The notes under the pieces are model-generated. The model had not been told where the DNA came from and searched no databases. It saw only the letters and a list, made by a program, of their open reading frames with translations. The position numbers and the translations under genes are program-made. This document shows, piece after piece, positions 1 through 64,000 of a stretch of 64,000 nucleotides of DNA. The first letter of the stretch is position 1. Every line of letters begins with the position of its first letter. Origin of the DNA: Luteolibacter flavescens (GTDB lineage Bacteria; Verrucomicrobiota; Verrucomicrobiia; Verrucomicrobiales; Akkermansiaceae); the NCBI RefSeq assembly GCF_025950085.1, contig NZ_JAPDDS010000004.1, positions 1 to 64,000 on the forward strand. The letters run 5' to 3'.

Positions 1-174
1 GAGGCGTTCAAAGGCCAGGAGGTAGCATTGCGCCGGACAGGAGAGGACCGCTACGAGGTGTATTACTGTTGGAAGCGTATCGGGGTGGTGGATGTGGGAC
101 GACACCGGGCATGCGGGGAGACGGGTTACGCGCCGTTGGAAGACCGGCGGATAGGTCGAAAGCAGCGGTCGTGA
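1..174 (+). CDS. Partial IS481-family transposase (C-terminal end)
   Basis: Only the last 57 residues are present, in frame 1, ending at TGA 172-174. The text matches the C-terminal tail of DDE integrase-core transposases of the IS481 group: a beta-rich stretch beginning FKGQEVALRRT, then YEVYYCWKRIGVVDV, then a basic end (RRIGRKQRS). The catalytic DDE residues lie upstream, outside the window. The terminal-repeat-like sequences just downstream support the call. Whether the element is intact is unknown. Family assignment is by recalled similarity only. Confidence 0.6.
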   Translation, partial: EAFKGQEVALRRTGEDRYEVYYCWKRIGVVDVGRHRACGETGYAPLEDRRIGRKQRS

Positions 175-202
175 TCCGCCCTCGGGCGGATCACGACCGC
201 TG
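163..202 (+). other. Perfect 19-bp hairpin over the transposase stop codon
   Basis: Bases 163-181 and 184-202 are perfect inverted complements separated by two bases (TC). The left arm contains the transposase stop codon (172-174). No T-run follows, so it is not a classical intrinsic terminator. It could block read-through transcription or translation at the end of the element. Confidence 0.6.
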
Positions 203-261
203 GCAGCTGAAGTGCCCAAAAGTGTAACCCATGTCCCCGAACAAGTGTAACCCATGTCTCC

Positions 262-416
262 GGCCTTTACAGGCCGCGCGCTCCCAGGGGGGCGCTGAGG
301 TGGGATGGGGCTTTTGTAGGTGGTTCGCTTGACCGTCTAAGCCGGCTGAAGCCAGCGCTCCCGGCTGCGCCGAGCTGGGAGCCCGCTGGGAGCGCCGGTC
401 AATAGACCGGCCCGAA
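262..416. repeat. Family A and B palindromic repeats (three pieces)
   Basis: Three pieces lie in this gene-free stretch. At 262-288 a palindrome GGCCT-TTAC-AGGCC is followed by a GC-rich spacer and GCTCCCAGG (family A). At 341-360 there is a family B piece, GCCGGCTGAAGCCAGCGCTC. At 386-416 an inverted family A copy has core GCCGGTC-AATA-GACCGGC (394-411). No coding potential stands out between 175 and 484. Confidence 0.65.
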
Positions 417-484
417 GCAGCCATTCGCGTGCGCACTTCCTCCTTCACATGTAATCCGCGAGGCCGCATGAAAACGATCCATAG

Positions 485-940
485 ATGACCCGTGAAAGGA
501 TGATGAATTTCAGTGCCGTGCTGCTGTTCGTGGCGGCGCTGGCATCGTTCGCGGTGTTCCACTTCTTCCCCGGTTTCACGGAGACGGCGGGGTGGAAGGT
601 GTGGCTGGAGGTGTGGGACATGATCCAGGGCCTCGACTTCCTCGATGATCCGGGTGAATTCGCCATCCTCGCGTCCTTCCTGATGATCACGGTGCTGATC
701 GTGGTCTCTCCGTTTCTCACGGCGGTCTTCCGCAAGTCGCGGCTCTGTTGGTGGATGGCCACGGTGATGTCGGGGGTGGCTTCCATCGCCTTCCTCGTGC
801 TGGTGCTGGACATCAATGAGACGAAGAGTCTGGGGAAGGGAGGCTGGTGCCTGCTCGCGGCGCCGGTGCTGAATCTGGGCGGCTTCCTGATGATCCGCGG
901 GGCATCGGAGAAAGGGGATGGCTCTCCTTTCGGGGCATGA
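485..940 (+). CDS. Small four-helix membrane protein (paralogue 1)
   Basis: A 151-residue hydrophobic protein I do not recognise. Four membrane segments are visible, at about residues 9-28, 59-81, 88-110 and 120-138. After the first helix comes HFFPGFTETAGWKVWLE, which resembles HFLPAFLSPRGWEIW at the same place in the next gene, so the two are paralogues. The stop overlaps the next start in ATGA (937-940), suggesting translational coupling. ATG 485, 500 or 503 could be the start; 503 has GAAAGG a few bases upstream. Function unknown; location inferred as inner membrane. Confidence 0.65.
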   Translation: MTRERMMNFSAVLLFVAALASFAVFHFFPGFTETAGWKVWLEVWDMIQGLDFLDDPGEFAILASFLMITVLIVVSPFLTAVFRKSRLCWWMATVMSGVASIAFLVLVLDINETKSLGKGGWCLLAAPVLNLGGFLMIRGASEKGDGSPFGA

Positions 941-1392
941 GCGCGCTCCGTCGATTCTCCGGGCCGGTGCTGCTCGTCGCGGCGGTGGGATGGCTGATCG
1001 CGTTTCATTTCCTCCCGGCCTTCCTCAGTCCGCGCGGGTGGGAGATCTGGATCAGGGCATCTGATGTCCTCGGGATTCCTGGCGGTCGTGGTGATGTGCT
1101 GGTGGGAATGGTTCTCGCGGTTCTTGGCTATTTCGCGGCGGGAGTGATCGCGTCTCCCTTCATGATCCCGGTGATCCGGAGATCGGTGCTCGCCCGGTGC
1201 CTGATCCTGATGCCCGGCGTGTTGGTGATGATCGGGGCGCTCCATGCGATTCCGTCGCTCCGGTTTGGCCGGCTGGGGTCGGAGGGAGTGGTTTGTCTGC
1301 TCGTCGCTGCAGTATGCCATTTCCTCGGAATCCTGCTCATCCCATACGAAGGACGGCACCGGGAGAGGCTGCGGAAAATCTTCGGAAATTGA
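937..1392 (+). CDS. Small four-helix membrane protein (paralogue 2)
   Basis: A 151-residue membrane protein coupled to the preceding gene by a 4-bp start/stop overlap. It has the same plan: a first helix (about residues 7-28), the shared HFLPAFLSPRGWEIWI motif, then three more hydrophobic segments (about 50-72, 81-103, 112-130) and a short basic C-terminus (EGRHRERLRKIFGN). The frame stays open upstream of 937, but that stretch runs inside the neighbouring gene, so I start at ATG 937. Function unknown. The tandem duplication suggests a two-subunit membrane unit, which is inference. Confidence 0.65.
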   Translation: MSALRRFSGPVLLVAAVGWLIAFHFLPAFLSPRGWEIWIRASDVLGIPGGRGDVLVGMVLAVLGYFAAGVIASPFMIPVIRRSVLARCLILMPGVLVMIGALHAIPSLRFGRLGSEGVVCLLVAAVCHFLGILLIPYEGRHRERLRKIFGN

Positions 1393-1440
1393 CCCGGGGC
1401 CGATCTTGCAGAGTGGCATCGGCTCGCTAGCGTCGCCGCC

Positions 1441-2688
1441 GTGTCCGCCACCTCACCACCTCGCACCGCCCTCGCGGTCATCGGAGGATTGTGGACGGTC
1501 TTCTTCTTCCTCGGCATGTCGCCGGGCTACTACACGCCGGCGCTGTCGAATATCCTCGGGACGCGCGGGCTGGGCAGCGATTGGGTGGCGTATGCCTTCC
1601 TCGTGGGGCCGGTGGCGGCGCTGATCTCGCCGCTGATCGTGGGGTCGATCGCGGACAATCGCTTCGCGGCGCAAAAGGTCTTCGCGGTCATTGGCATGGC
1701 CAGCGCGGTGCTGCTGGCGAGTGCTTTCGCGGCGCTGGAGCGCTTCGAGTCGCCGTATGTTTTCCTAGGGCTCTTCGCCGCGGCCTCCGTGGTGGCGGCA
1801 CCGATGTGGAGCATGGTCGCCAGCATCTCGATGGTGCACCTGCGGTCGGGCGAGCGGGAATTCCCCGTGGTGCGGCTCGGCGGCACGCTGGGCTGGATGG
1901 CGGCGGGGGTGCTCACCAGCTTCGTGTTCCTTTTCGAGGGCTCGATCAAGGCGGGCTATGCGGCGGCCATCACCCGCTTCATCGGCGCGGCATTTGCCTT
2001 CCTGCTGCCCAATACGCCGCCGGTGGGAAATTCTAGATCGCTCCGCACGATGCTCGGGCTGGATGCCTTCCGCCTGCTGCGCGAGCGGGATCACCTGGTC
2101 TTCTTCTCCGTGACCGCGCTGCTGAGCATCCCGCTGGCGGTCTTCTTCATGCACACGCCGATGCATCTCACCGCGCTGGGGAATACGGCACCTTCCGCGA
2201 CGATGACCATCGGGCAGATCAGCGAGATCGCGGCGATGCTGCTGATGTCGGTGGTGATGAGCCGCTTCCGGGTGAAGACGGTGCTGATGTTTGCGGTGGC
2301 GCTCTCGGCGCTACGCTACGGCCTCTTTGCCATCAGCGGCAGCACGGGGAATGCGGTGTGGCTGGTCGGCGGCATCGCGCTGCACGGGCTGTGCTACACG
2401 CTGTATTTCATCACCGGTCAGCTCTTCCTGGACCGCCGGGTGGACCCCTCCATGCGGACCCAGGCGCAGGGCCTGCTGACGCTGGTGAACAATGGCATCG
2501 GCTCCGTGGTCGGCACCATCTTCGGCAAATTCCTCTACGACTACGCGGTGCTAAACGGGAATGGCGGCTGGGCGACCTACTGGTGGGTGCAGACCGCGCT
2601 CATCGCGATCTGCCTGCCGGTGCTGTGGTTCTTCTATCACGGCGTGGTGGCCAAGCCCGCGGAGCCGGTGGCGGAACTGGATAAGTGA
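1441..2688 (+). CDS. MFS transporter, nucleoside:H+ symporter-like
   Basis: A 415-residue major facilitator with about 12 membrane segments, starting at GTG 1441. The N-terminal segment FFFLGMSPGYYTPALSNIL, the loop GSIADNRFAAQKVFAV (the A-like loop between helices 2 and 3), and the late GQLFLDRRVDPSMRTQAQGL stretch fit the NupG/XapB-like nucleoside:H+ symporter group, whose members contain a similar D-R-QAQGL segment. The substrate is inferred from that resemblance, not proven. Its 3' end overlaps the convergent gene 2637-3557 by 52 bases. It stands alone, 48 bases after the small membrane-protein pair. Confidence 0.75.
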   Translation: MSATSPPRTALAVIGGLWTVFFFLGMSPGYYTPALSNILGTRGLGSDWVAYAFLVGPVAALISPLIVGSIADNRFAAQKVFAVIGMASAVLLASAFAALERFESPYVFLGLFAAASVVAAPMWSMVASISMVHLRSGEREFPVVRLGGTLGWMAAGVLTSFVFLFEGSIKAGYAAAITRFIGAAFAFLLPNTPPVGNSRSLRTMLGLDAFRLLRERDHLVFFSVTALLSIPLAVFFMHTPMHLTALGNTAPSATMTIGQISEIAAMLLMSVVMSRFRVKTVLMFAVALSALRYGLFAISGSTGNAVWLVGGIALHGLCYTLYFITGQLFLDRRVDPSMRTQAQGLLTLVNNGIGSVVGTIFGKFLYDYAVLNGNGGWATYWWVQTALIAICLPVLWFFYHGVVAKPAEPVAELDK

Positions 2689-3557
2689 GCCGGGCCACGG
2701 TTTGCGGCCCATGAAGCCAGCGCGATGACCGAGGAAGCGATGAGGAAGGCGATGCCGACCTTCCCAAAGGTCTCATCGTAGCCCGTGCACGAATCGAAGA
2801 GGGCGTGCGAGAAGTCGTGGCCCAAGCCGGGAGGCAAACCGATCACCAGCAGTGAGACGGAGGCCAGCAGGCAAAGGCCGGCAAGCAGGCGAGGAACACC
2901 GATCCCCAGTGCCAGGGTCACCCTGACTGCAATGCCGCACATGAGCAAAAAGCCGGACGAGAGGAAATGGTAGGTCATGTCCTTCAGGAGGACACTGGCC
3001 GGAATGCCGTATTGAGGTGCCGCCAACTCATGGACCCCGACGAGATCAAGGGCAGTCAGCCATATTGACAGGAGGATCAGAAGCCAAGCGGCGGGTGCCG
3101 CGAGCGGCACGCACCAAGACCCGAGTTTCCGCATTCCAAGCTTCAAGGTCGTGAGGCTCGCCAGCAGCCGCTGGTAACCGGAGGCTCCCCTGAACTGCGC
3201 GGTGCTATCTTCCGCACCGGGATCATTCGCAAGTGGCCCGGCCAGCCAGTCCGGCAGGGCGATCCATTTCCGCTCGGTCTCGGCGAAGATCACTTGTCCG
3301 CTTTGCCGGCGGACTGGCGAGACCATCCATTGCAGCGGCTTCGCCCCTTCCGGCCTGGCTGTCTGGATGCTCGTGATGTCCTCCCGCTTCAGTCTCGCGA
3401 CAGGCAGGATGAAGAATGTCCGGATGGAGAGCTGACCCTCATGAAACCGATACACATACGAACGCGGGCGGATGATCCACCATGCCAGCAGATATCCAGC
3501 CGCGGCCTTTCCTGCGAACTGCAGTCCTTCGGACAAGTGGAGATCGAAGAAGGGCAT
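2637..3557 (-). CDS. Uncharacterised membrane protein
   Basis: A 306-residue protein of unknown family. An N-terminal hydrophobic segment (about residues 15-28) precedes a soluble part of about 110 residues with alternating hydrophobic and charged residues (YVYRFHEGQLSIRT, WIALPDWLAGPLA), resembling a PH-like fold. The C-terminal half has about four membrane segments (near 140-160, 180-205, 210-235, 260-285). ATG 3557 is chosen; GTG 3563 is an in-frame alternative. The last ~17 codons are antisense to the end of the convergent MFS gene. Function unknown. Confidence 0.65.
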   Translation of the reverse strand: MPFFDLHLSEGLQFAGKAAAGYLLAWWIIRPRSYVYRFHEGQLSIRTFFILPVARLKREDITSIQTARPEGAKPLQWMVSPVRRQSGQVIFAETERKWIALPDWLAGPLANDPGAEDSTAQFRGASGYQRLLASLTTLKLGMRKLGSWCVPLAAPAAWLLILLSIWLTALDLVGVHELAAPQYGIPASVLLKDMTYHFLSSGFLLMCGIAVRVTLALGIGVPRLLAGLCLLASVSLLVIGLPPGLGHDFSHALFDSCTGYDETFGKVGIAFLIASSVIALASWAANRGPAHLSSSATGSAGLATTP

Positions 3558-3603
3558 CTTCACGCACCATGATGCGCGGAAGCCTTCCTTGGGAAGGCCG
3601 GAG

Positions 3604-4344
3604 TCACGGCAGCTTCCACGCCGCCTTCTTCGCCTGATACTCGGCTTCCGGCAGCAGGACGTAGATCGGCTGCTTGTCCGGATTCACCCAGGCGATGAGT
3701 TCGCGGAGCTTCTTTTCCTCCATGGTCGTGCATCCGGCCGTGGGCTTCGAGCCGCCGCCGCGCCAGATGTGGAAGAAGATCGCGCTGCCCTGGCCGGGAG
3801 AGATCTTCGGCGCGGCATTGTGGGCGATGAAGAGCTTCAGCGTGTGCGGGTAGTCGTTCTGCTTCATCTGCTGCTTCTTTTCCCACGCCGTGGACGGTTC
3901 GTGGTCGAGCACCAGGTGCTTGTTGTAGCTGGGCGACTTCGGGTCCTCGACCCACAGGTCGCGGGTGGTCACCTGGCGGTAGTAGAGCTTCGGGTGCTTC
4001 TGGATACTGGGATGCACGCCCCAGGCACCGCCGAGGTGGAAGACACCGGCCGGGGCTCGCATGTCGCCCTCGCTTTTCACCTTCGCGCCCTTTGGCAGGG
4101 GGTGGATGCCGAGTCCCCAGATGAGGCCGTTCTTGCCGAGCCTGCCGGTCCACGGTCCGCTGGCCTTCACCCACTTGCCGCCGCGCTTTTCGTAGGTATT
4201 CAGCGTCACGTTCGAGCTGTTCCAGTCCTTCGCGGTGCCGACGATGCATTGCGTGGACTTCGCCGGCAGCTCGAAGGCGGACAGCGGCAAGGCCAGGGCG
4301 ATGAGGGTGAGGAGAGCGCGGAGCATGCGCGGAAGATGCCGCAT
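3604..4344 (-). CDS. L,D-transpeptidase (YkuD family), secreted
   Basis: A 246-residue protein with a signal peptide (MLRALLTLIALALPLSAF core) and an L,D-transpeptidase/YkuD-type catalytic domain. The conserved H...(S/T)xGC arrangement appears as FFHIWRGGG followed by KPTAGCTTM near residues 190-210, giving the nucleophilic Cys and its His. Such enzymes cross-link peptidoglycan (3-3 bonds) or attach proteins to it in the periplasm. ATG 4344 is used; GTG 4350 and ATG 4326 are alternatives, and 4326 gives the tidiest signal peptide. A 7-bp tandem array begins about 20 bases upstream of the start, in the presumed promoter/leader. Confidence 0.82.
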   Translation of the reverse strand: MRHLPRMLRALLTLIALALPLSAFELPAKSTQCIVGTAKDWNSSNVTLNTYEKRGGKWVKASGPWTGRLGKNGLIWGLGIHPLPKGAKVKSEGDMRAPAGVFHLGGAWGVHPSIQKHPKLYYRQVTTRDLWVEDPKSPSYNKHLVLDHEPSTAWEKKQQMKQNDYPHTLKLFIAHNAAPKISPGQGSAIFFHIWRGGGSKPTAGCTTMEEKKLRELIAWVNPDKQPIYVLLPEAEYQAKKAAWKLP

Positions 4345-4363
4345 TTTCACGCCGGGGCAAGGC

Positions 4364-4496
4364 GGAGATCGGAGGTCGGAGGTCGGAGGTCGGAGGTCGG
4401 AGGTCGGAGGTCGGAGGTCAGAGGTCAGAGGTCAGAGGTCAGAGGTCAGAAGGCGGAAATCGGAAATCGGAAATCGGAAGTCGGAAGTCGGAAGGA
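4364..4496. repeat. 7-bp tandem array upstream of the L,D-transpeptidase gene
   Basis: About 18 tandem 7-mers: one GGAGATC, seven GGAGGTC (4371-4419), four AGAGGTC (4420-4447), one AGAAGGC, three GGAAATC (4455-4475) and two GGAAGTC (4476-4489). The blocks of identical units point to recent slippage. On the minus strand the array sits about 20-150 bases before the start at 4344. Confidence 0.9.
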
Positions 4497-4540
4497 CCGA
4501 GCGGGTGTGGATCTGATGACGGGGCTTGGTGATCGGGTTC

Positions 4541-4630
4541 TTCAGAGCCAACGGCCCGGCCATCCCTCAGCCCGGGCCATCGGCCCGGGTATCCGGCATC
4601 GGATGTTCCGCGGCCTGAAGGGCAGCGATA
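4541..4630 (-). repeat. Family C multi-palindrome element, copy 1
   Basis: An inverted copy of the ~89-bp element also found at 4719-4808, 51853-51941, 52171-52259 and 52369-52456. It contains the nested palindrome CCCGGGCCATCGGCCCGGG and the CGGCCTGAAGGGC motif. It forms an inverted pair with 4719-4808. Confidence 0.8.
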
Positions 4631-4718
4631 GGGGAAACGACCGCCTCCGCCAATGCGCCCCTTACCCGATGATCCACCGACATCATCGGCCTTCTTCACG
4701 GATGAATCTCCCAACTCC

Positions 4719-4808
4719 TATCGCGGCCCTTCAGGCCGCCATTATCTCCGCGTCCATAACCCGGGCCGATGGCCCGGGCTGAGGGATGGCCGGGCCGTTG
4801 GCCCTGAG
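4719..4808 (+). repeat. Family C multi-palindrome element, copy 2
   Basis: The element runs from TATCGCGGCCCTTCAGGCCG, through a CCCGGGCCGATGGCCCGGG palindrome, to GGCCGTTGGCCCTGAG. With the inverted copy at 4541-4630 it could fold a long cruciform with an 88-base spacer. Confidence 0.8.
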
Positions 4809-4820
4809 ATGGCACGGGAC

Positions 4821-4900
4821 CGGATGATCCGTCACGGATGGATGATCTGTCGCGGATGGATGATCTGTCGCGGATGGATGATCTGTCGCGGATGGATGAG
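4821..4900. repeat. 18-bp tandem repeat
   Basis: Three full copies of GGATGGATGATCTGTCGC (4836-4853, 4854-4871, 4872-4889), with a degenerate unit before and a partial unit after. The gene-free stretch 4345-5137 holds only this array, the 7-bp array, the family C pair and the 230-bp element that follows. Confidence 0.85.
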
Positions 4901-4906
4901 GCGGGC

Positions 4907-5136
4907 TGTTAGAGAATTTCACACAAAGTCGTAGCACGCTTGTGCGGGATGGTTGGGGTCGGCTCTCTAAATGGATCGAGGCCTTCAGTTCACCGCGAAA
5001 GGACGCGAAAAAGCGCGAAATCTAAAGGCAGGAAAAAAATCCCGATTCAGAAAATTTCGCGGGATTTCGCGTTTTTCGCGGTTCGATCTTTCTTCGTCCG
5101 ATGCCCGCGTGGTGGCTACAGTTCAAAGTGAAATAC
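4907..5136. repeat. Family D 230-bp element, copy 1
   Basis: About 85% identical by eye, over its full length, to 12816-13045. It begins near CTGTTAGAGAATTTC, shares GTCGTAGCACGCTTGTGCGG, and carries a hairpin: CGCGAAA units (4991-5020) opposite GATTTCGCGTTTTTCGCGG (5065-5083). It ends two bases before the stop codon of the methyltransferase gene on the minus strand (5138). Confidence 0.85.
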
Positions 5137-5137
5137 T

Positions 5138-6118
5138 CTAGGAAATGATGGCGGCCTTTTGGTCGAGGACCATGAAGGCACCCCCGGCTCCGTCGGCTTC
5201 GATGGCGTGGGCGTCGGTGGTTTGGGTGGGGTCGGCGTGGGGGAGGAGGAAATCGCGCTGAGTCTGCAGGGCGGTGGTCTGCGCATGGAGGGTGGACCAG
5301 GTTTGCAGGTCGGTGAAATTCACGTCGGCGGTGAGGTCCTGGCGGCCGGGATTCGTGTAGATGTCGGGGCCTTCCAGTCGCTGCTGCATGAAGTATGCGC
5401 GCACGGTCCCGCGGGGGCGGCGGTGATAGAGCGCACCGACGGGCGCGCCGTAGTCGATGGTGAGCATGCGCCCGGCCTGCCACTGCGGCAGCCATCCGCG
5501 CAGCCACGCGTGGTAGGCCTCCGCGACTTCGACGATCTGCCCCTGCGGGAAATCCTGCGCGAGCGCGGTGGACTCCGGCAGCACTTCACAAGGCAGCCAG
5601 CTTTCCTGCGGCGCGACGTGCAGCTCGCTCCACCCGGCGGCCTCGCGGCGGAAGCGTCGCACGGGGAAGGCATCGGCAAATTCATTCGAGTAGAGGCACG
5701 CCCGTCCCCCGCAGGCATCGAGGGCGGACCCGATGGTATCGTGCCACGTCACGCGCTTGCCGAGGCGCGCGGCTTGCTTCGCGCGCAGCGGCACGGAGCG
5801 CTCCACGAGGTGCAGGCGGGGCTTTGCCCACCAGGGGAAGGCCCGCATGACGGCCTCGGCGAGCACGCCCTCGCCGGGGCCCAGCTCGATGATGTCGCGG
5901 CAGCCGCTTTCCTTCAGGGCCGCCCGTGCCCATGCGGCGACGGCCTTCCCCAGCGCGGGGGTGAGCATCGGGGTGGTGGTGAAGTCGCCGCCCTTTCCCA
6001 CGCCGCGGATACGACGCGCATAGTAGCCGCGCTCGGGATCGTGCAGGGCCAGCTCCATGAAGCGGTCGAAGCGCAGCGGTCCCGGCTGCCCGGCCCATGG
6101 CCAATCTCCCGGTTTCAT
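5138..6118 (-). CDS. SAM-dependent methyltransferase, MidA/NDUFAF7-like
   Basis: A 326-residue protein of the DUF185/COG1565 group (bacterial relatives of mitochondrial NDUFAF7, a protein-arginine methyltransferase for complex I assembly). It shows the typical N-terminus FDRFMELALHDPERGYY, the GDFTTTPMLTPALG segment, the SAM-binding IIELGPGEGVLAEAV (about residues 72-86), SNEFADAFPVRRF and the late RGTVRAYF. The frame is open upstream to 6520, but that part is antisense to the lipoprotein gene at 6167, so ATG 6118 is chosen. The bacterial substrate is not settled. The 48-base gap to the divergent lipoprotein gene must hold both promoters. Confidence 0.85.
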   Translation of the reverse strand: MKPGDWPWAGQPGPLRFDRFMELALHDPERGYYARRIRGVGKGGDFTTTPMLTPALGKAVAAWARAALKESGCRDIIELGPGEGVLAEAVMRAFPWWAKPRLHLVERSVPLRAKQAARLGKRVTWHDTIGSALDACGGRACLYSNEFADAFPVRRFRREAAGWSELHVAPQESWLPCEVLPESTALAQDFPQGQIVEVAEAYHAWLRGWLPQWQAGRMLTIDYGAPVGALYHRRPRGTVRAYFMQQRLEGPDIYTNPGRQDLTADVNFTDLQTWSTLHAQTTALQTQRDFLLPHADPTQTTDAHAIEADGAGGAFMVLDQKAAIIS

Positions 6119-6166
6119 CGGCAGACAGCTTGACGGGTTGCAGGCATTGGACCACTTGTCAGGTGC

Positions 6167-6601
6167 ATGAAATTCATCGGACTCGCGGGCATCCTGGCGA
6201 TCTCTTCCCTGGCTTGCCAGCCCAAGGAAGACTACACCTCGCCCTCCGCTTCCCAGACCCCGGAGGAGAGCGCCGAGGCTGCGGCGACCACCGCTCCTGC
6301 GGCCACGGACGGGGAAAAGAAGGATGCCCCGGATAGCGAGCCGACGAAGGCCGAAGAGCGCACGGAGGATCCCGAGAAGAAGATCCCCGTGGCCGAACCC
6401 CTGGCGGATCAGCCGGGCTATGTGAAGAGTCCCTTCAGCGGGCAGATCATTGATGTGCGCGGCATCCCGACAGGCACGCTGGTGGCGGACCCGACCTTCC
6501 CTCTTGCGGAGAAGAAGCACTTCCGCGTCCCGGCGATGCCGGAGCTGAAGGACTCTGTGCTGAAGCTGCCGATCCCGAAGGACCTGCCGGTGGGCGAGTG
6601 A
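6167..6601 (+). CDS. Small lipoprotein with VPxAEP/DVRGIP module
   Basis: A 144-residue lipoprotein: a short signal peptide ends in the lipobox SLAC (Cys about residue 17). It is followed by a low-complexity Ser/Ala/Glu linker (about 18-70) and a folded C-terminal module IPVAEPLADQPGYV...IIDVRGIPTGTLVADP. The next gene carries the same module. I believe this motif is common in verrucomicrobial lipoproteins, but I know no function. It is expected on the periplasmic side of the inner or outer membrane. Divergent from the methyltransferase gene. Confidence 0.75.
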   Translation: MKFIGLAGILAISSLACQPKEDYTSPSASQTPEESAEAAATTAPAATDGEKKDAPDSEPTKAEERTEDPEKKIPVAEPLADQPGYVKSPFSGQIIDVRGIPTGTLVADPTFPLAEKKHFRVPAMPELKDSVLKLPIPKDLPVGE

Positions 6602-6770
6602 GTGAAGCGGGTGTCATCTTTGATGAAATAGAAGCACCCGCATTCGCCAGCCTCACCGTCTTCGCACCGGCGGCATGCGACCGGAGAAAGGGCTAGCACA
6701 CCCTCCAGATGCCTGATGAAGAGGCTCCCTCCGAGCGGGATTGATATCCATTTTGCGGGTACGCTCCGCG

Positions 6771-7397
6771 ATGCGCCTCGACGTGGGGCTGGACATCCTA
6801 TCTGATGAAAGGGTGAAAAGAAGAACTGCCACGGTCTTGCCAGTGCTCCTGCTGGTGCTGGCGCTACTCTTGGTTTTGAATACTCGTCAGGCCGATACGG
6901 ATCAGACCGCGGGGGAGATGGATCATTTGAATGGCACTATCGGTGAGCTGGCCAACTCCAGGCCCGGCAAGCCATCCAAGGGCAGCCGACGGTCTCAATC
7001 CCAGAAGGCAGAGGCGAAAGTCCCGATCGCCGAACCGGTTCAAGGTCAGCCCGGCTTCGTCTATCATCCGGTGAGCGGAAAGATCGTGGATGTGAGAGGG
7101 ATCCCCGCGGGCCTGATGGTGCGGCAAGGAAGGGGCAAGGTGTTCCTGATCCCGAAGATGGGCTACATCATCACCTCCGACGCCTATCGCAAGGCCGTTG
7201 AAAACATCTCGTTCCTAGGTTCATTGGAAATCTCGTCCGGGGAGGGCGAAGAAGCTTTGATGTTGTTGCCGGGGAATGACGAAGGGGTGTCGGTTGTTTC
7301 CTGTCGGCCGGCGCACTGGGAAACACAGTGGGACGACGGCACGCCGCACGTGCCGGCCGGGGACGTGAGAGGGGAGCCGGAAAGCTCTCTGGAATGA
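6771..7397 (+). CDS. Membrane-anchored protein with VPxAEP/DVRGIP module
   Basis: A 208-residue protein from ATG 6771 (TTG 6741 is also in frame). One strongly hydrophobic segment near residues 24-36 (VLPVLLLVLALLLVL) anchors it. A charged linker follows, then VPIAEPVQGQPGFVYHPVSG...IVDVRGIPAGLMV, which parallels the module in the gene upstream. The C-terminal ~80 residues have no match I recognise. The pair probably arose by duplication of the module. Function unknown; periplasmic location inferred. It converges on the rlmI-like gene with a 15-base gap. Confidence 0.65.
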   Translation: MRLDVGLDILSDERVKRRTATVLPVLLLVLALLLVLNTRQADTDQTAGEMDHLNGTIGELANSRPGKPSKGSRRSQSQKAEAKVPIAEPVQGQPGFVYHPVSGKIVDVRGIPAGLMVRQGRGKVFLIPKMGYIITSDAYRKAVENISFLGSLEISSGEGEEALMLLPGNDEGVSVVSCRPAHWETQWDDGTPHVPAGDVRGEPESSLE

Positions 7398-7412
7398 CCG
7401 CCACTACTGGGC

Positions 7413-8573
7413 TCACCGACCCGCCATCAGCTCCGCGGTGATGCCCTTGAGATACTCGGTCTCGGGCAAGGCGAGCAGCACGGGGTGATCCGGGCGCTGG
7501 CCGTGGCTCATCACCAGCCGCAGGGACTTCTTCGCGTCCACGGCGGCGTCCACGAGATTCTGCTGGAAGAGCTCGCGGCTCGCGTGGTGGGAGCAGCAGA
7601 AGGTGGAGAGGATGCCGCCTTTCTCCAGCAGCTTCAGCGAGCGGAGATGGATCTCCTTGTAGCCGCGCATGGCGTCCACGAGCGTCTTCTTGTTCCGCGT
7701 GAAGCTGGGGGGATCCAGGATGATGAGGTCGTACTCCGGCTGCGCGTGCTTGAGGAAGTCGAAGACATTGTGCGCGATGACCTCGATCTCCAGGCCATTC
7801 AGCTCCGCATTCCGCCGGGCGGCGGCGCAGGCACCCTCCGAGATGTCCACGGCGGTCACCTTCGCGGCACCGGCCTTCGCGCAGGCGAGGGCGAAGCCGC
7901 CCTGGTTCGTGAAGCAGTCGAGCACGCGCTTCCCCTTCGCGAGCCGCGCCACCTCGGCGTGCGACTGGAGCTGGTCGAGGTAGAGGCCGGTCTTTTGGCC
8001 GTCGAAGAGATCGATCTCGAATTTCAGGCCGTTCGCCTCGACGATGAAGGCGCCGGGATTCGTGCCGTGGAGCATGGTGATCTCCTGCTCGATGCCCTCG
8101 GCCTTCAGGACCGGCGAGTCATTCCGCAGGATGATGGACTCCGGCGAGACGAGTTCCTTCAGCGCGGCGACGATGAGCTCGATGCGCTGGCGCATGGCCA
8201 GGGTGAGCGTCTGCACCACGACGTGCGGGCCGTAGCGGTCGATGATGAGGCCGGGCAGGCCGTCCGACTCGCTCCAGACCAGGCGGGCGAGCGTTTCGTC
8301 CACGCCGGCATTTTTCCGCTGCTCGATGGACTGGCCGATGCGGCGGAGGAAGAAGTCCGCATCGAGATCCTGCCGGCGGCGCGAGAAGCGGCGGGCGACG
8401 ATCTGGGAGGCGGGATTGTAGATGGCGGTGCCGAGCGAGCGGTCCTGGAAGTCCTTCAGCGTGATCACGTCGCCGGGCTGGGGATCGCCGAAGGCTTTTT
8501 TCACCTCCGTGGCATAGACCCATTCGTGGCCGTGGAAGATGCGGGCGCGTGGAGCGATGATGAGACCGGGCAT
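7413..8573 (-). CDS. rlmI: 23S rRNA (cytosine-5) methyltransferase, RlmI-like
   Basis: A 386-residue class I SAM methyltransferase with an N-terminal PUA-like domain (IIAPRARIFHGHEWVYATEV...PGDVITLKDFQDRSLGTAIYN, residues 3-55). An RlmI-type catalytic domain follows: motif I VLDCFTNQGGFAL (about 220), motif IV DPPSFTRNKK (about 290) and the Cys motif TFCCSHH (about 330). In E. coli RlmI makes m5C1962 of 23S rRNA; the exact position here is inferred. The C-terminus (QRPDHPVLLALPETEYLKG) is typical of the family. ATG 8573 puts the PUA domain at the start, so longer in-frame starts are rejected. Confidence 0.85.
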   Translation of the reverse strand: MPGLIIAPRARIFHGHEWVYATEVKKAFGDPQPGDVITLKDFQDRSLGTAIYNPASQIVARRFSRRRQDLDADFFLRRIGQSIEQRKNAGVDETLARLVWSESDGLPGLIIDRYGPHVVVQTLTLAMRQRIELIVAALKELVSPESIILRNDSPVLKAEGIEQEITMLHGTNPGAFIVEANGLKFEIDLFDGQKTGLYLDQLQSHAEVARLAKGKRVLDCFTNQGGFALACAKAGAAKVTAVDISEGACAAARRNAELNGLEIEVIAHNVFDFLKHAQPEYDLIILDPPSFTRNKKTLVDAMRGYKEIHLRSLKLLEKGGILSTFCCSHHASRELFQQNLVDAAVDAKKSLRLVMSHGQRPDHPVLLALPETEYLKGITAELMAGR

Positions 8574-8697
8574 GGCGTGAGGCCTAGCCATGCGCCGGAC
8601 GGACCGCCGGGGCAAGCACGGAGCGAAACACCGGGCGAGGAAGACACGGGGGCGTGGCGCGCAACCGGCGTCCGCAGCCGAGGGAAGGGCGGAGATT

Positions 8698-8813
8698 TTT
8701 TCACCGACAAATCACGCGAAAAGGCGCGAAATCTGAAAGGCAGGAAATCCAGATGCCTTCTCAAAGGCCCTCCGATTTCTGACTTCCGCCCTCCGCCCTC
8801 CGACCTCCGCCTT
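8698..8813. repeat. Family D fragment plus short 7-bp array
   Basis: Bases 8698-8750 are a diverged left half of family D (CGCGAAAAGGCGCGAAATC then AAAGGCAGGAAATCC). Bases 8772-8813 are six 7-mers (CCGATTT, CTGACTT, CCGCCCT twice, CCGACCT, CCGCCTT), the reverse-complement form of the array at 4364. The last unit touches the stop codon of the ferredoxin gene. Confidence 0.75.
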
Positions 8814-9166
8814 CACAGCCGGTATTCCTCCACGGGCACGCCGCCGACGAGGTGCTCGGTGACGATCCTCTCCAGCACCTCCGGCGTGCAGGAGTGGTAC
8901 CAGACGCCCTCCGGGTAAACGACGGCGATGGGCCCGCGGAGGCAGACGCGCAGGCAGTCCGCCTTTGACCGCAGGATCAGCGGCCCGCGCTGGCCCAGCT
9001 CTCCCAGCCGTTTTTTCAGGAAGTCCCACGCGACCACGCCCAGCGCCGGATCGCAGCACTTCGGCTTGCTCGGGTCGGCACAGAGGAAAATGTGCTTCTC
9101 CCCGCGCCCCACACCCGCGGCGCGGGCGGCTGCTTCCAGTTCGGCGTCCATCCGCGGCTGATCCAT
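8813..9166 (-). CDS. Thioredoxin-like [2Fe-2S] ferredoxin
   Basis: A 117-residue protein of the (2Fe-2S) ferredoxin/CobW-linked thioredoxin-like group. The cluster ligands are visible: C in HIFLCADPSKPKCC (about residues 29 and 37/38), then the second pair in SKADCLRVCLRGP (about 71 and 75). The end GVWYHSCTPEVLERIVTEHL is characteristic. Such small ferredoxins transfer electrons in the cytosol; the partner is unknown. ATG 9166 (MDQPRMDAE) is chosen over longer frames that add unrelated sequence; ATG 9151 is an alternative. It faces the PcfJ-like gene divergently across 213 bases. Confidence 0.8.
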   Translation of the reverse strand: MDQPRMDAELEAAARAAGVGRGEKHIFLCADPSKPKCCDPALGVVAWDFLKKRLGELGQRGPLILRSKADCLRVCLRGPIAVVYPEGVWYHSCTPEVLERIVTEHLVGGVPVEEYRL

Positions 9167-9379
9167 CCCGATCCGCGGGCCGGAGTCCAGCCTGCGGAGG
9201 GTGGGGCGGAGGATTGGAATTGCTTTCGCGGGCGGGTGGGGTAGTTCCGGGGAGTCATGTTCATGGCATCGGTTCATTCCTGAGTTGGTCGGCAGCCGCG
9301 TCTTTTTGAAGGGCGCGATGTAGCCGCGTCGCCCTTTCGCGGGCGGCGTGCTGGTCCGTTTCCCCAACTCTCCGTTTCC

Positions 9380-10693
9380 ATGCCTTCTTCCCGTTCCCGG
9401 TCGGGAGGGGACTTCGCCATCCTTGCCGGCATCATCGCCGGCGAGCCGTGGATCGCGTCCCATTTCCGAAATCCATCCATCTTCAAGCACGGCCGAGCCT
9501 TCGGTCGCATGTTTCACACGCCGCGCAAGGTCACGGCTCCTTTGCGCGATCCTTGCCTGCGGCTCGTCCATGCCCTCGCGGAAAGGAGCCACTTGCTCGA
9601 CCGGCCCCACGGCCTGTCCGGCGATCTGGTCCCGATGCTTTCCCGCGTGGCTGCCTATGCCGGCCGGTGGCTGCGTGGGCCGGAGTCATGGCGTCCGCCG
9701 TCAGGGCTGTCGCCGGAGGAGTCGTGGTCGGATCTGCTGCGGCATCTCTTCGCCGAGTGGCCGCTTCCCGCATTCTTCGATTCGGCATGGCGGGTGCGCG
9801 GGGAGCTGTGGGCACCTGAGCGCGATTGGTTCTGCCATCTGGCCCGTGGTGGCAGTTGGCGAAAGGCGGCGGGCTTCCCCATGTCGATCAGCGGGCGGGC
9901 GATCCATCTCGCGATGCAGGCCCCGGAGACGATGACCGTGCGGCAGGCATTGTGGCGGGGGCTGCTTGTTTCGCTCGATGCTTCTCCCGCCCTCATCGAC
10001 GCGGTGCTCGCGCATGATTTCATCCGTGAGAGAGATCACGATGACGTGTGGACGCGGCTGCTGGCGAAGGTCGCGGGAGCACGGGGCTTCGATCCGCGTG
10101 CGTTCGGCGTGATCGCGGATGTGATCCTGGAACTGCTGCATCACGATCATGTGAAGCGGGCCTGCCTGCTGGTCGCCCTGCCGCTGGGGGATCTGATGCG
10201 GCATGCCTTTGGCCGCTGGCAGTCCCTGCTGGATGCCGCGCTGATGGAGGGTATCCGCTTTCGCGACCATGATCTCACCCGGGCGAGCCTGCGTGCGGAC
10301 CTCCGCGCCATGACCGATGCAGCCTGGGCGCCGATGCCGGATGCGGAGCCGTACGAGATCGTCTGCGCCATGGGCACGGAGCAGCCATCGGTGTGGACAT
10401 TCCGGGAAAGGCTCAGCCATGCGCAGCTCATGGCGGAGGGGCGCGAACTGCGGCACTGCGTGGCGGGCTATTGGCACCGCTGTCAGACGGGGAGGTCCGC
10501 GATCTTCTCGCTGCGCCAGCATCAGCCTGCTATCTCGGGGTTCCGCCACGTGGCGCGGCTCACCATCGAGGTGGACCGCGTCTCGCGCCGCATCATCCAG
10601 GCACGCGGGAAGCAGAACCGCTGGCCGGAGGAATTCGAATACCAACTGCTGACCCGCTGGGCGAATGCCCGGTCCCTCGTCCTCGCCGTATGA
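9380..10693 (+). CDS. PcfJ-domain protein
   Basis: A 437-residue protein whose C-terminal part matches the PcfJ-like domain. It has EGRELRHCVAGYWHRC (about residues 352-367), then SAIFSLR, TIEVDRVSRRI and QARGKQNRWP (about 408-417). This is the H-C-V...C...SLR...QARGKxNR pattern of that family. The N-terminal ~300 residues are helical with many Trp and Arg and match nothing I know. PcfJ was named on a conjugative plasmid, but chromosomal homologues are widespread and their role is unclear. No transfer genes lie nearby. Start ATG 9380. Confidence 0.7.
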   Translation: MPSSRSRSGGDFAILAGIIAGEPWIASHFRNPSIFKHGRAFGRMFHTPRKVTAPLRDPCLRLVHALAERSHLLDRPHGLSGDLVPMLSRVAAYAGRWLRGPESWRPPSGLSPEESWSDLLRHLFAEWPLPAFFDSAWRVRGELWAPERDWFCHLARGGSWRKAAGFPMSISGRAIHLAMQAPETMTVRQALWRGLLVSLDASPALIDAVLAHDFIRERDHDDVWTRLLAKVAGARGFDPRAFGVIADVILELLHHDHVKRACLLVALPLGDLMRHAFGRWQSLLDAALMEGIRFRDHDLTRASLRADLRAMTDAAWAPMPDAEPYEIVCAMGTEQPSVWTFRERLSHAQLMAEGRELRHCVAGYWHRCQTGRSAIFSLRQHQPAISGFRHVARLTIEVDRVSRRIIQARGKQNRWPEEFEYQLLTRWANARSLVLAV

Positions 10694-10707
10694 GATGGCG
10701 GCAGGGG

Positions 10708-11250
10708 TCAGCTCCAGTACTTCGCGGGGAAGACGACCGCCACCCCTATCTCGGGATCGACGCAGACGGGGACGATCTTTTCCGCGAGGTGGCAGCCCCA
10801 GAGGTGGTGGCGGGCGAAGTAGATGGTGGAGATGCGGCAGGTCTCCGGGCCCCAGCCTTCCGGGATGGGCCAGCCGAAGACGCGCTCGCGCTGGTCCGCG
10901 AGATAGCTGCCGATGCGGTGGGCGCGCGGGTCGGCGGAGCCATCGCGGCGGAGGGTCTGGAGGCGCGCGGCGAGGTCGAGCAGCTCGCGCTCCGGCATGC
11001 CGCCCTCGAAGTCATAGACGATCTCGCCGGGGGCATCCGGCCCCTGGGGATCGTAGAGCATCCGGTTTGCCTGGATCACGGCGGCGTGGACGAGTCGGCC
11101 GTGGGTGAGGACGCGGCGGTAGTTCTCGAAGAAGTGGTGCAGCTCATCCTCCTCCGCCCAATCCGGCCGCACGATGCGGAGGAAGACGAGGCGGTCGCGC
11201 AGCGGGAATTTCCGCGGCGTGGCAAGCCAGGCATCGGGCAAGGACGGCAC
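10708..11250 (-). CDS. Hypothetical protein
   Basis: A 180-residue soluble protein that I do not recognise. It has no signal peptide or membrane segment. It is rich in charged and aromatic residues, with features such as DELHHFFENYRRVL, HAAVIQANRMLYDPQG and a C-terminal HLWGCHLAEKIVPVCVDPE. Start GTG 11250 is the first plausible one; no Shine-Dalgarno is evident. It converges on the PcfJ-like gene with a 14-base gap. Coding nature is supported by the well-composed, low-repeat sequence, not by homology. Confidence 0.55.
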   Translation of the reverse strand: MPSLPDAWLATPRKFPLRDRLVFLRIVRPDWAEEDELHHFFENYRRVLTHGRLVHAAVIQANRMLYDPQGPDAPGEIVYDFEGGMPERELLDLAARLQTLRRDGSADPRAHRIGSYLADQRERVFGWPIPEGWGPETCRISTIYFARHHLWGCHLAEKIVPVCVDPEIGVAVVFPAKYWS

Positions 11251-11369
11251 GCCGCGACTCTTCGGGAAAGCGCGGGCGGGTCAATGCCGGGATTTGATTG
11301 GCGGGCGGCGAGCTGCCGCTGGCGGAGCTTTACGAGGGGATCGCGTGGGGGTGAGAGTGCGGGCCTGAA

Positions 11370-11786
11370 ATGGAGACCCGCTTTCGCTTGTTTCGTTCGC
11401 TTGCCTTTTGGGCCTGGGTGCCGGGGCTGGTGTTCCTGCTGTGGCTGTGGGGGAAGTCGTCCCAGCAGGGATTCGTCGCGACATGGACCGGGTCGGCGGG
11501 GTCGTTCAAGTTCGACAGCGTGGGAGGCGCGCTCGTCGTGACGCGTGCGCCGCGGGGATCGTACATTGATTTCGGGACGGAATTCTGGAGTGACGGCTGG
11601 CTTACCAAGGAACCGCTGGTGCCACGGTGGTGGGCGCGGGCTTCAGTGGAACGTCGCCCGGACGGGATGAGACACTGGGTGCTGCCCTATTGGCTGCTGA
11701 CGGCGGCGTATCTGGTGCCGTGGTCGGCGGCAGTGGGTTGGCGCTGGCGGAGGTATCGGGTGGCTGGTGCGAAGGTGACGGAGTGA
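11370..11786 (+). CDS. Two-helix membrane protein of unknown function
   Basis: A 138-residue protein with a membrane segment at about residues 10-28 (LAFWAWVPGLVFLLWLW) and another near 103-122 (WVLPYWLLTAAYLVPWSAAVG). Between them is an ~75-residue extracytoplasmic loop containing FKFDSVGGALVVTRAPRG. The C-terminus is short and basic (WRWRRYRVAGAKV), consistent with a cytoplasmic end. I believe similar short proteins occur in other Verrucomicrobia, but I know no function. It stands alone and is followed by a repeat cluster. Confidence 0.6.
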   Translation: METRFRLFRSLAFWAWVPGLVFLLWLWGKSSQQGFVATWTGSAGSFKFDSVGGALVVTRAPRGSYIDFGTEFWSDGWLTKEPLVPRWWARASVERRPDGMRHWVLPYWLLTAAYLVPWSAAVGWRWRRYRVAGAKVTE

Positions 11787-11824
11787 CTCGTGGGAGCGTT
11801 GCTTTTCGGGGATTGGCGGAGCGG

Positions 11825-11979
11825 AGCGCTGGCTTTAGTCGGCGAGTCGTTTTCGCCGGGCATGGTGGAGTGATACTTGCCGGCTAAAGCCAGCACTCCG
11901 CCTGCGGCAGATTTGAGAGGAAGGGTGAGGCGTGCTTTGAGGGTGGCTTCGGGCCGGTCTAATGACCGGCGCTCCCAGG
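11825..11979. repeat. Family A and B repeat cluster
   Basis: An inverted B piece (11825-11844, GCGCTGGCTTTAGTCGGCGA), a forward B piece (11879-11910, GCCGGCTAAAGCCAGC then CTCCGCCTGCGGCAG) and a family A copy with palindrome GCCGGTC-TAAT-GACCGGC (11953-11970) and tail GCTCCCAGG (11971-11979). The two B pieces form an inverted pair. Confidence 0.8.
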
Positions 11980-12055
11980 TGGGTGGCGCTCCGCCTGCGG
12001 CGGCTTGGGAGAATGGCCGGTGAATTCTTCGTGAAGGGGCGGATGGATCTGGAAG

Positions 12056-12790
12056 ATGTGGCGCCGTCTCCGCGATGATGTGCCGATGTCACGGAAGTAT
12101 CCCATCAGGCTTGTCCTCTATGCCGGTGCGCTCGCCGCCTATCTGGCGTGGCAGCCGCTGCACAATGGCTGGGTGCGCTACGGGCTGCCGCTGGCACTCG
12201 CGATGACATGGGCGGGGGCGGTGATGCTGGCGTGGGAGCGGCGGAAATGGCGCGTGGCGGTGATGGGCCTTCCGCTGCTGGTGATGCTTCCCTTCATCAT
12301 GCCGGGGCGGGAGCTGGATGCGCCGCGTCTCACGGATCGCTACCTGGCATCGATGCGTGGCTACGAGGGGACGCGCTACCGGTGGGGCGGTGAAGGCGGG
12401 CTCGGCATCGATTGCTCGGGGCTGCCACGGCGGGCGCTGAGGGAGGCGCTGCTCGACCAGGCATTGCGGGGAAACGGCCGCGCGGCGCGCCTGTGGCTGG
12501 AGCAGTGGTGGTACGACACCAGCGCAAAGGCGATGAGCGAGGGCTATCGCGGCTTCACCCGGCCGACCGGGGTGACGGGCGAGCTTGTGACCATCGATCC
12601 CGCGACCGTGAAGGCGGGGGATCTCGCGGTGACGCAGGATGGCCGCCATGTGCTGATCCATCTGGGCGACGGTGCGTGGATCCAGGCGGATCCGGGGGAG
12701 GGGAAGGTCGTCATCGGACGACCGGGAAAGGATCAGAATCCGTGGTTCCGCAGCGGGGTGACGGTTCACCGCTGGGAGGTTTTTTGGTGA
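12056..12790 (+). CDS. Membrane-anchored NlpC/P60-type hydrolase
   Basis: A 244-residue protein with an N-terminal membrane domain (three hydrophobic segments, about residues 20-35, 41-60 and 69-82) and a C-terminal NlpC/P60-like domain. The nucleophile motif is RWGGEGGLGIDCSGL (Cys about 120) and the His motif is DGRHVLIHLGDGAWIQADP (about 198-215). Such enzymes cleave peptidoglycan peptides; location is the periplasmic face. ATG 12056 has GGAAG just upstream; ATG 12086 (MSRKYPIRL) is an equally possible start. The 3' end is followed after 25 bases by a family D element. Confidence 0.8.
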   Translation: MWRRLRDDVPMSRKYPIRLVLYAGALAAYLAWQPLHNGWVRYGLPLALAMTWAGAVMLAWERRKWRVAVMGLPLLVMLPFIMPGRELDAPRLTDRYLASMRGYEGTRYRWGGEGGLGIDCSGLPRRALREALLDQALRGNGRAARLWLEQWWYDTSAKAMSEGYRGFTRPTGVTGELVTIDPATVKAGDLAVTQDGRHVLIHLGDGAWIQADPGEGKVVIGRPGKDQNPWFRSGVTVHRWEVFW

Positions 12791-12815
12791 TGTGGGGGGC
12801 TTGTGGGTATGCTGT

Positions 12816-13045
12816 TGTTAGGGCATTTCGCACAAGGTCGTAGCACGCTTGTGCGGGATGGTTGGGGCCGGCTCTCCCAATGGATCGAGGCCTTCGGTTC
12901 ACCGCGAAAGGACGCGGAAAAGCGCGAAATCTAAAGGCAGGAAGAAAATCCCGACGCAGAGAATTCCGGGGGATTTCGCGTTTTTCGCGGTTCGATCTTT
13001 CTCATCCCTGATGCCTGCTCGGTGGCTATAGTTCGGAGGGAAATG
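12816..13045. repeat. Family D 230-bp element, copy 2
   Basis: This is the second full copy (see 4907-5136). It shares GTCGTAGCACGCTTGTGCGG, the CGCGAAA units (12902-12931), the inverted arm GGATTTCGCGTTTTTCGCGG (12971-12990) and the TCGATCTTTCT end. The gene-free stretch 12791-13229 is filled by this element and the A/B repeats after it. Confidence 0.85.
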
Positions 13046-13090
13046 CTTCAGCCGGGGAGTGCTCTTTGCCGGGCATGGGGAGCAATACTT

Positions 13091-13212
13091 GCCGGCTAAA
13101 GCCAGCACTCCGCCTGCGGCAGCTTTGAGAGGAAGGAAGGGGGCTTTGAGCGTGGCTTCGGGCCGGTCTAATGACCGGCGCTCCCAGGAAGGCCAGCCAA
13201 AGCCAGCACTCC
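13091..13212. repeat. Family A and B repeat cluster
   Basis: A family B piece (13091-13122), an ordered spacer also seen at 11911-11950, and a family A copy (core 13162-13179, tail GCTCCCAGG 13180-13188), then a truncated B piece (CCAGCCAAAGCCAGCACTCC, 13192-13211). The order B-spacer-A matches 11879-11979, so this is one composite unit copied twice. Confidence 0.8.
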
Positions 13213-13229
13213 GCTGTCGCTTCCTGTCG

Positions 13230-13853
13230 CTACGGCGCGGGATAGACGAGGGTCAGCTCCTTGGCCTTGGCCATGTCGCGGGGGGTGATCATCTTGCGGT
13301 CGAGGGGCAGGTTGCCTTGGCCTTCGATGGCCTCGATCACGGGCTTGTAGGGCCGCCAATCGAGGCTGCCGAGGGTGACGGTCTTGCCGAGTCCCTTGCC
13401 GGTGGCGGCCACCCAGCCGCGCCAGATGAGCTCGGAGCAGTAGATGGCCTCGTCGTCGAAACGGTAGCGCGGGTCGTAGGGCTTGCCGAGGTCTTTCTTC
13501 ATCGCGGCGAGCGCGGCGGGGACGTGTTTGCGGCTCGCCTCGTCGAGCCGGTAGGCCCAGACCTGCTTGCCGCGACCGCGGGAGACATAGCTTTTCAGCG
13601 GGGTGATCTTCACCGGGCCGATGGCCTCGATCACCTGCCACTTGCCGTCTTCCTGGAAGACCATGCCGCAGTGGGAATAGGGCGAGCCGGTGGTGCCCTC
13701 GATGGCGTCCACGAGATCGAGCCCGGGGGGATTTGGCAGCGATTGGAAGAGGATATCGCCCTCCACGGGCTGATAGTCCGCGTGGCTGCCGGACTTGCCA
13801 GCGATGCTGCACGAGGCGAGGGCGAGCGGGAGGATGGCGAGGAGACGGAGCAT
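13230..13853 (-). CDS. YiiX/YebB-type papain-like hydrolase lipoprotein
   Basis: A 207-residue lipoprotein (lipobox LASC, Cys 15) with the circularly permuted papain-like fold of the YiiX/DUF830 group. It has QPVEGDILFQS, then TGSPYSHCGMVF (catalytic His 61), the acidic VIEAIGPV, and IYCSELIWRGW (catalytic Cys 139). In permuted enzymes the His precedes the Cys, as here. It is presumably a periplasmic amidase or peptidase acting on peptidoglycan or lipids; the substrate is unknown. ATG 13853 gives a compact signal peptide; an in-frame ATG at 13931 would bury it behind 26 residues. Confidence 0.82.
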   Translation of the reverse strand: MLRLLAILPLALASCSIAGKSGSHADYQPVEGDILFQSLPNPPGLDLVDAIEGTTGSPYSHCGMVFQEDGKWQVIEAIGPVKITPLKSYVSRGRGKQVWAYRLDEASRKHVPAALAAMKKDLGKPYDPRYRFDDEAIYCSELIWRGWVAATGKGLGKTVTLGSLDWRPYKPVIEAIEGQGNLPLDRKMITPRDMAKAKELTLVYPAP

Positions 13854-13997
13854 GAGTGAAAGATGACCGGTGCCGCTCTCGCTGCCAAGCCCGCACTTCC
13901 CAAGCCATTGTGTTAGAGCGAGGGGAATCATAAGTCGTTTCCCTATCGTCTCATGCCTGGTGTTGACATTACGTGCGTATCATCATGAGTGTGTGGC

Positions 13998-16016
13998 ATG
14001 CTTTGTTCCTCCCGATTGTTTACTTCCCTGATGCTGTTGGCGACGTCCGCCGGGGCCAGCGCGGCCATTTCCAGCAGCGTCTTTTACCTTGAGCGCTCGC
14101 AGCAGGCAGAGGGTCTGGAATCGTTGTCGATCCGGCTTTCCGTGACGATCACCGAGGGCACGCTGGCGCAGGGCGCGGCGAGCACCGCGGTGCTGGAGGA
14201 CCCGGCGGGCGGGCTGCATGCGATCACCGGATCTGCCCGTAGCGGCAGCGTGAGCTTTGCTGCCACGGTTCCGCTGGAGACCCTGGCGGATGCGGGCGGA
14301 GTGTGGAAGCTGACGGTGAATGAAGGTGCCGGTGCCGACGAGGACCTGCGCATCACGGTGCCGACCGTGGAGATGGATGCATTTCCGGTTTACCCCGCTT
14401 TCCCCAAGCACCCGTACGAGGGCGATGCGAGCAAGATCCGCTTTGTGTGGAATACGGCGGCCTCGGCGATCTCCACGGCGGGCGGCTCGGTGGTCTCCAC
14501 GGGGAATGGCAGCGCGGTGTATGGCTACACTCCCGGTGGTCCGCGGCAGGTGGACGTGTCGCACATCCAGAGCATCAATGGCGCGACGATCGCGAATCCC
14601 GACGGCACGCCGCGCGGGCCGGTGACCACCCAGTCGCTGCAGTCGCAGAGCTGGATGGAAGTCTTCACGGATGCCGAGCCGCGCGAGCTGGCCGGGCAGA
14701 CGACGACCACGGATGGTGTGCATGAGTTCTTCGCGTCCGGCCTGGTGAAGGGCGGCCGCTACGCCGTGCTCGGCAGGACAGGCGAGGGCGCGTGGGAGGA
14801 GATCTACCGCTTCGTCGCGGTGTCGAATGCCCACGTTTACGAAGAAGAGCAGGGCGAGGAGCCGCGCTCCTTCATGATCGAGGCGGACCCGAACCGCGCA
14901 CCGGTCGCCGAGCCGGCGGCGCTCGCGGTGGTGGAAGACACTCCGCTTCCCGTGACTCTCTATGGCAGTGATGCGGATGGGGATGCATTTGTCTTCGAGA
15001 TCGTCACGCCGCCGACGAAGGGCGTGATCGACAGCCGTGAGACGGGCTGGTTCTACGTGCCGAATGCGAATGTCACCGGCGCGGACGAATTCACCTTCCG
15101 CGTCAATGACGGCTCCGAGCGCTCTGCCTACTCCGAGCCCGCCACGGTGAGTATCTTCATCTCGCCGGTGAATGACGTGCCGGTGGCGACGGGGGGCGAA
15201 TTCTTCACGATGAAGGGCGGCACCTTCCGCTTCACGCTGCCGGGCATGGATGTGGACGGCGACGCGATGACCTTCCAGGTGATCGACCAGCCGGAGAAGG
15301 GCAAGCTGACCGGCACCCCGCCGAACCTGACCTACAAGGCGGCGAAGCCGGGCGAGTGGACCTTCCGCTACACGGTGAGCGATGGCCAGACGACCTCTGC
15401 GCCGGGCATCATCACGCTGCGCGTGCGTGCGGAGAATGCGAAGCCGGTGGCCCAGCCGTCCTCGGTGGTGGCGCACATGGGCCAGCCGCTGCTGCTGCCG
15501 CTGACCGGGCTGGATACCGACCAGGATCCGCTCTCCTTTTCCATCACGAAGAAGCCGAAGACCGGCACGCTGACCGGCACGCCACCGGCGGTGTATTACA
15601 CGCCGAAGCCCGGCTACCGCGGCACGGACTCCGTGAGCTATGTGGCGAATGACGGGAAGGCGAACTCGAAGCCCGCGGTGATCCAGATCACGGTGATCAA
15701 CCCGAACAACCGCGCCCCGGTGGCCTCCTCCTTCGTGGCGCTCGGGCCGCCGGTGAAGAAGGTCGTGCCCGTGGTGCTGTCCGCGACGGACGCCGATGGC
15801 GACCCGGTGACCTACCGCCTGCTCACCCAGCCGGAAAACGGCAAGCTGACGGGCAAGGTGCCGAACCTGAAATTCAAGCCCGCGAACGGATTCACCGGCA
15901 CCGCCAGCTTCTCCTACGTGGCGAATGACGGCACGGTGGACTCGGCCCCGGCGACGGTGACCATCCCGGTCGGGGAGGTCAATTTGCCCGCCCCCGCGGC
16001 GAGCTTTGCGCGCTAA
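13998..16016 (+). CDS. Secreted protein with tandem cadherin/Ig-like domains
   Basis: A 672-residue exported protein. The signal peptide MLCSSRLFTSLMLLATSAGASA starts at ATG 13998 (GTG 13989 is also in frame). The first ~290 residues are a unique beta-rich region. Four tandem ~90-residue Ig/cadherin-like domains follow, each with an N-R-APVA or NAKPVA opening, a G.D.DGD Ca-binding-like loop (GSDADGDAF, GMDVDGDAM, GLDTDQDPL, SATDADGDPV) and a GxxxFxYxxxDG closing strand. Such domains form stalks for adhesion or enzyme display. It ends abruptly in PAASFAR with no visible sorting motif. Cell-surface location inferred. Confidence 0.8.
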   Translation: MLCSSRLFTSLMLLATSAGASAAISSSVFYLERSQQAEGLESLSIRLSVTITEGTLAQGAASTAVLEDPAGGLHAITGSARSGSVSFAATVPLETLADAGGVWKLTVNEGAGADEDLRITVPTVEMDAFPVYPAFPKHPYEGDASKIRFVWNTAASAISTAGGSVVSTGNGSAVYGYTPGGPRQVDVSHIQSINGATIANPDGTPRGPVTTQSLQSQSWMEVFTDAEPRELAGQTTTTDGVHEFFASGLVKGGRYAVLGRTGEGAWEEIYRFVAVSNAHVYEEEQGEEPRSFMIEADPNRAPVAEPAALAVVEDTPLPVTLYGSDADGDAFVFEIVTPPTKGVIDSRETGWFYVPNANVTGADEFTFRVNDGSERSAYSEPATVSIFISPVNDVPVATGGEFFTMKGGTFRFTLPGMDVDGDAMTFQVIDQPEKGKLTGTPPNLTYKAAKPGEWTFRYTVSDGQTTSAPGIITLRVRAENAKPVAQPSSVVAHMGQPLLLPLTGLDTDQDPLSFSITKKPKTGTLTGTPPAVYYTPKPGYRGTDSVSYVANDGKANSKPAVIQITVINPNNRAPVASSFVALGPPVKKVVPVVLSATDADGDPVTYRLLTQPENGKLTGKVPNLKFKPANGFTGTASFSYVANDGTVDSAPATVTIPVGEVNLPAPAASFAR

Positions 16017-16145
16017 CAGGTGCGTTTTGCATGATCGGCTTGCGAGGCTGGCTCGCAAGCCGTTGATTTCCAGATGGGGCGGGATTGGTTCGTCATGTGC
16101 AAGAGCGTTTCCGGAGTCTCACACGGCTCCTGAAGAAACCTACCC

Positions 16146-16604
16146 ATGACTTCCATGAAATACCTGTGGATCCCCCTCGCCCTCGGCATGTGCACCGCCC
16201 TCACCCAGTGTGAGCAGGCTGAAAAAGTGACCGAGAAGGTGGCGAGCAAGGGCGACATGACCTTCGCCAAGAACACCTTCGAAGCGCTCGCACGCGGCGA
16301 CGCGGAGGCCCGCAACAACATCGACTGGGATACCTTCCAGGTGATGGGCCAGAACGTCGGCGCGGGCTACGTGCAGATCCCGTCCGAGACGGAGAAGGTG
16401 AATTTCCAGCAAGCCTTTGTGACCCAGTTCGCCTCCTCCTTCCGCGCTGCGGGAGGCACCCCGGAATTCGCGAACTGGCGTGTGTCACACCATGACGATC
16501 TCAAGACGGAAGTGGCCGCGGACTCGGGCGGAGGCACCGTGACCATCACCGTGACGGAGCGCGACGGCAAGGAGCGCGTCTCCGGTATCGGCTTCATCCG
16601 CTGA
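16146..16604 (+). CDS. Small exported protein, possibly a lipoprotein
   Basis: A 152-residue protein with an N-terminal signal sequence (MKYLWIPLALGMCTALTQC). Cys 22 follows ALTQ, a poor lipobox, so lipidation is uncertain. The mature part begins with a charged helix (EQAEKVTEKVASKGDMTFAKNTF) and ends with a beta segment (GGGTVTITVTERDGKERVSGIGFIR); the size resembles NTF2-like folds. No family recognised. ATG 16146 and 16155 are both possible. A strong intrinsic terminator lies 70 bases downstream. Confidence 0.65.
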   Translation: MTSMKYLWIPLALGMCTALTQCEQAEKVTEKVASKGDMTFAKNTFEALARGDAEARNNIDWDTFQVMGQNVGAGYVQIPSETEKVNFQQAFVTQFASSFRAAGGTPEFANWRVSHHDDLKTEVAADSGGGTVTITVTERDGKERVSGIGFIR

Positions 16605-16674
16605 GTGCCTCGGGGCAGCAGTGGTGAAGTGCCATGACAGGGGCCGGTCTCGTCGCCGGGGCCGGCCTCAAATT

Positions 16675-16717
16675 AACCGCGCGGCCGGATTCATTTCCGC
16701 CGCGCGGTTCCGTTTTT
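16675..16717 (+). terminator. Intrinsic terminator
   Basis: An 11-bp perfect stem (AACCGCGCGGC at 16675-16685, GCCGCGCGGTT at 16699-16709) is followed by CCG and five T (16713-16717). It ends transcription of 16146-16604. The minus-strand side has only a weak AT-rich flank, so action on the convergent gene 16731-17963 is less certain. Confidence 0.75.
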
Positions 16718-16730
16718 AGATAGGCAGGGA

Positions 16731-17963
16731 TCAGCTCTGGTAGTCGTCGATGAGCGGGAGCAGGTCCTTGTGGGCTTCCTTGTCGAGGGTCTTCACGTGG
16801 AAGGCGGTGCCGGCGCGGAGGAGGAGGGAGCGCAGGCGGCGGAGCGCGGAGAACTGGATCTCATCCTGCAGGTCGCAGAACCAGTAGAGGGTATCCACGC
16901 GGTTCACGGCGGTGAGTTCCTCGATGGCGAGCATGCAGTCCATGCGGCTCTTGTTCATCTCGGCGGTGGTGAGGGGGGCGAAGTCCACACCCCGCAGCGC
17001 GCAGCCGGGGATCTGGTGGTAGCGGGGCGCCTCGAAGGTCTGGGCGATCTCCAGCTTCACGGCGTCGATGTGGCGGGTCATGGAGCCGGAGATGTCCAGC
17101 AGCACGCCGAGATTCGAGCTATACAGGAAGGAGCCGCCGACGCTGCCGCCCTTGCCGCCGCCGGATTCGCCGCCCGCCTTTTCCCCGCGGAGCAGGGCGA
17201 TGAGGGCGTCGCGCTCGGTGGCCAGCTCGGCCATGAGCTTGCCCGCCGCGGTGGTGTCCGCGGGGTCGATCTTCCGCTCGAATCCGGTGCGCGGGGCGAA
17301 GCCGTAGATGTACTCGTGGATGGCGGCGAGCTGCTTCTCGCTGTCCACGATGATGCGCTCGTTCCCGGCGATCTTCCGCTCGTTCGGGCGGTCGGCGTAT
17401 TTCTCCTTGGTCAGGTCGCGCTTCGCGCGGTCGAGGTCGCGGCGGAGCTTGGCGACATTCCGGTCGTAGATGGTGTCGAGGGCGTTCTCGTCCTTGAAGA
17501 TCCTCTCCTCGGTGCGCTCGTCGGCGTGGGAGCGGAGCTTCCCTGCGATCTCCGCCTTCACGCGCTCGCGCTCGGCGGTGCGGATCTTTTGCCGCAGGTC
17601 GGCCACGCGCTTGTTTTCCTGGCTGGAGAGCTGGGCGATGCCGGAGCCGGTGGCGAGCGTGTCCTGCGGGCGGGCGAGGATGTGCAGGTCATCCTCGGCG
17701 ATGAGGAGGAAGCGCAGGTAGGCGGTCAGCGGGCGCTTCTTGCGGAGGATGAGCTGCTCCGCGAGGTGATCTTCCTTCTGCCTGGCGATGGCCGCATTCA
17801 GCTTCTTCAGCTCGGCGGTGTAGGCCTTGCGGACGGGGTCGATGCGGGCCTGGAAGGCGGCGAGCTCCGCAGGGGTGAGTTCCTCCGCTTCCCCGGCCAT
17901 CGCGGCGGGAAGCGGGAGCAGGAACAGTGCGGACAAGATCCAGAGGAGAAAGTGACGAGCCAT
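16731..17963 (-). CDS. Exported coiled-coil protein with a C-terminal vWA domain
   Basis: A 410-residue protein with a signal peptide (MARHFLLWILSALFLLPLPAAMA). A long charged, probably coiled-coil region (about residues 28-240) is dense in Arg/Lys/Glu/Ala. A Gly/Ser linker (about 262-275) leads to a von Willebrand A-like domain (about 278-410). The MIDAS signature DISGSM is visible in LGVLLDISGSMTRH, and the late WFCDLQDEIQ supplies an acidic strand end. Binding partner unknown. ATG 17963 is the clear start; upstream frame extension is antisense to nothing known and lacks signal features. Divides the region from the SDR gene by 61 bases, same strand. Confidence 0.7.
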   Translation of the reverse strand: MARHFLLWILSALFLLPLPAAMAGEAEELTPAELAAFQARIDPVRKAYTAELKKLNAAIARQKEDHLAEQLILRKKRPLTAYLRFLLIAEDDLHILARPQDTLATGSGIAQLSSQENKRVADLRQKIRTAERERVKAEIAGKLRSHADERTEERIFKDENALDTIYDRNVAKLRRDLDRAKRDLTKEKYADRPNERKIAGNERIIVDSEKQLAAIHEYIYGFAPRTGFERKIDPADTTAAGKLMAELATERDALIALLRGEKAGGESGGGKGGSVGGSFLYSSNLGVLLDISGSMTRHIDAVKLEIAQTFEAPRYHQIPGCALRGVDFAPLTTAEMNKSRMDCMLAIEELTAVNRVDTLYWFCDLQDEIQFSALRRLRSLLLRAGTAFHVKTLDKEAHKDLLPLIDDYQS

Positions 17964-18024
17964 GCCGGGCGGATGCTGGGGGCCGCCGGTGATGCGGTCC
18001 AATGGCCCGCCGGTTACGGCTTCG

Positions 18025-18864
18025 TCACGCGTGGCCGGGATCGCCGAGGGTGGGGGCGATGGATTCCACGGCATCGAGGTAGGAGGGGAAGCGCGGTTCC
18101 CAGCCGAGCGAGCGGAGCTTCGCATTTGACACGCGCTTGTGGGTCCAGCCGCGCTTGCGGTCGGGATCGCGCGGGCCGGTGGGCGGGAGGGGGCAGGAGA
18201 AGATGGTACTAAGGGTCTCGTAGCACTCGCGCTGGGTGAGCGGGCGCGTATCGGTGAGATTGTAGAGCCGCGAGGGGAGATCGCGCGGGAGTGTGGCCAG
18301 GTGGAGGATGGCGGCGGCGGCGTCGTCGCGGTGGATCTGGTTCAGATAGCGCCGGCCGTCTTCCTCGATGATGGCTTCGCCGCCGAGGAATTTCCTGAGG
18401 ATGACGCTGCGGTGCGGGCCGTAGATGCCGGAGAGCCGGGTGACGAGGCCGCCGCGGGAAAGGACGAGCTCCTCGGTCTCGCGGAGGATCTGTCCGGTCT
18501 CGCGGTCGGGCGCGGCGGGGCTTTCCTCGGTGACCTCCGAGCCATCCACCTGCGCATAGACGGAGGTGCTGGAGGTGAAGAGCAGCGGCACGCCGGGGAA
18601 GCGCTCCAGCAGGTGGCGGCAGCCCTCGAGATAGACGGCGCGGTAGGCCTCCGCACCACCACGACCCGATGATGCACAGTGGACGATGAAGTCCGGACGC
18701 TCCACCTCCAGCGCGGCGACATCCGCTGCGGACGTGAGGTCGCACGCGATGCTGCCATCGCCGCCGGAGCGCGAGAGCGGGGTGACCTGCCAGTCGGCGG
18801 CGATGAAGTCGCGGGAGATCGCCTGGCCGAGGTAGCCGTGGCCGCAGAGGAGAAGGTGACGCAC
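18025..18864 (-). CDS. NAD(P)-dependent epimerase/dehydratase (extended SDR)
   Basis: A 279-residue Rossmann protein. The dinucleotide motif is LLCGHGYLGQAISRDF (GxGxxG, residues 5-20); CASSGRGG and FTSSTSVYAQVDGSEVTEESP correspond to the NAxxG and S/Y catalytic regions; VTRLSGIYGPHRSVILRKF is typical of YeeZ-like sugar-nucleotide epimerase relatives. The usual YxxxK Lys is not obvious after SVYAQVDG, so catalysis may differ. Start GTG 18864. The gene lies upstream of the vWA gene on the same strand and may be co-transcribed with it. Substrate unknown. Confidence 0.78.
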   Translation of the reverse strand: MRHLLLCGHGYLGQAISRDFIAADWQVTPLSRSGGDGSIACDLTSAADVAALEVERPDFIVHCASSGRGGAEAYRAVYLEGCRHLLERFPGVPLLFTSSTSVYAQVDGSEVTEESPAAPDRETGQILRETEELVLSRGGLVTRLSGIYGPHRSVILRKFLGGEAIIEEDGRRYLNQIHRDDAAAAILHLATLPRDLPSRLYNLTDTRPLTQRECYETLSTIFSCPLPPTGPRDPDRKRGWTHKRVSNAKLRSLGWEPRFPSYLDAVESIAPTLGDPGHA

Positions 18865-18975
18865 GTGGTATTCCTCGCGCGCGGGGGTGGGGATGTAAAG
18901 GAGGTCAGCCGCGGAGAAGTTCCTTTCCGTGGCGGGGGAGGCTTGTTAGAGCCCTTGACGTTCGATCATCTCCCC

Positions 18976-19479
18976 ATGAAACGTCTTATTATTGTAGCAC
19001 TGGCCGCATCACTCATCGGTGGAGGGCTGGCGATGAGGCATTGCGGCGGGCCTGCCGGTCCGCAGGAAAATGGCAGTGCGAAAGCGCCGCAATCACAGGA
19101 GGGCGGACCTGCCTTGCCGACGAAGTCCGAGGACCGGAAGGAATCGAAGTCCGGCATCCGCGAGGAGACCGGGGCGGGCCGAGCGAAGATCAAGTTCGAC
19201 ATCGATGCGATCCGTCCCGATGGCCTGCGCGGCCCGGACGACGGGCTGGTGACGGTGTCGTATGAATTTTGCGTGCCGCGGGACGAGGCGTCGCTCGCCG
19301 AGGTGCGGCGGATTTCTCCCGGCGTGGCGATCCATCCCGGATCGCGCGGGAGGATCGGCTGCGGGGAGGACCAGGCCCTGTGCATCGGCGCGACCAGCGG
19401 GCCGGAGTGGAAGCAGGAGCTGCTGGCCCTCGCGGACCTCGGCTACGTAGTGGAGATCCGGGAGTGCTTCTTCGAGTGA
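18976..19479 (+). CDS. Small signal-anchored protein of unknown function
   Basis: A 167-residue protein from ATG 18976. The N-terminal hydrophobic segment (residues 3-19, LIIVALAASLIGGGLA) is followed by MRHCGGPAGP, which is not a proper lipobox. A Ser/Glu/Lys-rich linker of about 40 residues follows, then a compact domain with four Cys (YEFCVPRDE, IGCGEDQALCIG, RECFFE) that could pair as disulfides in the periplasm. No family recognised. Divergent from the SDR gene (111 bases). Confidence 0.6.
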   Translation: MKRLIIVALAASLIGGGLAMRHCGGPAGPQENGSAKAPQSQEGGPALPTKSEDRKESKSGIREETGAGRAKIKFDIDAIRPDGLRGPDDGLVTVSYEFCVPRDEASLAEVRRISPGVAIHPGSRGRIGCGEDQALCIGATSGPEWKQELLALADLGYVVEIRECFFE

Positions 19480-19525
19480 GGCGTGAGCCGTGGCTCATGC
19501 CGCCACTACGCCACGCCACGTCGCG

Positions 19526-20431
19526 CTACCCGATGGGCTTGATGTAGTAGCTGCGGGAGATGCCCTCGATATCGTGGTGGAAGTGGAAGGCTTCCGGGCA
19601 ATCGCGCTCCAGGGCATCGAGGATCTCGGGCAGCTCCTCGTGGGTGACGATGGTGCGGACGAGGTGGACGGGCTCGGCGGAGAAGCCACCGGTGCCGGGC
19701 TGCAGGGTGTAGGTGCGGTGGGGCGCGGCGGTCTTGATGGCCCTGCCGATCTTGTCCGGCTCCTTGCCGAAGGCGGTGATCATCACCAGTTTGAATTTCT
19801 TGAAGAAGTTGTTCAGCGTCTCGGCACCGGTGAAGATGAAGATGCTGGTGTACATGAGCGTATTGATGACGGGCTCGATGTGCCGGTAGGTGAAGTATTC
19901 CATCACCAGGCCGAAGGCGCATGAGATGGCGGCGGAGATGACGGCGATGGAGCCGACGGGCTTCAGGTACTTCATGGCGAACCACGCGCCGAGGACGTCC
20001 TCATCGCCGGTGGACCCGCGGAGCCGCAGGGCGAGGGCCTTCGCCAGGCCGGAGAGAATGCCGCCGAAGAGGACGAGGATGAGGCGCTCCTGCTGGGAGT
20101 CCGCCATCTTCATCTCCGGCAGGAAGGGGAGCACCAGCAGCACGACGCCGGTGGTGAGCGCGGTGCGGACGGCGAAGGTGCGGCTGATCTTCTTGTAGGC
20201 GAAGGCGACGAGGATGGCCTGCGAGATGCCGTAGAGGATGAGGAAGAGCGAGGGGCTGTGGAAGAAGTAGCTGAGCGCCGCCGCGATGCCCTCGAAGCCG
20301 GTGAGGATGACCTTCGCGGGGAAGACGAAGTACTTCAGCGCGATGGCATAGAGGAGCCCGGCCGCAGCCGTGCCCGCCCATTCGAGCGCGATATGTCGGG
20401 AGTTGAGCCAGTGGGAGAGTTTCAATGCCAC
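19526..20431 (-). CDS. YitT family membrane protein
   Basis: A 301-residue protein matching the YitT family. The N-terminal membrane domain has about five or six helices and the typical ALKYFVFPAKVILTGFEGIAAALSYFF opening. The C-terminal soluble DUF2179-type domain follows TSIFIFTGAETLNNFFKKFKLVMITA and includes the two beta strands TYTLQPGTGGFS and HFHHDIEGISRSYYI. The family's function is unknown, though transport is suspected. Start is GTG 20431. Repeats of family F fill the upstream 300 bases. Confidence 0.82.
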   Translation of the reverse strand: MALKLSHWLNSRHIALEWAGTAAAGLLYAIALKYFVFPAKVILTGFEGIAAALSYFFHSPSLFLILYGISQAILVAFAYKKISRTFAVRTALTTGVVLLVLPFLPEMKMADSQQERLILVLFGGILSGLAKALALRLRGSTGDEDVLGAWFAMKYLKPVGSIAVISAAISCAFGLVMEYFTYRHIEPVINTLMYTSIFIFTGAETLNNFFKKFKLVMITAFGKEPDKIGRAIKTAAPHRTYTLQPGTGGFSAEPVHLVRTIVTHEELPEILDALERDCPEAFHFHHDIEGISRSYYIKPIG

Positions 20432-20530
20432 CGTTTCTCAAGGGAATCGCGGGACTTGGGAATGGGAAAACGGAGGAAAGGTTTCCATTTCCCGGCGGTG
20501 CGGGGATTTGGCGCGCGGGGCTTGGCGCCC

Positions 20531-20733
20531 GTAGAGGGAGGGCTGCGCCCTTCCGGCGTCTCGCGTGTTGAGGGAGATCGCCGCTGGCGAGTGGTCTGCG
20601 GGCTGTCCGGGGGTCGTCTGCGGGCCGTGCACGGGTAGGCGGATCATGCCGGGGATCATCTGCGGGCCTCCCCCAGCCGAAACGACGCAGTCGTTTCGCT
20701 ACGAGACTCTAGGTCGTTTCGCTACGGGGTAGC
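20531..20733. repeat. Family F element, copy 1
   Basis: It begins GAGGGAGGGCTGCGCCCTTC, runs through GAGATCGCCGCTGGCGAGT and GATCATCTGCGGGCC, and ends with a palindrome of arms CGAAACGAC (20678-20686) and GTCGTTTCG (20690-20698) plus CTACG. The order of parts matches 23895-24162. The element ends at the stop codon of the ELWxxDGT gene; nothing else is seen in 20432-20735. Confidence 0.8.
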
Positions 20734-20735
20734 CG

Positions 20736-23700
20736 CTACCTTGGCGTGACTTCCAGGATGCCGAAGAGGCGGGGGGTGTCGGGGTCGATGGCTTGCTCGA
20801 TGACGACGCGTTCCCAGAGGGCATCGATGCCGGTGATGGTCTCGGTGCCTGTCATGGGGAGGAAGGAGCCGGGCTGGAGGGTGGTGGAGTACTTCGCGGT
20901 ATAGCGGAGCAGGCCATCGGTGCGGCGCAGATACTCGACGCGGAAGACGCCGCCGGGGCGGGTGAAGGAGGGATAGCCGGAGGTGCCGGTGCCGGGCAGG
21001 AGCGGCGTGGTGGCGGTAGTGCCGGCGGGGAGATTGAAGGCGTGATTCAGTAGCTCGCTGTCCTCCGCGGGCAGGGTGGCCGCTTCACCGGTGGAGAGCG
21101 ATGAGGTGGCCATGGCCAGGATGCGGGCCGGTGATGCGACGGGCAAATTGATCGAGTGGAGCTCCACGCCCTGGTGCAGGCTCTCCGAGCTGAAAAGCAG
21201 GCGATTCCCCGCGACCTGCAGACCTCCGGGTGAGGAGGAGGTAGGCCCCCGCAGCGTCTCCGCCGCGAGCCGCGTGCCCTCCGCGGTGCCATCGGTGACC
21301 CAGAGTTCGCGCCCGTTCGTGAGGTCATCGGCGACGAAATACACGCGGTCTCCGGCGAGGGTGAAATGGGTGGGATTGGAGGAGGCCGGTCCGGGATTGA
21401 TGTCCGCGATGAGCGCGGTGCCTTCCGGGGTGCCGTCGGTGCTCCAGAGTTCACGGCCATGGGGGATATCTCCCACTGCGAAGATGAGCTTGCCGCCGAG
21501 CATGGCGCGGGAGATGTCGCCGGGCTGGTCTGCCCCGGAATCGATGAATGAAGGGGAAATGCGCCGGGTGCCCGCGGTGGTGCCATCGCTGTACCACCAG
21601 CGGTTGCCGTTTTCGCTTTCGCCAGCGATGAAGAGGAATCCCGAGCCGAAGGGGATGGTCGTCTTGACCTCGAAGAAGGTATTCGGAGGCACATCGACAG
21701 GGAAGGGCGCGGTGCCCGCCGGGGTGCCATCGGTGGACCAAAATTGCGCGGGTGAGTTTCCTTGCACGGCGAAGAAGATCCGGTCGCCCGCTTGGGCGAG
21801 ATTGGTGAAGCGGTAGCCGGGGAAGCCATCCTTCAGCCTCACCGTGCCCGCCAGGGTGCCATCGGTGCGCCACAGCTCGTGCCGGTAGGTGGGCGAGATG
21901 GAGATGAAGTAGAGCGTGTTTCCATCCAGGTGGAGCGTGCCGGGATAGACATTGAAGGGATCGCCGTTCGGCTGGCGGAGCTGGAGCGTGGTGGCCGGTG
22001 TGCCGCTGGTGGTCCAGAGGCGATTGTAAACGGAGTCCCAGGAGGTGAAGCAGGCGATCACGCCATTCGTGACGATATTCGCATTCGAGCGGCTATCGGT
22101 GAAATTCGTCAGGGGTCGCGTTCCGCCGGTAGTGCCGTTCGTGATCCAGACCTGCGCGGCACGGTTGTTTCCGGAGGCGGTGAAGAGCGTCTGGCTGCCG
22201 AAGGCGGTGAAATTGCCGACATCGTGGAGGGGGCTGCGGCTGTTCGGCTTGATGAGCGTCTTGGTGCCGTTTTTCGTGCCGTTGCTGATCCAGAGGGTAT
22301 TGCCTTTCTTGCCATCGTCCGCGGTGAAGAGATAGCTGCCGCGGACGGTGCCGGCGCCTCCGGTGACGCCGCTGACTCCATTGCTCCCCGGTGTGGTGAG
22401 CTGGCGTGCCTTGCGCTTCTTCCCATCGAGGAACCAGAGGTCGTCGCCGGGGCTCTGGATGCCGCCGAGGAAGTAGAGGTTCCCATCGTGGTCCGGGGTG
22501 AATTTATGGGGCAGGGTGGTGCCATTCCCGCGGGCGGTCTCGTGGACGAGGCGAGTGCCCTTTTCGGTGCCGTCCGTGCGCCAGATCTCCCTGCCGGACT
22601 TGCGGGTGTCGGCGGAGAAGTAGAGCCACGGGCCGGACGGGGTGAAGCCGCCGGGAAGGGAGTTGCGGATGCCGGGGTCGAGATCCGCGAGGCGGTAGGT
22701 GCGGGCGAGGCTGCCGTCGCTGCGCCACAACTCGTAGCCCGCCTGGGGGTCCTCCCGGGTGAAGTAGAGGATGCCATTGAAGACGGTGCCATCCAGGCTA
22801 CCCATCGGCGGACCGTCGCCGAGGAAGCGGACGGAGCCGTCGAGCGTGCCGTCGCCATAGCGCCAGGTTTTTTCGGCGCCCTCCTCCGGCAGGCCGATGA
22901 AGAAGAACTTGTCCTCCGCCGCCACTTTCAGGTTTTCCAGCATGGCCCACGAGTCGGAGTGGGTATCGCGTGGGATCTGGACCGTGCCTCCCTCGGTGCC
23001 GTCGGACTTCCAGAGGCTGGAGCGTCGATTCGTGCGGGTGATGAGGTAGAGGTGGCTGCCCCAGGTGGTGATTTCCAAGACGTCCACGTGATCCTGCGAT
23101 GGCCCGACGAAGGAGTGGATGGGATGAGTCCCGGCGACGGTGCCGTCCGAGCGCCATAGCTCGGAGGGCCGGTCATTCACGGAGAAATAGGCGGTCTCGC
23201 CGATGGCGGTGATTTCCGACGGGAGCTGGAACCTCCGCCCTGATCCTTCTTCCGGCGCATTGAGCTCGATGGTGCCTTCCGGCGTGCCGTCGGAGCTCCA
23301 GATGGAGTTGCCCGTGGAGGTGGGGTAGCTGAACCAGACGCGGCTGGCACTGGTGCCGAGGAGCCTGAGATTCCCATATAGCATGCCGGGGAAGGAGTGG
23401 CCGACCATGCGGGTGCCTGCGGCGGTGCCGTCGCTGATCCAGGGCTCGATGCCGTGGGTGCCGTCGTCGGCGAGGAAGAAGATCCGGCTTCCCGCGGCCA
23501 TCAGCGAGGTGGGATTCGACCCGGACATGCCTGGGAAGATGTCCTTCAGCACGCGGGTGCCGGCGGCGGTGCGGTCGGTGACCCAGATTTCATGCCCGGT
23601 CTCGCGGGTCCATGCCGTGAAGTATGCTTTGGTCCCGGCGACGACGGGTGGCTGCACCCATCGCGGCTGGCGGGTCGTGGCGGGATTGATGTCCCTCACG

Positions 23701-23816
23701 AGTTGCGGTGTCTGGACCTGCGCCTGTGCTTGTGCCTGCACTTGCGCCTGCGCGATGAAAGCGCCGCCGAGGAGGGAAAGGAGGGGGATGGGGATCAGGC
23801 GTGATGCGCAATTCAT
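20736..23816 (-). CDS. ELWxxDGT repeat protein, secreted
   Basis: A 1026-residue exported protein built from about 16 repeats of the ELWxxDGTxxGT type (for example ELWRSDGTVAGT, EIWRTDGTEKGT, ELWRTDGTLAGT, ELWSTDGTPEGT, ELWVTDGTAEGT), spaced about 45-60 residues apart. These repeats are known from large surface proteins of Bacteroidetes, Myxobacteria and Verrucomicrobia and probably fold as beta-propellers. The signal peptide MNCASRLIPIPLLSLLGGAFIA is followed by a Gln-Ala run coded by 6-bp units. The last ~130 residues are a different beta-rich domain (GTTATTPLLPGTGTSGYPS...). Function unknown; surface location inferred. ATG 23816. Confidence 0.85.
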   Translation of the reverse strand: MNCASRLIPIPLLSLLGGAFIAQAQVQAQAQAQVQTPQLVRDINPATTRQPRWVQPPVVAGTKAYFTAWTRETGHEIWVTDRTAAGTRVLKDIFPGMSGSNPTSLMAAGSRIFFLADDGTHGIEPWISDGTAAGTRMVGHSFPGMLYGNLRLLGTSASRVWFSYPTSTGNSIWSSDGTPEGTIELNAPEEGSGRRFQLPSEITAIGETAYFSVNDRPSELWRSDGTVAGTHPIHSFVGPSQDHVDVLEITTWGSHLYLITRTNRRSSLWKSDGTEGGTVQIPRDTHSDSWAMLENLKVAAEDKFFFIGLPEEGAEKTWRYGDGTLDGSVRFLGDGPPMGSLDGTVFNGILYFTREDPQAGYELWRSDGSLARTYRLADLDPGIRNSLPGGFTPSGPWLYFSADTRKSGREIWRTDGTEKGTRLVHETARGNGTTLPHKFTPDHDGNLYFLGGIQSPGDDLWFLDGKKRKARQLTTPGSNGVSGVTGGAGTVRGSYLFTADDGKKGNTLWISNGTKNGTKTLIKPNSRSPLHDVGNFTAFGSQTLFTASGNNRAAQVWITNGTTGGTRPLTNFTDSRSNANIVTNGVIACFTSWDSVYNRLWTTSGTPATTLQLRQPNGDPFNVYPGTLHLDGNTLYFISISPTYRHELWRTDGTLAGTVRLKDGFPGYRFTNLAQAGDRIFFAVQGNSPAQFWSTDGTPAGTAPFPVDVPPNTFFEVKTTIPFGSGFLFIAGESENGNRWWYSDGTTAGTRRISPSFIDSGADQPGDISRAMLGGKLIFAVGDIPHGRELWSTDGTPEGTALIADINPGPASSNPTHFTLAGDRVYFVADDLTNGRELWVTDGTAEGTRLAAETLRGPTSSSPGGLQVAGNRLLFSSESLHQGVELHSINLPVASPARILAMATSSLSTGEAATLPAEDSELLNHAFNLPAGTTATTPLLPGTGTSGYPSFTRPGGVFRVEYLRRTDGLLRYTAKYSTTLQPGSFLPMTGTETITGIDALWERVVIEQAIDPDTPRLFGILEVTPR
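23712..23753. repeat. In-frame 6-bp repeat coding for Gln-Ala/Val
   Basis: Seven consecutive 6-base units (CTGGAC, CTGCGC, CTGTGC, TTGTGC, CTGCAC, TTGCGC, CTGCGC on the plus strand) code for alternating Gln and Ala/Val right after the signal peptide of the ELWxxDGT protein. The length could vary without frameshift. Confidence 0.8.
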
Positions 23817-23894
23817 CGGTCCGGAAGAGATGACGCATGTCACGCGATTCGCGAGACGAATGTTTCATCTTTCCGGGGATATGTGGTGCCTCGT

Positions 23895-24162
23895 GGTAGC
23901 GGGAGGGCTGCGCCCTTCCGGCGTCTCGCGCGTCGCTGGAGATCGCCGCGTGCGAGTCATCTGTGGGCTGTCCGGGGGGCGCCTTTGGGCCGCCGGGGAG
24001 AGATCTCGGGGAGCACCGGTGGGTGAATCGTGCCGCGAGTCAGCTACAGGCTGTTCACGGGTGGGTGAAACATGCCGGGAATGATCTGCGGGCCGCACCT
24101 TACCGAAACGACGCAGTCGTTTCGCTACGTGCGGTTGTTTCGCTATGTGATGTTGTGCCGCT
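23895..24162. repeat. Family F element, copy 2
   Basis: Same order of parts as 20531-20733: GGGAGGGCTGCGCCCTTCCG, GGAGATCGCCG, ATGATCTGCGGGCC, then the palindrome with arms 24104-24112 and 24116-24124 and further TTTCGCTA units up to the stop of the propeller gene at 24161. An extra ~60 bases are inserted relative to copy 1. The rest of 23817-24160 is the leader of the ELWxxDGT gene. Confidence 0.8.
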
Positions 24163-25696
24163 ACTTCGGGATTTCGTTCAGTGTGTACCAGGCTTCGGGG
24201 TGCCAGAGTTTGGTGCCGGTTTTGGTGGTGATGCCGGGGGCGGTGAGGTGGTGGACGTGGCCTTGGACTAGGCCGTCGATCTTGAGGCGGACCTTCTTGC
24301 CATCGGGGGAGACGGTGGCGGCGGTGATCTTCGGGGTGGCGCGGTCAACCTCGGGGGAGCCGTAGTCGGCCTGGTAGATGTAGGTCCAGGCGTCCATGGC
24401 GTAGGACTCGGGCCGGGCGGCGGTGGCGGGGTCGACGGGCTCGGTGAAGGTGAGCTCGAAGCCATCCGGCAGCGCGGACATGGTGTGGATCTCGAAGGGG
24501 ACGCGGCCGGTCCAGCGGACGCGCTCGAAGGTGAAGGTCTTGCTGCCGCTGGAGGCCCAGCCGCGGTTCGTGCCGCCGATGAAGAGGGTGCCGTCCCCGG
24601 CCTGGCGGACGGGCACGATGCCGGCCTCGAAGCCCTCGAGGAAATGGAAGACGGCGCCTTGGTAGAGGCCGTTCACCTTCTCCAAGCAGACGCGTTGCAC
24701 CTCGCTCTTCGTCTGCTCGCCCACGTAGAGCTGCTTTTCCCACGGGCCGAATTTCCCGCCGGTGGTATCGGCGACGATGCCGCTGGGCGAGTGGCCGACC
24801 TTCGCGTGGGGGAAGATGACGGCGGGCGGGACGAATTCCGGGATGCGGCCGCGCTCGGTCATGATGCGTGACTTGTTGGCGGGCTCGGCGGGGCGCTTGC
24901 CCATCTCCGGGGCGAGGTCGTAGTAGCGGTTGCCGGCGGGATTTCCCTGGAAGGATCCGGGCTTCAGCCACTTCAGCGAGGAGGAGCCGTTCCACGGGCC
25001 CTGATTGTCGGTGTAAAAGGCATCGCCCTCGGCATTGAAGCCGATGCCGCCGGGCGAGCGGATGCCGGAGCAGGTGGGGATCATCTTCCCCTCCGGCGTG
25101 ATGCGGAGGCACCAGCCGCGCCACGGGACATCGGCGGTGAAGGAGCCGGTGAGGCAGTGGACGGTCCAGATATTGCCGTCCCGGTCCGCCTCGGTGCCAA
25201 AGGCGTATTCGTGGTAGTCGCCCTTGATCGACCAGCCGGAGCTGATGGTCTCGAAGGTATCGGCGACGCCATCGTCGTCCGAGTCGCGGATGCGGGTGAC
25301 CTCGGGGCGCTGGGTGAGGTAGAGCCAGCCGTCCTTCCACGACATGCCGAGCGGCTCGTGGAGGCCCTCGGCGAATTTCTTCCAAGTCACCTTCGTGAGG
25401 TCGTCGCCGTAGGCACCGGTGCAGATCCAGAGGTCGCCGCGGCGTGAGGTGACGGCGATCTTTTGGTCGGGCATCAGGGCGATGGAGCCGAGCTCCATGA
25501 CCTCGCCGGGCGGCAGCGGGATCTCCTCGCGGAGGTAGAAGTCGGATTGCTGTTGGGCGAAGGTGGTGCCGATTGCAGCGATGATGAATGAACCGCCAAG
25601 ACGCAAAGTTCGCCAAGGGGCGGTGTGCTTATTTTGGCGCTTGGGACTTCTCACTTGGAACTTCATCTCCTGCGTGGATTGGGGATTGAGGGGCAT
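24161..25696 (-). CDS. Secreted beta-propeller protein, sorbosone-dehydrogenase-like
   Basis: A 511-residue protein. After a signal peptide (GGSFIIAAIGTTFAQ) comes a six-bladed-propeller-type sequence of the glucose/sorbosone dehydrogenase or NHL-like group found in large verrucomicrobial and planctomycetal proteins. It includes ELGSIALMPDQKIAVTSRRG, GLHEPLGMSWKDGWLYLTQ, EVTRIRDSDDDGVADTFE (a DxDxDGxxD Ca loop), YHEYAFGTEADRDGNIW and GIRSPGGIGFNAEGDAFY. The C-terminal ~120 residues are Ig-like. A heme or quinone cofactor is not evident. ATG 25696 is 7 bases after the stop of the cytochrome c-PA14 gene, implying one operon; ATG 25666 would give a shorter signal peptide. Confidence 0.75.
   Translation of the reverse strand: MPLNPQSTQEMKFQVRSPKRQNKHTAPWRTLRLGGSFIIAAIGTTFAQQQSDFYLREEIPLPPGEVMELGSIALMPDQKIAVTSRRGDLWICTGAYGDDLTKVTWKKFAEGLHEPLGMSWKDGWLYLTQRPEVTRIRDSDDDGVADTFETISSGWSIKGDYHEYAFGTEADRDGNIWTVHCLTGSFTADVPWRGWCLRITPEGKMIPTCSGIRSPGGIGFNAEGDAFYTDNQGPWNGSSSLKWLKPGSFQGNPAGNRYYDLAPEMGKRPAEPANKSRIMTERGRIPEFVPPAVIFPHAKVGHSPSGIVADTTGGKFGPWEKQLYVGEQTKSEVQRVCLEKVNGLYQGAVFHFLEGFEAGIVPVRQAGDGTLFIGGTNRGWASSGSKTFTFERVRWTGRVPFEIHTMSALPDGFELTFTEPVDPATAARPESYAMDAWTYIYQADYGSPEVDRATPKITAATVSPDGKKVRLKIDGLVQGHVHHLTAPGITTKTGTKLWHPEAWYTLNEIPK
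25591..25620. repeat. Dispersed-type repeat inside the signal-peptide region
   Basis: The plus strand reads AACCGCCAAGACGCAAAGTT then CGCCAAGGGG, a form of the CGCAAAG/CGCCAAG repeat that I recall as an intergenic repeat in many genomes. Here it codes, on the minus strand, for PWRTLRLGG at the front of the signal sequence of gene 24161-25696. Confidence 0.5.
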
Positions 25697-25703
25697 GGGA
25701 GGA

Positions 25704-27215
25704 TCAGGGTTTCCAGCGATAGTCGAGGGTGGCCGAGGTGCTGGGAGAGAGCTTCAGGTAGGTCTTGCCGTCGCGCTTGATGAGGTCCACCTCGCCCTCG
25801 GTGTGGAGGTGGAAGTGGTCGCCGATGGATAGCTCCTGGTCGTCGATGGGCTTTGCCTCGGCGCTGTCGGAGATGAGGATTTCCAAGGCGGGGCCGGAGC
25901 CTTTCAGCGAGACATGGCGCTGGAGCGCGGGCTGGCGACTGTTTGCCTGCTCGTCGGGGGCGTCGGCGGGCTTCCACGAGTCGAGCAGGGTCTGCCCGCC
26001 GAGCTGGACGGCGAAGGTGGGATTGCCCGCGGGGTCGAGCTTGTAGCCGCGGAAGCGCGCTTCCTTTTCCGCGGGGAAGATGGGCGTGCCGGAGAGCTTC
26101 ACCACGTCCTCGCCGGCGGGCGGTTGGTCGCCCTGGCCGCGGTCCACCCAGTGGCGCGAGCCGTCCATGAAGTCGCCCGTCCAGATCAGCTCGGGGGCGA
26201 GATGGTCGGCGGAGTAGGCGAGATTCACGCCGCCGGGGAAGCCGATGCCGATGGCGCGCGGCGTGGTGCCCGCGATGAAATTCCGATAGACCACGGCGCG
26301 ACCGTCCTTTGCGGCGATGGGCATGGGATCCGGGCCGCCGGTCGGGGGCTTGTCCGTGAGGCTGCGCCACGAGGGGATGCCGGGGCCGCGCCATGCGATG
26401 GCGATGCCTTCCTGGCCGTGATACTCGAAGTACTCCACGCGCAGCTTGTGCGGTCCGGCGGTGAGCTTGATCTTCCCGTCCTTCGCGCGGCTTCCATTCA
26501 TGGGGCCCATGCCGTCCACCTTCACGACTTCCTGGCCGTCGAGGATGATGCGCGCGCCATCGTCGGCATCGAGGCGGAAGCGGTATTCTCCGTCCTGCGG
26601 CGCGGTGAGGTCGCCCTGCCAGACCATGCCGAAGAGCTCGGTGAAGCCCGCCTTGGCGATGCTGATCTTGCCATCGTGCTCTTCCTCGATGTTCCCCGGT
26701 GTGAGCTTCGAGAAATCGGGGAGCTGCTGCCACTCGCCCTGATAGACCTGGGAAAGGAGGTTCGCGATGGGCGGGCGGACGCCGGGCAGGGGGTGGAGCT
26801 TCAGCAGCTCCGGCGCGGTCCACGGGGTCTTGCGCTCGGCATTCGCGGCACGGATGGATTTCACGAAGTCCGCGGAGACCTGCGACTCCTTGTTCCCCCA
26901 CGAGATGCGGACGTGGCTGAGGATGGCGGCGATCTGGTCGTCCGGCAGCATGCCGCCCTGCGGTGGCATCTCGAGATTGAAGGTCCGGCCGTCCACCTCC
27001 ACCTCGCCGTGCAGGCCGTGGAGGACGATCTTCACGGCGCGTGCGGCATCGCCCTCGACCCACGGGCTCAGCGAGAGCGGGGGAAATTGGCCGCCGGTGG
27101 CACCCTTCCCGTCGGTGCCGTGGCAGGCGGAGCAATACATGGTGTAGAGCTGGCCGCCATCCTGGGCGAGGAGCGGGGCTGCGCAGAGGGAGGAGAGGAG
27201 CGCGATGCGGATCAT
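25704..27215 (-). CDS. Cytochrome c and PA14 domain protein
   Basis: A 503-residue exported protein. After the signal peptide MIRIALLSSLCAAPLLA comes a class I cytochrome c domain with the heme motif CSACH (about residues 28-32) and a Met ligand candidate in NLEMPPQGGMLPDDQIAAILSHVR. A PA14-like carbohydrate-binding domain follows (about 150-270: VYQGEWQQLPDFSKL...QDGEYRFRLDADDGARIILDG...HKLRVEYFEYHGQEGI). The rest is a beta-rich domain ending YRWKP. The role is probably periplasmic electron transfer linked to sugar oxidation with the propeller protein downstream (7-base gap). ATG 27215. Confidence 0.82.
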   Translation of the reverse strand: MIRIALLSSLCAAPLLAQDGGQLYTMYCSACHGTDGKGATGGQFPPLSLSPWVEGDAARAVKIVLHGLHGEVEVDGRTFNLEMPPQGGMLPDDQIAAILSHVRISWGNKESQVSADFVKSIRAANAERKTPWTAPELLKLHPLPGVRPPIANLLSQVYQGEWQQLPDFSKLTPGNIEEEHDGKISIAKAGFTELFGMVWQGDLTAPQDGEYRFRLDADDGARIILDGQEVVKVDGMGPMNGSRAKDGKIKLTAGPHKLRVEYFEYHGQEGIAIAWRGPGIPSWRSLTDKPPTGGPDPMPIAAKDGRAVVYRNFIAGTTPRAIGIGFPGGVNLAYSADHLAPELIWTGDFMDGSRHWVDRGQGDQPPAGEDVVKLSGTPIFPAEKEARFRGYKLDPAGNPTFAVQLGGQTLLDSWKPADAPDEQANSRQPALQRHVSLKGSGPALEILISDSAEAKPIDDQELSIGDHFHLHTEGEVDLIKRDGKTYLKLSPSTSATLDYRWKP

Positions 27216-27487
27216 GGGCTTGATCGGGTGAAACGTCTGTCGGCATCACCGCCTATCCAGTGACGGGATGAAATGACAATAAAACGTGAAATTAACCCAC
27301 CCGCGGGGTATGGCGGGGCTGGCCGGAGGCGGTTGAGTGCGAAATGCGGGATTTCTCCGAGTTCTGCGGATCGGGAGGGCGCGATGCGATGAATGGCACT
27401 CATTTCAAACACCTTGAGGGGTCGGGTTGGCACGATTTGGGAATTCGTTGCAGTCGTCCGCGGGATTTCGGGCGTTAGTTTCCGCGC
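27216..27487. other. Divergent promoter region
   Basis: The 272 bases between the divergent cytochrome c-PA14 gene and the rhamnosidase gene are locally AT-richer (27270-27295) and contain no repeat family member. No clear -35/-10 pair or operator palindrome could be fixed by eye. Confidence 0.4.
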
Positions 27488-30400
27488 ATGAAGAAATTCC
27501 TGGCGCTACCCGTATTCGCCGCGCTGCTGGCCGTCCCGGCGTGGGCGGACCTGAGCGTGTCGAAGCTCCGTTGCGAGTACCTGGTCGATCCCGTGGGCAT
27601 CGATGAAGTGGAGCCGCGGCTTTCCTGGGTGGTGGCCTCCACCGAGCGCGGGGAGCGGCAGACGGCATGGCAGATCATCGTGGCCTCGACTCCGGAAGCG
27701 CTGGCCGCGGGTCAGGGTGACCTGTGGGACAGCGGTAAGGTGGCGGGCGATGCGACCAGCCAGATCGAGTACGCGGGATCGGCGCTCGCCTCCCGTGCCG
27801 AGTGCCACTGGAAGGTGCGCGCGTGGGACAAGGACGACCAGCCCTCCGCATGGAGTGCCCCGGCGAAGTGGACCATCGGCCTGCTGGGAAATGCCGAGTG
27901 GAGCGCGAAGTGGATCGACGGCTTGACCTTCGGCACCGCGGAGACGGGCACGCCCGCGACGATCACGACGGCGAGCTACGAGGCGGTGAATGGCAGCGGC
28001 ACGGCGATCAATGTGACGGCGCTGCTGAATGGCATGGTGTCGCAGGGCAGCTTCGCGCTGGGGGTGACGAACGAGACCTTCGGCGGCGATCCTTCCTACA
28101 ACAACGTGAAGCAACTGCGGATCGTCTATCAGCGCGGCGGGCAGACGACCACGCGGACCTTCCCGGAGAATGCGGTGGTGAGCTATCCGGCGGACCTGCC
28201 GGCGATCATCTTCCCGACGATCACGAGCGCGCGCTACGAGTCGATCGCGAATCCAGGGACCTACCGCGACGTGACCTCCACGCTGCAGACGGCGGCGCAG
28301 GGCGGGAGCTTCAGCCGGGTGGTGAATAACACGAACTTCGGCCCGGACCCGGCGTACAACCAGGCGAAGCGCCTGCGGGTGAACTACTCGGTGGACGGCG
28401 TGAGCTCGGTGCGCTTCGTCGCGGAGAATGCGACTTTCAACTACCCCGGCGACCTGCCGAAGCCGCTGGCGGTGACGCTGACGGCGGCGAATTTCACGGC
28501 GATCGATGGCACGGCCTCGGCGAACGTGCTGGCGAACCTGAACAACCGTGCGGCCAGCGGGCCCTTCAGCATGGTGGTGAACATCGCGAACCTGGGCGGC
28601 GACCCGGCACCGAACAAGGTGAAGCGCCTGCGCCTGGAGTACACGCTCGATGGCAAGTCGATGATCAAGTACGTGGACGAGCAGGTGACGCTGAACTACC
28701 CGGCGGACCTGGCGCAGCCGACCACGGTGCCGCTGCTGCGCAAGCCCTTCACGCTGGAGAAGCCGGTGAAGAAGGCGACGCTCTACGCGGCGGCGCTGGG
28801 CATCTACGAGCTATCGCTGAATGGCGGACGCGTGGGCGACTCGACGCTGGCACCGGAGTGGACGGACTACACGAAGCGCCTGCGCTACCAGGCGTATGAC
28901 GTGACGTCGCAGCTCGCGGCGGGCGAGAATGTCTTCGGCGCGCAGCTCGCGCCGGGCTGGTACTCCGGCCACATCGGGAATGGCGGCTTCAAGTACTGGG
29001 GCGCGAGCCCGGCGCTGCTGGCGCAGATGGAGGTGACCTTCACGGACGGCACCACGCAGAGGGTGGTCACGGATGGCTCGTGGAAGATGGCGGCGAGCCC
29101 GACGACCTACACGGACTTCATGTTCGGCGAGGACTACGACGCGCGGCGCGAGGTGCCGGGCTGGAATGCGGCGGGCTTCAACGACTCGGCGTGGAGCAAC
29201 GTGCTGCTGCGCCTGGAGCCGGAGCGCCCGATGAGCAGCCAGGCGATGGAGCCGGTGCGGACGCTGATGGAGATCACGCCGAAGACGCTGAAGCAGCCCG
29301 CGCCGGGCAAGTGGACCTACGACATGGGGCAAAACATGGTGGGCGTGCTGCGGCTGAAGATCACCGCCGCGGCAGGCACGAAGATCACGCTGCGCCACGG
29401 CGAGATGCTGAATCCGGACGGCACGCTCTACACGGCGAACCTGCGCGGTGCGCCATCGATCGACACCTACATCTGCAAGGGCGGCGGCGAGGAGACGTGG
29501 ACGCCGAAATTCACCTTCCACGGCTTCCAGTACGTGGAGCTGACGGGCGTGAGCACGCAGCCGCCGCTGGATGCGATCACGGGCGTGGTCTTCTCCTCGG
29601 ACACGGATTTCCACGGGGAATTCACCAGCTCGGACGGCTACATCAACCAGCTCCAGTCGAACATCGTGTGGGGCCAGCGCGGGAACTACCTGAGCGTGCC
29701 AACGGATTGCCCGCAGCGCGACGAGCGCCTCGGCTGGCTGGGGGACGCGCAGGTCTTCGTCCGCACGGCGACCTACAATGCGGACATCGCGGCCTTTTAC
29801 ACGAAGTGGATGACGGACGTGACGGACAGCCAGCTCGCGGACGGCCGCCTGCCGGACGTGGCACCGGATGCCGCGCCCAGCTCCGGCACGCCGGCGTGGA
29901 ATGACGCGGTGGTGATCTGCCCGTGGGTCATCTACGAGGCATACGGCGACAAGCGCATCCTGGAGAAGACCTACCCGGCGATGAAGAAGTGGGTGGAGTA
30001 CTGCCGGACGAACAGCACGAACGGGATCCGCGACCGCGGCCGCGGTGCCGACTACGGCGACTGGCTCTCCATCAATGCGGACACGAACAAGGAGCTGATC
30101 GGCACGGCCTACTACGCCTACTCCGCGCGCCTGCTGGGCAAGTCCGCGGCGGTGATCGGGAATACGGCGGACGCGGCGACCTACGAGGCGCTTTTCCAGA
30201 CGATCAAGACGGCCTTCATCAACAAGTACGTGAACCAGTCCACGGGGGCCTTCATCGGCACGGGGTCGAACACGCAGTGCGCGTATGCGATGGCGCTGAA
30301 ATTCGACCTGCTGCCGACCGCCCTGCGTGCGTCCGTGGCATCGCGTCTGGAGGCGGACGTGATCGCGAAGGGGAATCACCTTTCCACCGGCTTCGTCGGC

Positions 30401-31471
30401 GTGAGCTACCTGCTGCCGGTGCTGACGGAGAGCGGGAAGAACAGCACCGCCTACAACCTGCTGATGCAGGATACCTTCCCGTCGTGGCTCTTCTCGGTGA
30501 AGCTGGGCGCGACGACGATCTGGGAGCGCTGGGACGGCTGGACGCCGGAGCGCGGCTTCCAGAGCACGATCATGAATTCCTTCAACCACTACTCGCTGGG
30601 CTCCTGCGGCGAGTGGCTCTACGGCACGGTGGCGGGCATCGATCTCCACCCGTCGGCCCCGGCCTACAAGAAGATCCTGATCCGCCCGCGCCCGGGTGGC
30701 GCGCTGACGCATGCGAGCGGGAAGATCGAGTCGATGCACGGCGAGATCGCCAGCGGCTGGAGCATGCACGCGGGTGGCTTCGTGATGAATGTGACCATTC
30801 CCACGAATACGACGGCGGAGGTCCACGTGCCCGCGGCGGATGCGGCGGCGGTGACCGAGTCGGGCGTGGCGGCGGGCAGCGCGGAGGGTGTGACCTTCCT
30901 GCGCATGGAGGGTGGCGCGGCAGTTTACGAGGTGGTCTCGGGCCGCTATCGCTTCGCCACCGGCACGGAGGCTCCGGGCACGGATACGTCCGCGCGCGAC
31001 CCGCAGGCGCCGCTGAAGATGCGCATCGCCACGCTGATGTCGAATGATGGCAGCGGCCTGGAATTCGTCTCCGTGGACGGGCTGAGCGTGAATGGCGCGA
31101 CGCTCGAGGTGATCGACGGCTGGATCCACTACACGCCGCAGCCGGGGAATGTGGGTGCGGACTCCTTCACCTACACGGTGCGCGATTCGTCGGGCGGCAC
31201 GCGGAGCTTCACGGTGAATGTCGGCATCATCCCGGCGGACGCGCCGGTGCAGGAGGCCGAGCGGATCGAGACGCTGGCGGATGGTTCGCAGCGGATCGTT
31301 TTCTCCGGCGTGCCCGGGCGGATCTACCGCATCCAGTCGAGCGACACGCTGGATGGCCCGGCGAGCTGGGTGGACCGGAAGACGGAGCAGGCGGGGGAAG
31401 ACGGCAGCTTCGAGCTGCTGGACAGCGCGCCGCTGCCGGGGAAGAGGTTTTACCGGGCGGTGTTTCCTTGA
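27488..31471 (+). CDS. Alpha-L-rhamnosidase (GH78) with inserted repeats
   Basis: A 1327-residue exported enzyme (signal peptide MKKFLALPVFAALLAVPAWA). The N-terminal GH78 domain shows LRCEYLVDPVGIDEVEPRLSW. At about residues 156-410 three ~83-residue repeats interrupt the enzyme; each has an A/T-x-Y/F-E/T opening, a VT..L stretch, N...GGDP.xNxxK.LR and a final NYPADL/NYPGDL. They resemble the DUF3395-like domains of some sugar-binding proteins. The catalytic part then has RDERLGWLGDAQVF (about 743) and TTIWERWDGWTPERG (about 1009), holding the usual acid and base. A cadherin-like domain and a short C-terminal domain follow. It releases rhamnose from polysaccharides or glycosides, outside the cytoplasm. 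Confidence 0.85.
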   Translation: MKKFLALPVFAALLAVPAWADLSVSKLRCEYLVDPVGIDEVEPRLSWVVASTERGERQTAWQIIVASTPEALAAGQGDLWDSGKVAGDATSQIEYAGSALASRAECHWKVRAWDKDDQPSAWSAPAKWTIGLLGNAEWSAKWIDGLTFGTAETGTPATITTASYEAVNGSGTAINVTALLNGMVSQGSFALGVTNETFGGDPSYNNVKQLRIVYQRGGQTTTRTFPENAVVSYPADLPAIIFPTITSARYESIANPGTYRDVTSTLQTAAQGGSFSRVVNNTNFGPDPAYNQAKRLRVNYSVDGVSSVRFVAENATFNYPGDLPKPLAVTLTAANFTAIDGTASANVLANLNNRAASGPFSMVVNIANLGGDPAPNKVKRLRLEYTLDGKSMIKYVDEQVTLNYPADLAQPTTVPLLRKPFTLEKPVKKATLYAAALGIYELSLNGGRVGDSTLAPEWTDYTKRLRYQAYDVTSQLAAGENVFGAQLAPGWYSGHIGNGGFKYWGASPALLAQMEVTFTDGTTQRVVTDGSWKMAASPTTYTDFMFGEDYDARREVPGWNAAGFNDSAWSNVLLRLEPERPMSSQAMEPVRTLMEITPKTLKQPAPGKWTYDMGQNMVGVLRLKITAAAGTKITLRHGEMLNPDGTLYTANLRGAPSIDTYICKGGGEETWTPKFTFHGFQYVELTGVSTQPPLDAITGVVFSSDTDFHGEFTSSDGYINQLQSNIVWGQRGNYLSVPTDCPQRDERLGWLGDAQVFVRTATYNADIAAFYTKWMTDVTDSQLADGRLPDVAPDAAPSSGTPAWNDAVVICPWVIYEAYGDKRILEKTYPAMKKWVEYCRTNSTNGIRDRGRGADYGDWLSINADTNKELIGTAYYAYSARLLGKSAAVIGNTADAATYEALFQTIKTAFINKYVNQSTGAFIGTGSNTQCAYAMALKFDLLPTALRASVASRLEADVIAKGNHLSTGFVGVSYLLPVLTESGKNSTAYNLLMQDTFPSWLFSVKLGATTIWERWDGWTPERGFQSTIMNSFNHYSLGSCGEWLYGTVAGIDLHPSAPAYKKILIRPRPGGALTHASGKIESMHGEIASGWSMHAGGFVMNVTIPTNTTAEVHVPAADAAAVTESGVAAGSAEGVTFLRMEGGAAVYEVVSGRYRFATGTEAPGTDTSARDPQAPLKMRIATLMSNDGSGLEFVSVDGLSVNGATLEVIDGWIHYTPQPGNVGADSFTYTVRDSSGGTRSFTVNVGIIPADAPVQEAERIETLADGSQRIVFSGVPGRIYRIQSSDTLDGPASWVDRKTEQAGEDGSFELLDSAPLPGKRFYRAVFP

Positions 31472-31490
31472 GGGGGGCACCGGATTGGCG

Positions 31491-31999
31491 GAGCCGGGAG
31501 CGCTGGCTTCAGTCGGCTTGGATGGGCGAGCGAACGATGGTGAGAGCTGCTTCCTTGTTGGGGCAGCCCGCTGGGAGCGCGTGCCACCGGCTCGCTTGGA
31601 CGGATGGCGAAGTGATCTAACAGGTGTGTCGTTGGGGATTTCCTGTGAGCGGGTTTTACCTTGGGTTTGCGGAGGCTTTTGCCCTGGGTTCGCCTACCTG
31701 CCAAGCGGGCCAGTGGCCCGCGCTCCCAGGAGGGGCACAGGGTCTCCGAGGGCATGGAGAACTGCTTCGGGCCGGTCTAATGACCGGCGCTCCCAGGGGG
31801 CAGCGGCGGAGCCGGGAGTGCTGGCTTTAGCCGGCTTGGATGGGTCGGCGAAGTGACGGGGATGGCTGCGGATACTTGAGCCTATCGTGCGAGGCATCGC
31901 TCCGCGTGCGGTGGAAGCAGTGATGGCGGCGGGCTGTTGACGGGAGGCTCGTGGCTATCGGCGACTCGCCGGCTAAAGCTAGCGCTCCGCCTGCGGCAG
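31491..31999. repeat. Large cluster of family A, B and E repeats
   Basis: An inverted B piece (31491-31522), family E copy 1 (31536-31730), family A copies with two different cores (GCGGGCC-AGT-GGCCCGC at 31705-31721 and GCCGGTC-TAAT-GACCGGC at 31771-31788), a further inverted B piece (31812-31836) and a forward B piece (31968-31999). It fills the gap after the rhamnosidase gene. No gene or terminator is seen here. Confidence 0.8.
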
Positions 32000-32251
32000 C
32001 TAGAGGACGAGGGCCAGATCTTGCAGGTATTTCGCTGCGTTTCGCAATGGCATCGGGGTTTTCGCCGGAGCGGGAGCCAGTTCCTACATGCGATTCACCA
32101 AGCCATACATTCACAAGGGCGGGGGATCGGTGCAGTGTCGTACATTCGGCAATGGTCTAACAACCGTTGCGGTTCGCTGGAAACCCTGTCCGGCGGCCGG
32201 TCCCGAAAAACCCCGAACCCTACACCGAACCCTATCCAAAAACCCTCCGGC
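32000..32251 (+). other. Leader of the beta-strand repeat protein gene
   Basis: Repeat-free sequence before ATG 32252. The frame is open from 31937, but the translated stretch has no signal-peptide character and overlaps family B, so it is treated as untranslated. Several ACCCT(A/C)-type units occur near 32215-32248. No promoter could be fixed. Confidence 0.35.
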
Positions 32252-35200
32252 ATGAATGCGAAATCACGCTTCACCACCACCTTTCCCAGAGCGCTCGTCC
32301 TTTGCTCCAGCCCCCTGCTGGGCGTGTGCGTCTCGGCCGCGCCGATCAGCCAGAACGAGAACAACGGCACGAATTCCTGGACGCTGCCGACGGGGACGAA
32401 CCTGCTGGCGACGGCCACGGCGTCCGGCACGCTGAACAACCAATTCGGCTCCTCCGGAAGCTGGGGCACGCTCACCGACGGCAGCGTGGGTCCCACGCCG
32501 AACAACACGACACCCTACCAGACCGCGATGAACACGGTGGTGGTGCCGACGGCGAACAACGAGGTGACCTTCACGCTGGACCTGACGGGTCACCCGGACG
32601 GGCACACGATCACCACCTTCGACTCCTACGGCCTGTGGAATGACCCGGGCCGGGATGACCAGCGCTACACGCTGTCCTACTCGACGGACAATGTGAACTT
32701 CACGCAGCTCATCTCCGTCCAGAACAACACGGTGAACCCAGGCACCTCGAAGGCGACGCACACGCGGGTCTTCGACGACACGGGCGTGCTGGCGACGAAC
32801 GTGAAGGCGATCCGCGTGAAATTCACGAATCCGCAGGAGAATGGCGGCGCGGGCTACAGCGAATTCGTCCTGACCAGCACGCCGGTGGCGGCGCTGCCGG
32901 TGCGGACGATCAATGAAGCGAACGGGACGAACCTGTGGACGCTGCCGGCGGGGACGAACCTGCTGGACGCGGCGGCGGTGATGAGCCCGCCACCATCCGG
33001 TTCGCCGAGCGCCGGGGTGATCACGGCCGGGACGTGGGGCGCGGTGACGGACGGGGTGCTGGGCACGCCGAATAGCCCGGCCTCCTCGGTCACGCCGCTG
33101 AGCGGGACTTCGGTGGTCTTTCCGCTGAAGGATCTGGAGACGAATACGAAGGGCTACGACCTGACCTCGCTGGACTTCTACTGCGCGTGGGCGGACTCGG
33201 GCCGGGATGATATGGACCTCGTGGTGTCCTACTCGACGTATGATGATCCGGAGAATTTCCTGCCGCTGCACTTCGTGGCGAACCACACGCCGGGGCCGGG
33301 GAATCTGGCGACGCACACGCGGCTGTATCCGGCGTCCGGATACCTGGCGACGAATGTGGCGGCGATCAAGCTGGACTTCCCCGCGCAGGAGAACGGCTGG
33401 GTGGGCTACCGGGAATTCATCGCGCTGGGCACGGCCTCGCCGCTCACCGCGGCGCTGACGTGGACGGGCGGCGCGGGCTCGGCGGGGAATGCGACGTGGA
33501 GCACGGCGGCGGCGAATTGGTCGTCGGCCTACAGCGCGAGCTCGCCGCTTTCCTTCACACAGGCAGGCGCGAACCGGAATATCACGGTGCCGACGTCGAT
33601 CGCGGCGTCATCGATGACCTTCTCGCACGACAATACGCCCGCGTATGCCTTCGCCGGGCAGAAGATCTCGGTGACGAACAGCATCGCCTCCTCGGGTGCG
33701 GGCGCGGCGACTTTCACCGCACCGGTGAAGGCAAACACGGGCCTGCTGCTGACGGGCGCGGGCAGCATGACCTTCGGCGCGGACGTGGAGACGACCGGGC
33801 TGATCATTTCAGGCACGGGCAGCATCACGCTGAATGCGGACAATGACGACGGGGGCACGCCGCTCTTCACGGGCACGGCCTCGGTGGCGAATGGCACGCT
33901 GAACGTGGGGCACAACCTGGCGATCGCCTCGGCGACGCTGGCGATGTCCGGCGGCACCACGAACTTCACGACGGCGGCTCCCTACATCGCCCGGCTGTCC
34001 GGCACGGGCGGGACGATCTCGCTGGGGAATACGGAGTTGACCGTGGGCCTGGATGCGACAAGCGCGCAGACCTCGACCTTCGCGGGAAACATCGCGCAGG
34101 GCACGGGCACCGGCCGCCTCACGAAGATCGACGAGAGCACGCTGATCCTGGGCGGCACGAATACCTACACGGGCGCCACGCGCGTGGTCTCCGGCACGCT
34201 GGAGCTGGCAAAGCGGGTGTCCCTCTACGGCGGGAATACCGCGCAGTGGACAGCGGCGAACGTGGTGGTGAACAGCGGGACGATGCTGGCCTTCCACGTG
34301 GGCGGCACGGGTGAATTCACCGACAGCGACCTGACAGCGCTGAATCTCGGCGGCTTCGAGCAGGAGTCGCGGCTGGGCTTCAATGCAACCGCGGACTTCA
34401 CGCTGACGCGCAACATCGGCGGCTCGGCGGGCCTCTACAAGGAAGGCCCGGCGTCGCTGGTGCTGACGGGCACGAATACCCACGCGGGTGACACCATCAT
34501 CAGCGAGGGGACGATCAAGGCGGCGAATCCCTCCGGCGTCTCGCTGCCGCACGACGTGTATCTCGGCGATGCCTCGAATCACAATGTCTTCCTCAGCATG
34601 GGCGCGGACCACCAGTTCGGCCCGGAGTCGGTGCTACACGTGGCGAACATCACCTTCAACGGATCGAATGCGAAGGTGCAGCTCCGCGGGACGAACCAGG
34701 AGGTGGCGGGACTGCAGAGCCCGACGGATGCCTTTGCCTCGATCATCCAGAACGATGACCAGACGGTGCCGGATTATGTGGAGAATCCCGCGCTCATGCC
34801 GGCATCGCTGACGATCAATACGGTGGCGGACAGCTACTACAGCTTCCGCGGCATCATCCGGAACGAGACGGGGCCGGCGCTGTCGCTGGTGAAGAATGGC
34901 CCGGGCTTCCAGGAGCTGATCAGCAGCCCGCTGCAGAGCTACGGCTACACGGGACCGACGACGATCAACGGCGGCACGCTGAAGCTGACCTTCTCCGGCG
35001 TCTTCACGGGCTTCGTCTCGGACGTGACGGTGAATGCGGGGGCGACCCTCGAGCTGGACGGGACCTTCAACTTCGGCCGGGCCATCAGCGGCGCGGGGCA
35101 GGTGGTGAAGTCGGGCGTGAGCACGGTGACGCTGGGCGGCAGCGCGAATACCTACACGGGCGACACGAAGGTGATGAGCGGCACGCTGGGCGTGACCGGC

Positions 35201-35776
35201 AACTCGATCCCGAATGGCAGCAAGCTGGTGCTGGACGGCGGCGTGGTCTCCATCCCGGCGGATGCGAATGAAGTGGTGGGCTCGCTCTACTACGGCGGCG
35301 TGCAGCAGGGGCCGGGCACGTATGGCAGCACGTCATCCGCGGCGACCTTCAAGGACGATGCTCACTTCGCGGGCACGGGCGTGGTGACGGTGCCGGGCGC
35401 GACGCTTTCCTTCGAGGACTGGGCCGCGGCGGCGATCGCGAATCCCGCGAACCGTGGCCGTGCCGCGGATCCGGATGGCGATGGGCACACGAATCTGGAT
35501 GAGTTCCTCTTTGGCACCTCGCCGGTGGCGGCGACGGGTTCGCTGGCTTCCTATGAGAAGTCGGGGAACACGCTGGTGATCCGTTGGACGGAGCACATCG
35601 GCAGCACGTACGTCCTGCAGGAGAGCACCACGCTGCAATCGCCATGGAGCAACAGCGCGGTGGTGCCGGCGAATGCGGCGGACCAGTCGGGCGTGGCGTC
35701 AGGATACGTCCGCAGGCAGGCGGTGATCCCGGTGGACGGCGTGAAGAAATTCGTGCGCGTGCAGGGGAACGAGTGA
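32252..35776 (+). CDS. Autotransporter-associated beta-strand repeat protein
   Basis: A 1174-residue surface protein from ATG 32252 (signal peptide about residues 1-30, ending VCVSAAP). Two ~165-residue N-terminal modules share NEANGTNLWTLPAGTNLL (NENNGTNSWTLPTGTNLL in the first). A TWTGGAGSAGNATWSTAAANW strand then opens a right-handed-helix-type region with PATR repeats: LILGGTNTYTGATRVVSGTL, LVLTGTNTHAGDTIISEGTI and VTLGGSANTYTGDTKVMSGT. Near the end DPDGDGHTNLDEFLFGTSPV is a Ca-loop linker common before verrucomicrobial C-terminal domains. No translocator barrel is present, so display is by another route. Followed by a strong terminator. Confidence 0.85.
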   Translation: MNAKSRFTTTFPRALVLCSSPLLGVCVSAAPISQNENNGTNSWTLPTGTNLLATATASGTLNNQFGSSGSWGTLTDGSVGPTPNNTTPYQTAMNTVVVPTANNEVTFTLDLTGHPDGHTITTFDSYGLWNDPGRDDQRYTLSYSTDNVNFTQLISVQNNTVNPGTSKATHTRVFDDTGVLATNVKAIRVKFTNPQENGGAGYSEFVLTSTPVAALPVRTINEANGTNLWTLPAGTNLLDAAAVMSPPPSGSPSAGVITAGTWGAVTDGVLGTPNSPASSVTPLSGTSVVFPLKDLETNTKGYDLTSLDFYCAWADSGRDDMDLVVSYSTYDDPENFLPLHFVANHTPGPGNLATHTRLYPASGYLATNVAAIKLDFPAQENGWVGYREFIALGTASPLTAALTWTGGAGSAGNATWSTAAANWSSAYSASSPLSFTQAGANRNITVPTSIAASSMTFSHDNTPAYAFAGQKISVTNSIASSGAGAATFTAPVKANTGLLLTGAGSMTFGADVETTGLIISGTGSITLNADNDDGGTPLFTGTASVANGTLNVGHNLAIASATLAMSGGTTNFTTAAPYIARLSGTGGTISLGNTELTVGLDATSAQTSTFAGNIAQGTGTGRLTKIDESTLILGGTNTYTGATRVVSGTLELAKRVSLYGGNTAQWTAANVVVNSGTMLAFHVGGTGEFTDSDLTALNLGGFEQESRLGFNATADFTLTRNIGGSAGLYKEGPASLVLTGTNTHAGDTIISEGTIKAANPSGVSLPHDVYLGDASNHNVFLSMGADHQFGPESVLHVANITFNGSNAKVQLRGTNQEVAGLQSPTDAFASIIQNDDQTVPDYVENPALMPASLTINTVADSYYSFRGIIRNETGPALSLVKNGPGFQELISSPLQSYGYTGPTTINGGTLKLTFSGVFTGFVSDVTVNAGATLELDGTFNFGRAISGAGQVVKSGVSTVTLGGSANTYTGDTKVMSGTLGVTGNSIPNGSKLVLDGGVVSIPADANEVVGSLYYGGVQQGPGTYGSTSSAATFKDDAHFAGTGVVTVPGATLSFEDWAAAAIANPANRGRAADPDGDGHTNLDEFLFGTSPVAATGSLASYEKSGNTLVIRWTEHIGSTYVLQESTTLQSPWSNSAVVPANAADQSGVASGYVRRQAVIPVDGVKKFVRVQGNE

Positions 35777-35864
35777 GGGGGATGATGGACCTGATCTGAT
35801 GTGATGTGATCAGATTCGATCAGAAATGAAATGATGTGATTTCGCCCCAAGAGGGGAGATGTTA

Positions 35865-35910
35865 GCCTCCGGTGGTCATAGGGTTCACCACCGGGGGCTT
35901 TTTGTTTTTG
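35865..35910 (+). terminator. Intrinsic terminator
   Basis: A 12-bp stem with one G-U pair (GCCTCCGGTGGT at 35865-35876, ACCACCGGGGGC at 35887-35898), a 10-base loop, then TTTTTGTTTTTG. It ends transcription of the beta-strand repeat gene. Confidence 0.85.
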
Positions 35911-35917
35911 TGTGAGG

Positions 35918-36238
35918 GCCCGCTGGGAGCGCGTGCCACCGGCTCGCTTGGACGGATGGCGAAGTGGCGGGAGAAGCTGCGGCTATCCGAGGTCATTGTG
36001 GTCCGCATCGCTCTGTGTGCGGTTGGAGAAGTTATGGTGGCGGTCTGTTGCGGGAATACTCGCCGGCTAAAGCCAGCGCTCCGCCTGCGGCAAACGGGAG
36101 GTGAGTGGTTGGGCGGGCTGGATGGGTTGCTTCGCCTACTTTCCAAGCGGGCCGGTGGCCGCGCGCTCCCAGGGGGCACAGGGTCTCCATCAGCGGTGAG
36201 AACTGCTTCGGGCCGGTCTGATGACCGGCGCTCCCAGG
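35918..36238. repeat. Cluster of family A, B and E pieces
   Basis: A truncated family E start (GGGAGCGCGTGCCACCGGCT, near 35926-35945), a family B piece (36062-36092), a family A copy with the GCGGGCC core (36147-36172) and one with the GCCGGTC-TGAT-GACCGGC core (36212-36229, tail to 36238). The gene-free stretch 35777-36298 holds only these and the terminator. Confidence 0.75.
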
Positions 36239-36298
36239 GGGGGGGCGCTGCGGTGGATCGCTGGCCCTTGTCCATTCCGCAGTCCCCCTGCTCCGCTC

Positions 36299-37588
36299 CT
36301 ACTCCGCCATCTTCCTACTATGCCTGTAGTAGTTCTCCAGGCCGCGGGCGGCGCTGTCGGCGTATTCGCGGAAGATGGACGGGCGCGGCTTGCCCCAGAC
36401 CTCGCGCTCGCCCTCGTAGTCGCCGGCCTGGATGCGGGCGTGGTCCTCGGTGGAATTCATCACGTAGGGCTCGTAGTAAACGACGGGGCAGTGGTAGGTG
36501 CGGTTCGCGAGGAGATTGCGGGCCCAGAGGTAGGGATTGCCGTCCACGTTGCGGTGGTTCCTTGCCGCGGGATTGTAGAGATACGGCGGCATGGGATTCC
36601 GCTCGACGAAGGCGGCGGCGGTGCTGGCGGCGAGCTTGCGCTCCTCGTCGTGCACGCCCTGCAGCAGCTTCGTGAGCAGGTCGTAGCGCTCGTCGGCTTT
36701 GGCCAGCTCATTGTCCATGTAGCCGCCGTTCAGCAGCATGTGGAAGTGATTCGTCGGGACCAGGCTCGGCGCGGCGGGGTCCCCCCAGGCGTCGGCATTG
36801 AAGTGGAGGCACAGGACCAGGTCCGGCCGGATGGTGTCATTCACCACGCGGGCGCGGGCGCGGATCTCCGCGGTGCGGTAGAAGAGGCGCTCGGCGAGCC
36901 GGACGATATCCCCGCCGGAGCTGCTGGCGCGGGCTTGCTCCTCGAGCATGTCCGGGCGGACGGGGGTGACGGGCTCGGTCTCCTCGCGGACCAGGGTGAC
37001 GGTGGCGCCGAGTGCTTCCAGCCGCGGCTTCAGCAGCTTCGCCACCTGCAGCGTCATGTCGCCCTCCTGCACGGGCTGGCTGCCGGGGATCTGGAACCAG
37101 CGCTCCTCCATCTTTCCCCAGCGGCCACCGATGTGGCCGGGGTCGATGGCGATCCTCAGCCCCTCCAGCGGGCGTGCAGGCGGGGCGGGCGGCAGCTCGG
37201 TGGCGCTGCGCCAGTAGCGCGGCGGCGTGCTCGCCAGGCCGTCCGGGGCGAAGCGCAGGCGCAGGGAATCTCCGTCCGCGGTGCTCCCCGTGGTGCGGAT
37301 ATTCGCCTCCTCCTCGCCGACCTCGATCCATTCGCGCCACGCGGGCGAGACGGTGAAAACGGTGTCCATGAGCCGCAGGAAATCCCCACGCGTGATGGTG
37401 GATTGGTAGCGATTCAGCGACGCCCAGTCCGGCACCACGGCCAAGTCCGAGAGCGGTGAAGGAGCCGGCGCCACAGGGGGCGGGGGAGCGGGCACAGGGA
37501 CGGGCGCGGCAGGCTGGTGCCACCACCACAGGGCGGCGGCCAGGGCCAGGAAAAGCGCGATCCAGAGCGGGGCGGAGCGGGAAGTCAT
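36299..37588 (-). CDS. N-acetylmuramoyl-L-alanine amidase (AmiC-type), membrane-anchored
   Basis: A 429-residue protein with an N-terminal anchor (PLWIALFLALAAALWWW, residues 7-23), a Pro-rich linker (PAAPVPVPAPPPPVAPAPS) and a domain of about 90 residues. The Amidase_3 catalytic part follows: LRIAIDPGHIGG (zinc His), an E candidate in the WGKMEERWF segment, VTLVREETEP and LVLCLHFNADAWG (second zinc His). Such amidases cut the sugar-peptide bond of peptidoglycan for cell separation. The C-terminal ~130 residues (PYLYNPAARNHRNVDGNPY..., YYEPYVMNSTEDHARIQAGDY) look like an insert/extension. ATG 37588. Divergent from the YmdB-like gene. Confidence 0.8.
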   Translation of the reverse strand: MTSRSAPLWIALFLALAAALWWWHQPAAPVPVPAPPPPVAPAPSPLSDLAVVPDWASLNRYQSTITRGDFLRLMDTVFTVSPAWREWIEVGEEEANIRTTGSTADGDSLRLRFAPDGLASTPPRYWRSATELPPAPPARPLEGLRIAIDPGHIGGRWGKMEERWFQIPGSQPVQEGDMTLQVAKLLKPRLEALGATVTLVREETEPVTPVRPDMLEEQARASSSGGDIVRLAERLFYRTAEIRARARVVNDTIRPDLVLCLHFNADAWGDPAAPSLVPTNHFHMLLNGGYMDNELAKADERYDLLTKLLQGVHDEERKLAASTAAAFVERNPMPPYLYNPAARNHRNVDGNPYLWARNLLANRTYHCPVVYYEPYVMNSTEDHARIQAGDYEGEREVWGKPRPSIFREYADSAARGLENYYRHSRKMAE

Positions 37589-37675
37589 CGGGGAATAGGC
37601 TTGGCGCAGGGGAGTCTCGGGGGGTAAGCCTCGCGGACCGGGGCATCCGCGCCCCGGCCAACCTTCCCCCGTATC

Positions 37676-38497
37676 ATGGAGTCGATCCGCATTCTCTTTC
37701 TGGGTGACATCGTAGGCGAGCCCGGCCGCAAGGCCGTGATCGAGCATCTGCCCGGCCTGCGCAAGGAACTGGCGCTCGATTTCATCATCGTCAACGGGGA
37801 GAACGCTGCCGGGGGCCGCGGCATTACACCGCGCATCGCGATCGATCTGCTGCGCGCCGGGGCCGCGGTGATCACCACCGGGGACCACGTGTGGGACCAG
37901 CAGGAGATCGTGGACTACTTCCCCACCGAGCCGCGGCTGCTGCGGCCGATCAATTACCCGCCGGAGACGCCGGGGCAGGGCTCCGTGGTGCTGGAGACGC
38001 CAAAGGGCCGCGTGGCCGTCATCCAGGCGCAGGGCCGCTCCTTCATGCAGCCGCCGCTGGAGAATCCCTTCCTGATGGTGGAGGCCGAGGCGGAGAGGCT
38101 GCGTGCGGATGGCGTGCAGGCGATTTTCGTGGACTTCCACGCCGAGACCACCAGCGAGAAGATCGCGCTGGGCTGGGCGCTGGATGGCAAGGTATCCGCC
38201 ATCGTGGGCACCCACACGCACGTCCAGACGGCGGACGAGCGCGTGCTGCCGGGCGGCACCGGCTGCCTCACGGATGCGGGCATGTGCGGGCCGGATGATT
38301 CCGTGCTCGGGCGCTCGCCGGAGTCCGTCGTGTGGCGCTTCCGGACGGGCATGCCGACCCGCTTTCCCATCGCCACCGGCCCTGTCCGGCTGTGCGGTGC
38401 GGTGGTGGAAATCGACCTCGCGACGGGCCGATGCGTGTCCATCGAGCGCTTCAACCGCTTGATTGTGGCGGAATCTGCCGCGGAAACGCCCGCGTGA
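37676..38497 (+). CDS. YmdB-family metallophosphoesterase
   Basis: A 273-residue protein of the TIGR00282/YmdB family. It shows the metal motifs ILFLGDIVGEPGR (Asp 11), NGENAAGG, TTGDHVWDQQEI, DFHAETTSEK and GTHTHVQTADERVLPGGT. YmdB of Bacillus hydrolyses 2',3'-cyclic nucleotides and influences biofilm formation; the role in Verrucomicrobia is not known. Length and motif order are normal. ATG 37676, 87 bases from the divergent amidase gene. Cytoplasmic. Confidence 0.88.
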   Translation: MESIRILFLGDIVGEPGRKAVIEHLPGLRKELALDFIIVNGENAAGGRGITPRIAIDLLRAGAAVITTGDHVWDQQEIVDYFPTEPRLLRPINYPPETPGQGSVVLETPKGRVAVIQAQGRSFMQPPLENPFLMVEAEAERLRADGVQAIFVDFHAETTSEKIALGWALDGKVSAIVGTHTHVQTADERVLPGGTGCLTDAGMCGPDDSVLGRSPESVVWRFRTGMPTRFPIATGPVRLCGAVVEIDLATGRCVSIERFNRLIVAESAAETPA

Positions 38498-38507
38498 CGG
38501 GTTTTTT
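38487..38507 (+). terminator. Weak terminator-like hairpin
   Basis: CCCG-CGTGA-CGGG followed by six T overlaps the stop codon of the YmdB-like gene (38495-38497). The stem is only 4-5 bp, so termination is doubtful. Confidence 0.3.
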
Positions 38508-38522
38508 GGTCTCGTAATGTAT

Positions 38523-38609
38523 TGACGAAGAGTGGGTTGTAAGGTGATTCCGACAAATCTTCTCCCGATGTATATTTTTTTTGACAGGGTCGGCAGCATC
38601 GGTCAGCTT
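38523..38609 (+). promoter_or_regulatory. Candidate promoter region of the tRNA-Thr/tuf cluster
   Basis: Three promoter-like elements lie in a locally AT-rich stretch: TTGACG (38523-38528), TATATT followed by a T-run (38571-38580) with TTCCGA 17 bases upstream (38548-38553), and TTGACA (38581-38586) with a poor -10 17 bases on. One of these probably drives the long downstream unit. The exact site is not decidable by eye. Confidence 0.3.
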
Positions 38610-38720
38610 GCGCCCCGCTTTTCCCGGAACCGACCAGGAAATTCGGTGGAGTTGTCCTTCAGTGAAACCCCTCCGACTTTCCCGATCATTCGTCCGGGTC
38701 CAGCGTCAACGCCGTTAAAG

Positions 38721-38795
<75 letters not shown>

Positions 38796-38842
38796 GCGCC
38801 GCATGACCGGACGAGCAGCCCAATCGCGAAATTACCACCACC

Positions 38843-40024
<1,182 letters not shown>

Positions 40025-40083
40025 CTTACCCTAGAGGTGGCCCTCAGTCTGTCGCCCCGCGGCACCGGGCTGAGGTAAAATTT

Positions 40084-40117
40084 CGGGGCACTTCGGCACC
40101 ATTGCCGGGGTGCCCCG
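40084..40117 (+). other. Two-part hairpin between tuf and tRNA-Trp
   Basis: Outer arms CGGGGCA (40084-40090) and TGCCCCG (40111-40117) enclose inner arms CGGCA and TGCCG with a CCAT loop. No T-run follows, so it may be a processing or stability signal rather than a terminator. Confidence 0.45.
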
Positions 40118-40152
40118 CCATCGCCTCCACCGGTAACGAGGGGAGAAATCAT

Positions 40153-40228
40153 ACGGAAGTAGCTCAATTGGTAGAGTAGCGGTCTCCAAAACCGTTGGTT
40201 GTGGGTTCGAGTCCCACCTTCCGTGCCA
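40153..40228 (+). tRNA. tRNA-Trp (anticodon CCA)
   Basis: Acceptor ACGGAAG/CTTCCGT, D arm GCTC/GAGT, anticodon stem GCGGT/ACCGT with loop CTCCAAA (anticodon CCA), T arm GTGGG/CCCAC with TTCGAGT, discriminator G and an encoded CCA (40226-40228). It is placed between tuf and secE as in many bacteria. Confidence 0.95.
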
Positions 40229-40266
40229 CCCCTTTTCCCTCCCAGTTTTTCAAGTTTTCCTCCGGC

Positions 40267-40494
40267 ATGTTCGCAAAAGTCTCACGTTTCGTCGGCGAAG
40301 TGAAAGGTGAACTCCGCAAGGCCAGCTGGCCCTGGGAGTCCGACCCGAAGGTCAAGGGTTTCAAGAAATACAAGGAACTCACCGATTCCACCGTGGTCGT
40401 GCTGATCGCCACCATCCTGCTCGCCGGCTACGTGTCGCTGTGGGACTTCGTCTGCGTCTACGCCCTCGAGCTCATCACGTCCCTCGGACGCTGA
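40267..40494 (+). CDS. secE: Preprotein translocase subunit SecE
   Basis: A 75-residue single-spanning subunit of the SecYEG channel. The amphipathic helix KVSRFVGEVKGELRKASWPW (the conserved K-E-L-x-K-x-x-W-P) precedes one membrane helix at about residues 43-65 (STVVVLIATILLAGYVSLWDF). Start ATG 40267 is chosen because the longer frame runs into the tRNA. Length is typical of the short bacterial form. Forms a transcription unit with nusG 40 bases on. Confidence 0.93.
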   Translation: MFAKVSRFVGEVKGELRKASWPWESDPKVKGFKKYKELTDSTVVVLIATILLAGYVSLWDFVCVYALELITSLGR

Positions 40495-40534
40495 TGCTTT
40501 TTTGCTTTCCCCGCCTGTCTTTTTCCAGCCCGTC

Positions 40535-41101
40535 ATGCCTGCCCCGTCGCCAGAGAACCAGTGGTACGTCGTCCATGTCCTGTCCGGACAGGAAGGCCGC
40601 GTGAAGGAGCGCATCCTGCGCCAGCGCGAAGCCGAGGAGATGGGTGAATACATCTACGAGGTGCTGGTGCCCACCGAGATGGTGTCCGAGATCCGCCGCG
40701 GCAAGAAGACTTCCACGAAGCGGAAGTTCTTCCCCGGCTACATCATCGTGAACATGAACCTGCTCACTCCTGAGAACCAGCTTGTCGAGAGGACCTGGTA
40801 TTTCATCAAGGAGATGGAAGGCGTGATCGGCTTCGCCGGGACGAAGGATCGCCCGATCCCGATGCGCCAGAGCGAGGTGGACGCCATGCTCTCCCAAATC
40901 AAGGAGCGCGAGGAGCACGCGCGCCCCGCCATCACTTTCGAAGTCGGCGACACCGTGAAGGTGGCCGATGGACCGTTCCAGAGCCAGAATGGCATCGTCG
41001 AGGAAATCGATCCAGAGCGCGGCAAGCTGCGCGTGGCGGTCACCATCTTCGGTCGCTCGACGCCCGTGGAACTTGAATACTGGCAGGTCGAACGCGCCTG
41101 A
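40535..41101 (+). CDS. nusG: Transcription termination/antitermination factor NusG
   Basis: A 188-residue protein with the NGN domain (WYVVHVLSGQEGRVKERIL near the start, RKFFPGYIIVNMNL, WYFIKEMEGVIGFAG) and a C-terminal KOW domain (FEVGDTVKVADGPFQSQNGIVEEIDPERGKLRVAVTIFGRSTPVEL). It binds RNA polymerase and links it to Rho or the ribosome. ATG 40535 is used; in-frame starts at 40502 add no conserved sequence. Spacing to rplK is 40 bases. Confidence 0.96.
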   Translation: MPAPSPENQWYVVHVLSGQEGRVKERILRQREAEEMGEYIYEVLVPTEMVSEIRRGKKTSTKRKFFPGYIIVNMNLLTPENQLVERTWYFIKEMEGVIGFAGTKDRPIPMRQSEVDAMLSQIKEREEHARPAITFEVGDTVKVADGPFQSQNGIVEEIDPERGKLRVAVTIFGRSTPVELEYWQVERA

Positions 41102-41141
41102 TCTTTAGAACCGCACCACATCCCGCAATCCTTTTACCACC

Positions 41142-41570
41142 ATGGCCAAGGAAGTCGTTAAAGTCATCAAGCTCCAGATTCCTGCCGGAGCTGCCAACCC
41201 GTCCCCGCCCGTCGGTCCCGCTCTCGGCCAAGCCGGTGTGAACATCATGGGCTTCTGCAAGGAGTTCAATGCCCAGACCCAGAGCCAAGCCGGTGACGTG
41301 CTCCCGGTGGTGATCTCGGTCTACAAGGACAAGAGCTTCACCTTCATCACCAAGAAGCCCCCCGCCGGCAACCTGCTGAAGAAGGCCGCCGGTCTCGCTT
41401 CCGGTTCCAAGGAGCCGAACAAGGTGAAGGTCGGCAAGATCACCAAGGCCAAGCTCATGGAAGTGGTGGCCATCAAGATGCCGGACATGAACACGAAGGA
41501 CCCCGAGGCTGCCGCGCGCATCCTGGCCGGCACCGCCCGCCAGATGGGTCTGGAGATCGAAGGCATGTGA
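41142..41570 (+). CDS. rplK: 50S ribosomal protein L11
   Basis: A 142-residue protein of normal length. It begins [20 protein letters not shown] (the conserved [19 protein letters not shown] signature) and ends [11 protein letters not shown]. It binds 23S rRNA at the GTPase centre. ATG 41142. The next gene (rplA) follows after 83 bases. Confidence 0.97.
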
Positions 41571-41653
41571 TTCCTTTCCGCGGCGCTCCCCGGAGCGCCG
41601 CAAACAACCGCAGGAGGGCTGCTTCAAGCCCGCCAGCACTGCAAAGACGAAAC

Positions 41654-42355
41654 ATGAAGAACCGCAGCAAGCGCTACGAAAAAGCCGCCGCCCTCGTGCC
41701 GGCCGGCAAGTCCTACGGCTTGGAAGAAGCTGTCGGCACCGTGAAGAAATTCCCGGCTCCGAAGTTCGACCCCACCGTCACCATTTCCTTCCACCTCGGC
41801 GTGGATCCCCGCAAGAGCGACCAGATGGTCCGCGGCTCCGTCGCCCTGCCACACGGCACGGGTAAGAACGTCCGCGTCGCCGTCTTCGCCGCCGGTGCCG
41901 CTGCCGAGGCAGCCACCGCTGCCGGTGCGGAATTCGTCGGCTTCGAGGACCTCATCAAGCGCGTCCAGGGTGGCTTCACCGACTTCGACGTGGCGATCGC
42001 CACGCCGGACGCGATGACCGAAGTCCGCAAGATCGCCCGTGTCCTGGGTCCCCGCGGCCTGATGCCGAACCCGAAGACCGGCACCGTGACCGACGACACC
42101 GCCAAGGCCATCAAGGAAGTGAAGGCCGGCCGTATCGACTACAAGCTCGACAAGAACGGCAATGTCTCCGGCTCCGTCGGCAAGGCCTCCTTCTCCGAGG
42201 AAGCGCTGGTTGAAAACGCCCGCGCCTTCATCGACAGCGTGGTCCGCGCCAAGCCGGCATCCGCCAAGGGCAACTACGTCCGCAGCGTGACCCTAGCCGC
42301 CTCCATGTGCCCCGGCGTCGCCCTCGAGTCCGGCGTCTACACCAAGTCCGTCTAA
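41654..42355 (+). CDS. rplA: 50S ribosomal protein L1
   Basis: A 233-residue protein with the RSKRYEKAAALV start, the conserved DPTVTISFHLGVDPRKSDQM, GPRGLMPNPKTGTVT motif and GRIDYKLDKNGNV. It forms the L1 stalk and may autoregulate the operon by binding its mRNA. ATG 41654 matches the family start; an open stretch from 41567 is not conserved. No L1 leader was identified. 14 bases to rplJ. Confidence 0.97.
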   Translation: MKNRSKRYEKAAALVPAGKSYGLEEAVGTVKKFPAPKFDPTVTISFHLGVDPRKSDQMVRGSVALPHGTGKNVRVAVFAAGAAAEAATAAGAEFVGFEDLIKRVQGGFTDFDVAIATPDAMTEVRKIARVLGPRGLMPNPKTGTVTDDTAKAIKEVKAGRIDYKLDKNGNVSGSVGKASFSEEALVENARAFIDSVVRAKPASAKGNYVRSVTLAASMCPGVALESGVYTKSV

Positions 42356-42369
42356 CCTTTCCCACGACC

Positions 42370-42909
42370 ATGAATCCCGACAAGAAAGTCATCATCGACG
42401 GTCTGCTCGAAAAGGTGAACGCCTCGCCGTACGTGCTCGTGGTGGATTACACCGGCATGACGGTCCCGCAGTTCTCCGAGCTCCGCAACCGCCTGGGTGC
42501 GGCCGGTGCCGAGTGCCACGTCGCCAAGAACACCTACGTCAAGAAGGCCCTTGCCGAAGCCGGTCGCCCGGACATCGGCGAGTCGCTGGTCGGCCAGACC
42601 GCCTTCGTCACCGGCAGCAGCGAGATCTTCGCCGCGGCCAAGGCCATCAAGAACTTCGAAAAGGAATTCAAGAAGCCGGAACTCAAGGTCGGTCTCCTCG
42701 GTGACCTCGTCCTCGACTCCGACAAGCTGAAGGCCATCGCCGACATCCCGTCCCGCGAGGCCATCCTGTCCCAGCTTCTTGCCACGATCCTCGAGCCTTC
42801 CACCCGGATCGCCCGCGTCATCCAGAAGAAGTTCAATCCGGACGCCGACTCCAAGAAGGACGAAGCTACGGAAGAAGCTCCGGCTGCGGAACCCGCCGCC
42901 GAAGCCTGA
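42370..42909 (+). CDS. rplJ: 50S ribosomal protein L10
   Basis: A 179-residue L10 that forms the base of the L7/L12 stalk. It shows VIIDGLLEKVNASPYVLVVDYTGMTVPQF, the conserved LRNRLGAAGAECHVAKNTYVKKAL and a C-terminal helix for L7/L12 dimers, ending in an Ala/Glu-rich tail (EEAPAAEPAAEA). ATG 42370. A strong hairpin lies 18 bases after the stop, before rplL. Confidence 0.96.
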   Translation: MNPDKKVIIDGLLEKVNASPYVLVVDYTGMTVPQFSELRNRLGAAGAECHVAKNTYVKKALAEAGRPDIGESLVGQTAFVTGSSEIFAAAKAIKNFEKEFKKPELKVGLLGDLVLDSDKLKAIADIPSREAILSQLLATILEPSTRIARVIQKKFNPDADSKKDEATEEAPAAEPAAEA

Positions 42910-42926
42910 TAAGAATCTGACCAGAC

Positions 42927-42951
42927 GGCCGCGGCGTCTCCCGCCGCGGCC
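42927..42951 (+). other. Strong hairpin in the rplJ-rplL gap
   Basis: A perfect 10-bp stem (GGCCGCGGCG 42927-42936, CGCCGCGGCC 42942-42951) with a five-base loop TCTCC and no T-run. It may be an RNA processing or attenuation element helping set the extra L7/L12 dose. Confidence 0.55.
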
Positions 42952-43043
42952 TGAACACACAATGGTTCCTCGTCGGGGGGGCGGCGCCTCCCTGAAATGC
43001 CCGGAAGCTTCCGGGTGCGACGATACCGCAAAGGAGAAATACA

Positions 43044-43415
43044 ATGGCCAATATCGAACAACTCGTTGAAGAACTCGGCAAGCTCACCGTCCTGGAAGCT
43101 GCCGACCTCGTGAAGAAGCTGGAAGAAACCTGGGGCGTCTCCGCCGCAGCTCCTGTCGGCGTTGCCGTGGCTACCGGCCCGGTCGAAGCCGCAGAAGAGA
43201 AGACCGAATTCGACGTCGTCATCACCGACGGTGGTGCGAACAAGATCGCCGTCATCAAGGCCGTCCGCGAAGTGTCGCCGGGCCTCGGTCTCGCCGACGC
43301 GAAGAAGGTTGTCGAAAGCGCTCCTGCCAAGGTGCTCGAAGGTGTCTCGAAGGACGCCGCCGAAGCTGCCAAGAAGAAGCTCGAAGACGCCGGCGCCAAG
43401 GTCGACCTCAAGTAA
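43044..43415 (+). CDS. rplL: 50S ribosomal protein L7/L12
   Basis: A 123-residue stalk protein: the N-terminal dimerisation helix ([25 protein letters not shown]), an Ala/Val-rich hinge ([22 protein letters not shown]) and the C-terminal domain with [27 protein letters not shown] rare clear Shine-Dalgarno, AAGGAG, lies 8 bases before ATG 43044, fitting the high, multi-copy synthesis of L7/L12. Confidence 0.97.
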
Positions 43416-43432
43416 TCCAGTTACCGGATTTG

Positions 43433-43468
43433 CTTCGCGGTCCCGTTTTTCGAAGCGGGGCCGCGAAG
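43433..43468 (+). other. Attenuator-like hairpin between rplL and rpoB
   Basis: A 13-bp stem with one G-U pair (CTTCGCGGTCCCG 43433-43445, CGGGGCCGCGAAG 43456-43468) and a 10-base loop is followed by TCTTCT rather than a full T-run. The position matches the known attenuator before rpoB in other bacteria. Partial termination here is inference. Confidence 0.55.
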
Positions 43469-43621
43469 TCTTCTCCGGAACCGGCGGAAGCCGTCACGAA
43501 AGTCCCTCCCAACCAGCGACCGTTTCCGCCGATCCCGGACCTTTTCTCCATCCTCTGAATCTCATTCGCCCGGTGCCGCTAGCGGTCCGGGCTCAACTCG
43601 CAAGAAGCACCACTACCAGCC

Positions 43622-47506
<3,885 letters not shown>

Positions 47507-47549
47507 TAGCCCGAACCACGAACCGACATCCCAACAAGCCTAAGACAGC

Positions 47550-51701
<4,152 letters not shown>

Positions 51702-51743
51702 GCGGTTAGCGGGTGATCCGCTGATCGAGAATCAAATCACAAG

Positions 51744-51776
51744 CCCGGTCGTGCGAAAGCGCGGCCGGGTTTTTTT
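51744..51776 (+). terminator. Intrinsic terminator after rpoC
   Basis: An 11-bp stem with two G-U pairs (CCCGGTCGTGC 51744-51754, GCGCGGCCGGG 51759-51769), a GAAA tetraloop, then seven T. It closes the tuf-to-rpoC cluster. Confidence 0.92.
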
Positions 51777-51852
51777 GTGGGGAGATGGCCATGCATGAAA
51801 GGGTTCCGTGCGAGTCGCGGGCGGGGCTTGTTTGATCGAGTGGCCTGCCCCG

Positions 51853-51941
51853 TATCGCGGCCCTTCAGGCCGCCGGTCTGTGCCCGTCTATTACCCCGGG
51901 CGCTGCCCGGGGCTGAGGGATGGCCGGGCCTTTGGCCCTGG
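51853..51941 (+). repeat. Family C element, copy 3
   Basis: It runs from TATCGCGGCCCTTCAGGCCG to GGGCCTTTGGCCCTG, with a nested CCCCGGGC-GCT-GCCCGGGG palindrome. Together with the ~50 bases before it (GCGGGCGGGGCTTGTTTGAT) and the 7-bp array after it, it forms a longer direct repeat with 52312-52556. Confidence 0.85.
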
Positions 51942-51950
51942 GAAGGCGGA

Positions 51951-51998
51951 GGATGGAGGATGGAGGATGGAGGATGGAGGATGGAGGATGGAGGATGG
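51951..51998. repeat. 7-bp tandem array GGATGGA (about 7 units)
   Basis: Six full units and a partial one directly follow family C copy 3. A second array of the same unit lies at 52467-52556. Confidence 0.9.
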
Positions 51999-52050
51999 TG
52001 CACTGGTTTTGCCGGCGAGCGTGCTGTGCCAGGGACCTGGGGGATTTTTT

Positions 52051-52082
52051 CAACCACAGATCGACGCGGATGGACACAGATG
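52051..52082. repeat. Dispersed CACAGAT-type repeat
   Basis: The text AACCACAGATCGACGCGGAT followed by GGACACAGATG resembles the CACAGAT-n-CACAGAT repeat seen between genes of many bacteria. Single copy in this window. Confidence 0.5.
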
Positions 52083-52170
52083 AAGAAGGGATGGGTGGAT
52101 GGGGTGAGGAGGTGAAGCGGACGAAGCGGGTAAGGCATGGATGTGATGGCAGGGCGGGGTGATCGGGGTT

Positions 52171-52259
52171 CTCAGGGCCAAGGGCCCGGCCATTCCTCAG
52201 CCCGGGCCATCGGCCCGGGTGTGGACGGGGAATCGATGGCGGCCTGAAGGGCTGCGATA
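52171..52259 (-). repeat. Family C element, copy 4
   Basis: Inverted relative to copies 3 and 5 and lying between them. It keeps CCCGGGCCATCGGCCCGGG and GCGGCCTGAAGGGC. Confidence 0.8.
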
Positions 52260-52368
52260 CGTTTCGGTGGGTCTCGACCGGAAGGAAGGCAACGAGGCGA
52301 TCGCCTTCCGTGAAGGCGTTCCGTGCGGGGCGCGGGCGGGGCTTGTTTGATCGAGCGGGCTTGTCACG

Positions 52369-52456
52369 TATCGCGGCCCTTCAGGCCGCCGATCTGTGCC
52401 CGTCTATTACCCCGGGCGCTGCCCGGGGCTGAGGGATGGCCGGGCCTTTGGCCCTA
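52369..52456 (+). repeat. Family C element, copy 5
   Basis: Nearly identical to copy 3, including the GCCCGTCTATTACCCCGGGC stretch and the flanks on both sides, so the two arose by a recent direct duplication about 515 bases apart. Confidence 0.85.
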
Positions 52457-52466
52457 GGAAGGCGGA

Positions 52467-52556
52467 GGATGGCGGATGGAGGATGGAGGATGGAGGATGG
52501 AGGATGGAGGATGGAGGATGGAGGATGGAGGATGGAGGATGGAGGATGGAGGATGG
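52467..52556. repeat. 7-bp tandem array GGATGGA (about 13 units)
   Basis: One GGATGGC, eleven GGATGGA (52474-52550) and a partial unit. It is longer than the sister array at 51951, which shows that copy number has changed since the duplication. Confidence 0.92.
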
Positions 52557-52602
52557 GGGCCGCTGCTGGAGCGCTGGATTTGGCCGGATTGGGGGGCGAG
52601 CC

Positions 52603-53291
52603 ATGGGTGAGAGCTGCTTCGTTGTGGGAGCAGCCCGCTGGGAGCGCGTGCCACCGGCTCGCTTGGACGGGCGTGCGAGGTGATCTAACAGGCACGCCTC
52701 TTGATGATTTCCTACGAGCGGCTTTTGCCCTGGGTTCGCCGACCTTCCAAGCGGGCCAGTGGCCACGCGCTCCCAGGGGGGCTTAGGGAAAGTCGGAGCC
52801 GGAGTGCTGGCTTCGGCCTGCTTGGATGGGTTTTCGGGAAGGGGGCACGTGAGACCATCGTGGTCCGCATCGCTCCGCGTGCGGTTCGCCGGTAGGGGAG
52901 CGGTGGGTGATGCCCGCCGCCATCGCCGCCATGCCAGGAGGCCGCCCCGTGGTGCCTGCTATCCCGAAGCCACAATAACAAAGCCCGCAGCCAGAACTGC
53001 TTCGCCGCACGCGGAGCGATGCGGACCACGATGGCACAAGGTCTCCGTCGGCCTTGGGAGCTGCTTCCTTGTGTGGAAGCTGTCTGCTGGGAGCGCGTGC
53101 CACCGGCTCGCTTGGACGGATAGGCGAAGTGATCTAACAGATACGCCTCTTGGGTATTTGCTACGAGCGGCTTTTGCCCTGAGTTCGCCGACCTTCCAAG
53201 CGGGCCGGTGGCCACGCGCTCCCAGGGGGCGCAGGGTCGCGGCGGGTATGAAGAGCTGCTTCGGGCCGGTCTGATGACCGGCGCTCCCAGG
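52603..53291. repeat. Family E copies 2 and 3 with family A units
   Basis: Two ~180-bp copies (52603-52790 and 53057-53230) share GGGAGCGCGTGCCACCGGCT, the GGTGATCTAACAGG or AGTGATCTAACAG stretch, TACGAGCGGCTTTTGCCCTG, and an A-type end (GCGGGCC core with GCTCCCAGG). Between them is an inverted pair of ~30 bases (52854-52887 and 53005-53034, GGTCCGCATCGCTCCGCGTG core). A family A copy with the TGAT loop follows at 53265-53291. No gene is seen here. Confidence 0.8.
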
Positions 53292-53325
53292 GGAGCGGCG
53301 CGGGCGGGGCACTCCGCTTGCGGAA

Positions 53326-53417
53326 GCACTCCGCCGTTAGCACCTCCGCCGTTAGCACCTGCGGCGTTAGCACCTGCGGCGTGGCACCTGCGGCGTGGCA
53401 CCTGCGGCACTCCGCCT
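53326..53417. repeat. 14-15-bp tandem repeat at the 3' side of ftsK
   Basis: Six or so units of the form GCACCTGCGGCGTTA or GCACCTGCGGCGTG, with early variants GCACTCCGCCGTTA, ending in GCACTCCGCCTAC. It ends 12 bases before the ftsK stop (53430). Confidence 0.85.
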
Positions 53418-53429
53418 ACAGCGCGGCGC

Positions 53430-55904
53430 TTACTTGAGGTAGACTTCGCGGGGCTTGGCGCCGTCGCCGGGGCCTACGACGCCGCGGGCTTCGAGGATGT
53501 CCACCATGCGGGCGGCACGGGTGTAGCCGAGGCGGAGGCGGCGCTGGAGCAGGGAGGTGCTGCACTTCTGCTCCTGGCGGGCGACCTCGATGCAGCGCAT
53601 GATGAGTTCTTCATCGGCGGCGGAGATGTCTTCCTCGCCGTCGTCATCGTCGCCGCCATTGTCGATGGAGCGCTGGATATCGACCTCGAAATTCGGCTCG
53701 GCCTGGGCGGCGCAGTGGTCCACGAGGCGCTCGACTTCCTCGTCGGAGACAAAGGCTCCCTGCGAGCGCTCGAGCTTCGCGGAGCCGGGCGGGAGGTAGA
53801 GCATGTCGCCCTTGCCGACGAGCTTGTCGGCGCCCTTCGTGTCGAGGATGACGCGGGAGTCGAGCTGCGAGGAGACCTGGAAGGCGATGCGGCAGGGGAT
53901 ATTCGCCTTGATGATGCCGGTGACGACGTCCGCGCGCGGGGTCTGCGTGGCGATGATGAGGTGGATGCCGGCGGCGCGGGCCTTTTGGGCGATGCGCGCG
54001 ATGCACATCTCGACGTCGGCCGGGGCGGTCTGCATGAGGTCCGCGAGCTCGTCGATGAGGACGACGATGTAGGGGTAGCGGTCCGGGATCTTGTCTTCCT
54101 CGATGGGCAGCTCGTCCTCGTCGGCCTCGGGTCCGAGTTCGCCGGACTCGAGGGCGGCGGCGATGGACTCGATGGACTCCATGTCCACTTCCTCGTCGGC
54201 ATTCCACGGCGGGGTGTCCTGCTCGGTCTCCTCGGCCGGGGTCTCGGTTTTCTCCGGGCGGACGCGGTTGTTGAAGGAGTCGAAATTCCGCACGCCTGTC
54301 TTCGCGAAGACGCGGTAGCGCTTCTCCATTTCATTCACCACCCACTTGAGCGCGGCGACGACCTTCTTCGGGTCGGTGACGACGGGGACGACGAGGTGGG
54401 GCAGCTTGTTGTACATCTGCATCTCGACGACCTTCGGGTCCACCATGATGAAGCGGAGTTCATCCGGGCCGAACTTGAAGAGCATCGAGGCGATGATCGA
54501 GTTGATGCAGACGGACTTGCCGGAGCCCGTGGCACCGGCGACGAGCAGGTGGGGCATGGCAGCGAGGTCGCCGATGACGGTCTTGCCATAGACGTCCTTG
54601 CCGAGGGCGAGGGGGATCTTCTTCTTCGCGGAGCGGAACTCCGGGTCCTGTAGTAGTTCGCGGAGGGGGACGGAGACCTTCTGGGAATTCGCGAGCTCGA
54701 TGCCGACGGTGTCCTTGCCGGGAATGGGGGCGAGGATATTGATGCGCTCGGCGCAGGTGGCGCGGGCGAGGTCGGCCTCGAGCTGGGAGATGCGGGAGAC
54801 ACGGAGGCCGGTGGAGGGGTAGATCTCGTAGCGGGTGATGGTGGGGCCGCGGGTGATGTCGCCGGGCGTGACCTCGATGCCGAAGGCGCGGAGCGTCTCG
54901 ACGATGGTGCGCTGGGTGGCGAGGAGCTCGTCGCGGTTCGCCTCCGGTGCTTCTTCCTCCGGGAGGGCGTCGAGCAGGTCGAAGCCCGGGAGATCGTAGT
55001 CTTCGAAGCCGGCGGTGGAGAGGGAGAGATGGCTGGCGGACTTCCGCTCGAAGGGCTTGTCGCCGGGCTTTGGCGCCTCGATGCGGCGCTGGGAGGCATC
55101 GAAGATCTGGGGCGCGGGGGTTTCGCGCAGCGGGAGCTCCTGCTGGGAATTTGGCGGGGTCTCGGGAGTGACGGCGGGTGCGGTGGGGGGCACCTTGCCG
55201 GTCTCGCGTTCCTTGCGGCGGCGCTCGCGTTCGCGCTCGCGCTCGGCGGCGCGGAGTTCTTCCTTCGCGGTCTCGAGGTTGGTGAGTTCGCGGCGCTCGC
55301 GGAAGGCGGCGATCCACCCGGAGACGATGGCGGCGCAGCCCTTCAGGAAGCTGATGGGGCGCTGGCCGGTGATGAGGATGAGGGCGACGAGGTAGGTGCC
55401 GCCGAGGAGGATGAGCGAGCCGACCTTTCCGATGAGCTTCAGGAAGATGAAGTGCGCGAGCAGGTAGCCGGTGACGCCGCCGGGGCCGGTGAAGTCATCC
55501 GCATGGCCGCCGAGTGCGTGCATGAAGGCGGCACCGCTGAGGGTGAGCACGGTGAAGCCGAGCATGGTGCGCGGCCACAGCCGGGCATCGAAGACGAGCT
55601 TCGCCACGCCGAACCAGATGAGCGCGACCGGCACGATGTAGCCCGCCGCGCCGAAGAGCGACACCTGGGCGAAGCCGAGGAAGGCACCGACGATGCCGAT
55701 GAAATTGTGCGTGGGCTCGCCCGGCGGCGTGGGCTCGGCGAAGGCCTCCATGAGGCCGGTGGAGGGGAGGTCCCGCGGCGTGTAGGAGATGACCGAGAGG
55801 AAGGCGATGAGGCCCGCACAAATCAGGATGGCCCCGACGACCTCATTGGACCATCGGGGGACTTCGGGGGCCTCGCCCCGCTTGCGGTTGTCACTCTTTG
55901 CCAT
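53430..55904 (-). CDS. ftsK: DNA translocase FtsK/SpoIIIE
   Basis: An 824-residue protein. About four membrane helices lie near residues 18-42, 72-96, 108-132 and 150-185. A charged linker (AERERERERRRKERET, PPTAPAVTPETPPNSQQE) reaches the motor domain. Walker A is VAGATGSGKS (about 452-461), Walker B VVLIDELADLM (about 612), then ATQTPRADVVTG and the gamma winged-helix domain at the C-terminus (SLLQRRLRLGYTRAARMVDILEARGVVG). It pumps chromosome ends through the septum. An acidic insert of about 60 residues precedes Walker B. ATG 55904; an open frame to 55997 lacks helix character. Confidence 0.95.
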   Translation of the reverse strand: MAKSDNRKRGEAPEVPRWSNEVVGAILICAGLIAFLSVISYTPRDLPSTGLMEAFAEPTPPGEPTHNFIGIVGAFLGFAQVSLFGAAGYIVPVALIWFGVAKLVFDARLWPRTMLGFTVLTLSGAAFMHALGGHADDFTGPGGVTGYLLAHFIFLKLIGKVGSLILLGGTYLVALILITGQRPISFLKGCAAIVSGWIAAFRERRELTNLETAKEELRAAERERERERRRKERETGKVPPTAPAVTPETPPNSQQELPLRETPAPQIFDASQRRIEAPKPGDKPFERKSASHLSLSTAGFEDYDLPGFDLLDALPEEEAPEANRDELLATQRTIVETLRAFGIEVTPGDITRGPTITRYEIYPSTGLRVSRISQLEADLARATCAERINILAPIPGKDTVGIELANSQKVSVPLRELLQDPEFRSAKKKIPLALGKDVYGKTVIGDLAAMPHLLVAGATGSGKSVCINSIIASMLFKFGPDELRFIMVDPKVVEMQMYNKLPHLVVPVVTDPKKVVAALKWVVNEMEKRYRVFAKTGVRNFDSFNNRVRPEKTETPAEETEQDTPPWNADEEVDMESIESIAAALESGELGPEADEDELPIEEDKIPDRYPYIVVLIDELADLMQTAPADVEMCIARIAQKARAAGIHLIIATQTPRADVVTGIIKANIPCRIAFQVSSQLDSRVILDTKGADKLVGKGDMLYLPPGSAKLERSQGAFVSDEEVERLVDHCAAQAEPNFEVDIQRSIDNGGDDDDGEEDISAADEELIMRCIEVARQEQKCSTSLLQRRLRLGYTRAARMVDILEARGVVGPGDGAKPREVYLK

Positions 55905-56062
55905 GTCCGGATTTCCCCCGGCGAGCATCCCCCGCATGGGACGGTGGGGCAAGATTGATTTCGTGGGCTGGAAGGTCTGGAAATCCTTAGTTTTCAATCC
56001 CGTGACTTGGGATTGCGCAGATCTGGCTTCCGGTTTTGCCCGCGGGAGGCATCTTCCGCGGC

Positions 56063-56995
56063 GTGGAACCGATCGTTTTCAGCCCCCTCTACATGCAGCG
56101 CGTCTGGGGCGGACGCGAACTGGAGACCAAGTACGGCCGCACGCTGCCGGATGCCGCGCCCTACGGCGAGTCCTGGGAAATCGTGGACCGGGAGAAGGAG
56201 CAGTCGGTGGTGAGGGGCGGCAGCCTGGCGGGGCAGACGCTGCACGAGCTGTGGACGGGCCGGCGCGAGGAAATCTTCGGCTCCGGGCTGCCGGAGAGCG
56301 AGCGCTTCCCCCTGCTGATCAAGGTGCTGGACGCGCGGGACGATCTCTCCATCCAGGTGCACCCGCCGGTGCATCTAGCGGCGGAGCTGGGCGGCGAGCC
56401 GAAGACGGAGATGTGGTACATCGCCGGTGCGGACGCGGGGGCCAGGCTGTATGTGGGCATGAAGCCGGGGGCGACGCGCGCGGACTTCGAGAAGGCGATT
56501 GCGGACGGCACGGTGGCGGACTGCGTCCACTCGATCGAGCCGCAGGCGGGGGATTCCATTTTCATCGCCTCCGGGCGGCTGCACGCGATCGGCGCGGGCT
56601 TCCTGATCCACGAGATCCAGCAGAACAGCGACACGACCTACCGGGTGTTTGACTGGAATCGCCTGGGGCTGGATGGCCAGCCGCGCGAGCTGCACGTGGC
56701 GGAGTCGCTGGCGAGCATCGACTTCGAGGACTTCGCGCCGGGGATGGACGTGGCGCGGGGGACGGTGATCGCGGAGTGCGAGTTTTTCCGCGTGGAGAAG
56801 CTGGTGCTGGCGGCGGAGGAGACGGCGGGGAACCGGGACATCGGGCGATTTTCGATCTTCTCCGTGGCGGAGGGCGCGGTGGTCTGCGAGGGGAACCGCT
56901 TCACGAAGGGCGACTTCTTCCTGCTGCCGCAGGGCGCCGGCCAGCTCCGCGCCGAGGTGGACTCGGTGGTGCTGCGGACGACGCTGCCAGGGTAG
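56063..56995 (+). CDS. manA: Mannose-6-phosphate isomerase, class I
   Basis: A 310-residue cupin-type enzyme interconverting mannose-6-P and fructose-6-P. It shows PLYMQRVWGGRELE, APYGESWEIVDRE, the zinc region LSIQVHPP (His about 100) with KTEMWY (Glu about 113), and ASGRLHAIGAGFLIHEIQQNSDTTYRVFDW. Start GTG 56063; a TTG at 56036 is possible but adds nothing conserved. Supplies precursors for mannosylated polysaccharides. Divergent from ftsK. Confidence 0.88.
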   Translation: MEPIVFSPLYMQRVWGGRELETKYGRTLPDAAPYGESWEIVDREKEQSVVRGGSLAGQTLHELWTGRREEIFGSGLPESERFPLLIKVLDARDDLSIQVHPPVHLAAELGGEPKTEMWYIAGADAGARLYVGMKPGATRADFEKAIADGTVADCVHSIEPQAGDSIFIASGRLHAIGAGFLIHEIQQNSDTTYRVFDWNRLGLDGQPRELHVAESLASIDFEDFAPGMDVARGTVIAECEFFRVEKLVLAAEETAGNRDIGRFSIFSVAEGAVVCEGNRFTKGDFFLLPQGAGQLRAEVDSVVLRTTLPG

Positions 56996-57024
56996 GTGAG
57001 GGAAGGGGCGGGGTGGGTGCTTGC

Positions 57025-57175
57025 CCTTCGTAGCGGATGCGCTCGTAGCGGATGCGCTGCGCGCTTCCGGCTGGGCGGGCTTTGTTTGGGGATCGCGACG
57101 TTGATTGTGTGGGCGGTCCGCACCCTGCCGGAACGACGAAGTCGTTCCGCTACGAAAGGAGAAAGTTTAGACGCG
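57025..57175. repeat. Family F-like piece with a changed palindrome
   Basis: CGTAGCGGATGCGCTGCGCG and GGTCCGCACCCTGC-like text lead to a palindrome with arms CGGAACGAC (57129-57137) and GTCGTTCCG (57141-57149), loop GAA, then CTACGAAAGG. Compared with 20678-20698 the third arm base pair changed from A-T to G-C on both sides. Confidence 0.7.
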
Positions 57176-57264
57176 CCTCGCTACGAGAATCCCTCGTGCA
57201 CCAGTGCTGGTGACGGGAAAAAAGTGGCTGCTTTCAGAAAACCCGGCGTGATGATAGGTCAGAC

Positions 57265-57741
57265 ATGAAAACCACTATCATCATCATCGCAATGCTGGCT
57301 GCAGGGGTTGCAGGCCTCTCCGCGGAGGAGACGAAGGCAAAGGTGAGCATCGACGAGCTTCACGAAAACAAGACGCTCGTGGGAAAGCTAGGTGAGCCCT
57401 TTGGCAAATTGCTCCGGGTCAGGTGCCGTGCCTTCGTCCCGGACAAGAACAAGCCACTCTCCAAGGCGGATGAATCCGAAGAATGGGTAGAGATCATGGC
57501 CGCTGATGGAAAGCTCTTCGGAGTGCCCATCCTGATGAAATGGCGCGCTTTCCAGATCAATCCCGTGGCGAAGCCCGCGCCCGGCAAGACGATCGAGGTC
57601 TGGGGATACGAGACGGGAGGATTCGAGGGCATGCCCAATGGAAGCTTCGAGCACGTGCCCAGGGTGGCCGGCACCGGGTTCCGGTTCGTCAGCTCTCTCG
57701 TCGCGCTGAAGGAGATCGAACCGAAGGAGGAGAAGAAATGA
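57265..57741 (+). CDS. Secreted hypothetical protein
   Basis: A 158-residue protein with a signal peptide (MKTTIIIIAMLAAGVAGLSA) and a compact beta-rich mature part (LVGKLGEPFGKLLRVRCRAFV, EEWVEIMAADGKLFGVPILMKW, KTIEVWGYETGGFEGMPNGSF). The size and strand pattern resemble an OB-like domain, but I recognise no family. The C-terminus is short and charged (KEEKK). Converges on vsr with a 21-base gap. Confidence 0.65.
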   Translation: MKTTIIIIAMLAAGVAGLSAEETKAKVSIDELHENKTLVGKLGEPFGKLLRVRCRAFVPDKNKPLSKADESEEWVEIMAADGKLFGVPILMKWRAFQINPVAKPAPGKTIEVWGYETGGFEGMPNGSFEHVPRVAGTGFRFVSSLVALKEIEPKEEKK

Positions 57742-57762
57742 ATGCGTGAAGTAAATTGAGGA

Positions 57763-58224
57763 TCACTCCTTGCGGACCTTGGGGTGCACCCGCGGCTTCC
57801 CCTCGATCAGCACCGGCAGGCGCTTCTCCAGCCACTCGCGTGCGGCCCTTGTCTTCACGGTGCAGGCCCACAGGGTGACGACGTGCCAGCCCAGCCGGTG
57901 CAGCTCGTTTTCCACGCGGGCGTCGCGGGCCTTGTTTCCGGCGATCTTTGCCTCCCACCAGTCGCGGCGGGTACTCGGCATCTTGAAGTCCGGGCAGTGC
58001 TCGTGGCCGTGCCAGAAGCATCCGTGGACGAAGATCGCCACGTGGTGTTTTGCCAGCACCAGGTCCGGCCGTCCGGGCAGGGACTTGTTGCGCGGGCCGG
58101 CGACGGTGAAGCGGTAGCCGAGCCGGTGCACCATCGAGCGCACCAGCAGCTCCGGCTTGGTATTGCTGCCGCGGATGCGGGACATCACCTCCGAGCGCTT
58201 TTCCGCGGACCAGATGTCGGCCAT
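57763..58224 (-). CDS. vsr: Very short patch repair endonuclease (Vsr)
   Basis: A 153-residue DNA mismatch endonuclease. It matches Vsr through SEVMSRIRGSNTKPELLVRS, LPGRPDLVLAKH (catalytic Asp 54), FVHGCFWHGHEHC (zinc/catalytic Cys and His, residues 66-77) and RRDWWEAKIAGNKARD. The enzyme nicks beside T-G mismatches formed by deamination of 5-methylcytosine. No cytosine methyltransferase gene is within reach, so its usual partner is absent here. ATG 58224; the longer open frame to 58371 has no conserved part. Confidence 0.88.
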   Translation of the reverse strand: MADIWSAEKRSEVMSRIRGSNTKPELLVRSMVHRLGYRFTVAGPRNKSLPGRPDLVLAKHHVAIFVHGCFWHGHEHCPDFKMPSTRRDWWEAKIAGNKARDARVENELHRLGWHVVTLWACTVKTRAAREWLEKRLPVLIEGKPRVHPKVRKE

Positions 58225-58402
58225 GCGTGGAATAGCGCGGAGGAATCCACCCGGCGCAAGCGGATAGACGGGCAGCTTCGCTTGAAACCGGCGAATTCCG
58301 CTCGGTTGTTTGCAAGTGGAGTAGCGTGCGGCAGCGTGGCTTTCCGCTCCTCTGCAAGGTGGCGATTGCAAGAGCCGTGCGGCCTACATATGAGAAGGCA
58401 AG

Positions 58403-59002
58403 ATGAAGATGATAAAGACGATTCCTCTCCTGGTCACCCTTTTGACTTGCGCGGCGTCGCAAGCGGCATCCGTGATTTACCGTTTCGATGGAGTCGTCTC
58501 AGGAAGCCTCTTTGACGACTCGAGGATATTTGAAAGCCAGCACGGTGTTATCATGGGCGTCACCACGGTAACCTACTTTTTTGAAGTGGACTTTGATCGT
58601 GATGCCGGTCAATTTACCACCCCCGTACAGACGGTGGAGTATTTCTACAGCGAACTCAAGGGGGACGGATTGGCCGAGTCCTTCATGGGCAGCACGTATG
58701 ATCAAGATGCAGTCCAAGGCGCCAATATTGATTTCTCTGACTTTCACGATACTGGCAAGTTGACTGGCGGCAAGGTGGTGACGATCCACACCAACGATAC
58801 GAGAACGTCCTTGTGGCGAGTCGAAGACTGGCAGGTTGGACAGAGTTTTCTATTCACGGATGTCACCCGGCCCGTAGGAAGCGTAACCAGCATAGGACTG
58901 CATGGTAACGTCACGCTGACATCCATTGAACCAGTCCCCGAGCCTGCTTGCGCCACATTGGCCGGCTTGGCTGGACTTCTCGCCCTGCGCCGCCGCCGGT
59001 AG
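58403..59002 (+). CDS. PEP-CTERM sorting-domain protein
   Basis: A 199-residue exported protein. The signal peptide (MKMIKTIPLLVTLLTCAASQA) and a beta-rich body (IYRFDGVVSGSLFDD, VTTVTYFFEVDFDRDAGQF) end in a PEP-CTERM tail: VPEPACATLAGLAGLLALRRRR, i.e. the PEP motif, a helix and an Arg cluster. Such tails are cut and handled by exosortase (EpsH family). Base composition is clearly more AT-rich than neighbouring genes (about half GC), which may reflect recent arrival or relaxed codon use. ATG 58403. Confidence 0.85.
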   Translation: MKMIKTIPLLVTLLTCAASQAASVIYRFDGVVSGSLFDDSRIFESQHGVIMGVTTVTYFFEVDFDRDAGQFTTPVQTVEYFYSELKGDGLAESFMGSTYDQDAVQGANIDFSDFHDTGKLTGGKVVTIHTNDTRTSLWRVEDWQVGQSFLFTDVTRPVGSVTSIGLHGNVTLTSIEPVPEPACATLAGLAGLLALRRRR

Positions 59003-59179
59003 TTGCGGCGGTCATGTTCCCGCTTGCTCTGCGAGAGGGGGGCTGCGGAGACCTGATCATTTTCACTTTTCTCAAGTTGGATCCATGGATGCTTCTTGTG
59101 TGGATCGCTAAAGATGAATGGTTTGTGGAAGAATGGAATCGACGATCTGCTTCGGTTCTCACAAGATCCACCCACCGCC

Positions 59180-59830
59180 ATGCACCTCCTCAACCGCCGC
59201 CGCCTGCTGAAAAACTTCACCCTCGGGGCCGCGGGCCTGTGGGTGCCCGGGGCCTTCGCCGAAGCGCTGACGCTCACGCCGAGGCAAACCGAAGGGCCTT
59301 TCTACCCCGTGAATCTGCCGCTGGACACGGACAATGACCTGATCGTCCTGAATGATGGCCTCACGCCCGCGCTCGGGGAGATCACCCACTTCAGCGGCAA
59401 GGTTACCGACGTGAAGGGCGCGCCGATCCGCAATGCGGTGGTGGAGATCTGGCAGGTGGACCACCACGGCGTCTATATCCACGAGGGCAGTGATGGCGTG
59501 GAAAAGCGCGACAAGAATTTCCAAGGCTTCGGCCGCTTCCTCACCGGCTCGACCGGCGAGTATTACTTCCGCACCATCAAGCCGGTCCGCTATCCCGGCC
59601 GCACGCCGCACATCCACGTGGCGGTGAAGATGAAGGGCCACAAGAAGTGGACGACCCAGTGCTACATCAAGGGCGAGAAGCAGAACGACACGGACGGCGT
59701 GATCCGCGGCATCAAGGATGAGAAGCAGCGCGCCTCGGTGATCGTGGACTTCCTCCCGCTGCCCGGCGTGAAAACCGGCGAGCTGGCGGCGCGCTTCGAC
59801 ATCGTGATGGGATATACGCCGGAGGCATGA
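59180..59830 (+). CDS. Tat-exported intradiol ring-cleavage dioxygenase-like protein
   Basis: A 216-residue protein with a twin-arginine signal (NRRRLLKNFTLGAAGLW, residues 5-21) and a protocatechuate 3,4-dioxygenase-beta-like fold: RQTEGPFYPV, VVEIWQVDHHGVYIHE, NFQGFGRFLT, GEYYFRTIKPVRYPG and HIHVAVK. The four iron ligands expected (two Tyr, two His) can be mapped to Y99, Y138, H144 and H146. Substrate unknown; an extracytoplasmic aromatic-degrading role is inferred. ATG 59180; the open frame from 59096 lacks the Tat start. A bidirectional terminator follows directly. Confidence 0.82.
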   Translation: MHLLNRRRLLKNFTLGAAGLWVPGAFAEALTLTPRQTEGPFYPVNLPLDTDNDLIVLNDGLTPALGEITHFSGKVTDVKGAPIRNAVVEIWQVDHHGVYIHEGSDGVEKRDKNFQGFGRFLTGSTGEYYFRTIKPVRYPGRTPHIHVAVKMKGHKKWTTQCYIKGEKQNDTDGVIRGIKDEKQRASVIVDFLPLPGVKTGELAARFDIVMGYTPEA

Positions 59831-59831
59831 A

Positions 59832-59873
59832 AAAAGCCGGGAAGCAGGTTCGATCCGCTTCCCGGCTTTTGTT
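59832..59873. terminator. Bidirectional intrinsic terminator
   Basis: A perfect 14-bp stem (AAAAGCCGGGAAGC 59832-59845, GCTTCCCGGCTTTT 59857-59870), an 11-base loop and a T-rich flank on the right, mirrored by A's on the left. It serves the dioxygenase gene and the convergent stomatin gene. Confidence 0.9.
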
Positions 59874-59884
59874 TGGTCATTCGG

Positions 59885-59909
59885 GCGGAATGAATTCCGC
59901 GCTCCCAGG
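59885..59909 (+). repeat. Family A unit with a different palindrome
   Basis: Core GCGGAA-TGAA-TTCCGC (59885-59900) followed by the constant tail GCTCCCAGG (59901-59909). Only the tail and the preceding TCGG match the other family A units. Confidence 0.75.
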
Positions 59910-59914
59910 GAGTC

Positions 59915-60931
59915 TTACCGCAGGGGCGGGGGATTCGGGTTTCCGGCGAGCGGATTGGTGGCGATCACGTTTCCGCGGCTGGTGTCGAGCACCTTGGCGA
60001 GGGCGGCGACGGTGCCGCCGATGTCGCTGAGATTCTGCGGCAGGATCATCGTGTTGGTCTCCTTCGCGAGGTTGCCGAATTGCGTCACGTACTGCTCCGC
60101 GATGCGGAGGTTCACGGCGTCCTTGCCGCCGGGCTCCTGGATGGCGTGGGCGATGCGGACGATTCCCTCGGCGGTGGCATTTGCCAGCAGCTCGATCTCG
60201 CGGGCCTTGCCCTCGGCCTCGTTGATCTGGCTGAGCTTCTTCGCCTCGGATTGCTTGATGACTTCCTGCTTCTGGCCTTCGGCCACGTTGATCTGCGCCT
60301 CGCGCTGACCTTCGGAAAGGGCGATCTGCGCACGGCGTTCGCGCTCGGCACGCATCTGCTTCTCCAGCGCGTCCTGCACGGACTGCGGCGGCTTGATGTT
60401 CGCGATCTCGTAGCGCGTGATTTTCAGGCCCCACGGCTCGGACGCCTTGTCGAGCGCCTGGATCACCGCAGCATTGATCGTGTCGCGCTCCTCGAAGGTC
60501 TTGTCGAGTTCCAGCTTGCCGATCTCCGATCGCAGCGTCGTCTGGGCGAGCTGGCTCGCGGCGTAGTAGTAGTTCTCGATGCCGTAGGATGCGAGCTTCG
60601 CATCCAGCACCTGCATGTAGAGCAGGCCGTCGATCTCGATGGCGATGTTGTCCTTCGTGATACAAAACTGCGGCGGCACATCCATCGCCACTTCCTTCAG
60701 CGAGTGCTTGTAGGCCACGCGGTCGATGATCGGCACGGTGATGTGAAAGCCCGCCTCGAGCGTCTTGTGATACTTGCCGAGCCTCTCGACCACGTAGGCC
60801 TGGCGCTGGGGAACGATGCGGGCGGTTTTCAGCAGCGCGACCACGATCAGTGCGACCAGGCCGAGGGTGAAGATCAGTCCGAAGTTGCCGCTGTTCACGG
60901 CGAGGAGGTTGAGGGCCAGTTGGGTATTCAT
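59915..60931 (-). CDS. SPFH/stomatin-like membrane protein (slipin)
   Basis: A 338-residue protein with one N-terminal membrane helix (about residues 18-36, LIFTLGLVALIVVALLKTA) and an SPFH domain (IVPQRQAYVVERLGKYHKTLEAGFHI, NIAIEIDGLLYMQVLDAKLASYGIENY, TTLRSEIGKLELDKTFEERDTIN). A long Glu/Ala/Gln coiled coil then runs from about residue 195 to 270. Matches the paraslipin/QmcA group. Forms oligomeric membrane rings. It lies 25 bases after nfeD, the usual partner. Proposed operon: nfeD then this gene. ATG 60931. Confidence 0.88.
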   Translation of the reverse strand: MNTQLALNLLAVNSGNFGLIFTLGLVALIVVALLKTARIVPQRQAYVVERLGKYHKTLEAGFHITVPIIDRVAYKHSLKEVAMDVPPQFCITKDNIAIEIDGLLYMQVLDAKLASYGIENYYYAASQLAQTTLRSEIGKLELDKTFEERDTINAAVIQALDKASEPWGLKITRYEIANIKPPQSVQDALEKQMRAERERRAQIALSEGQREAQINVAEGQKQEVIKQSEAKKLSQINEAEGKAREIELLANATAEGIVRIAHAIQEPGGKDAVNLRIAEQYVTQFGNLAKETNTMILPQNLSDIGGTVAALAKVLDTSRGNVIATNPLAGNPNPPPLR

Positions 60932-60956
60932 GAGCGGATGGGGAAAAGTCGTGGTG

Positions 60957-61403
60957 TCAGAAGCGGGGGCGGACGTGGAAGGTGAGGCCTTCGCGGCGCT
61001 CGATGATGACGGTCTCTCCGGTGGCGACGGGAGCTTCGGAGCGGGCTTTCCAATTCGAGCCCTTGATCTCGATGAGACCGTCTTCGCCGCGGCCCGGGAG
61101 ATGGGCGATCACACGTGCCTCTCGACCGGTGAAGTCGTCATCGGCCATGCCGCCGCCATTCGCCGAGTGACCCACGAACCACTTCTTCACGAAGCGGCGC
61201 AGGGTGAAAAGCAGCAACAGGGAGGTGATCGCGAAGGTCGCCGCCTGCGAGCCCAGCCCCGGCGTCAGACCCAGCCAGGTGGTCACCGAGGTGGCAATCG
61301 CGCCTGCGCCGAAGAACACCATCACTACTCCAGGCGCGAAAAATTCCGCGAGGATCAATAGGACACCGGCGATCAGCCAGACGATTTCCGGATCTATGGG
61401 CAT
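60957..61403 (-). CDS. NfeD-family membrane protein
   Basis: A 148-residue protein with two or three membrane helices (residues 7-28, 32-50, 57-68: PEIVWLIAGVLLILAEFFAPG, VVMVFFGAGAIATSVTTWLG) and a C-terminal OB-fold domain (GREARVIAHLPGRGEDGLIEIKGSNWKARS, ETVIIERREGLTFHV). It belongs to the short NfeD class that pairs with stomatin-like proteins, as seen here. The pair is thought to organise membrane lipid domains; details unknown. ATG 61403. Confidence 0.88.
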   Translation of the reverse strand: MPIDPEIVWLIAGVLLILAEFFAPGVVMVFFGAGAIATSVTTWLGLTPGLGSQAATFAITSLLLLFTLRRFVKKWFVGHSANGGGMADDDFTGREARVIAHLPGRGEDGLIEIKGSNWKARSEAPVATGETVIIERREGLTFHVRPRF

Positions 61404-61554
61404 GAGGGTTGGTCAGGGGTTTCGGCAGCTTTCTAACACGGGACCTGCCCGCGCCGAATTACAATCTGGCCGGAATGCTCCACCGTCCAGAGGGGAAAAC
61501 GGGCGCGTGCAATGGGGTCTTGGCGCTGCGCCCATCTTCTCCCACGCTCCGCGC

Positions 61555-63111
61555 GTGACCACTTGGCAAACCGCCTGCTCGATCCTTGAAAGCTGCCTCG
61601 CCCGCGGCGTCCGTGAATTCGTCGTCTGCGCCGGAGCGCGGAATGCGGCGTTGGTGGAGGTGTTGGCGCGGGCCGAGGCGGCGGGGCTGGCGCGCGTGTG
61701 GCGGCATTTCGAGGAAAGGAGCGCGGGGTTTTTCGCGCTCGGGCGCACCATGGCCACGGGCGAGGCCTGCGCGGTGGTCACCACCAGCGGCACGGCGGTC
61801 GCTGAGCTGCTGCCCGCGGTGATCGAGGCGTATTACCAGGGCCGGCCGCTGCTCGCGCTCACGGCGGACCGTCCGGAGCGCTTCCGCGGCACCGGGGCAC
61901 CGCAGGCGATTTCCCAGCCGGGTATCTTTGGCGAGCATGCGGGGAGTGGCGATGTGACCGAGTGGAACCACCGCGGTCCGTGGCACTGGAATGTGGAGCT
62001 GGAGGAGGACTTCCAGCCCGGCGAATGGACGCCGCCGCAGCCGGTCGAGAATTTCCGCCCGCCGCTGCCGAATTACTCTGTCGCCGTTCTCGCCCGCTGG
62101 CTGCGCGAGGATCTCTACCGCGGGCTCGTGGTGATGATCGGCGATCTGGAGCCGGAGGATCACGAGACCGTTTTCCACTTCTGCCTGGACCTCGGCGCGC
62201 CCGTCGCGGTGGAGGCCACCAGCGGCTTGCGCGAGGCGCTCGGCCAGCTCGCCCTGCCGGATCCGGACCGCATGCTGAAGGATCGCCCACCGGGGAAGAT
62301 CCTGCGCCTCGGCGGCGTGCCGAGCGGGCGCTTCTGGCGGGACCTGGAGGACCTGCCTGACACGGAGATTTGGAACATCACGCGCACCGGCTTCCCGGGA
62401 CTTGCGCGGAAGTGCGATACCATCACCTCGCCCGTGGGCCGTGTGATCCAGGGCCTCGGCGACGTGGAAAATGCGGGCGACGCGCTCGACTACTTCCATC
62501 GTACTTCGCGCCGCGCCGGGGAGATCGATGACCTGCTGGAAGCCTATCCGGACAGCGAGCCGGGCCTGCTGCGCGTGCTGTCTTCCTACGCCTCCACGGG
62601 CTCGTCGCTGTATCTCGGGAACAGCATGCCCATCCGCGAGTGGAATCTCTTTGCCCAGCGCGACAAGCCCGTCACGGACGTGCGGGCGAACCGGGGTGCG
62701 AACGGTATCGATGGCCAGCTTTCCACCTGGCTGGGCTGGACGGCGGACGTCGAGGACTCGTGGTGCCTCGTGGGGGACCTGACCGCGCTCTACGACCTCG
62801 CCGCGCCGGCATGGCTTGGCCAGATCGAGACAAAGGGCCGTGTCTTCGTGGTGGTGAACAACGGCGGCGGCCAGATCTTCTCCCGCCTGCCGCGTCTCGA
62901 TGCGATGAGCGACCGGGCGAAGGACCTCATGCTGAATCCCCACGACGTGCGCCTCGATGGCTGGGCCGCGATGTGGGGCATGCGCTACCTGAAGATCACG
63001 AATGAAGACGGCTTCGACGCGCTGGAGCCGGGCGACGTTTCATTGCTCGTCGAGGTCATCCCGGATGCGGGCGAGACAAAGGAATTCTGGAAGGCGTGGG
63101 ATGCCAGGTAG
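61555..63111 (+). CDS. menD: Menaquinone synthesis enzyme MenD
   Basis: A 518-residue thiamine-diphosphate enzyme (SEPHCHC synthase). It shows HFEERSAGFFALG (catalytic Glu), TTSGTAVAELLPAVIEAYYQGRPLLALTADRPE, QAISQPGIFG and the TPP-binding GDLTALYDLAAP with NNGGGQIFSRLP. The usual N-terminal PGSRS substrate motif reads AGARN here. Start GTG 61555; GTG 61507 is an in-frame alternative. The downstream convergent gene is 6 bases away. Its presence implies menaquinone respiration. No other men genes are in the window. Confidence 0.88.
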   Translation: MTTWQTACSILESCLARGVREFVVCAGARNAALVEVLARAEAAGLARVWRHFEERSAGFFALGRTMATGEACAVVTTSGTAVAELLPAVIEAYYQGRPLLALTADRPERFRGTGAPQAISQPGIFGEHAGSGDVTEWNHRGPWHWNVELEEDFQPGEWTPPQPVENFRPPLPNYSVAVLARWLREDLYRGLVVMIGDLEPEDHETVFHFCLDLGAPVAVEATSGLREALGQLALPDPDRMLKDRPPGKILRLGGVPSGRFWRDLEDLPDTEIWNITRTGFPGLARKCDTITSPVGRVIQGLGDVENAGDALDYFHRTSRRAGEIDDLLEAYPDSEPGLLRVLSSYASTGSSLYLGNSMPIREWNLFAQRDKPVTDVRANRGANGIDGQLSTWLGWTADVEDSWCLVGDLTALYDLAAPAWLGQIETKGRVFVVVNNGGGQIFSRLPRLDAMSDRAKDLMLNPHDVRLDGWAAMWGMRYLKITNEDGFDALEPGDVSLLVEVIPDAGETKEFWKAWDAR

Positions 63112-63117
63112 CAGGCG

Positions 63118-63576
63118 CTACATCACCTCGCTGACGAAGAGCGCGGGCTCCTCCAGCGAGTCGCCCATGCGCAGGCCGAGCAGCTTTTGGTAAAGCGCGC
63201 TCGCCGGGGTGAGCAGGGTGATTTCGCGCCCCTCCCACTCCAGCGTCACGCCGCCCGCGGCGGGGACGAGCAGGAACCACTGGCTCTCGTCATCGAGATC
63301 CACCTCGACCAGCGCGCCCGCATCGATGGGGTCCTCGGTGCCGAATTCCGCGAGCTGCAGCGTCTCGAAGGCGGTCACGTCGCGCGCCATGTCCTCCACC
63401 TGCTTCGCCTGTCCGGCGGCCAGGTAGGAGGCCTCCAGACTACGGGTATCGTACTTGCTCTCCGCCTTGCTGCCGGGGTCGGTCGCGGCGGCATGGCTGT
63501 CGCGTGCGGCCTGCGTCAGGCGTTCGAAGCGTGAGCGGAGTTCGTTGCGGATGGCGTCGAGGAGTCGGTCTTTCAT
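63118..63576 (-). CDS. GreA/GreB C-terminal-like protein
   Basis: A 152-residue protein with an N-terminal helical part (MKDRLLDAIRNELRSRFERLTQAARDSH, then SKYDTRSLEASYLAAGQAKQVEDM, a short helix-turn-helix) and a C-terminal domain (ALVEVDLDDESQWFLLVPAAGGVTLEWEG, LLTPASALYQKLLGLRMGD). This resembles the FKBP-like C-terminal half of GreA/GreB and related short proteins of many Gram-negatives. The coiled-coil arm needed for transcript cleavage is shortened, so it may bind RNA polymerase without that activity. ATG 63576. Confidence 0.72.
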   Translation of the reverse strand: MKDRLLDAIRNELRSRFERLTQAARDSHAAATDPGSKAESKYDTRSLEASYLAAGQAKQVEDMARDVTAFETLQLAEFGTEDPIDAGALVEVDLDDESQWFLLVPAAGGVTLEWEGREITLLTPASALYQKLLGLRMGDSLEEPALFVSEVM

Positions 63577-63626
63577 CGGCGGGCGTGCAGCCTTGCGCGG
63601 ACCGGGCCGCGAGGCAAGATCGCGGC

Positions 63627-63980
63627 ATGTTGACCGTGTATGCCTACCAGAACTGTGACACCTGCCGGAAGGCGCTGAAGTGGCTGAAGGCGGAGGGCAT
63701 CTCGCACGAGGTGAAGGCGATCCGCGAGACGCCGCCGGCTCCTGCCGAGCTGCACGCTGCCATCAAGGCCCTCGGCGGCGAACTCCGCCCGCTCTTCAAT
63801 ACTGCCGGTGGCGACTACCGCGAGCTGGGCATGAAGGACAAGCTGCCCACCATGACCGCGGATGAAGCCGTCGCGCTGCTCTCGAAGAATGGCAATCTCG
63901 TGAAGCGGCCCTTCGTCATCGGCGAGGGCGTGGTGCTCACCGGCTTCAAGGAAGACGAGTGGCGGAAGGCGCTGAAGTAG
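63627..63980 (+). CDS. ArsC/Spx-family thioredoxin-fold protein
   Basis: A 117-residue protein with a CxxC motif (NCDTCRKALKWL, Cys 10 and 13), the family region LFNTAGGDYRELGMKDKLPT and the C-terminal NGNLVKRPFVIGEGVVLTGFKED, typical of the YffB/ArsC/Spx group (arsenate-reductase-like, with the CxxC form more common in the regulator-like Spx branch). ATG 63627. A reductase or a redox regulator is possible; I cannot decide. Confidence 0.82.
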   Translation: MLTVYAYQNCDTCRKALKWLKAEGISHEVKAIRETPPAPAELHAAIKALGGELRPLFNTAGGDYRELGMKDKLPTMTADEAVALLSKNGNLVKRPFVIGEGVVLTGFKEDEWRKALK

Positions 63981-64000
63981 GGCGCGCGGGTCACGGCTCG

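Follow-up and report, generated by a model that had tools for sequence, protein, structure and literature searches.

The hairpin units that recur in the window, by which we mean the whole 64-kb stretch of Luteolibacter flavescens DNA analysed here, are very probably REP elements, arranged in mosaic clusters and in outward-tagged, REPIN-like pairs, which were most likely spread by REP-associated tyrosine transposases (RAYTs). The repeats themselves are real, and they constitute a REP/RAYT system with an unusual tag that is orphaned in the organism's own assembly (97.5% complete, 71 contigs). RAYTs bordered by the same units were found in relatives for two of the head families, namely E in the congener G009 and D in the congener G008.

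Repeat units and copy numbers

Read from its tail, a unit consists of the tag CTGGGAGC, which is the tail of the first-pass annotation on the other strand, and then a stem-loop. A heads have the form GCGGGCC-RGT-GGCC-N-CGC with a one-base bulge and C heads the form GCG-N-GCC-RGT-GGC-N-CGC, the two being forms of one family (A/C), while B heads read GCCGGTC-TRAT-GACCGGC, E heads GCGGAAT-GA-ATTCCGC and D heads GCCGGCT-RA-AGCCAGC. Exact-pattern copies in the genome number 42 for A/C (a count that excludes bulged A copies), 54 for B, 50 for E and 54 for D. A/C units occur in none of the other genomes of the 18 searched in the genus, and B units occur in 3 other genomes of 57, with 2, 2 and 1 copies. 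The units in the window are listed below.

31701 to 31730, plus strand: A/C unit with the fully paired stem GCGGGCC-AGT-GGCCCGC, followed by GCTCCCAGG; the first unit of the first-pass annotation and the sole G-C fourth pair among the 42 exact copies
31768 to 31797, plus strand: B unit GCCGGTC-TAAT-GACCGGC, followed by GCTCCCAGG; the second unit of that annotation, 38 bp past the A/C unit in the same orientation
31571 to 31599, minus strand: C unit in the A.A mismatch form, inverted, tag outward, paired with the unit at 31701
31497 to 31521, minus strand: D unit that opens the cluster on the left and differs from the consensus by 1 mismatch
31815 to 31839, minus strand: D unit to the right of B, 1 mismatch
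35923 to 36238: cluster of C (35923-35951, minus), D (36058-36082, plus), A with bulge (36143-36173, plus) and B (36209-36238, plus)
52568 to 53291: seven-unit cluster in the rpoC-ftsK gap, with D minus at 52568, C minus at 52638, A plus at 52747, D minus at 52801, C minus at 53087, A plus at 53196 and B plus at 53262
337 to 414: D unit (337-361, plus) and B unit (386-414, minus) with the tail GCTCCCAGC
11823 to 11979: two D-like units with 4 mismatches each (11823 minus, 11875 plus) and a B unit (11950-11979, plus)
13087 to 13188, plus strand: D-like unit (13087-13111, 4 mismatches) and B unit (13159-13188)
59880 to 59911, plus strand: E unit GCGGAAT-GA-ATTCCGC, followed by GCTCCCAGG; head identical to that at both ends of the G009 RAYT
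262 to 288, plus strand: single copy of GGCCT-TTAC-AGGCC, followed by GCGC and GCTCCCAGG; 3' half as in A units

The locus at 31497-31839 is a five-unit cluster, and the pair at 31705 and 31771 within it, two head types adjacent in one orientation, is as the first-pass annotation described it. The same holds for its B copies at 11953, 13162, 31771, 36212 and 53265, while the copy reported at 394 is present, but with its tail on the minus strand, and for the heads placed at 52748 and 53197 the actual starts are 52751 and 53200. Three of its four head types (GCCGGTC, GCGGGCC and GCGGAA) recur, but no other copy of GGCCT-TTAC-AGGCC (at 262) turned up at the 147 GCTCCCAG sites sampled, and it is doubtful that this hairpin is a head type of its own. 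Overlooked were the D type (GCCGGCT-RA-AGCCAGC followed by GCTCC) and the inverted C units at 31571, 35923, 52638 and 53087.

The tail, earlier taken to be constant behind differing heads, is shared by several heads and common in part to the families, but it is not wholly constant. It reads GCTCCCAG followed by G or C in B and A/C, mostly GTTCCCAGTGG in E, where the normal end is GTTCCCAG, and RCTCC followed by C or G in D. Inside each family the tag is constant apart from C/T variation in E, of whose copies 42 of 50 end in GTTCC and 8 of 50, the window copy among them, in GCTCC.

GCTCCCAGG occurs 11 times in the 64-kb window, all on the plus strand, against 1.1 expected, and none of 100 shuffles reached 11; genome-wide it occurs 146 times in 5.9 Mb, against 41 for the pattern read backwards. 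As a larger sample we used 464 kb of the window's contig (C4:1-464000, window included), in which gene calls with a simple hexamer model gave 323 genes, 85% coding and 15% intergenic sequence. This sample holds 58 GCTCCCAG sites, 45 of them intergenic, and at 21 of these 45 a perfect stem of at least 7 bp ends at most 2 nt from the tail, compared with 0.09 expected when the upstream sequence was shuffled, 1 of 142 intergenic sites for 30 permuted 8-mers, and 0.9% of 4000 random intergenic positions. Heads no more palindromic than random sequence would have been fatal to the earlier proposal, which with 21 of 45 against 0.09 remains standing. A mismatch-tolerant scan of the 464 kb yielded 75 units (B 23, D 20, C 12, E 9, A 8, A variant 3), and 74 of the 75 mapped to the 15% of the sample that is intergenic.

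Stem pairing

According to our own-script pair count, on a sample part of which was selected by tail matches, stems are perfectly paired in 59 of 67 B, 31 of 36 E, 2 of 63 D and 4 of 33 C units. D stems carry C.A at pair 3 in 58 of 63 cases and C stems A.A at pair 4 in 24 of 33, and pair 4 of the 42 exact A/C copies is A.A in 34, C.A in 4, A-T in 2 and G-C and T-A in 1 each, which makes 4 Watson-Crick pairs. Among the D copies listed for G008, most have the paired form. The earlier statement that both arms stay complementary holds for B and E, which are mostly paired, but A/C and D usually have one fixed mismatch or bulge. We ran the count of arm covariation that had been proposed, and it revealed few compensating changes inside the families: pairing is preserved by a two-sided change 0 times in B, once in E, 6 times (of 7 two-sided) in D and 5 times in C, the last scored against a mismatched consensus, and one-sided changes number 13, 12, 24 and 6, respectively. 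With few double compensations and two families carrying a fixed mismatch, the case for selected structure is weak within families. The fixed stem mismatch may recall the bulge of the E. coli REP, or it may reflect copying from one master.

Arrangement and gene context

Inverted pairs of C and A with their tags outside are spaced at 80, 80, 80, 83 and 102 bp. A B unit stands in tandem behind E, in 6 of 7 cases at 46 or 47 bp, four tandem pairs of C and D are 45-49 bp apart, and the nested order B' E' ... E B was seen twice. Adjacent pairs within 150 bp (n = 42) comprise 18 in tandem, 15 with tags outside and 9 with tags inside, and it speaks against our preferred explanation that tandem pairs (18/42) outnumber outward ones (15/42), unlike in most published families. 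Units lie in 15 of 58 convergent, 8 of 166 tandem and 2 of 58 divergent gaps.

No A, B, C or E unit is present in the stretches beside ftsK examined in 8 congeners, and D-like units occur there only in G011, again with a RAYT; rpoC was not found in these congener stretches, so that this is not a strict empty-site comparison with the seven-unit cluster. The G011 RAYT with its D-like units directly adjoins ftsK (L166 2147-2877), the same neighbourhood that holds the seven-unit cluster in L. flavescens. Because of this position a RAYT relic was suspected at window 51600-53500, a candidate rejected after tblastn returned only short matches (best E 0.015).

Other repeats are also found in the rpoC-ftsK gap. 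The palindromes GCGGCCCTTCAGGCC, GCCCGGGGCTGAGG and GGGCCTTTGGCCCT recur there as a set (window 51857-52460), and the set also flanks the IS200-like Y1 gene of L009 (L009 1149-2473); with 10, 5 and 6 copies in 464 kb, all intergenic, it is perhaps a REP-like family of the L009 enzyme itself. A further repeat, GCATCGCTCCGCGTGCGG, adjoins the units at about 52860 and 53005 of the window (21 copies in 464 kb, all intergenic), and tandem heptamers GGATGGA stand at about 51957-51999 and at 52466-52557.

Transposase genes in the L. flavescens genome

The look-up of a RAYT-type gene that the first-pass annotation had suggested turned up no RAYT in the own assembly, only IS200-like Y1 genes. Model NF047646 has RAYT matches in 17 of the 18 genus genomes, 14 above cut-off, the own genome being the exception, and a congener RAYT used as query finds relatives in 16 of 18 genomes, the own genome and the 61%-complete G005 being the two without. 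A search of the own assembly for RAYT fragments to E 10, with a profile of 13 of the 18 RAYTs (L137, L139, L144, L152 and L153 left out), gave a single match with E 0.06, inside an IS200-like gene. PF01797 occurs in this genome only in three IS200-like genes with open frames of 151-161 aa; two of them were scanned and both lie above the IS200 model cut-off. The one in L009 also matches the RAYT model, but weakly, with 24.5 bits against a cut-off of 80. No RAYT bordered by the same units was thus found in this 97.5% complete assembly.

An origin as IS200/IS605-derived repeats was rejected, as the same hairpins are not at the TnpA gene ends of the three loci examined. The 3.3-kb loci of the three IS200-like genes contain no CTCCCA-type tail with a stem of at least 5 bp, and other palindromes stand in their flanks. 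TTAGCCGGTGGC-GTGA-GCCACCGG and GCCCCGGAGGGGC flank the third Y1 gene on both sides (L011 1300-2200), the former type having 2 copies in 464 kb, both intergenic, and the latter none.

RAYTs of congeners, their heads and their tags

The G009 RAYT, a 247-aa ORF (L055 1438-2181), has an E unit at each end with the tags outside, both units reaching into the respective end of the longest ORF. Against NF047646 the protein obtains 80.7 bits (cut-off 80), and in the PDB it matches TnpAREP 4er8 alone at E<=0.001. The gene lies between ureG and an ORF without NCBIfam match, which we take to be ureD by position, and so apparently within a urease gene cluster. The G008 RAYT is 61% identical to it and has D units on both sides. 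Across the 18 genomes, E copies number 50 in the own genome, 58 in G009, 29 in G007, 3 in G012, 3 in G011 and 0 in the others, and D copies 54 in the own genome, 59 in G008, 15 in G011, 12 in G013, 10 in G006, 5 in G002, 5 in G012, 3 in G014, 2 in G017 and 0 in the others, which places most E copies in G009 and the own genome and most D copies in G008 and the own genome. G007 stands against a simple rule linking E copies to the E RAYT, as it has 29 E copies, yet its best match to that RAYT is 38% identical. Among the listed loci examined (up to 30 per search), none of the RAYTs had A/C or B heads. These congeners, through the G009 RAYT with E units and the G008 RAYT with D units, give good support to the earlier suggestion that an enzyme spread a REP-like element. 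Many more RAYTs with palindromes of their own exist in the genus (e.g., L146, L147, L053, L056, L140); some are of the classic GTAG kind, and their stems include GCTGCGA and GCGAGCT.

Tags were read by eye at the 18 best-matching RAYT loci, and a tree was built from the 18 RAYTs and two GTAG RAYTs; the RAYTs examined have the motifs NHVH and YIRxNP. The tag is of the GGAGC type at 6 loci, GGACC at 8, GGGAC at 1 and GGTGC at 1, and none was found at 2, with mixed tags at L133 (GGAGC type with GGAAC) and L152 (GGACC with GGAAC). L133, L134 and L135 group in a clade (0.97) that combines a single tag, GGAGC, with three heads, GCGGAAT, GCCGGCT and GCTGACT; only one side of L135 showed a perfect stem, and D-like units with 3 mismatches stand on both sides. 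The head GCGGACT occurs with three tags, GGAGC (L136), GGACC (L137, L149, L150) and GGTGC (L139). Both parts, tag and head, therefore change, since a clade shares its tag across three heads and one head takes three tags. Related RAYTs do combine one tag with different heads, and recognition of the common tail by one enzyme is possible, being compatible with three related RAYTs that share a tag and differ in head; for other RAYTs, the biochemistry in PMC8266576 shows that the palindrome matters too.

From the GT[AG]G rule, CTGGGAGC departs by one base, its first tag base being C and not G, which leaves it one base from GTGG. At congener stems only GGANC-like letters adjoin (GGAGC, GGACC, GGAAC), a larger departure than that of the own genome. 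A far-reaching reading, which we put forward tentatively and consider rather unlikely, would have the RAYTs of the genus use a GGANC-like guide in place of GT[AG]G, with tag and stem evolving independently, and in the own genome a single lost RAYT would have mobilised several stem types in trans via the tag common to them. What remains would be four orphan families, each with about 50 copies and two with a fixed stem mismatch.

Origin of the units and alternative explanations

RAYTs belong to the HUH enzymes, which bind the single strand in its folded form and transfer a unit or a pair of units to new sites. They would have moved the copies of the own genome and would since have been lost from it, or would sit in an assembly gap, and the copies would now be passively inherited, surviving where insertion does least harm. 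The common tail behind different heads would go back to related RAYTs, which retain the tag as the stems diverge.

That the units are instead RNA hairpins in 3' UTRs, ending or stabilising transcripts and retained for the RNA fold, with their repetition incidental, is very unlikely. Their preference for convergent gaps (15/58 versus 8/166 tandem and 2/58 divergent) would agree with such a role, as would the variety of heads, given that pairing persists in most B and E stems, but mobile REPs could have the former preference too, since their insertion there would do little harm. Moreover, compensation is rare (one-sided to two-sided changes of 13/0 in B, 12/1 in E and 24/7 in D), the D and C families have a fixed mismatch, there is no RNA reason for the tail and the clusters, tandem gaps contain several of the units, a few others are upstream of both neighbouring genes, and no Rfam family besides tRNA (two tRNAs) was found in the window. 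An intrinsic terminator was rejected on direct reading of 11 window sites, where no T run follows the stem, which continues into GCTCCCAGG and then mostly G-rich DNA.

It is possible, if on the doubtful side, that a RAYT lies in a gap of the draft and that the families are active, which would affect only the word orphan. The assembly is 97.5% complete in 71 contigs, and some units lie about 600 bp or less from contig ends (C2, C12, C17, C22); against this, neither PF01797, NF047646, the congener RAYT nor the 13-row profile detected a RAYT or a fragment of one, and two or more RAYTs would need to be missing. Mobilisation by the three IS200-like Y1 transposases of the own genome in place of RAYTs is extremely unlikely. 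They are the sole PF01797 genes in the assembly, two of them above the IS200 cut-off, but their 3.3-kb loci are without a stem of at least 5 bp beside a CTCCCA-type tail and have other palindromes in the flanks.

If spread by RAYTs is correct, the REP/RAYT rule is no longer confined to the GT[AG]G tag of the literature. Among the congeners, related enzymes with separately varying tags and stems at their sides would then provide a natural series, which makes it testable what part the enzyme reads, and the own genome would be a candidate for following REP families after enzyme loss.

Comparison with known systems

The units share the main features of REPs and REPINs, being short extragenic palindromes in many copies (21/45 versus 0.09; 74/75 intergenic; 42-54 copies per family). 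They carry a tag at the foot of one arm, and inverted pairs whose tags face outward occur (15/42 close pairs). Like GTAG-superfamily REPs and REPINs of Pseudomonas, Stenotrophomonas, Escherichia and Opitutus terrae (PMC3733652, PMC3686654), they are palindromes tagged at one foot, with several heads per genome, intergenic clusters, inverted pairs and RAYTs bordered by their own REPs, and the Pseudomonas classes GTGGGAGGGGGCTTGCCCCC and GTAGGAGC... (PMC3686654 Table 1) come close to CTGGGAGC plus stem. They differ from this superfamily in the first tag base C, in the frequency of mixed tandem pairs and in an assembly without RAYT. Measured against PMC3733652, the tag CTGGGAGC is not the terminal GTAG or GTGG/GYRG of the GTAG superfamily, and the unit ends are not the terminal CGTC, TGTC or CCTC of the CGTC superfamily. 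Within the open-licence papers searched, PMC3733652 (Opitutus terrae) is the only literature found on such REPs in this group.

With E. coli REP/TnpAREP (PMC8266576; PDB 4er8) the system shares a RAYT domain related in sequence and a conserved stem mismatch, as in A/C and D, and the E. coli REP bulge is described as needed for activity in PMC8266576; GTAG is essential in E. coli, and the stem sequences differ. TnpAY1 subclass 2.6 and class 3 (PMC6006769) are similar in that RAYT-like genes are bordered by non-GT[AG]G hairpins, the class 3 foot being CnGA, but 2.6 is found mainly in Bacteroidetes and class 3 mainly in Planctomycetes, Acidobacteria and Proteobacteria, and the congener RAYT motifs NHVH and YIRxNP are unlike the class 3 Y-motif. 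GGAG as a word start is absent from the main texts of PMC3733652, PMC8266576 and PMC6006769, and GGAG stands inside the Pseudomonas REPs of PMC3686654.

REP families without a cognate RAYT are known as well (PMC3686654, PMC8049555), and resemble ours in their many copies and in a RAYT in related strains. Such families appeared quite often (PMC3686654), loss of REPtrons is mentioned for E. coli strains (PMC3733652), and E. coli genomes with REPINs and no RAYT are described (PMC8049555). Unlike these, the L. flavescens genome has four families together that share much of one tail. For the most part, then, the units belong to a well-known class of selfish DNA, and what is unusual here is their sequence tag, the regular tandem mixed pairs and the presence of several tail-sharing families in one RAYT-less assembly.
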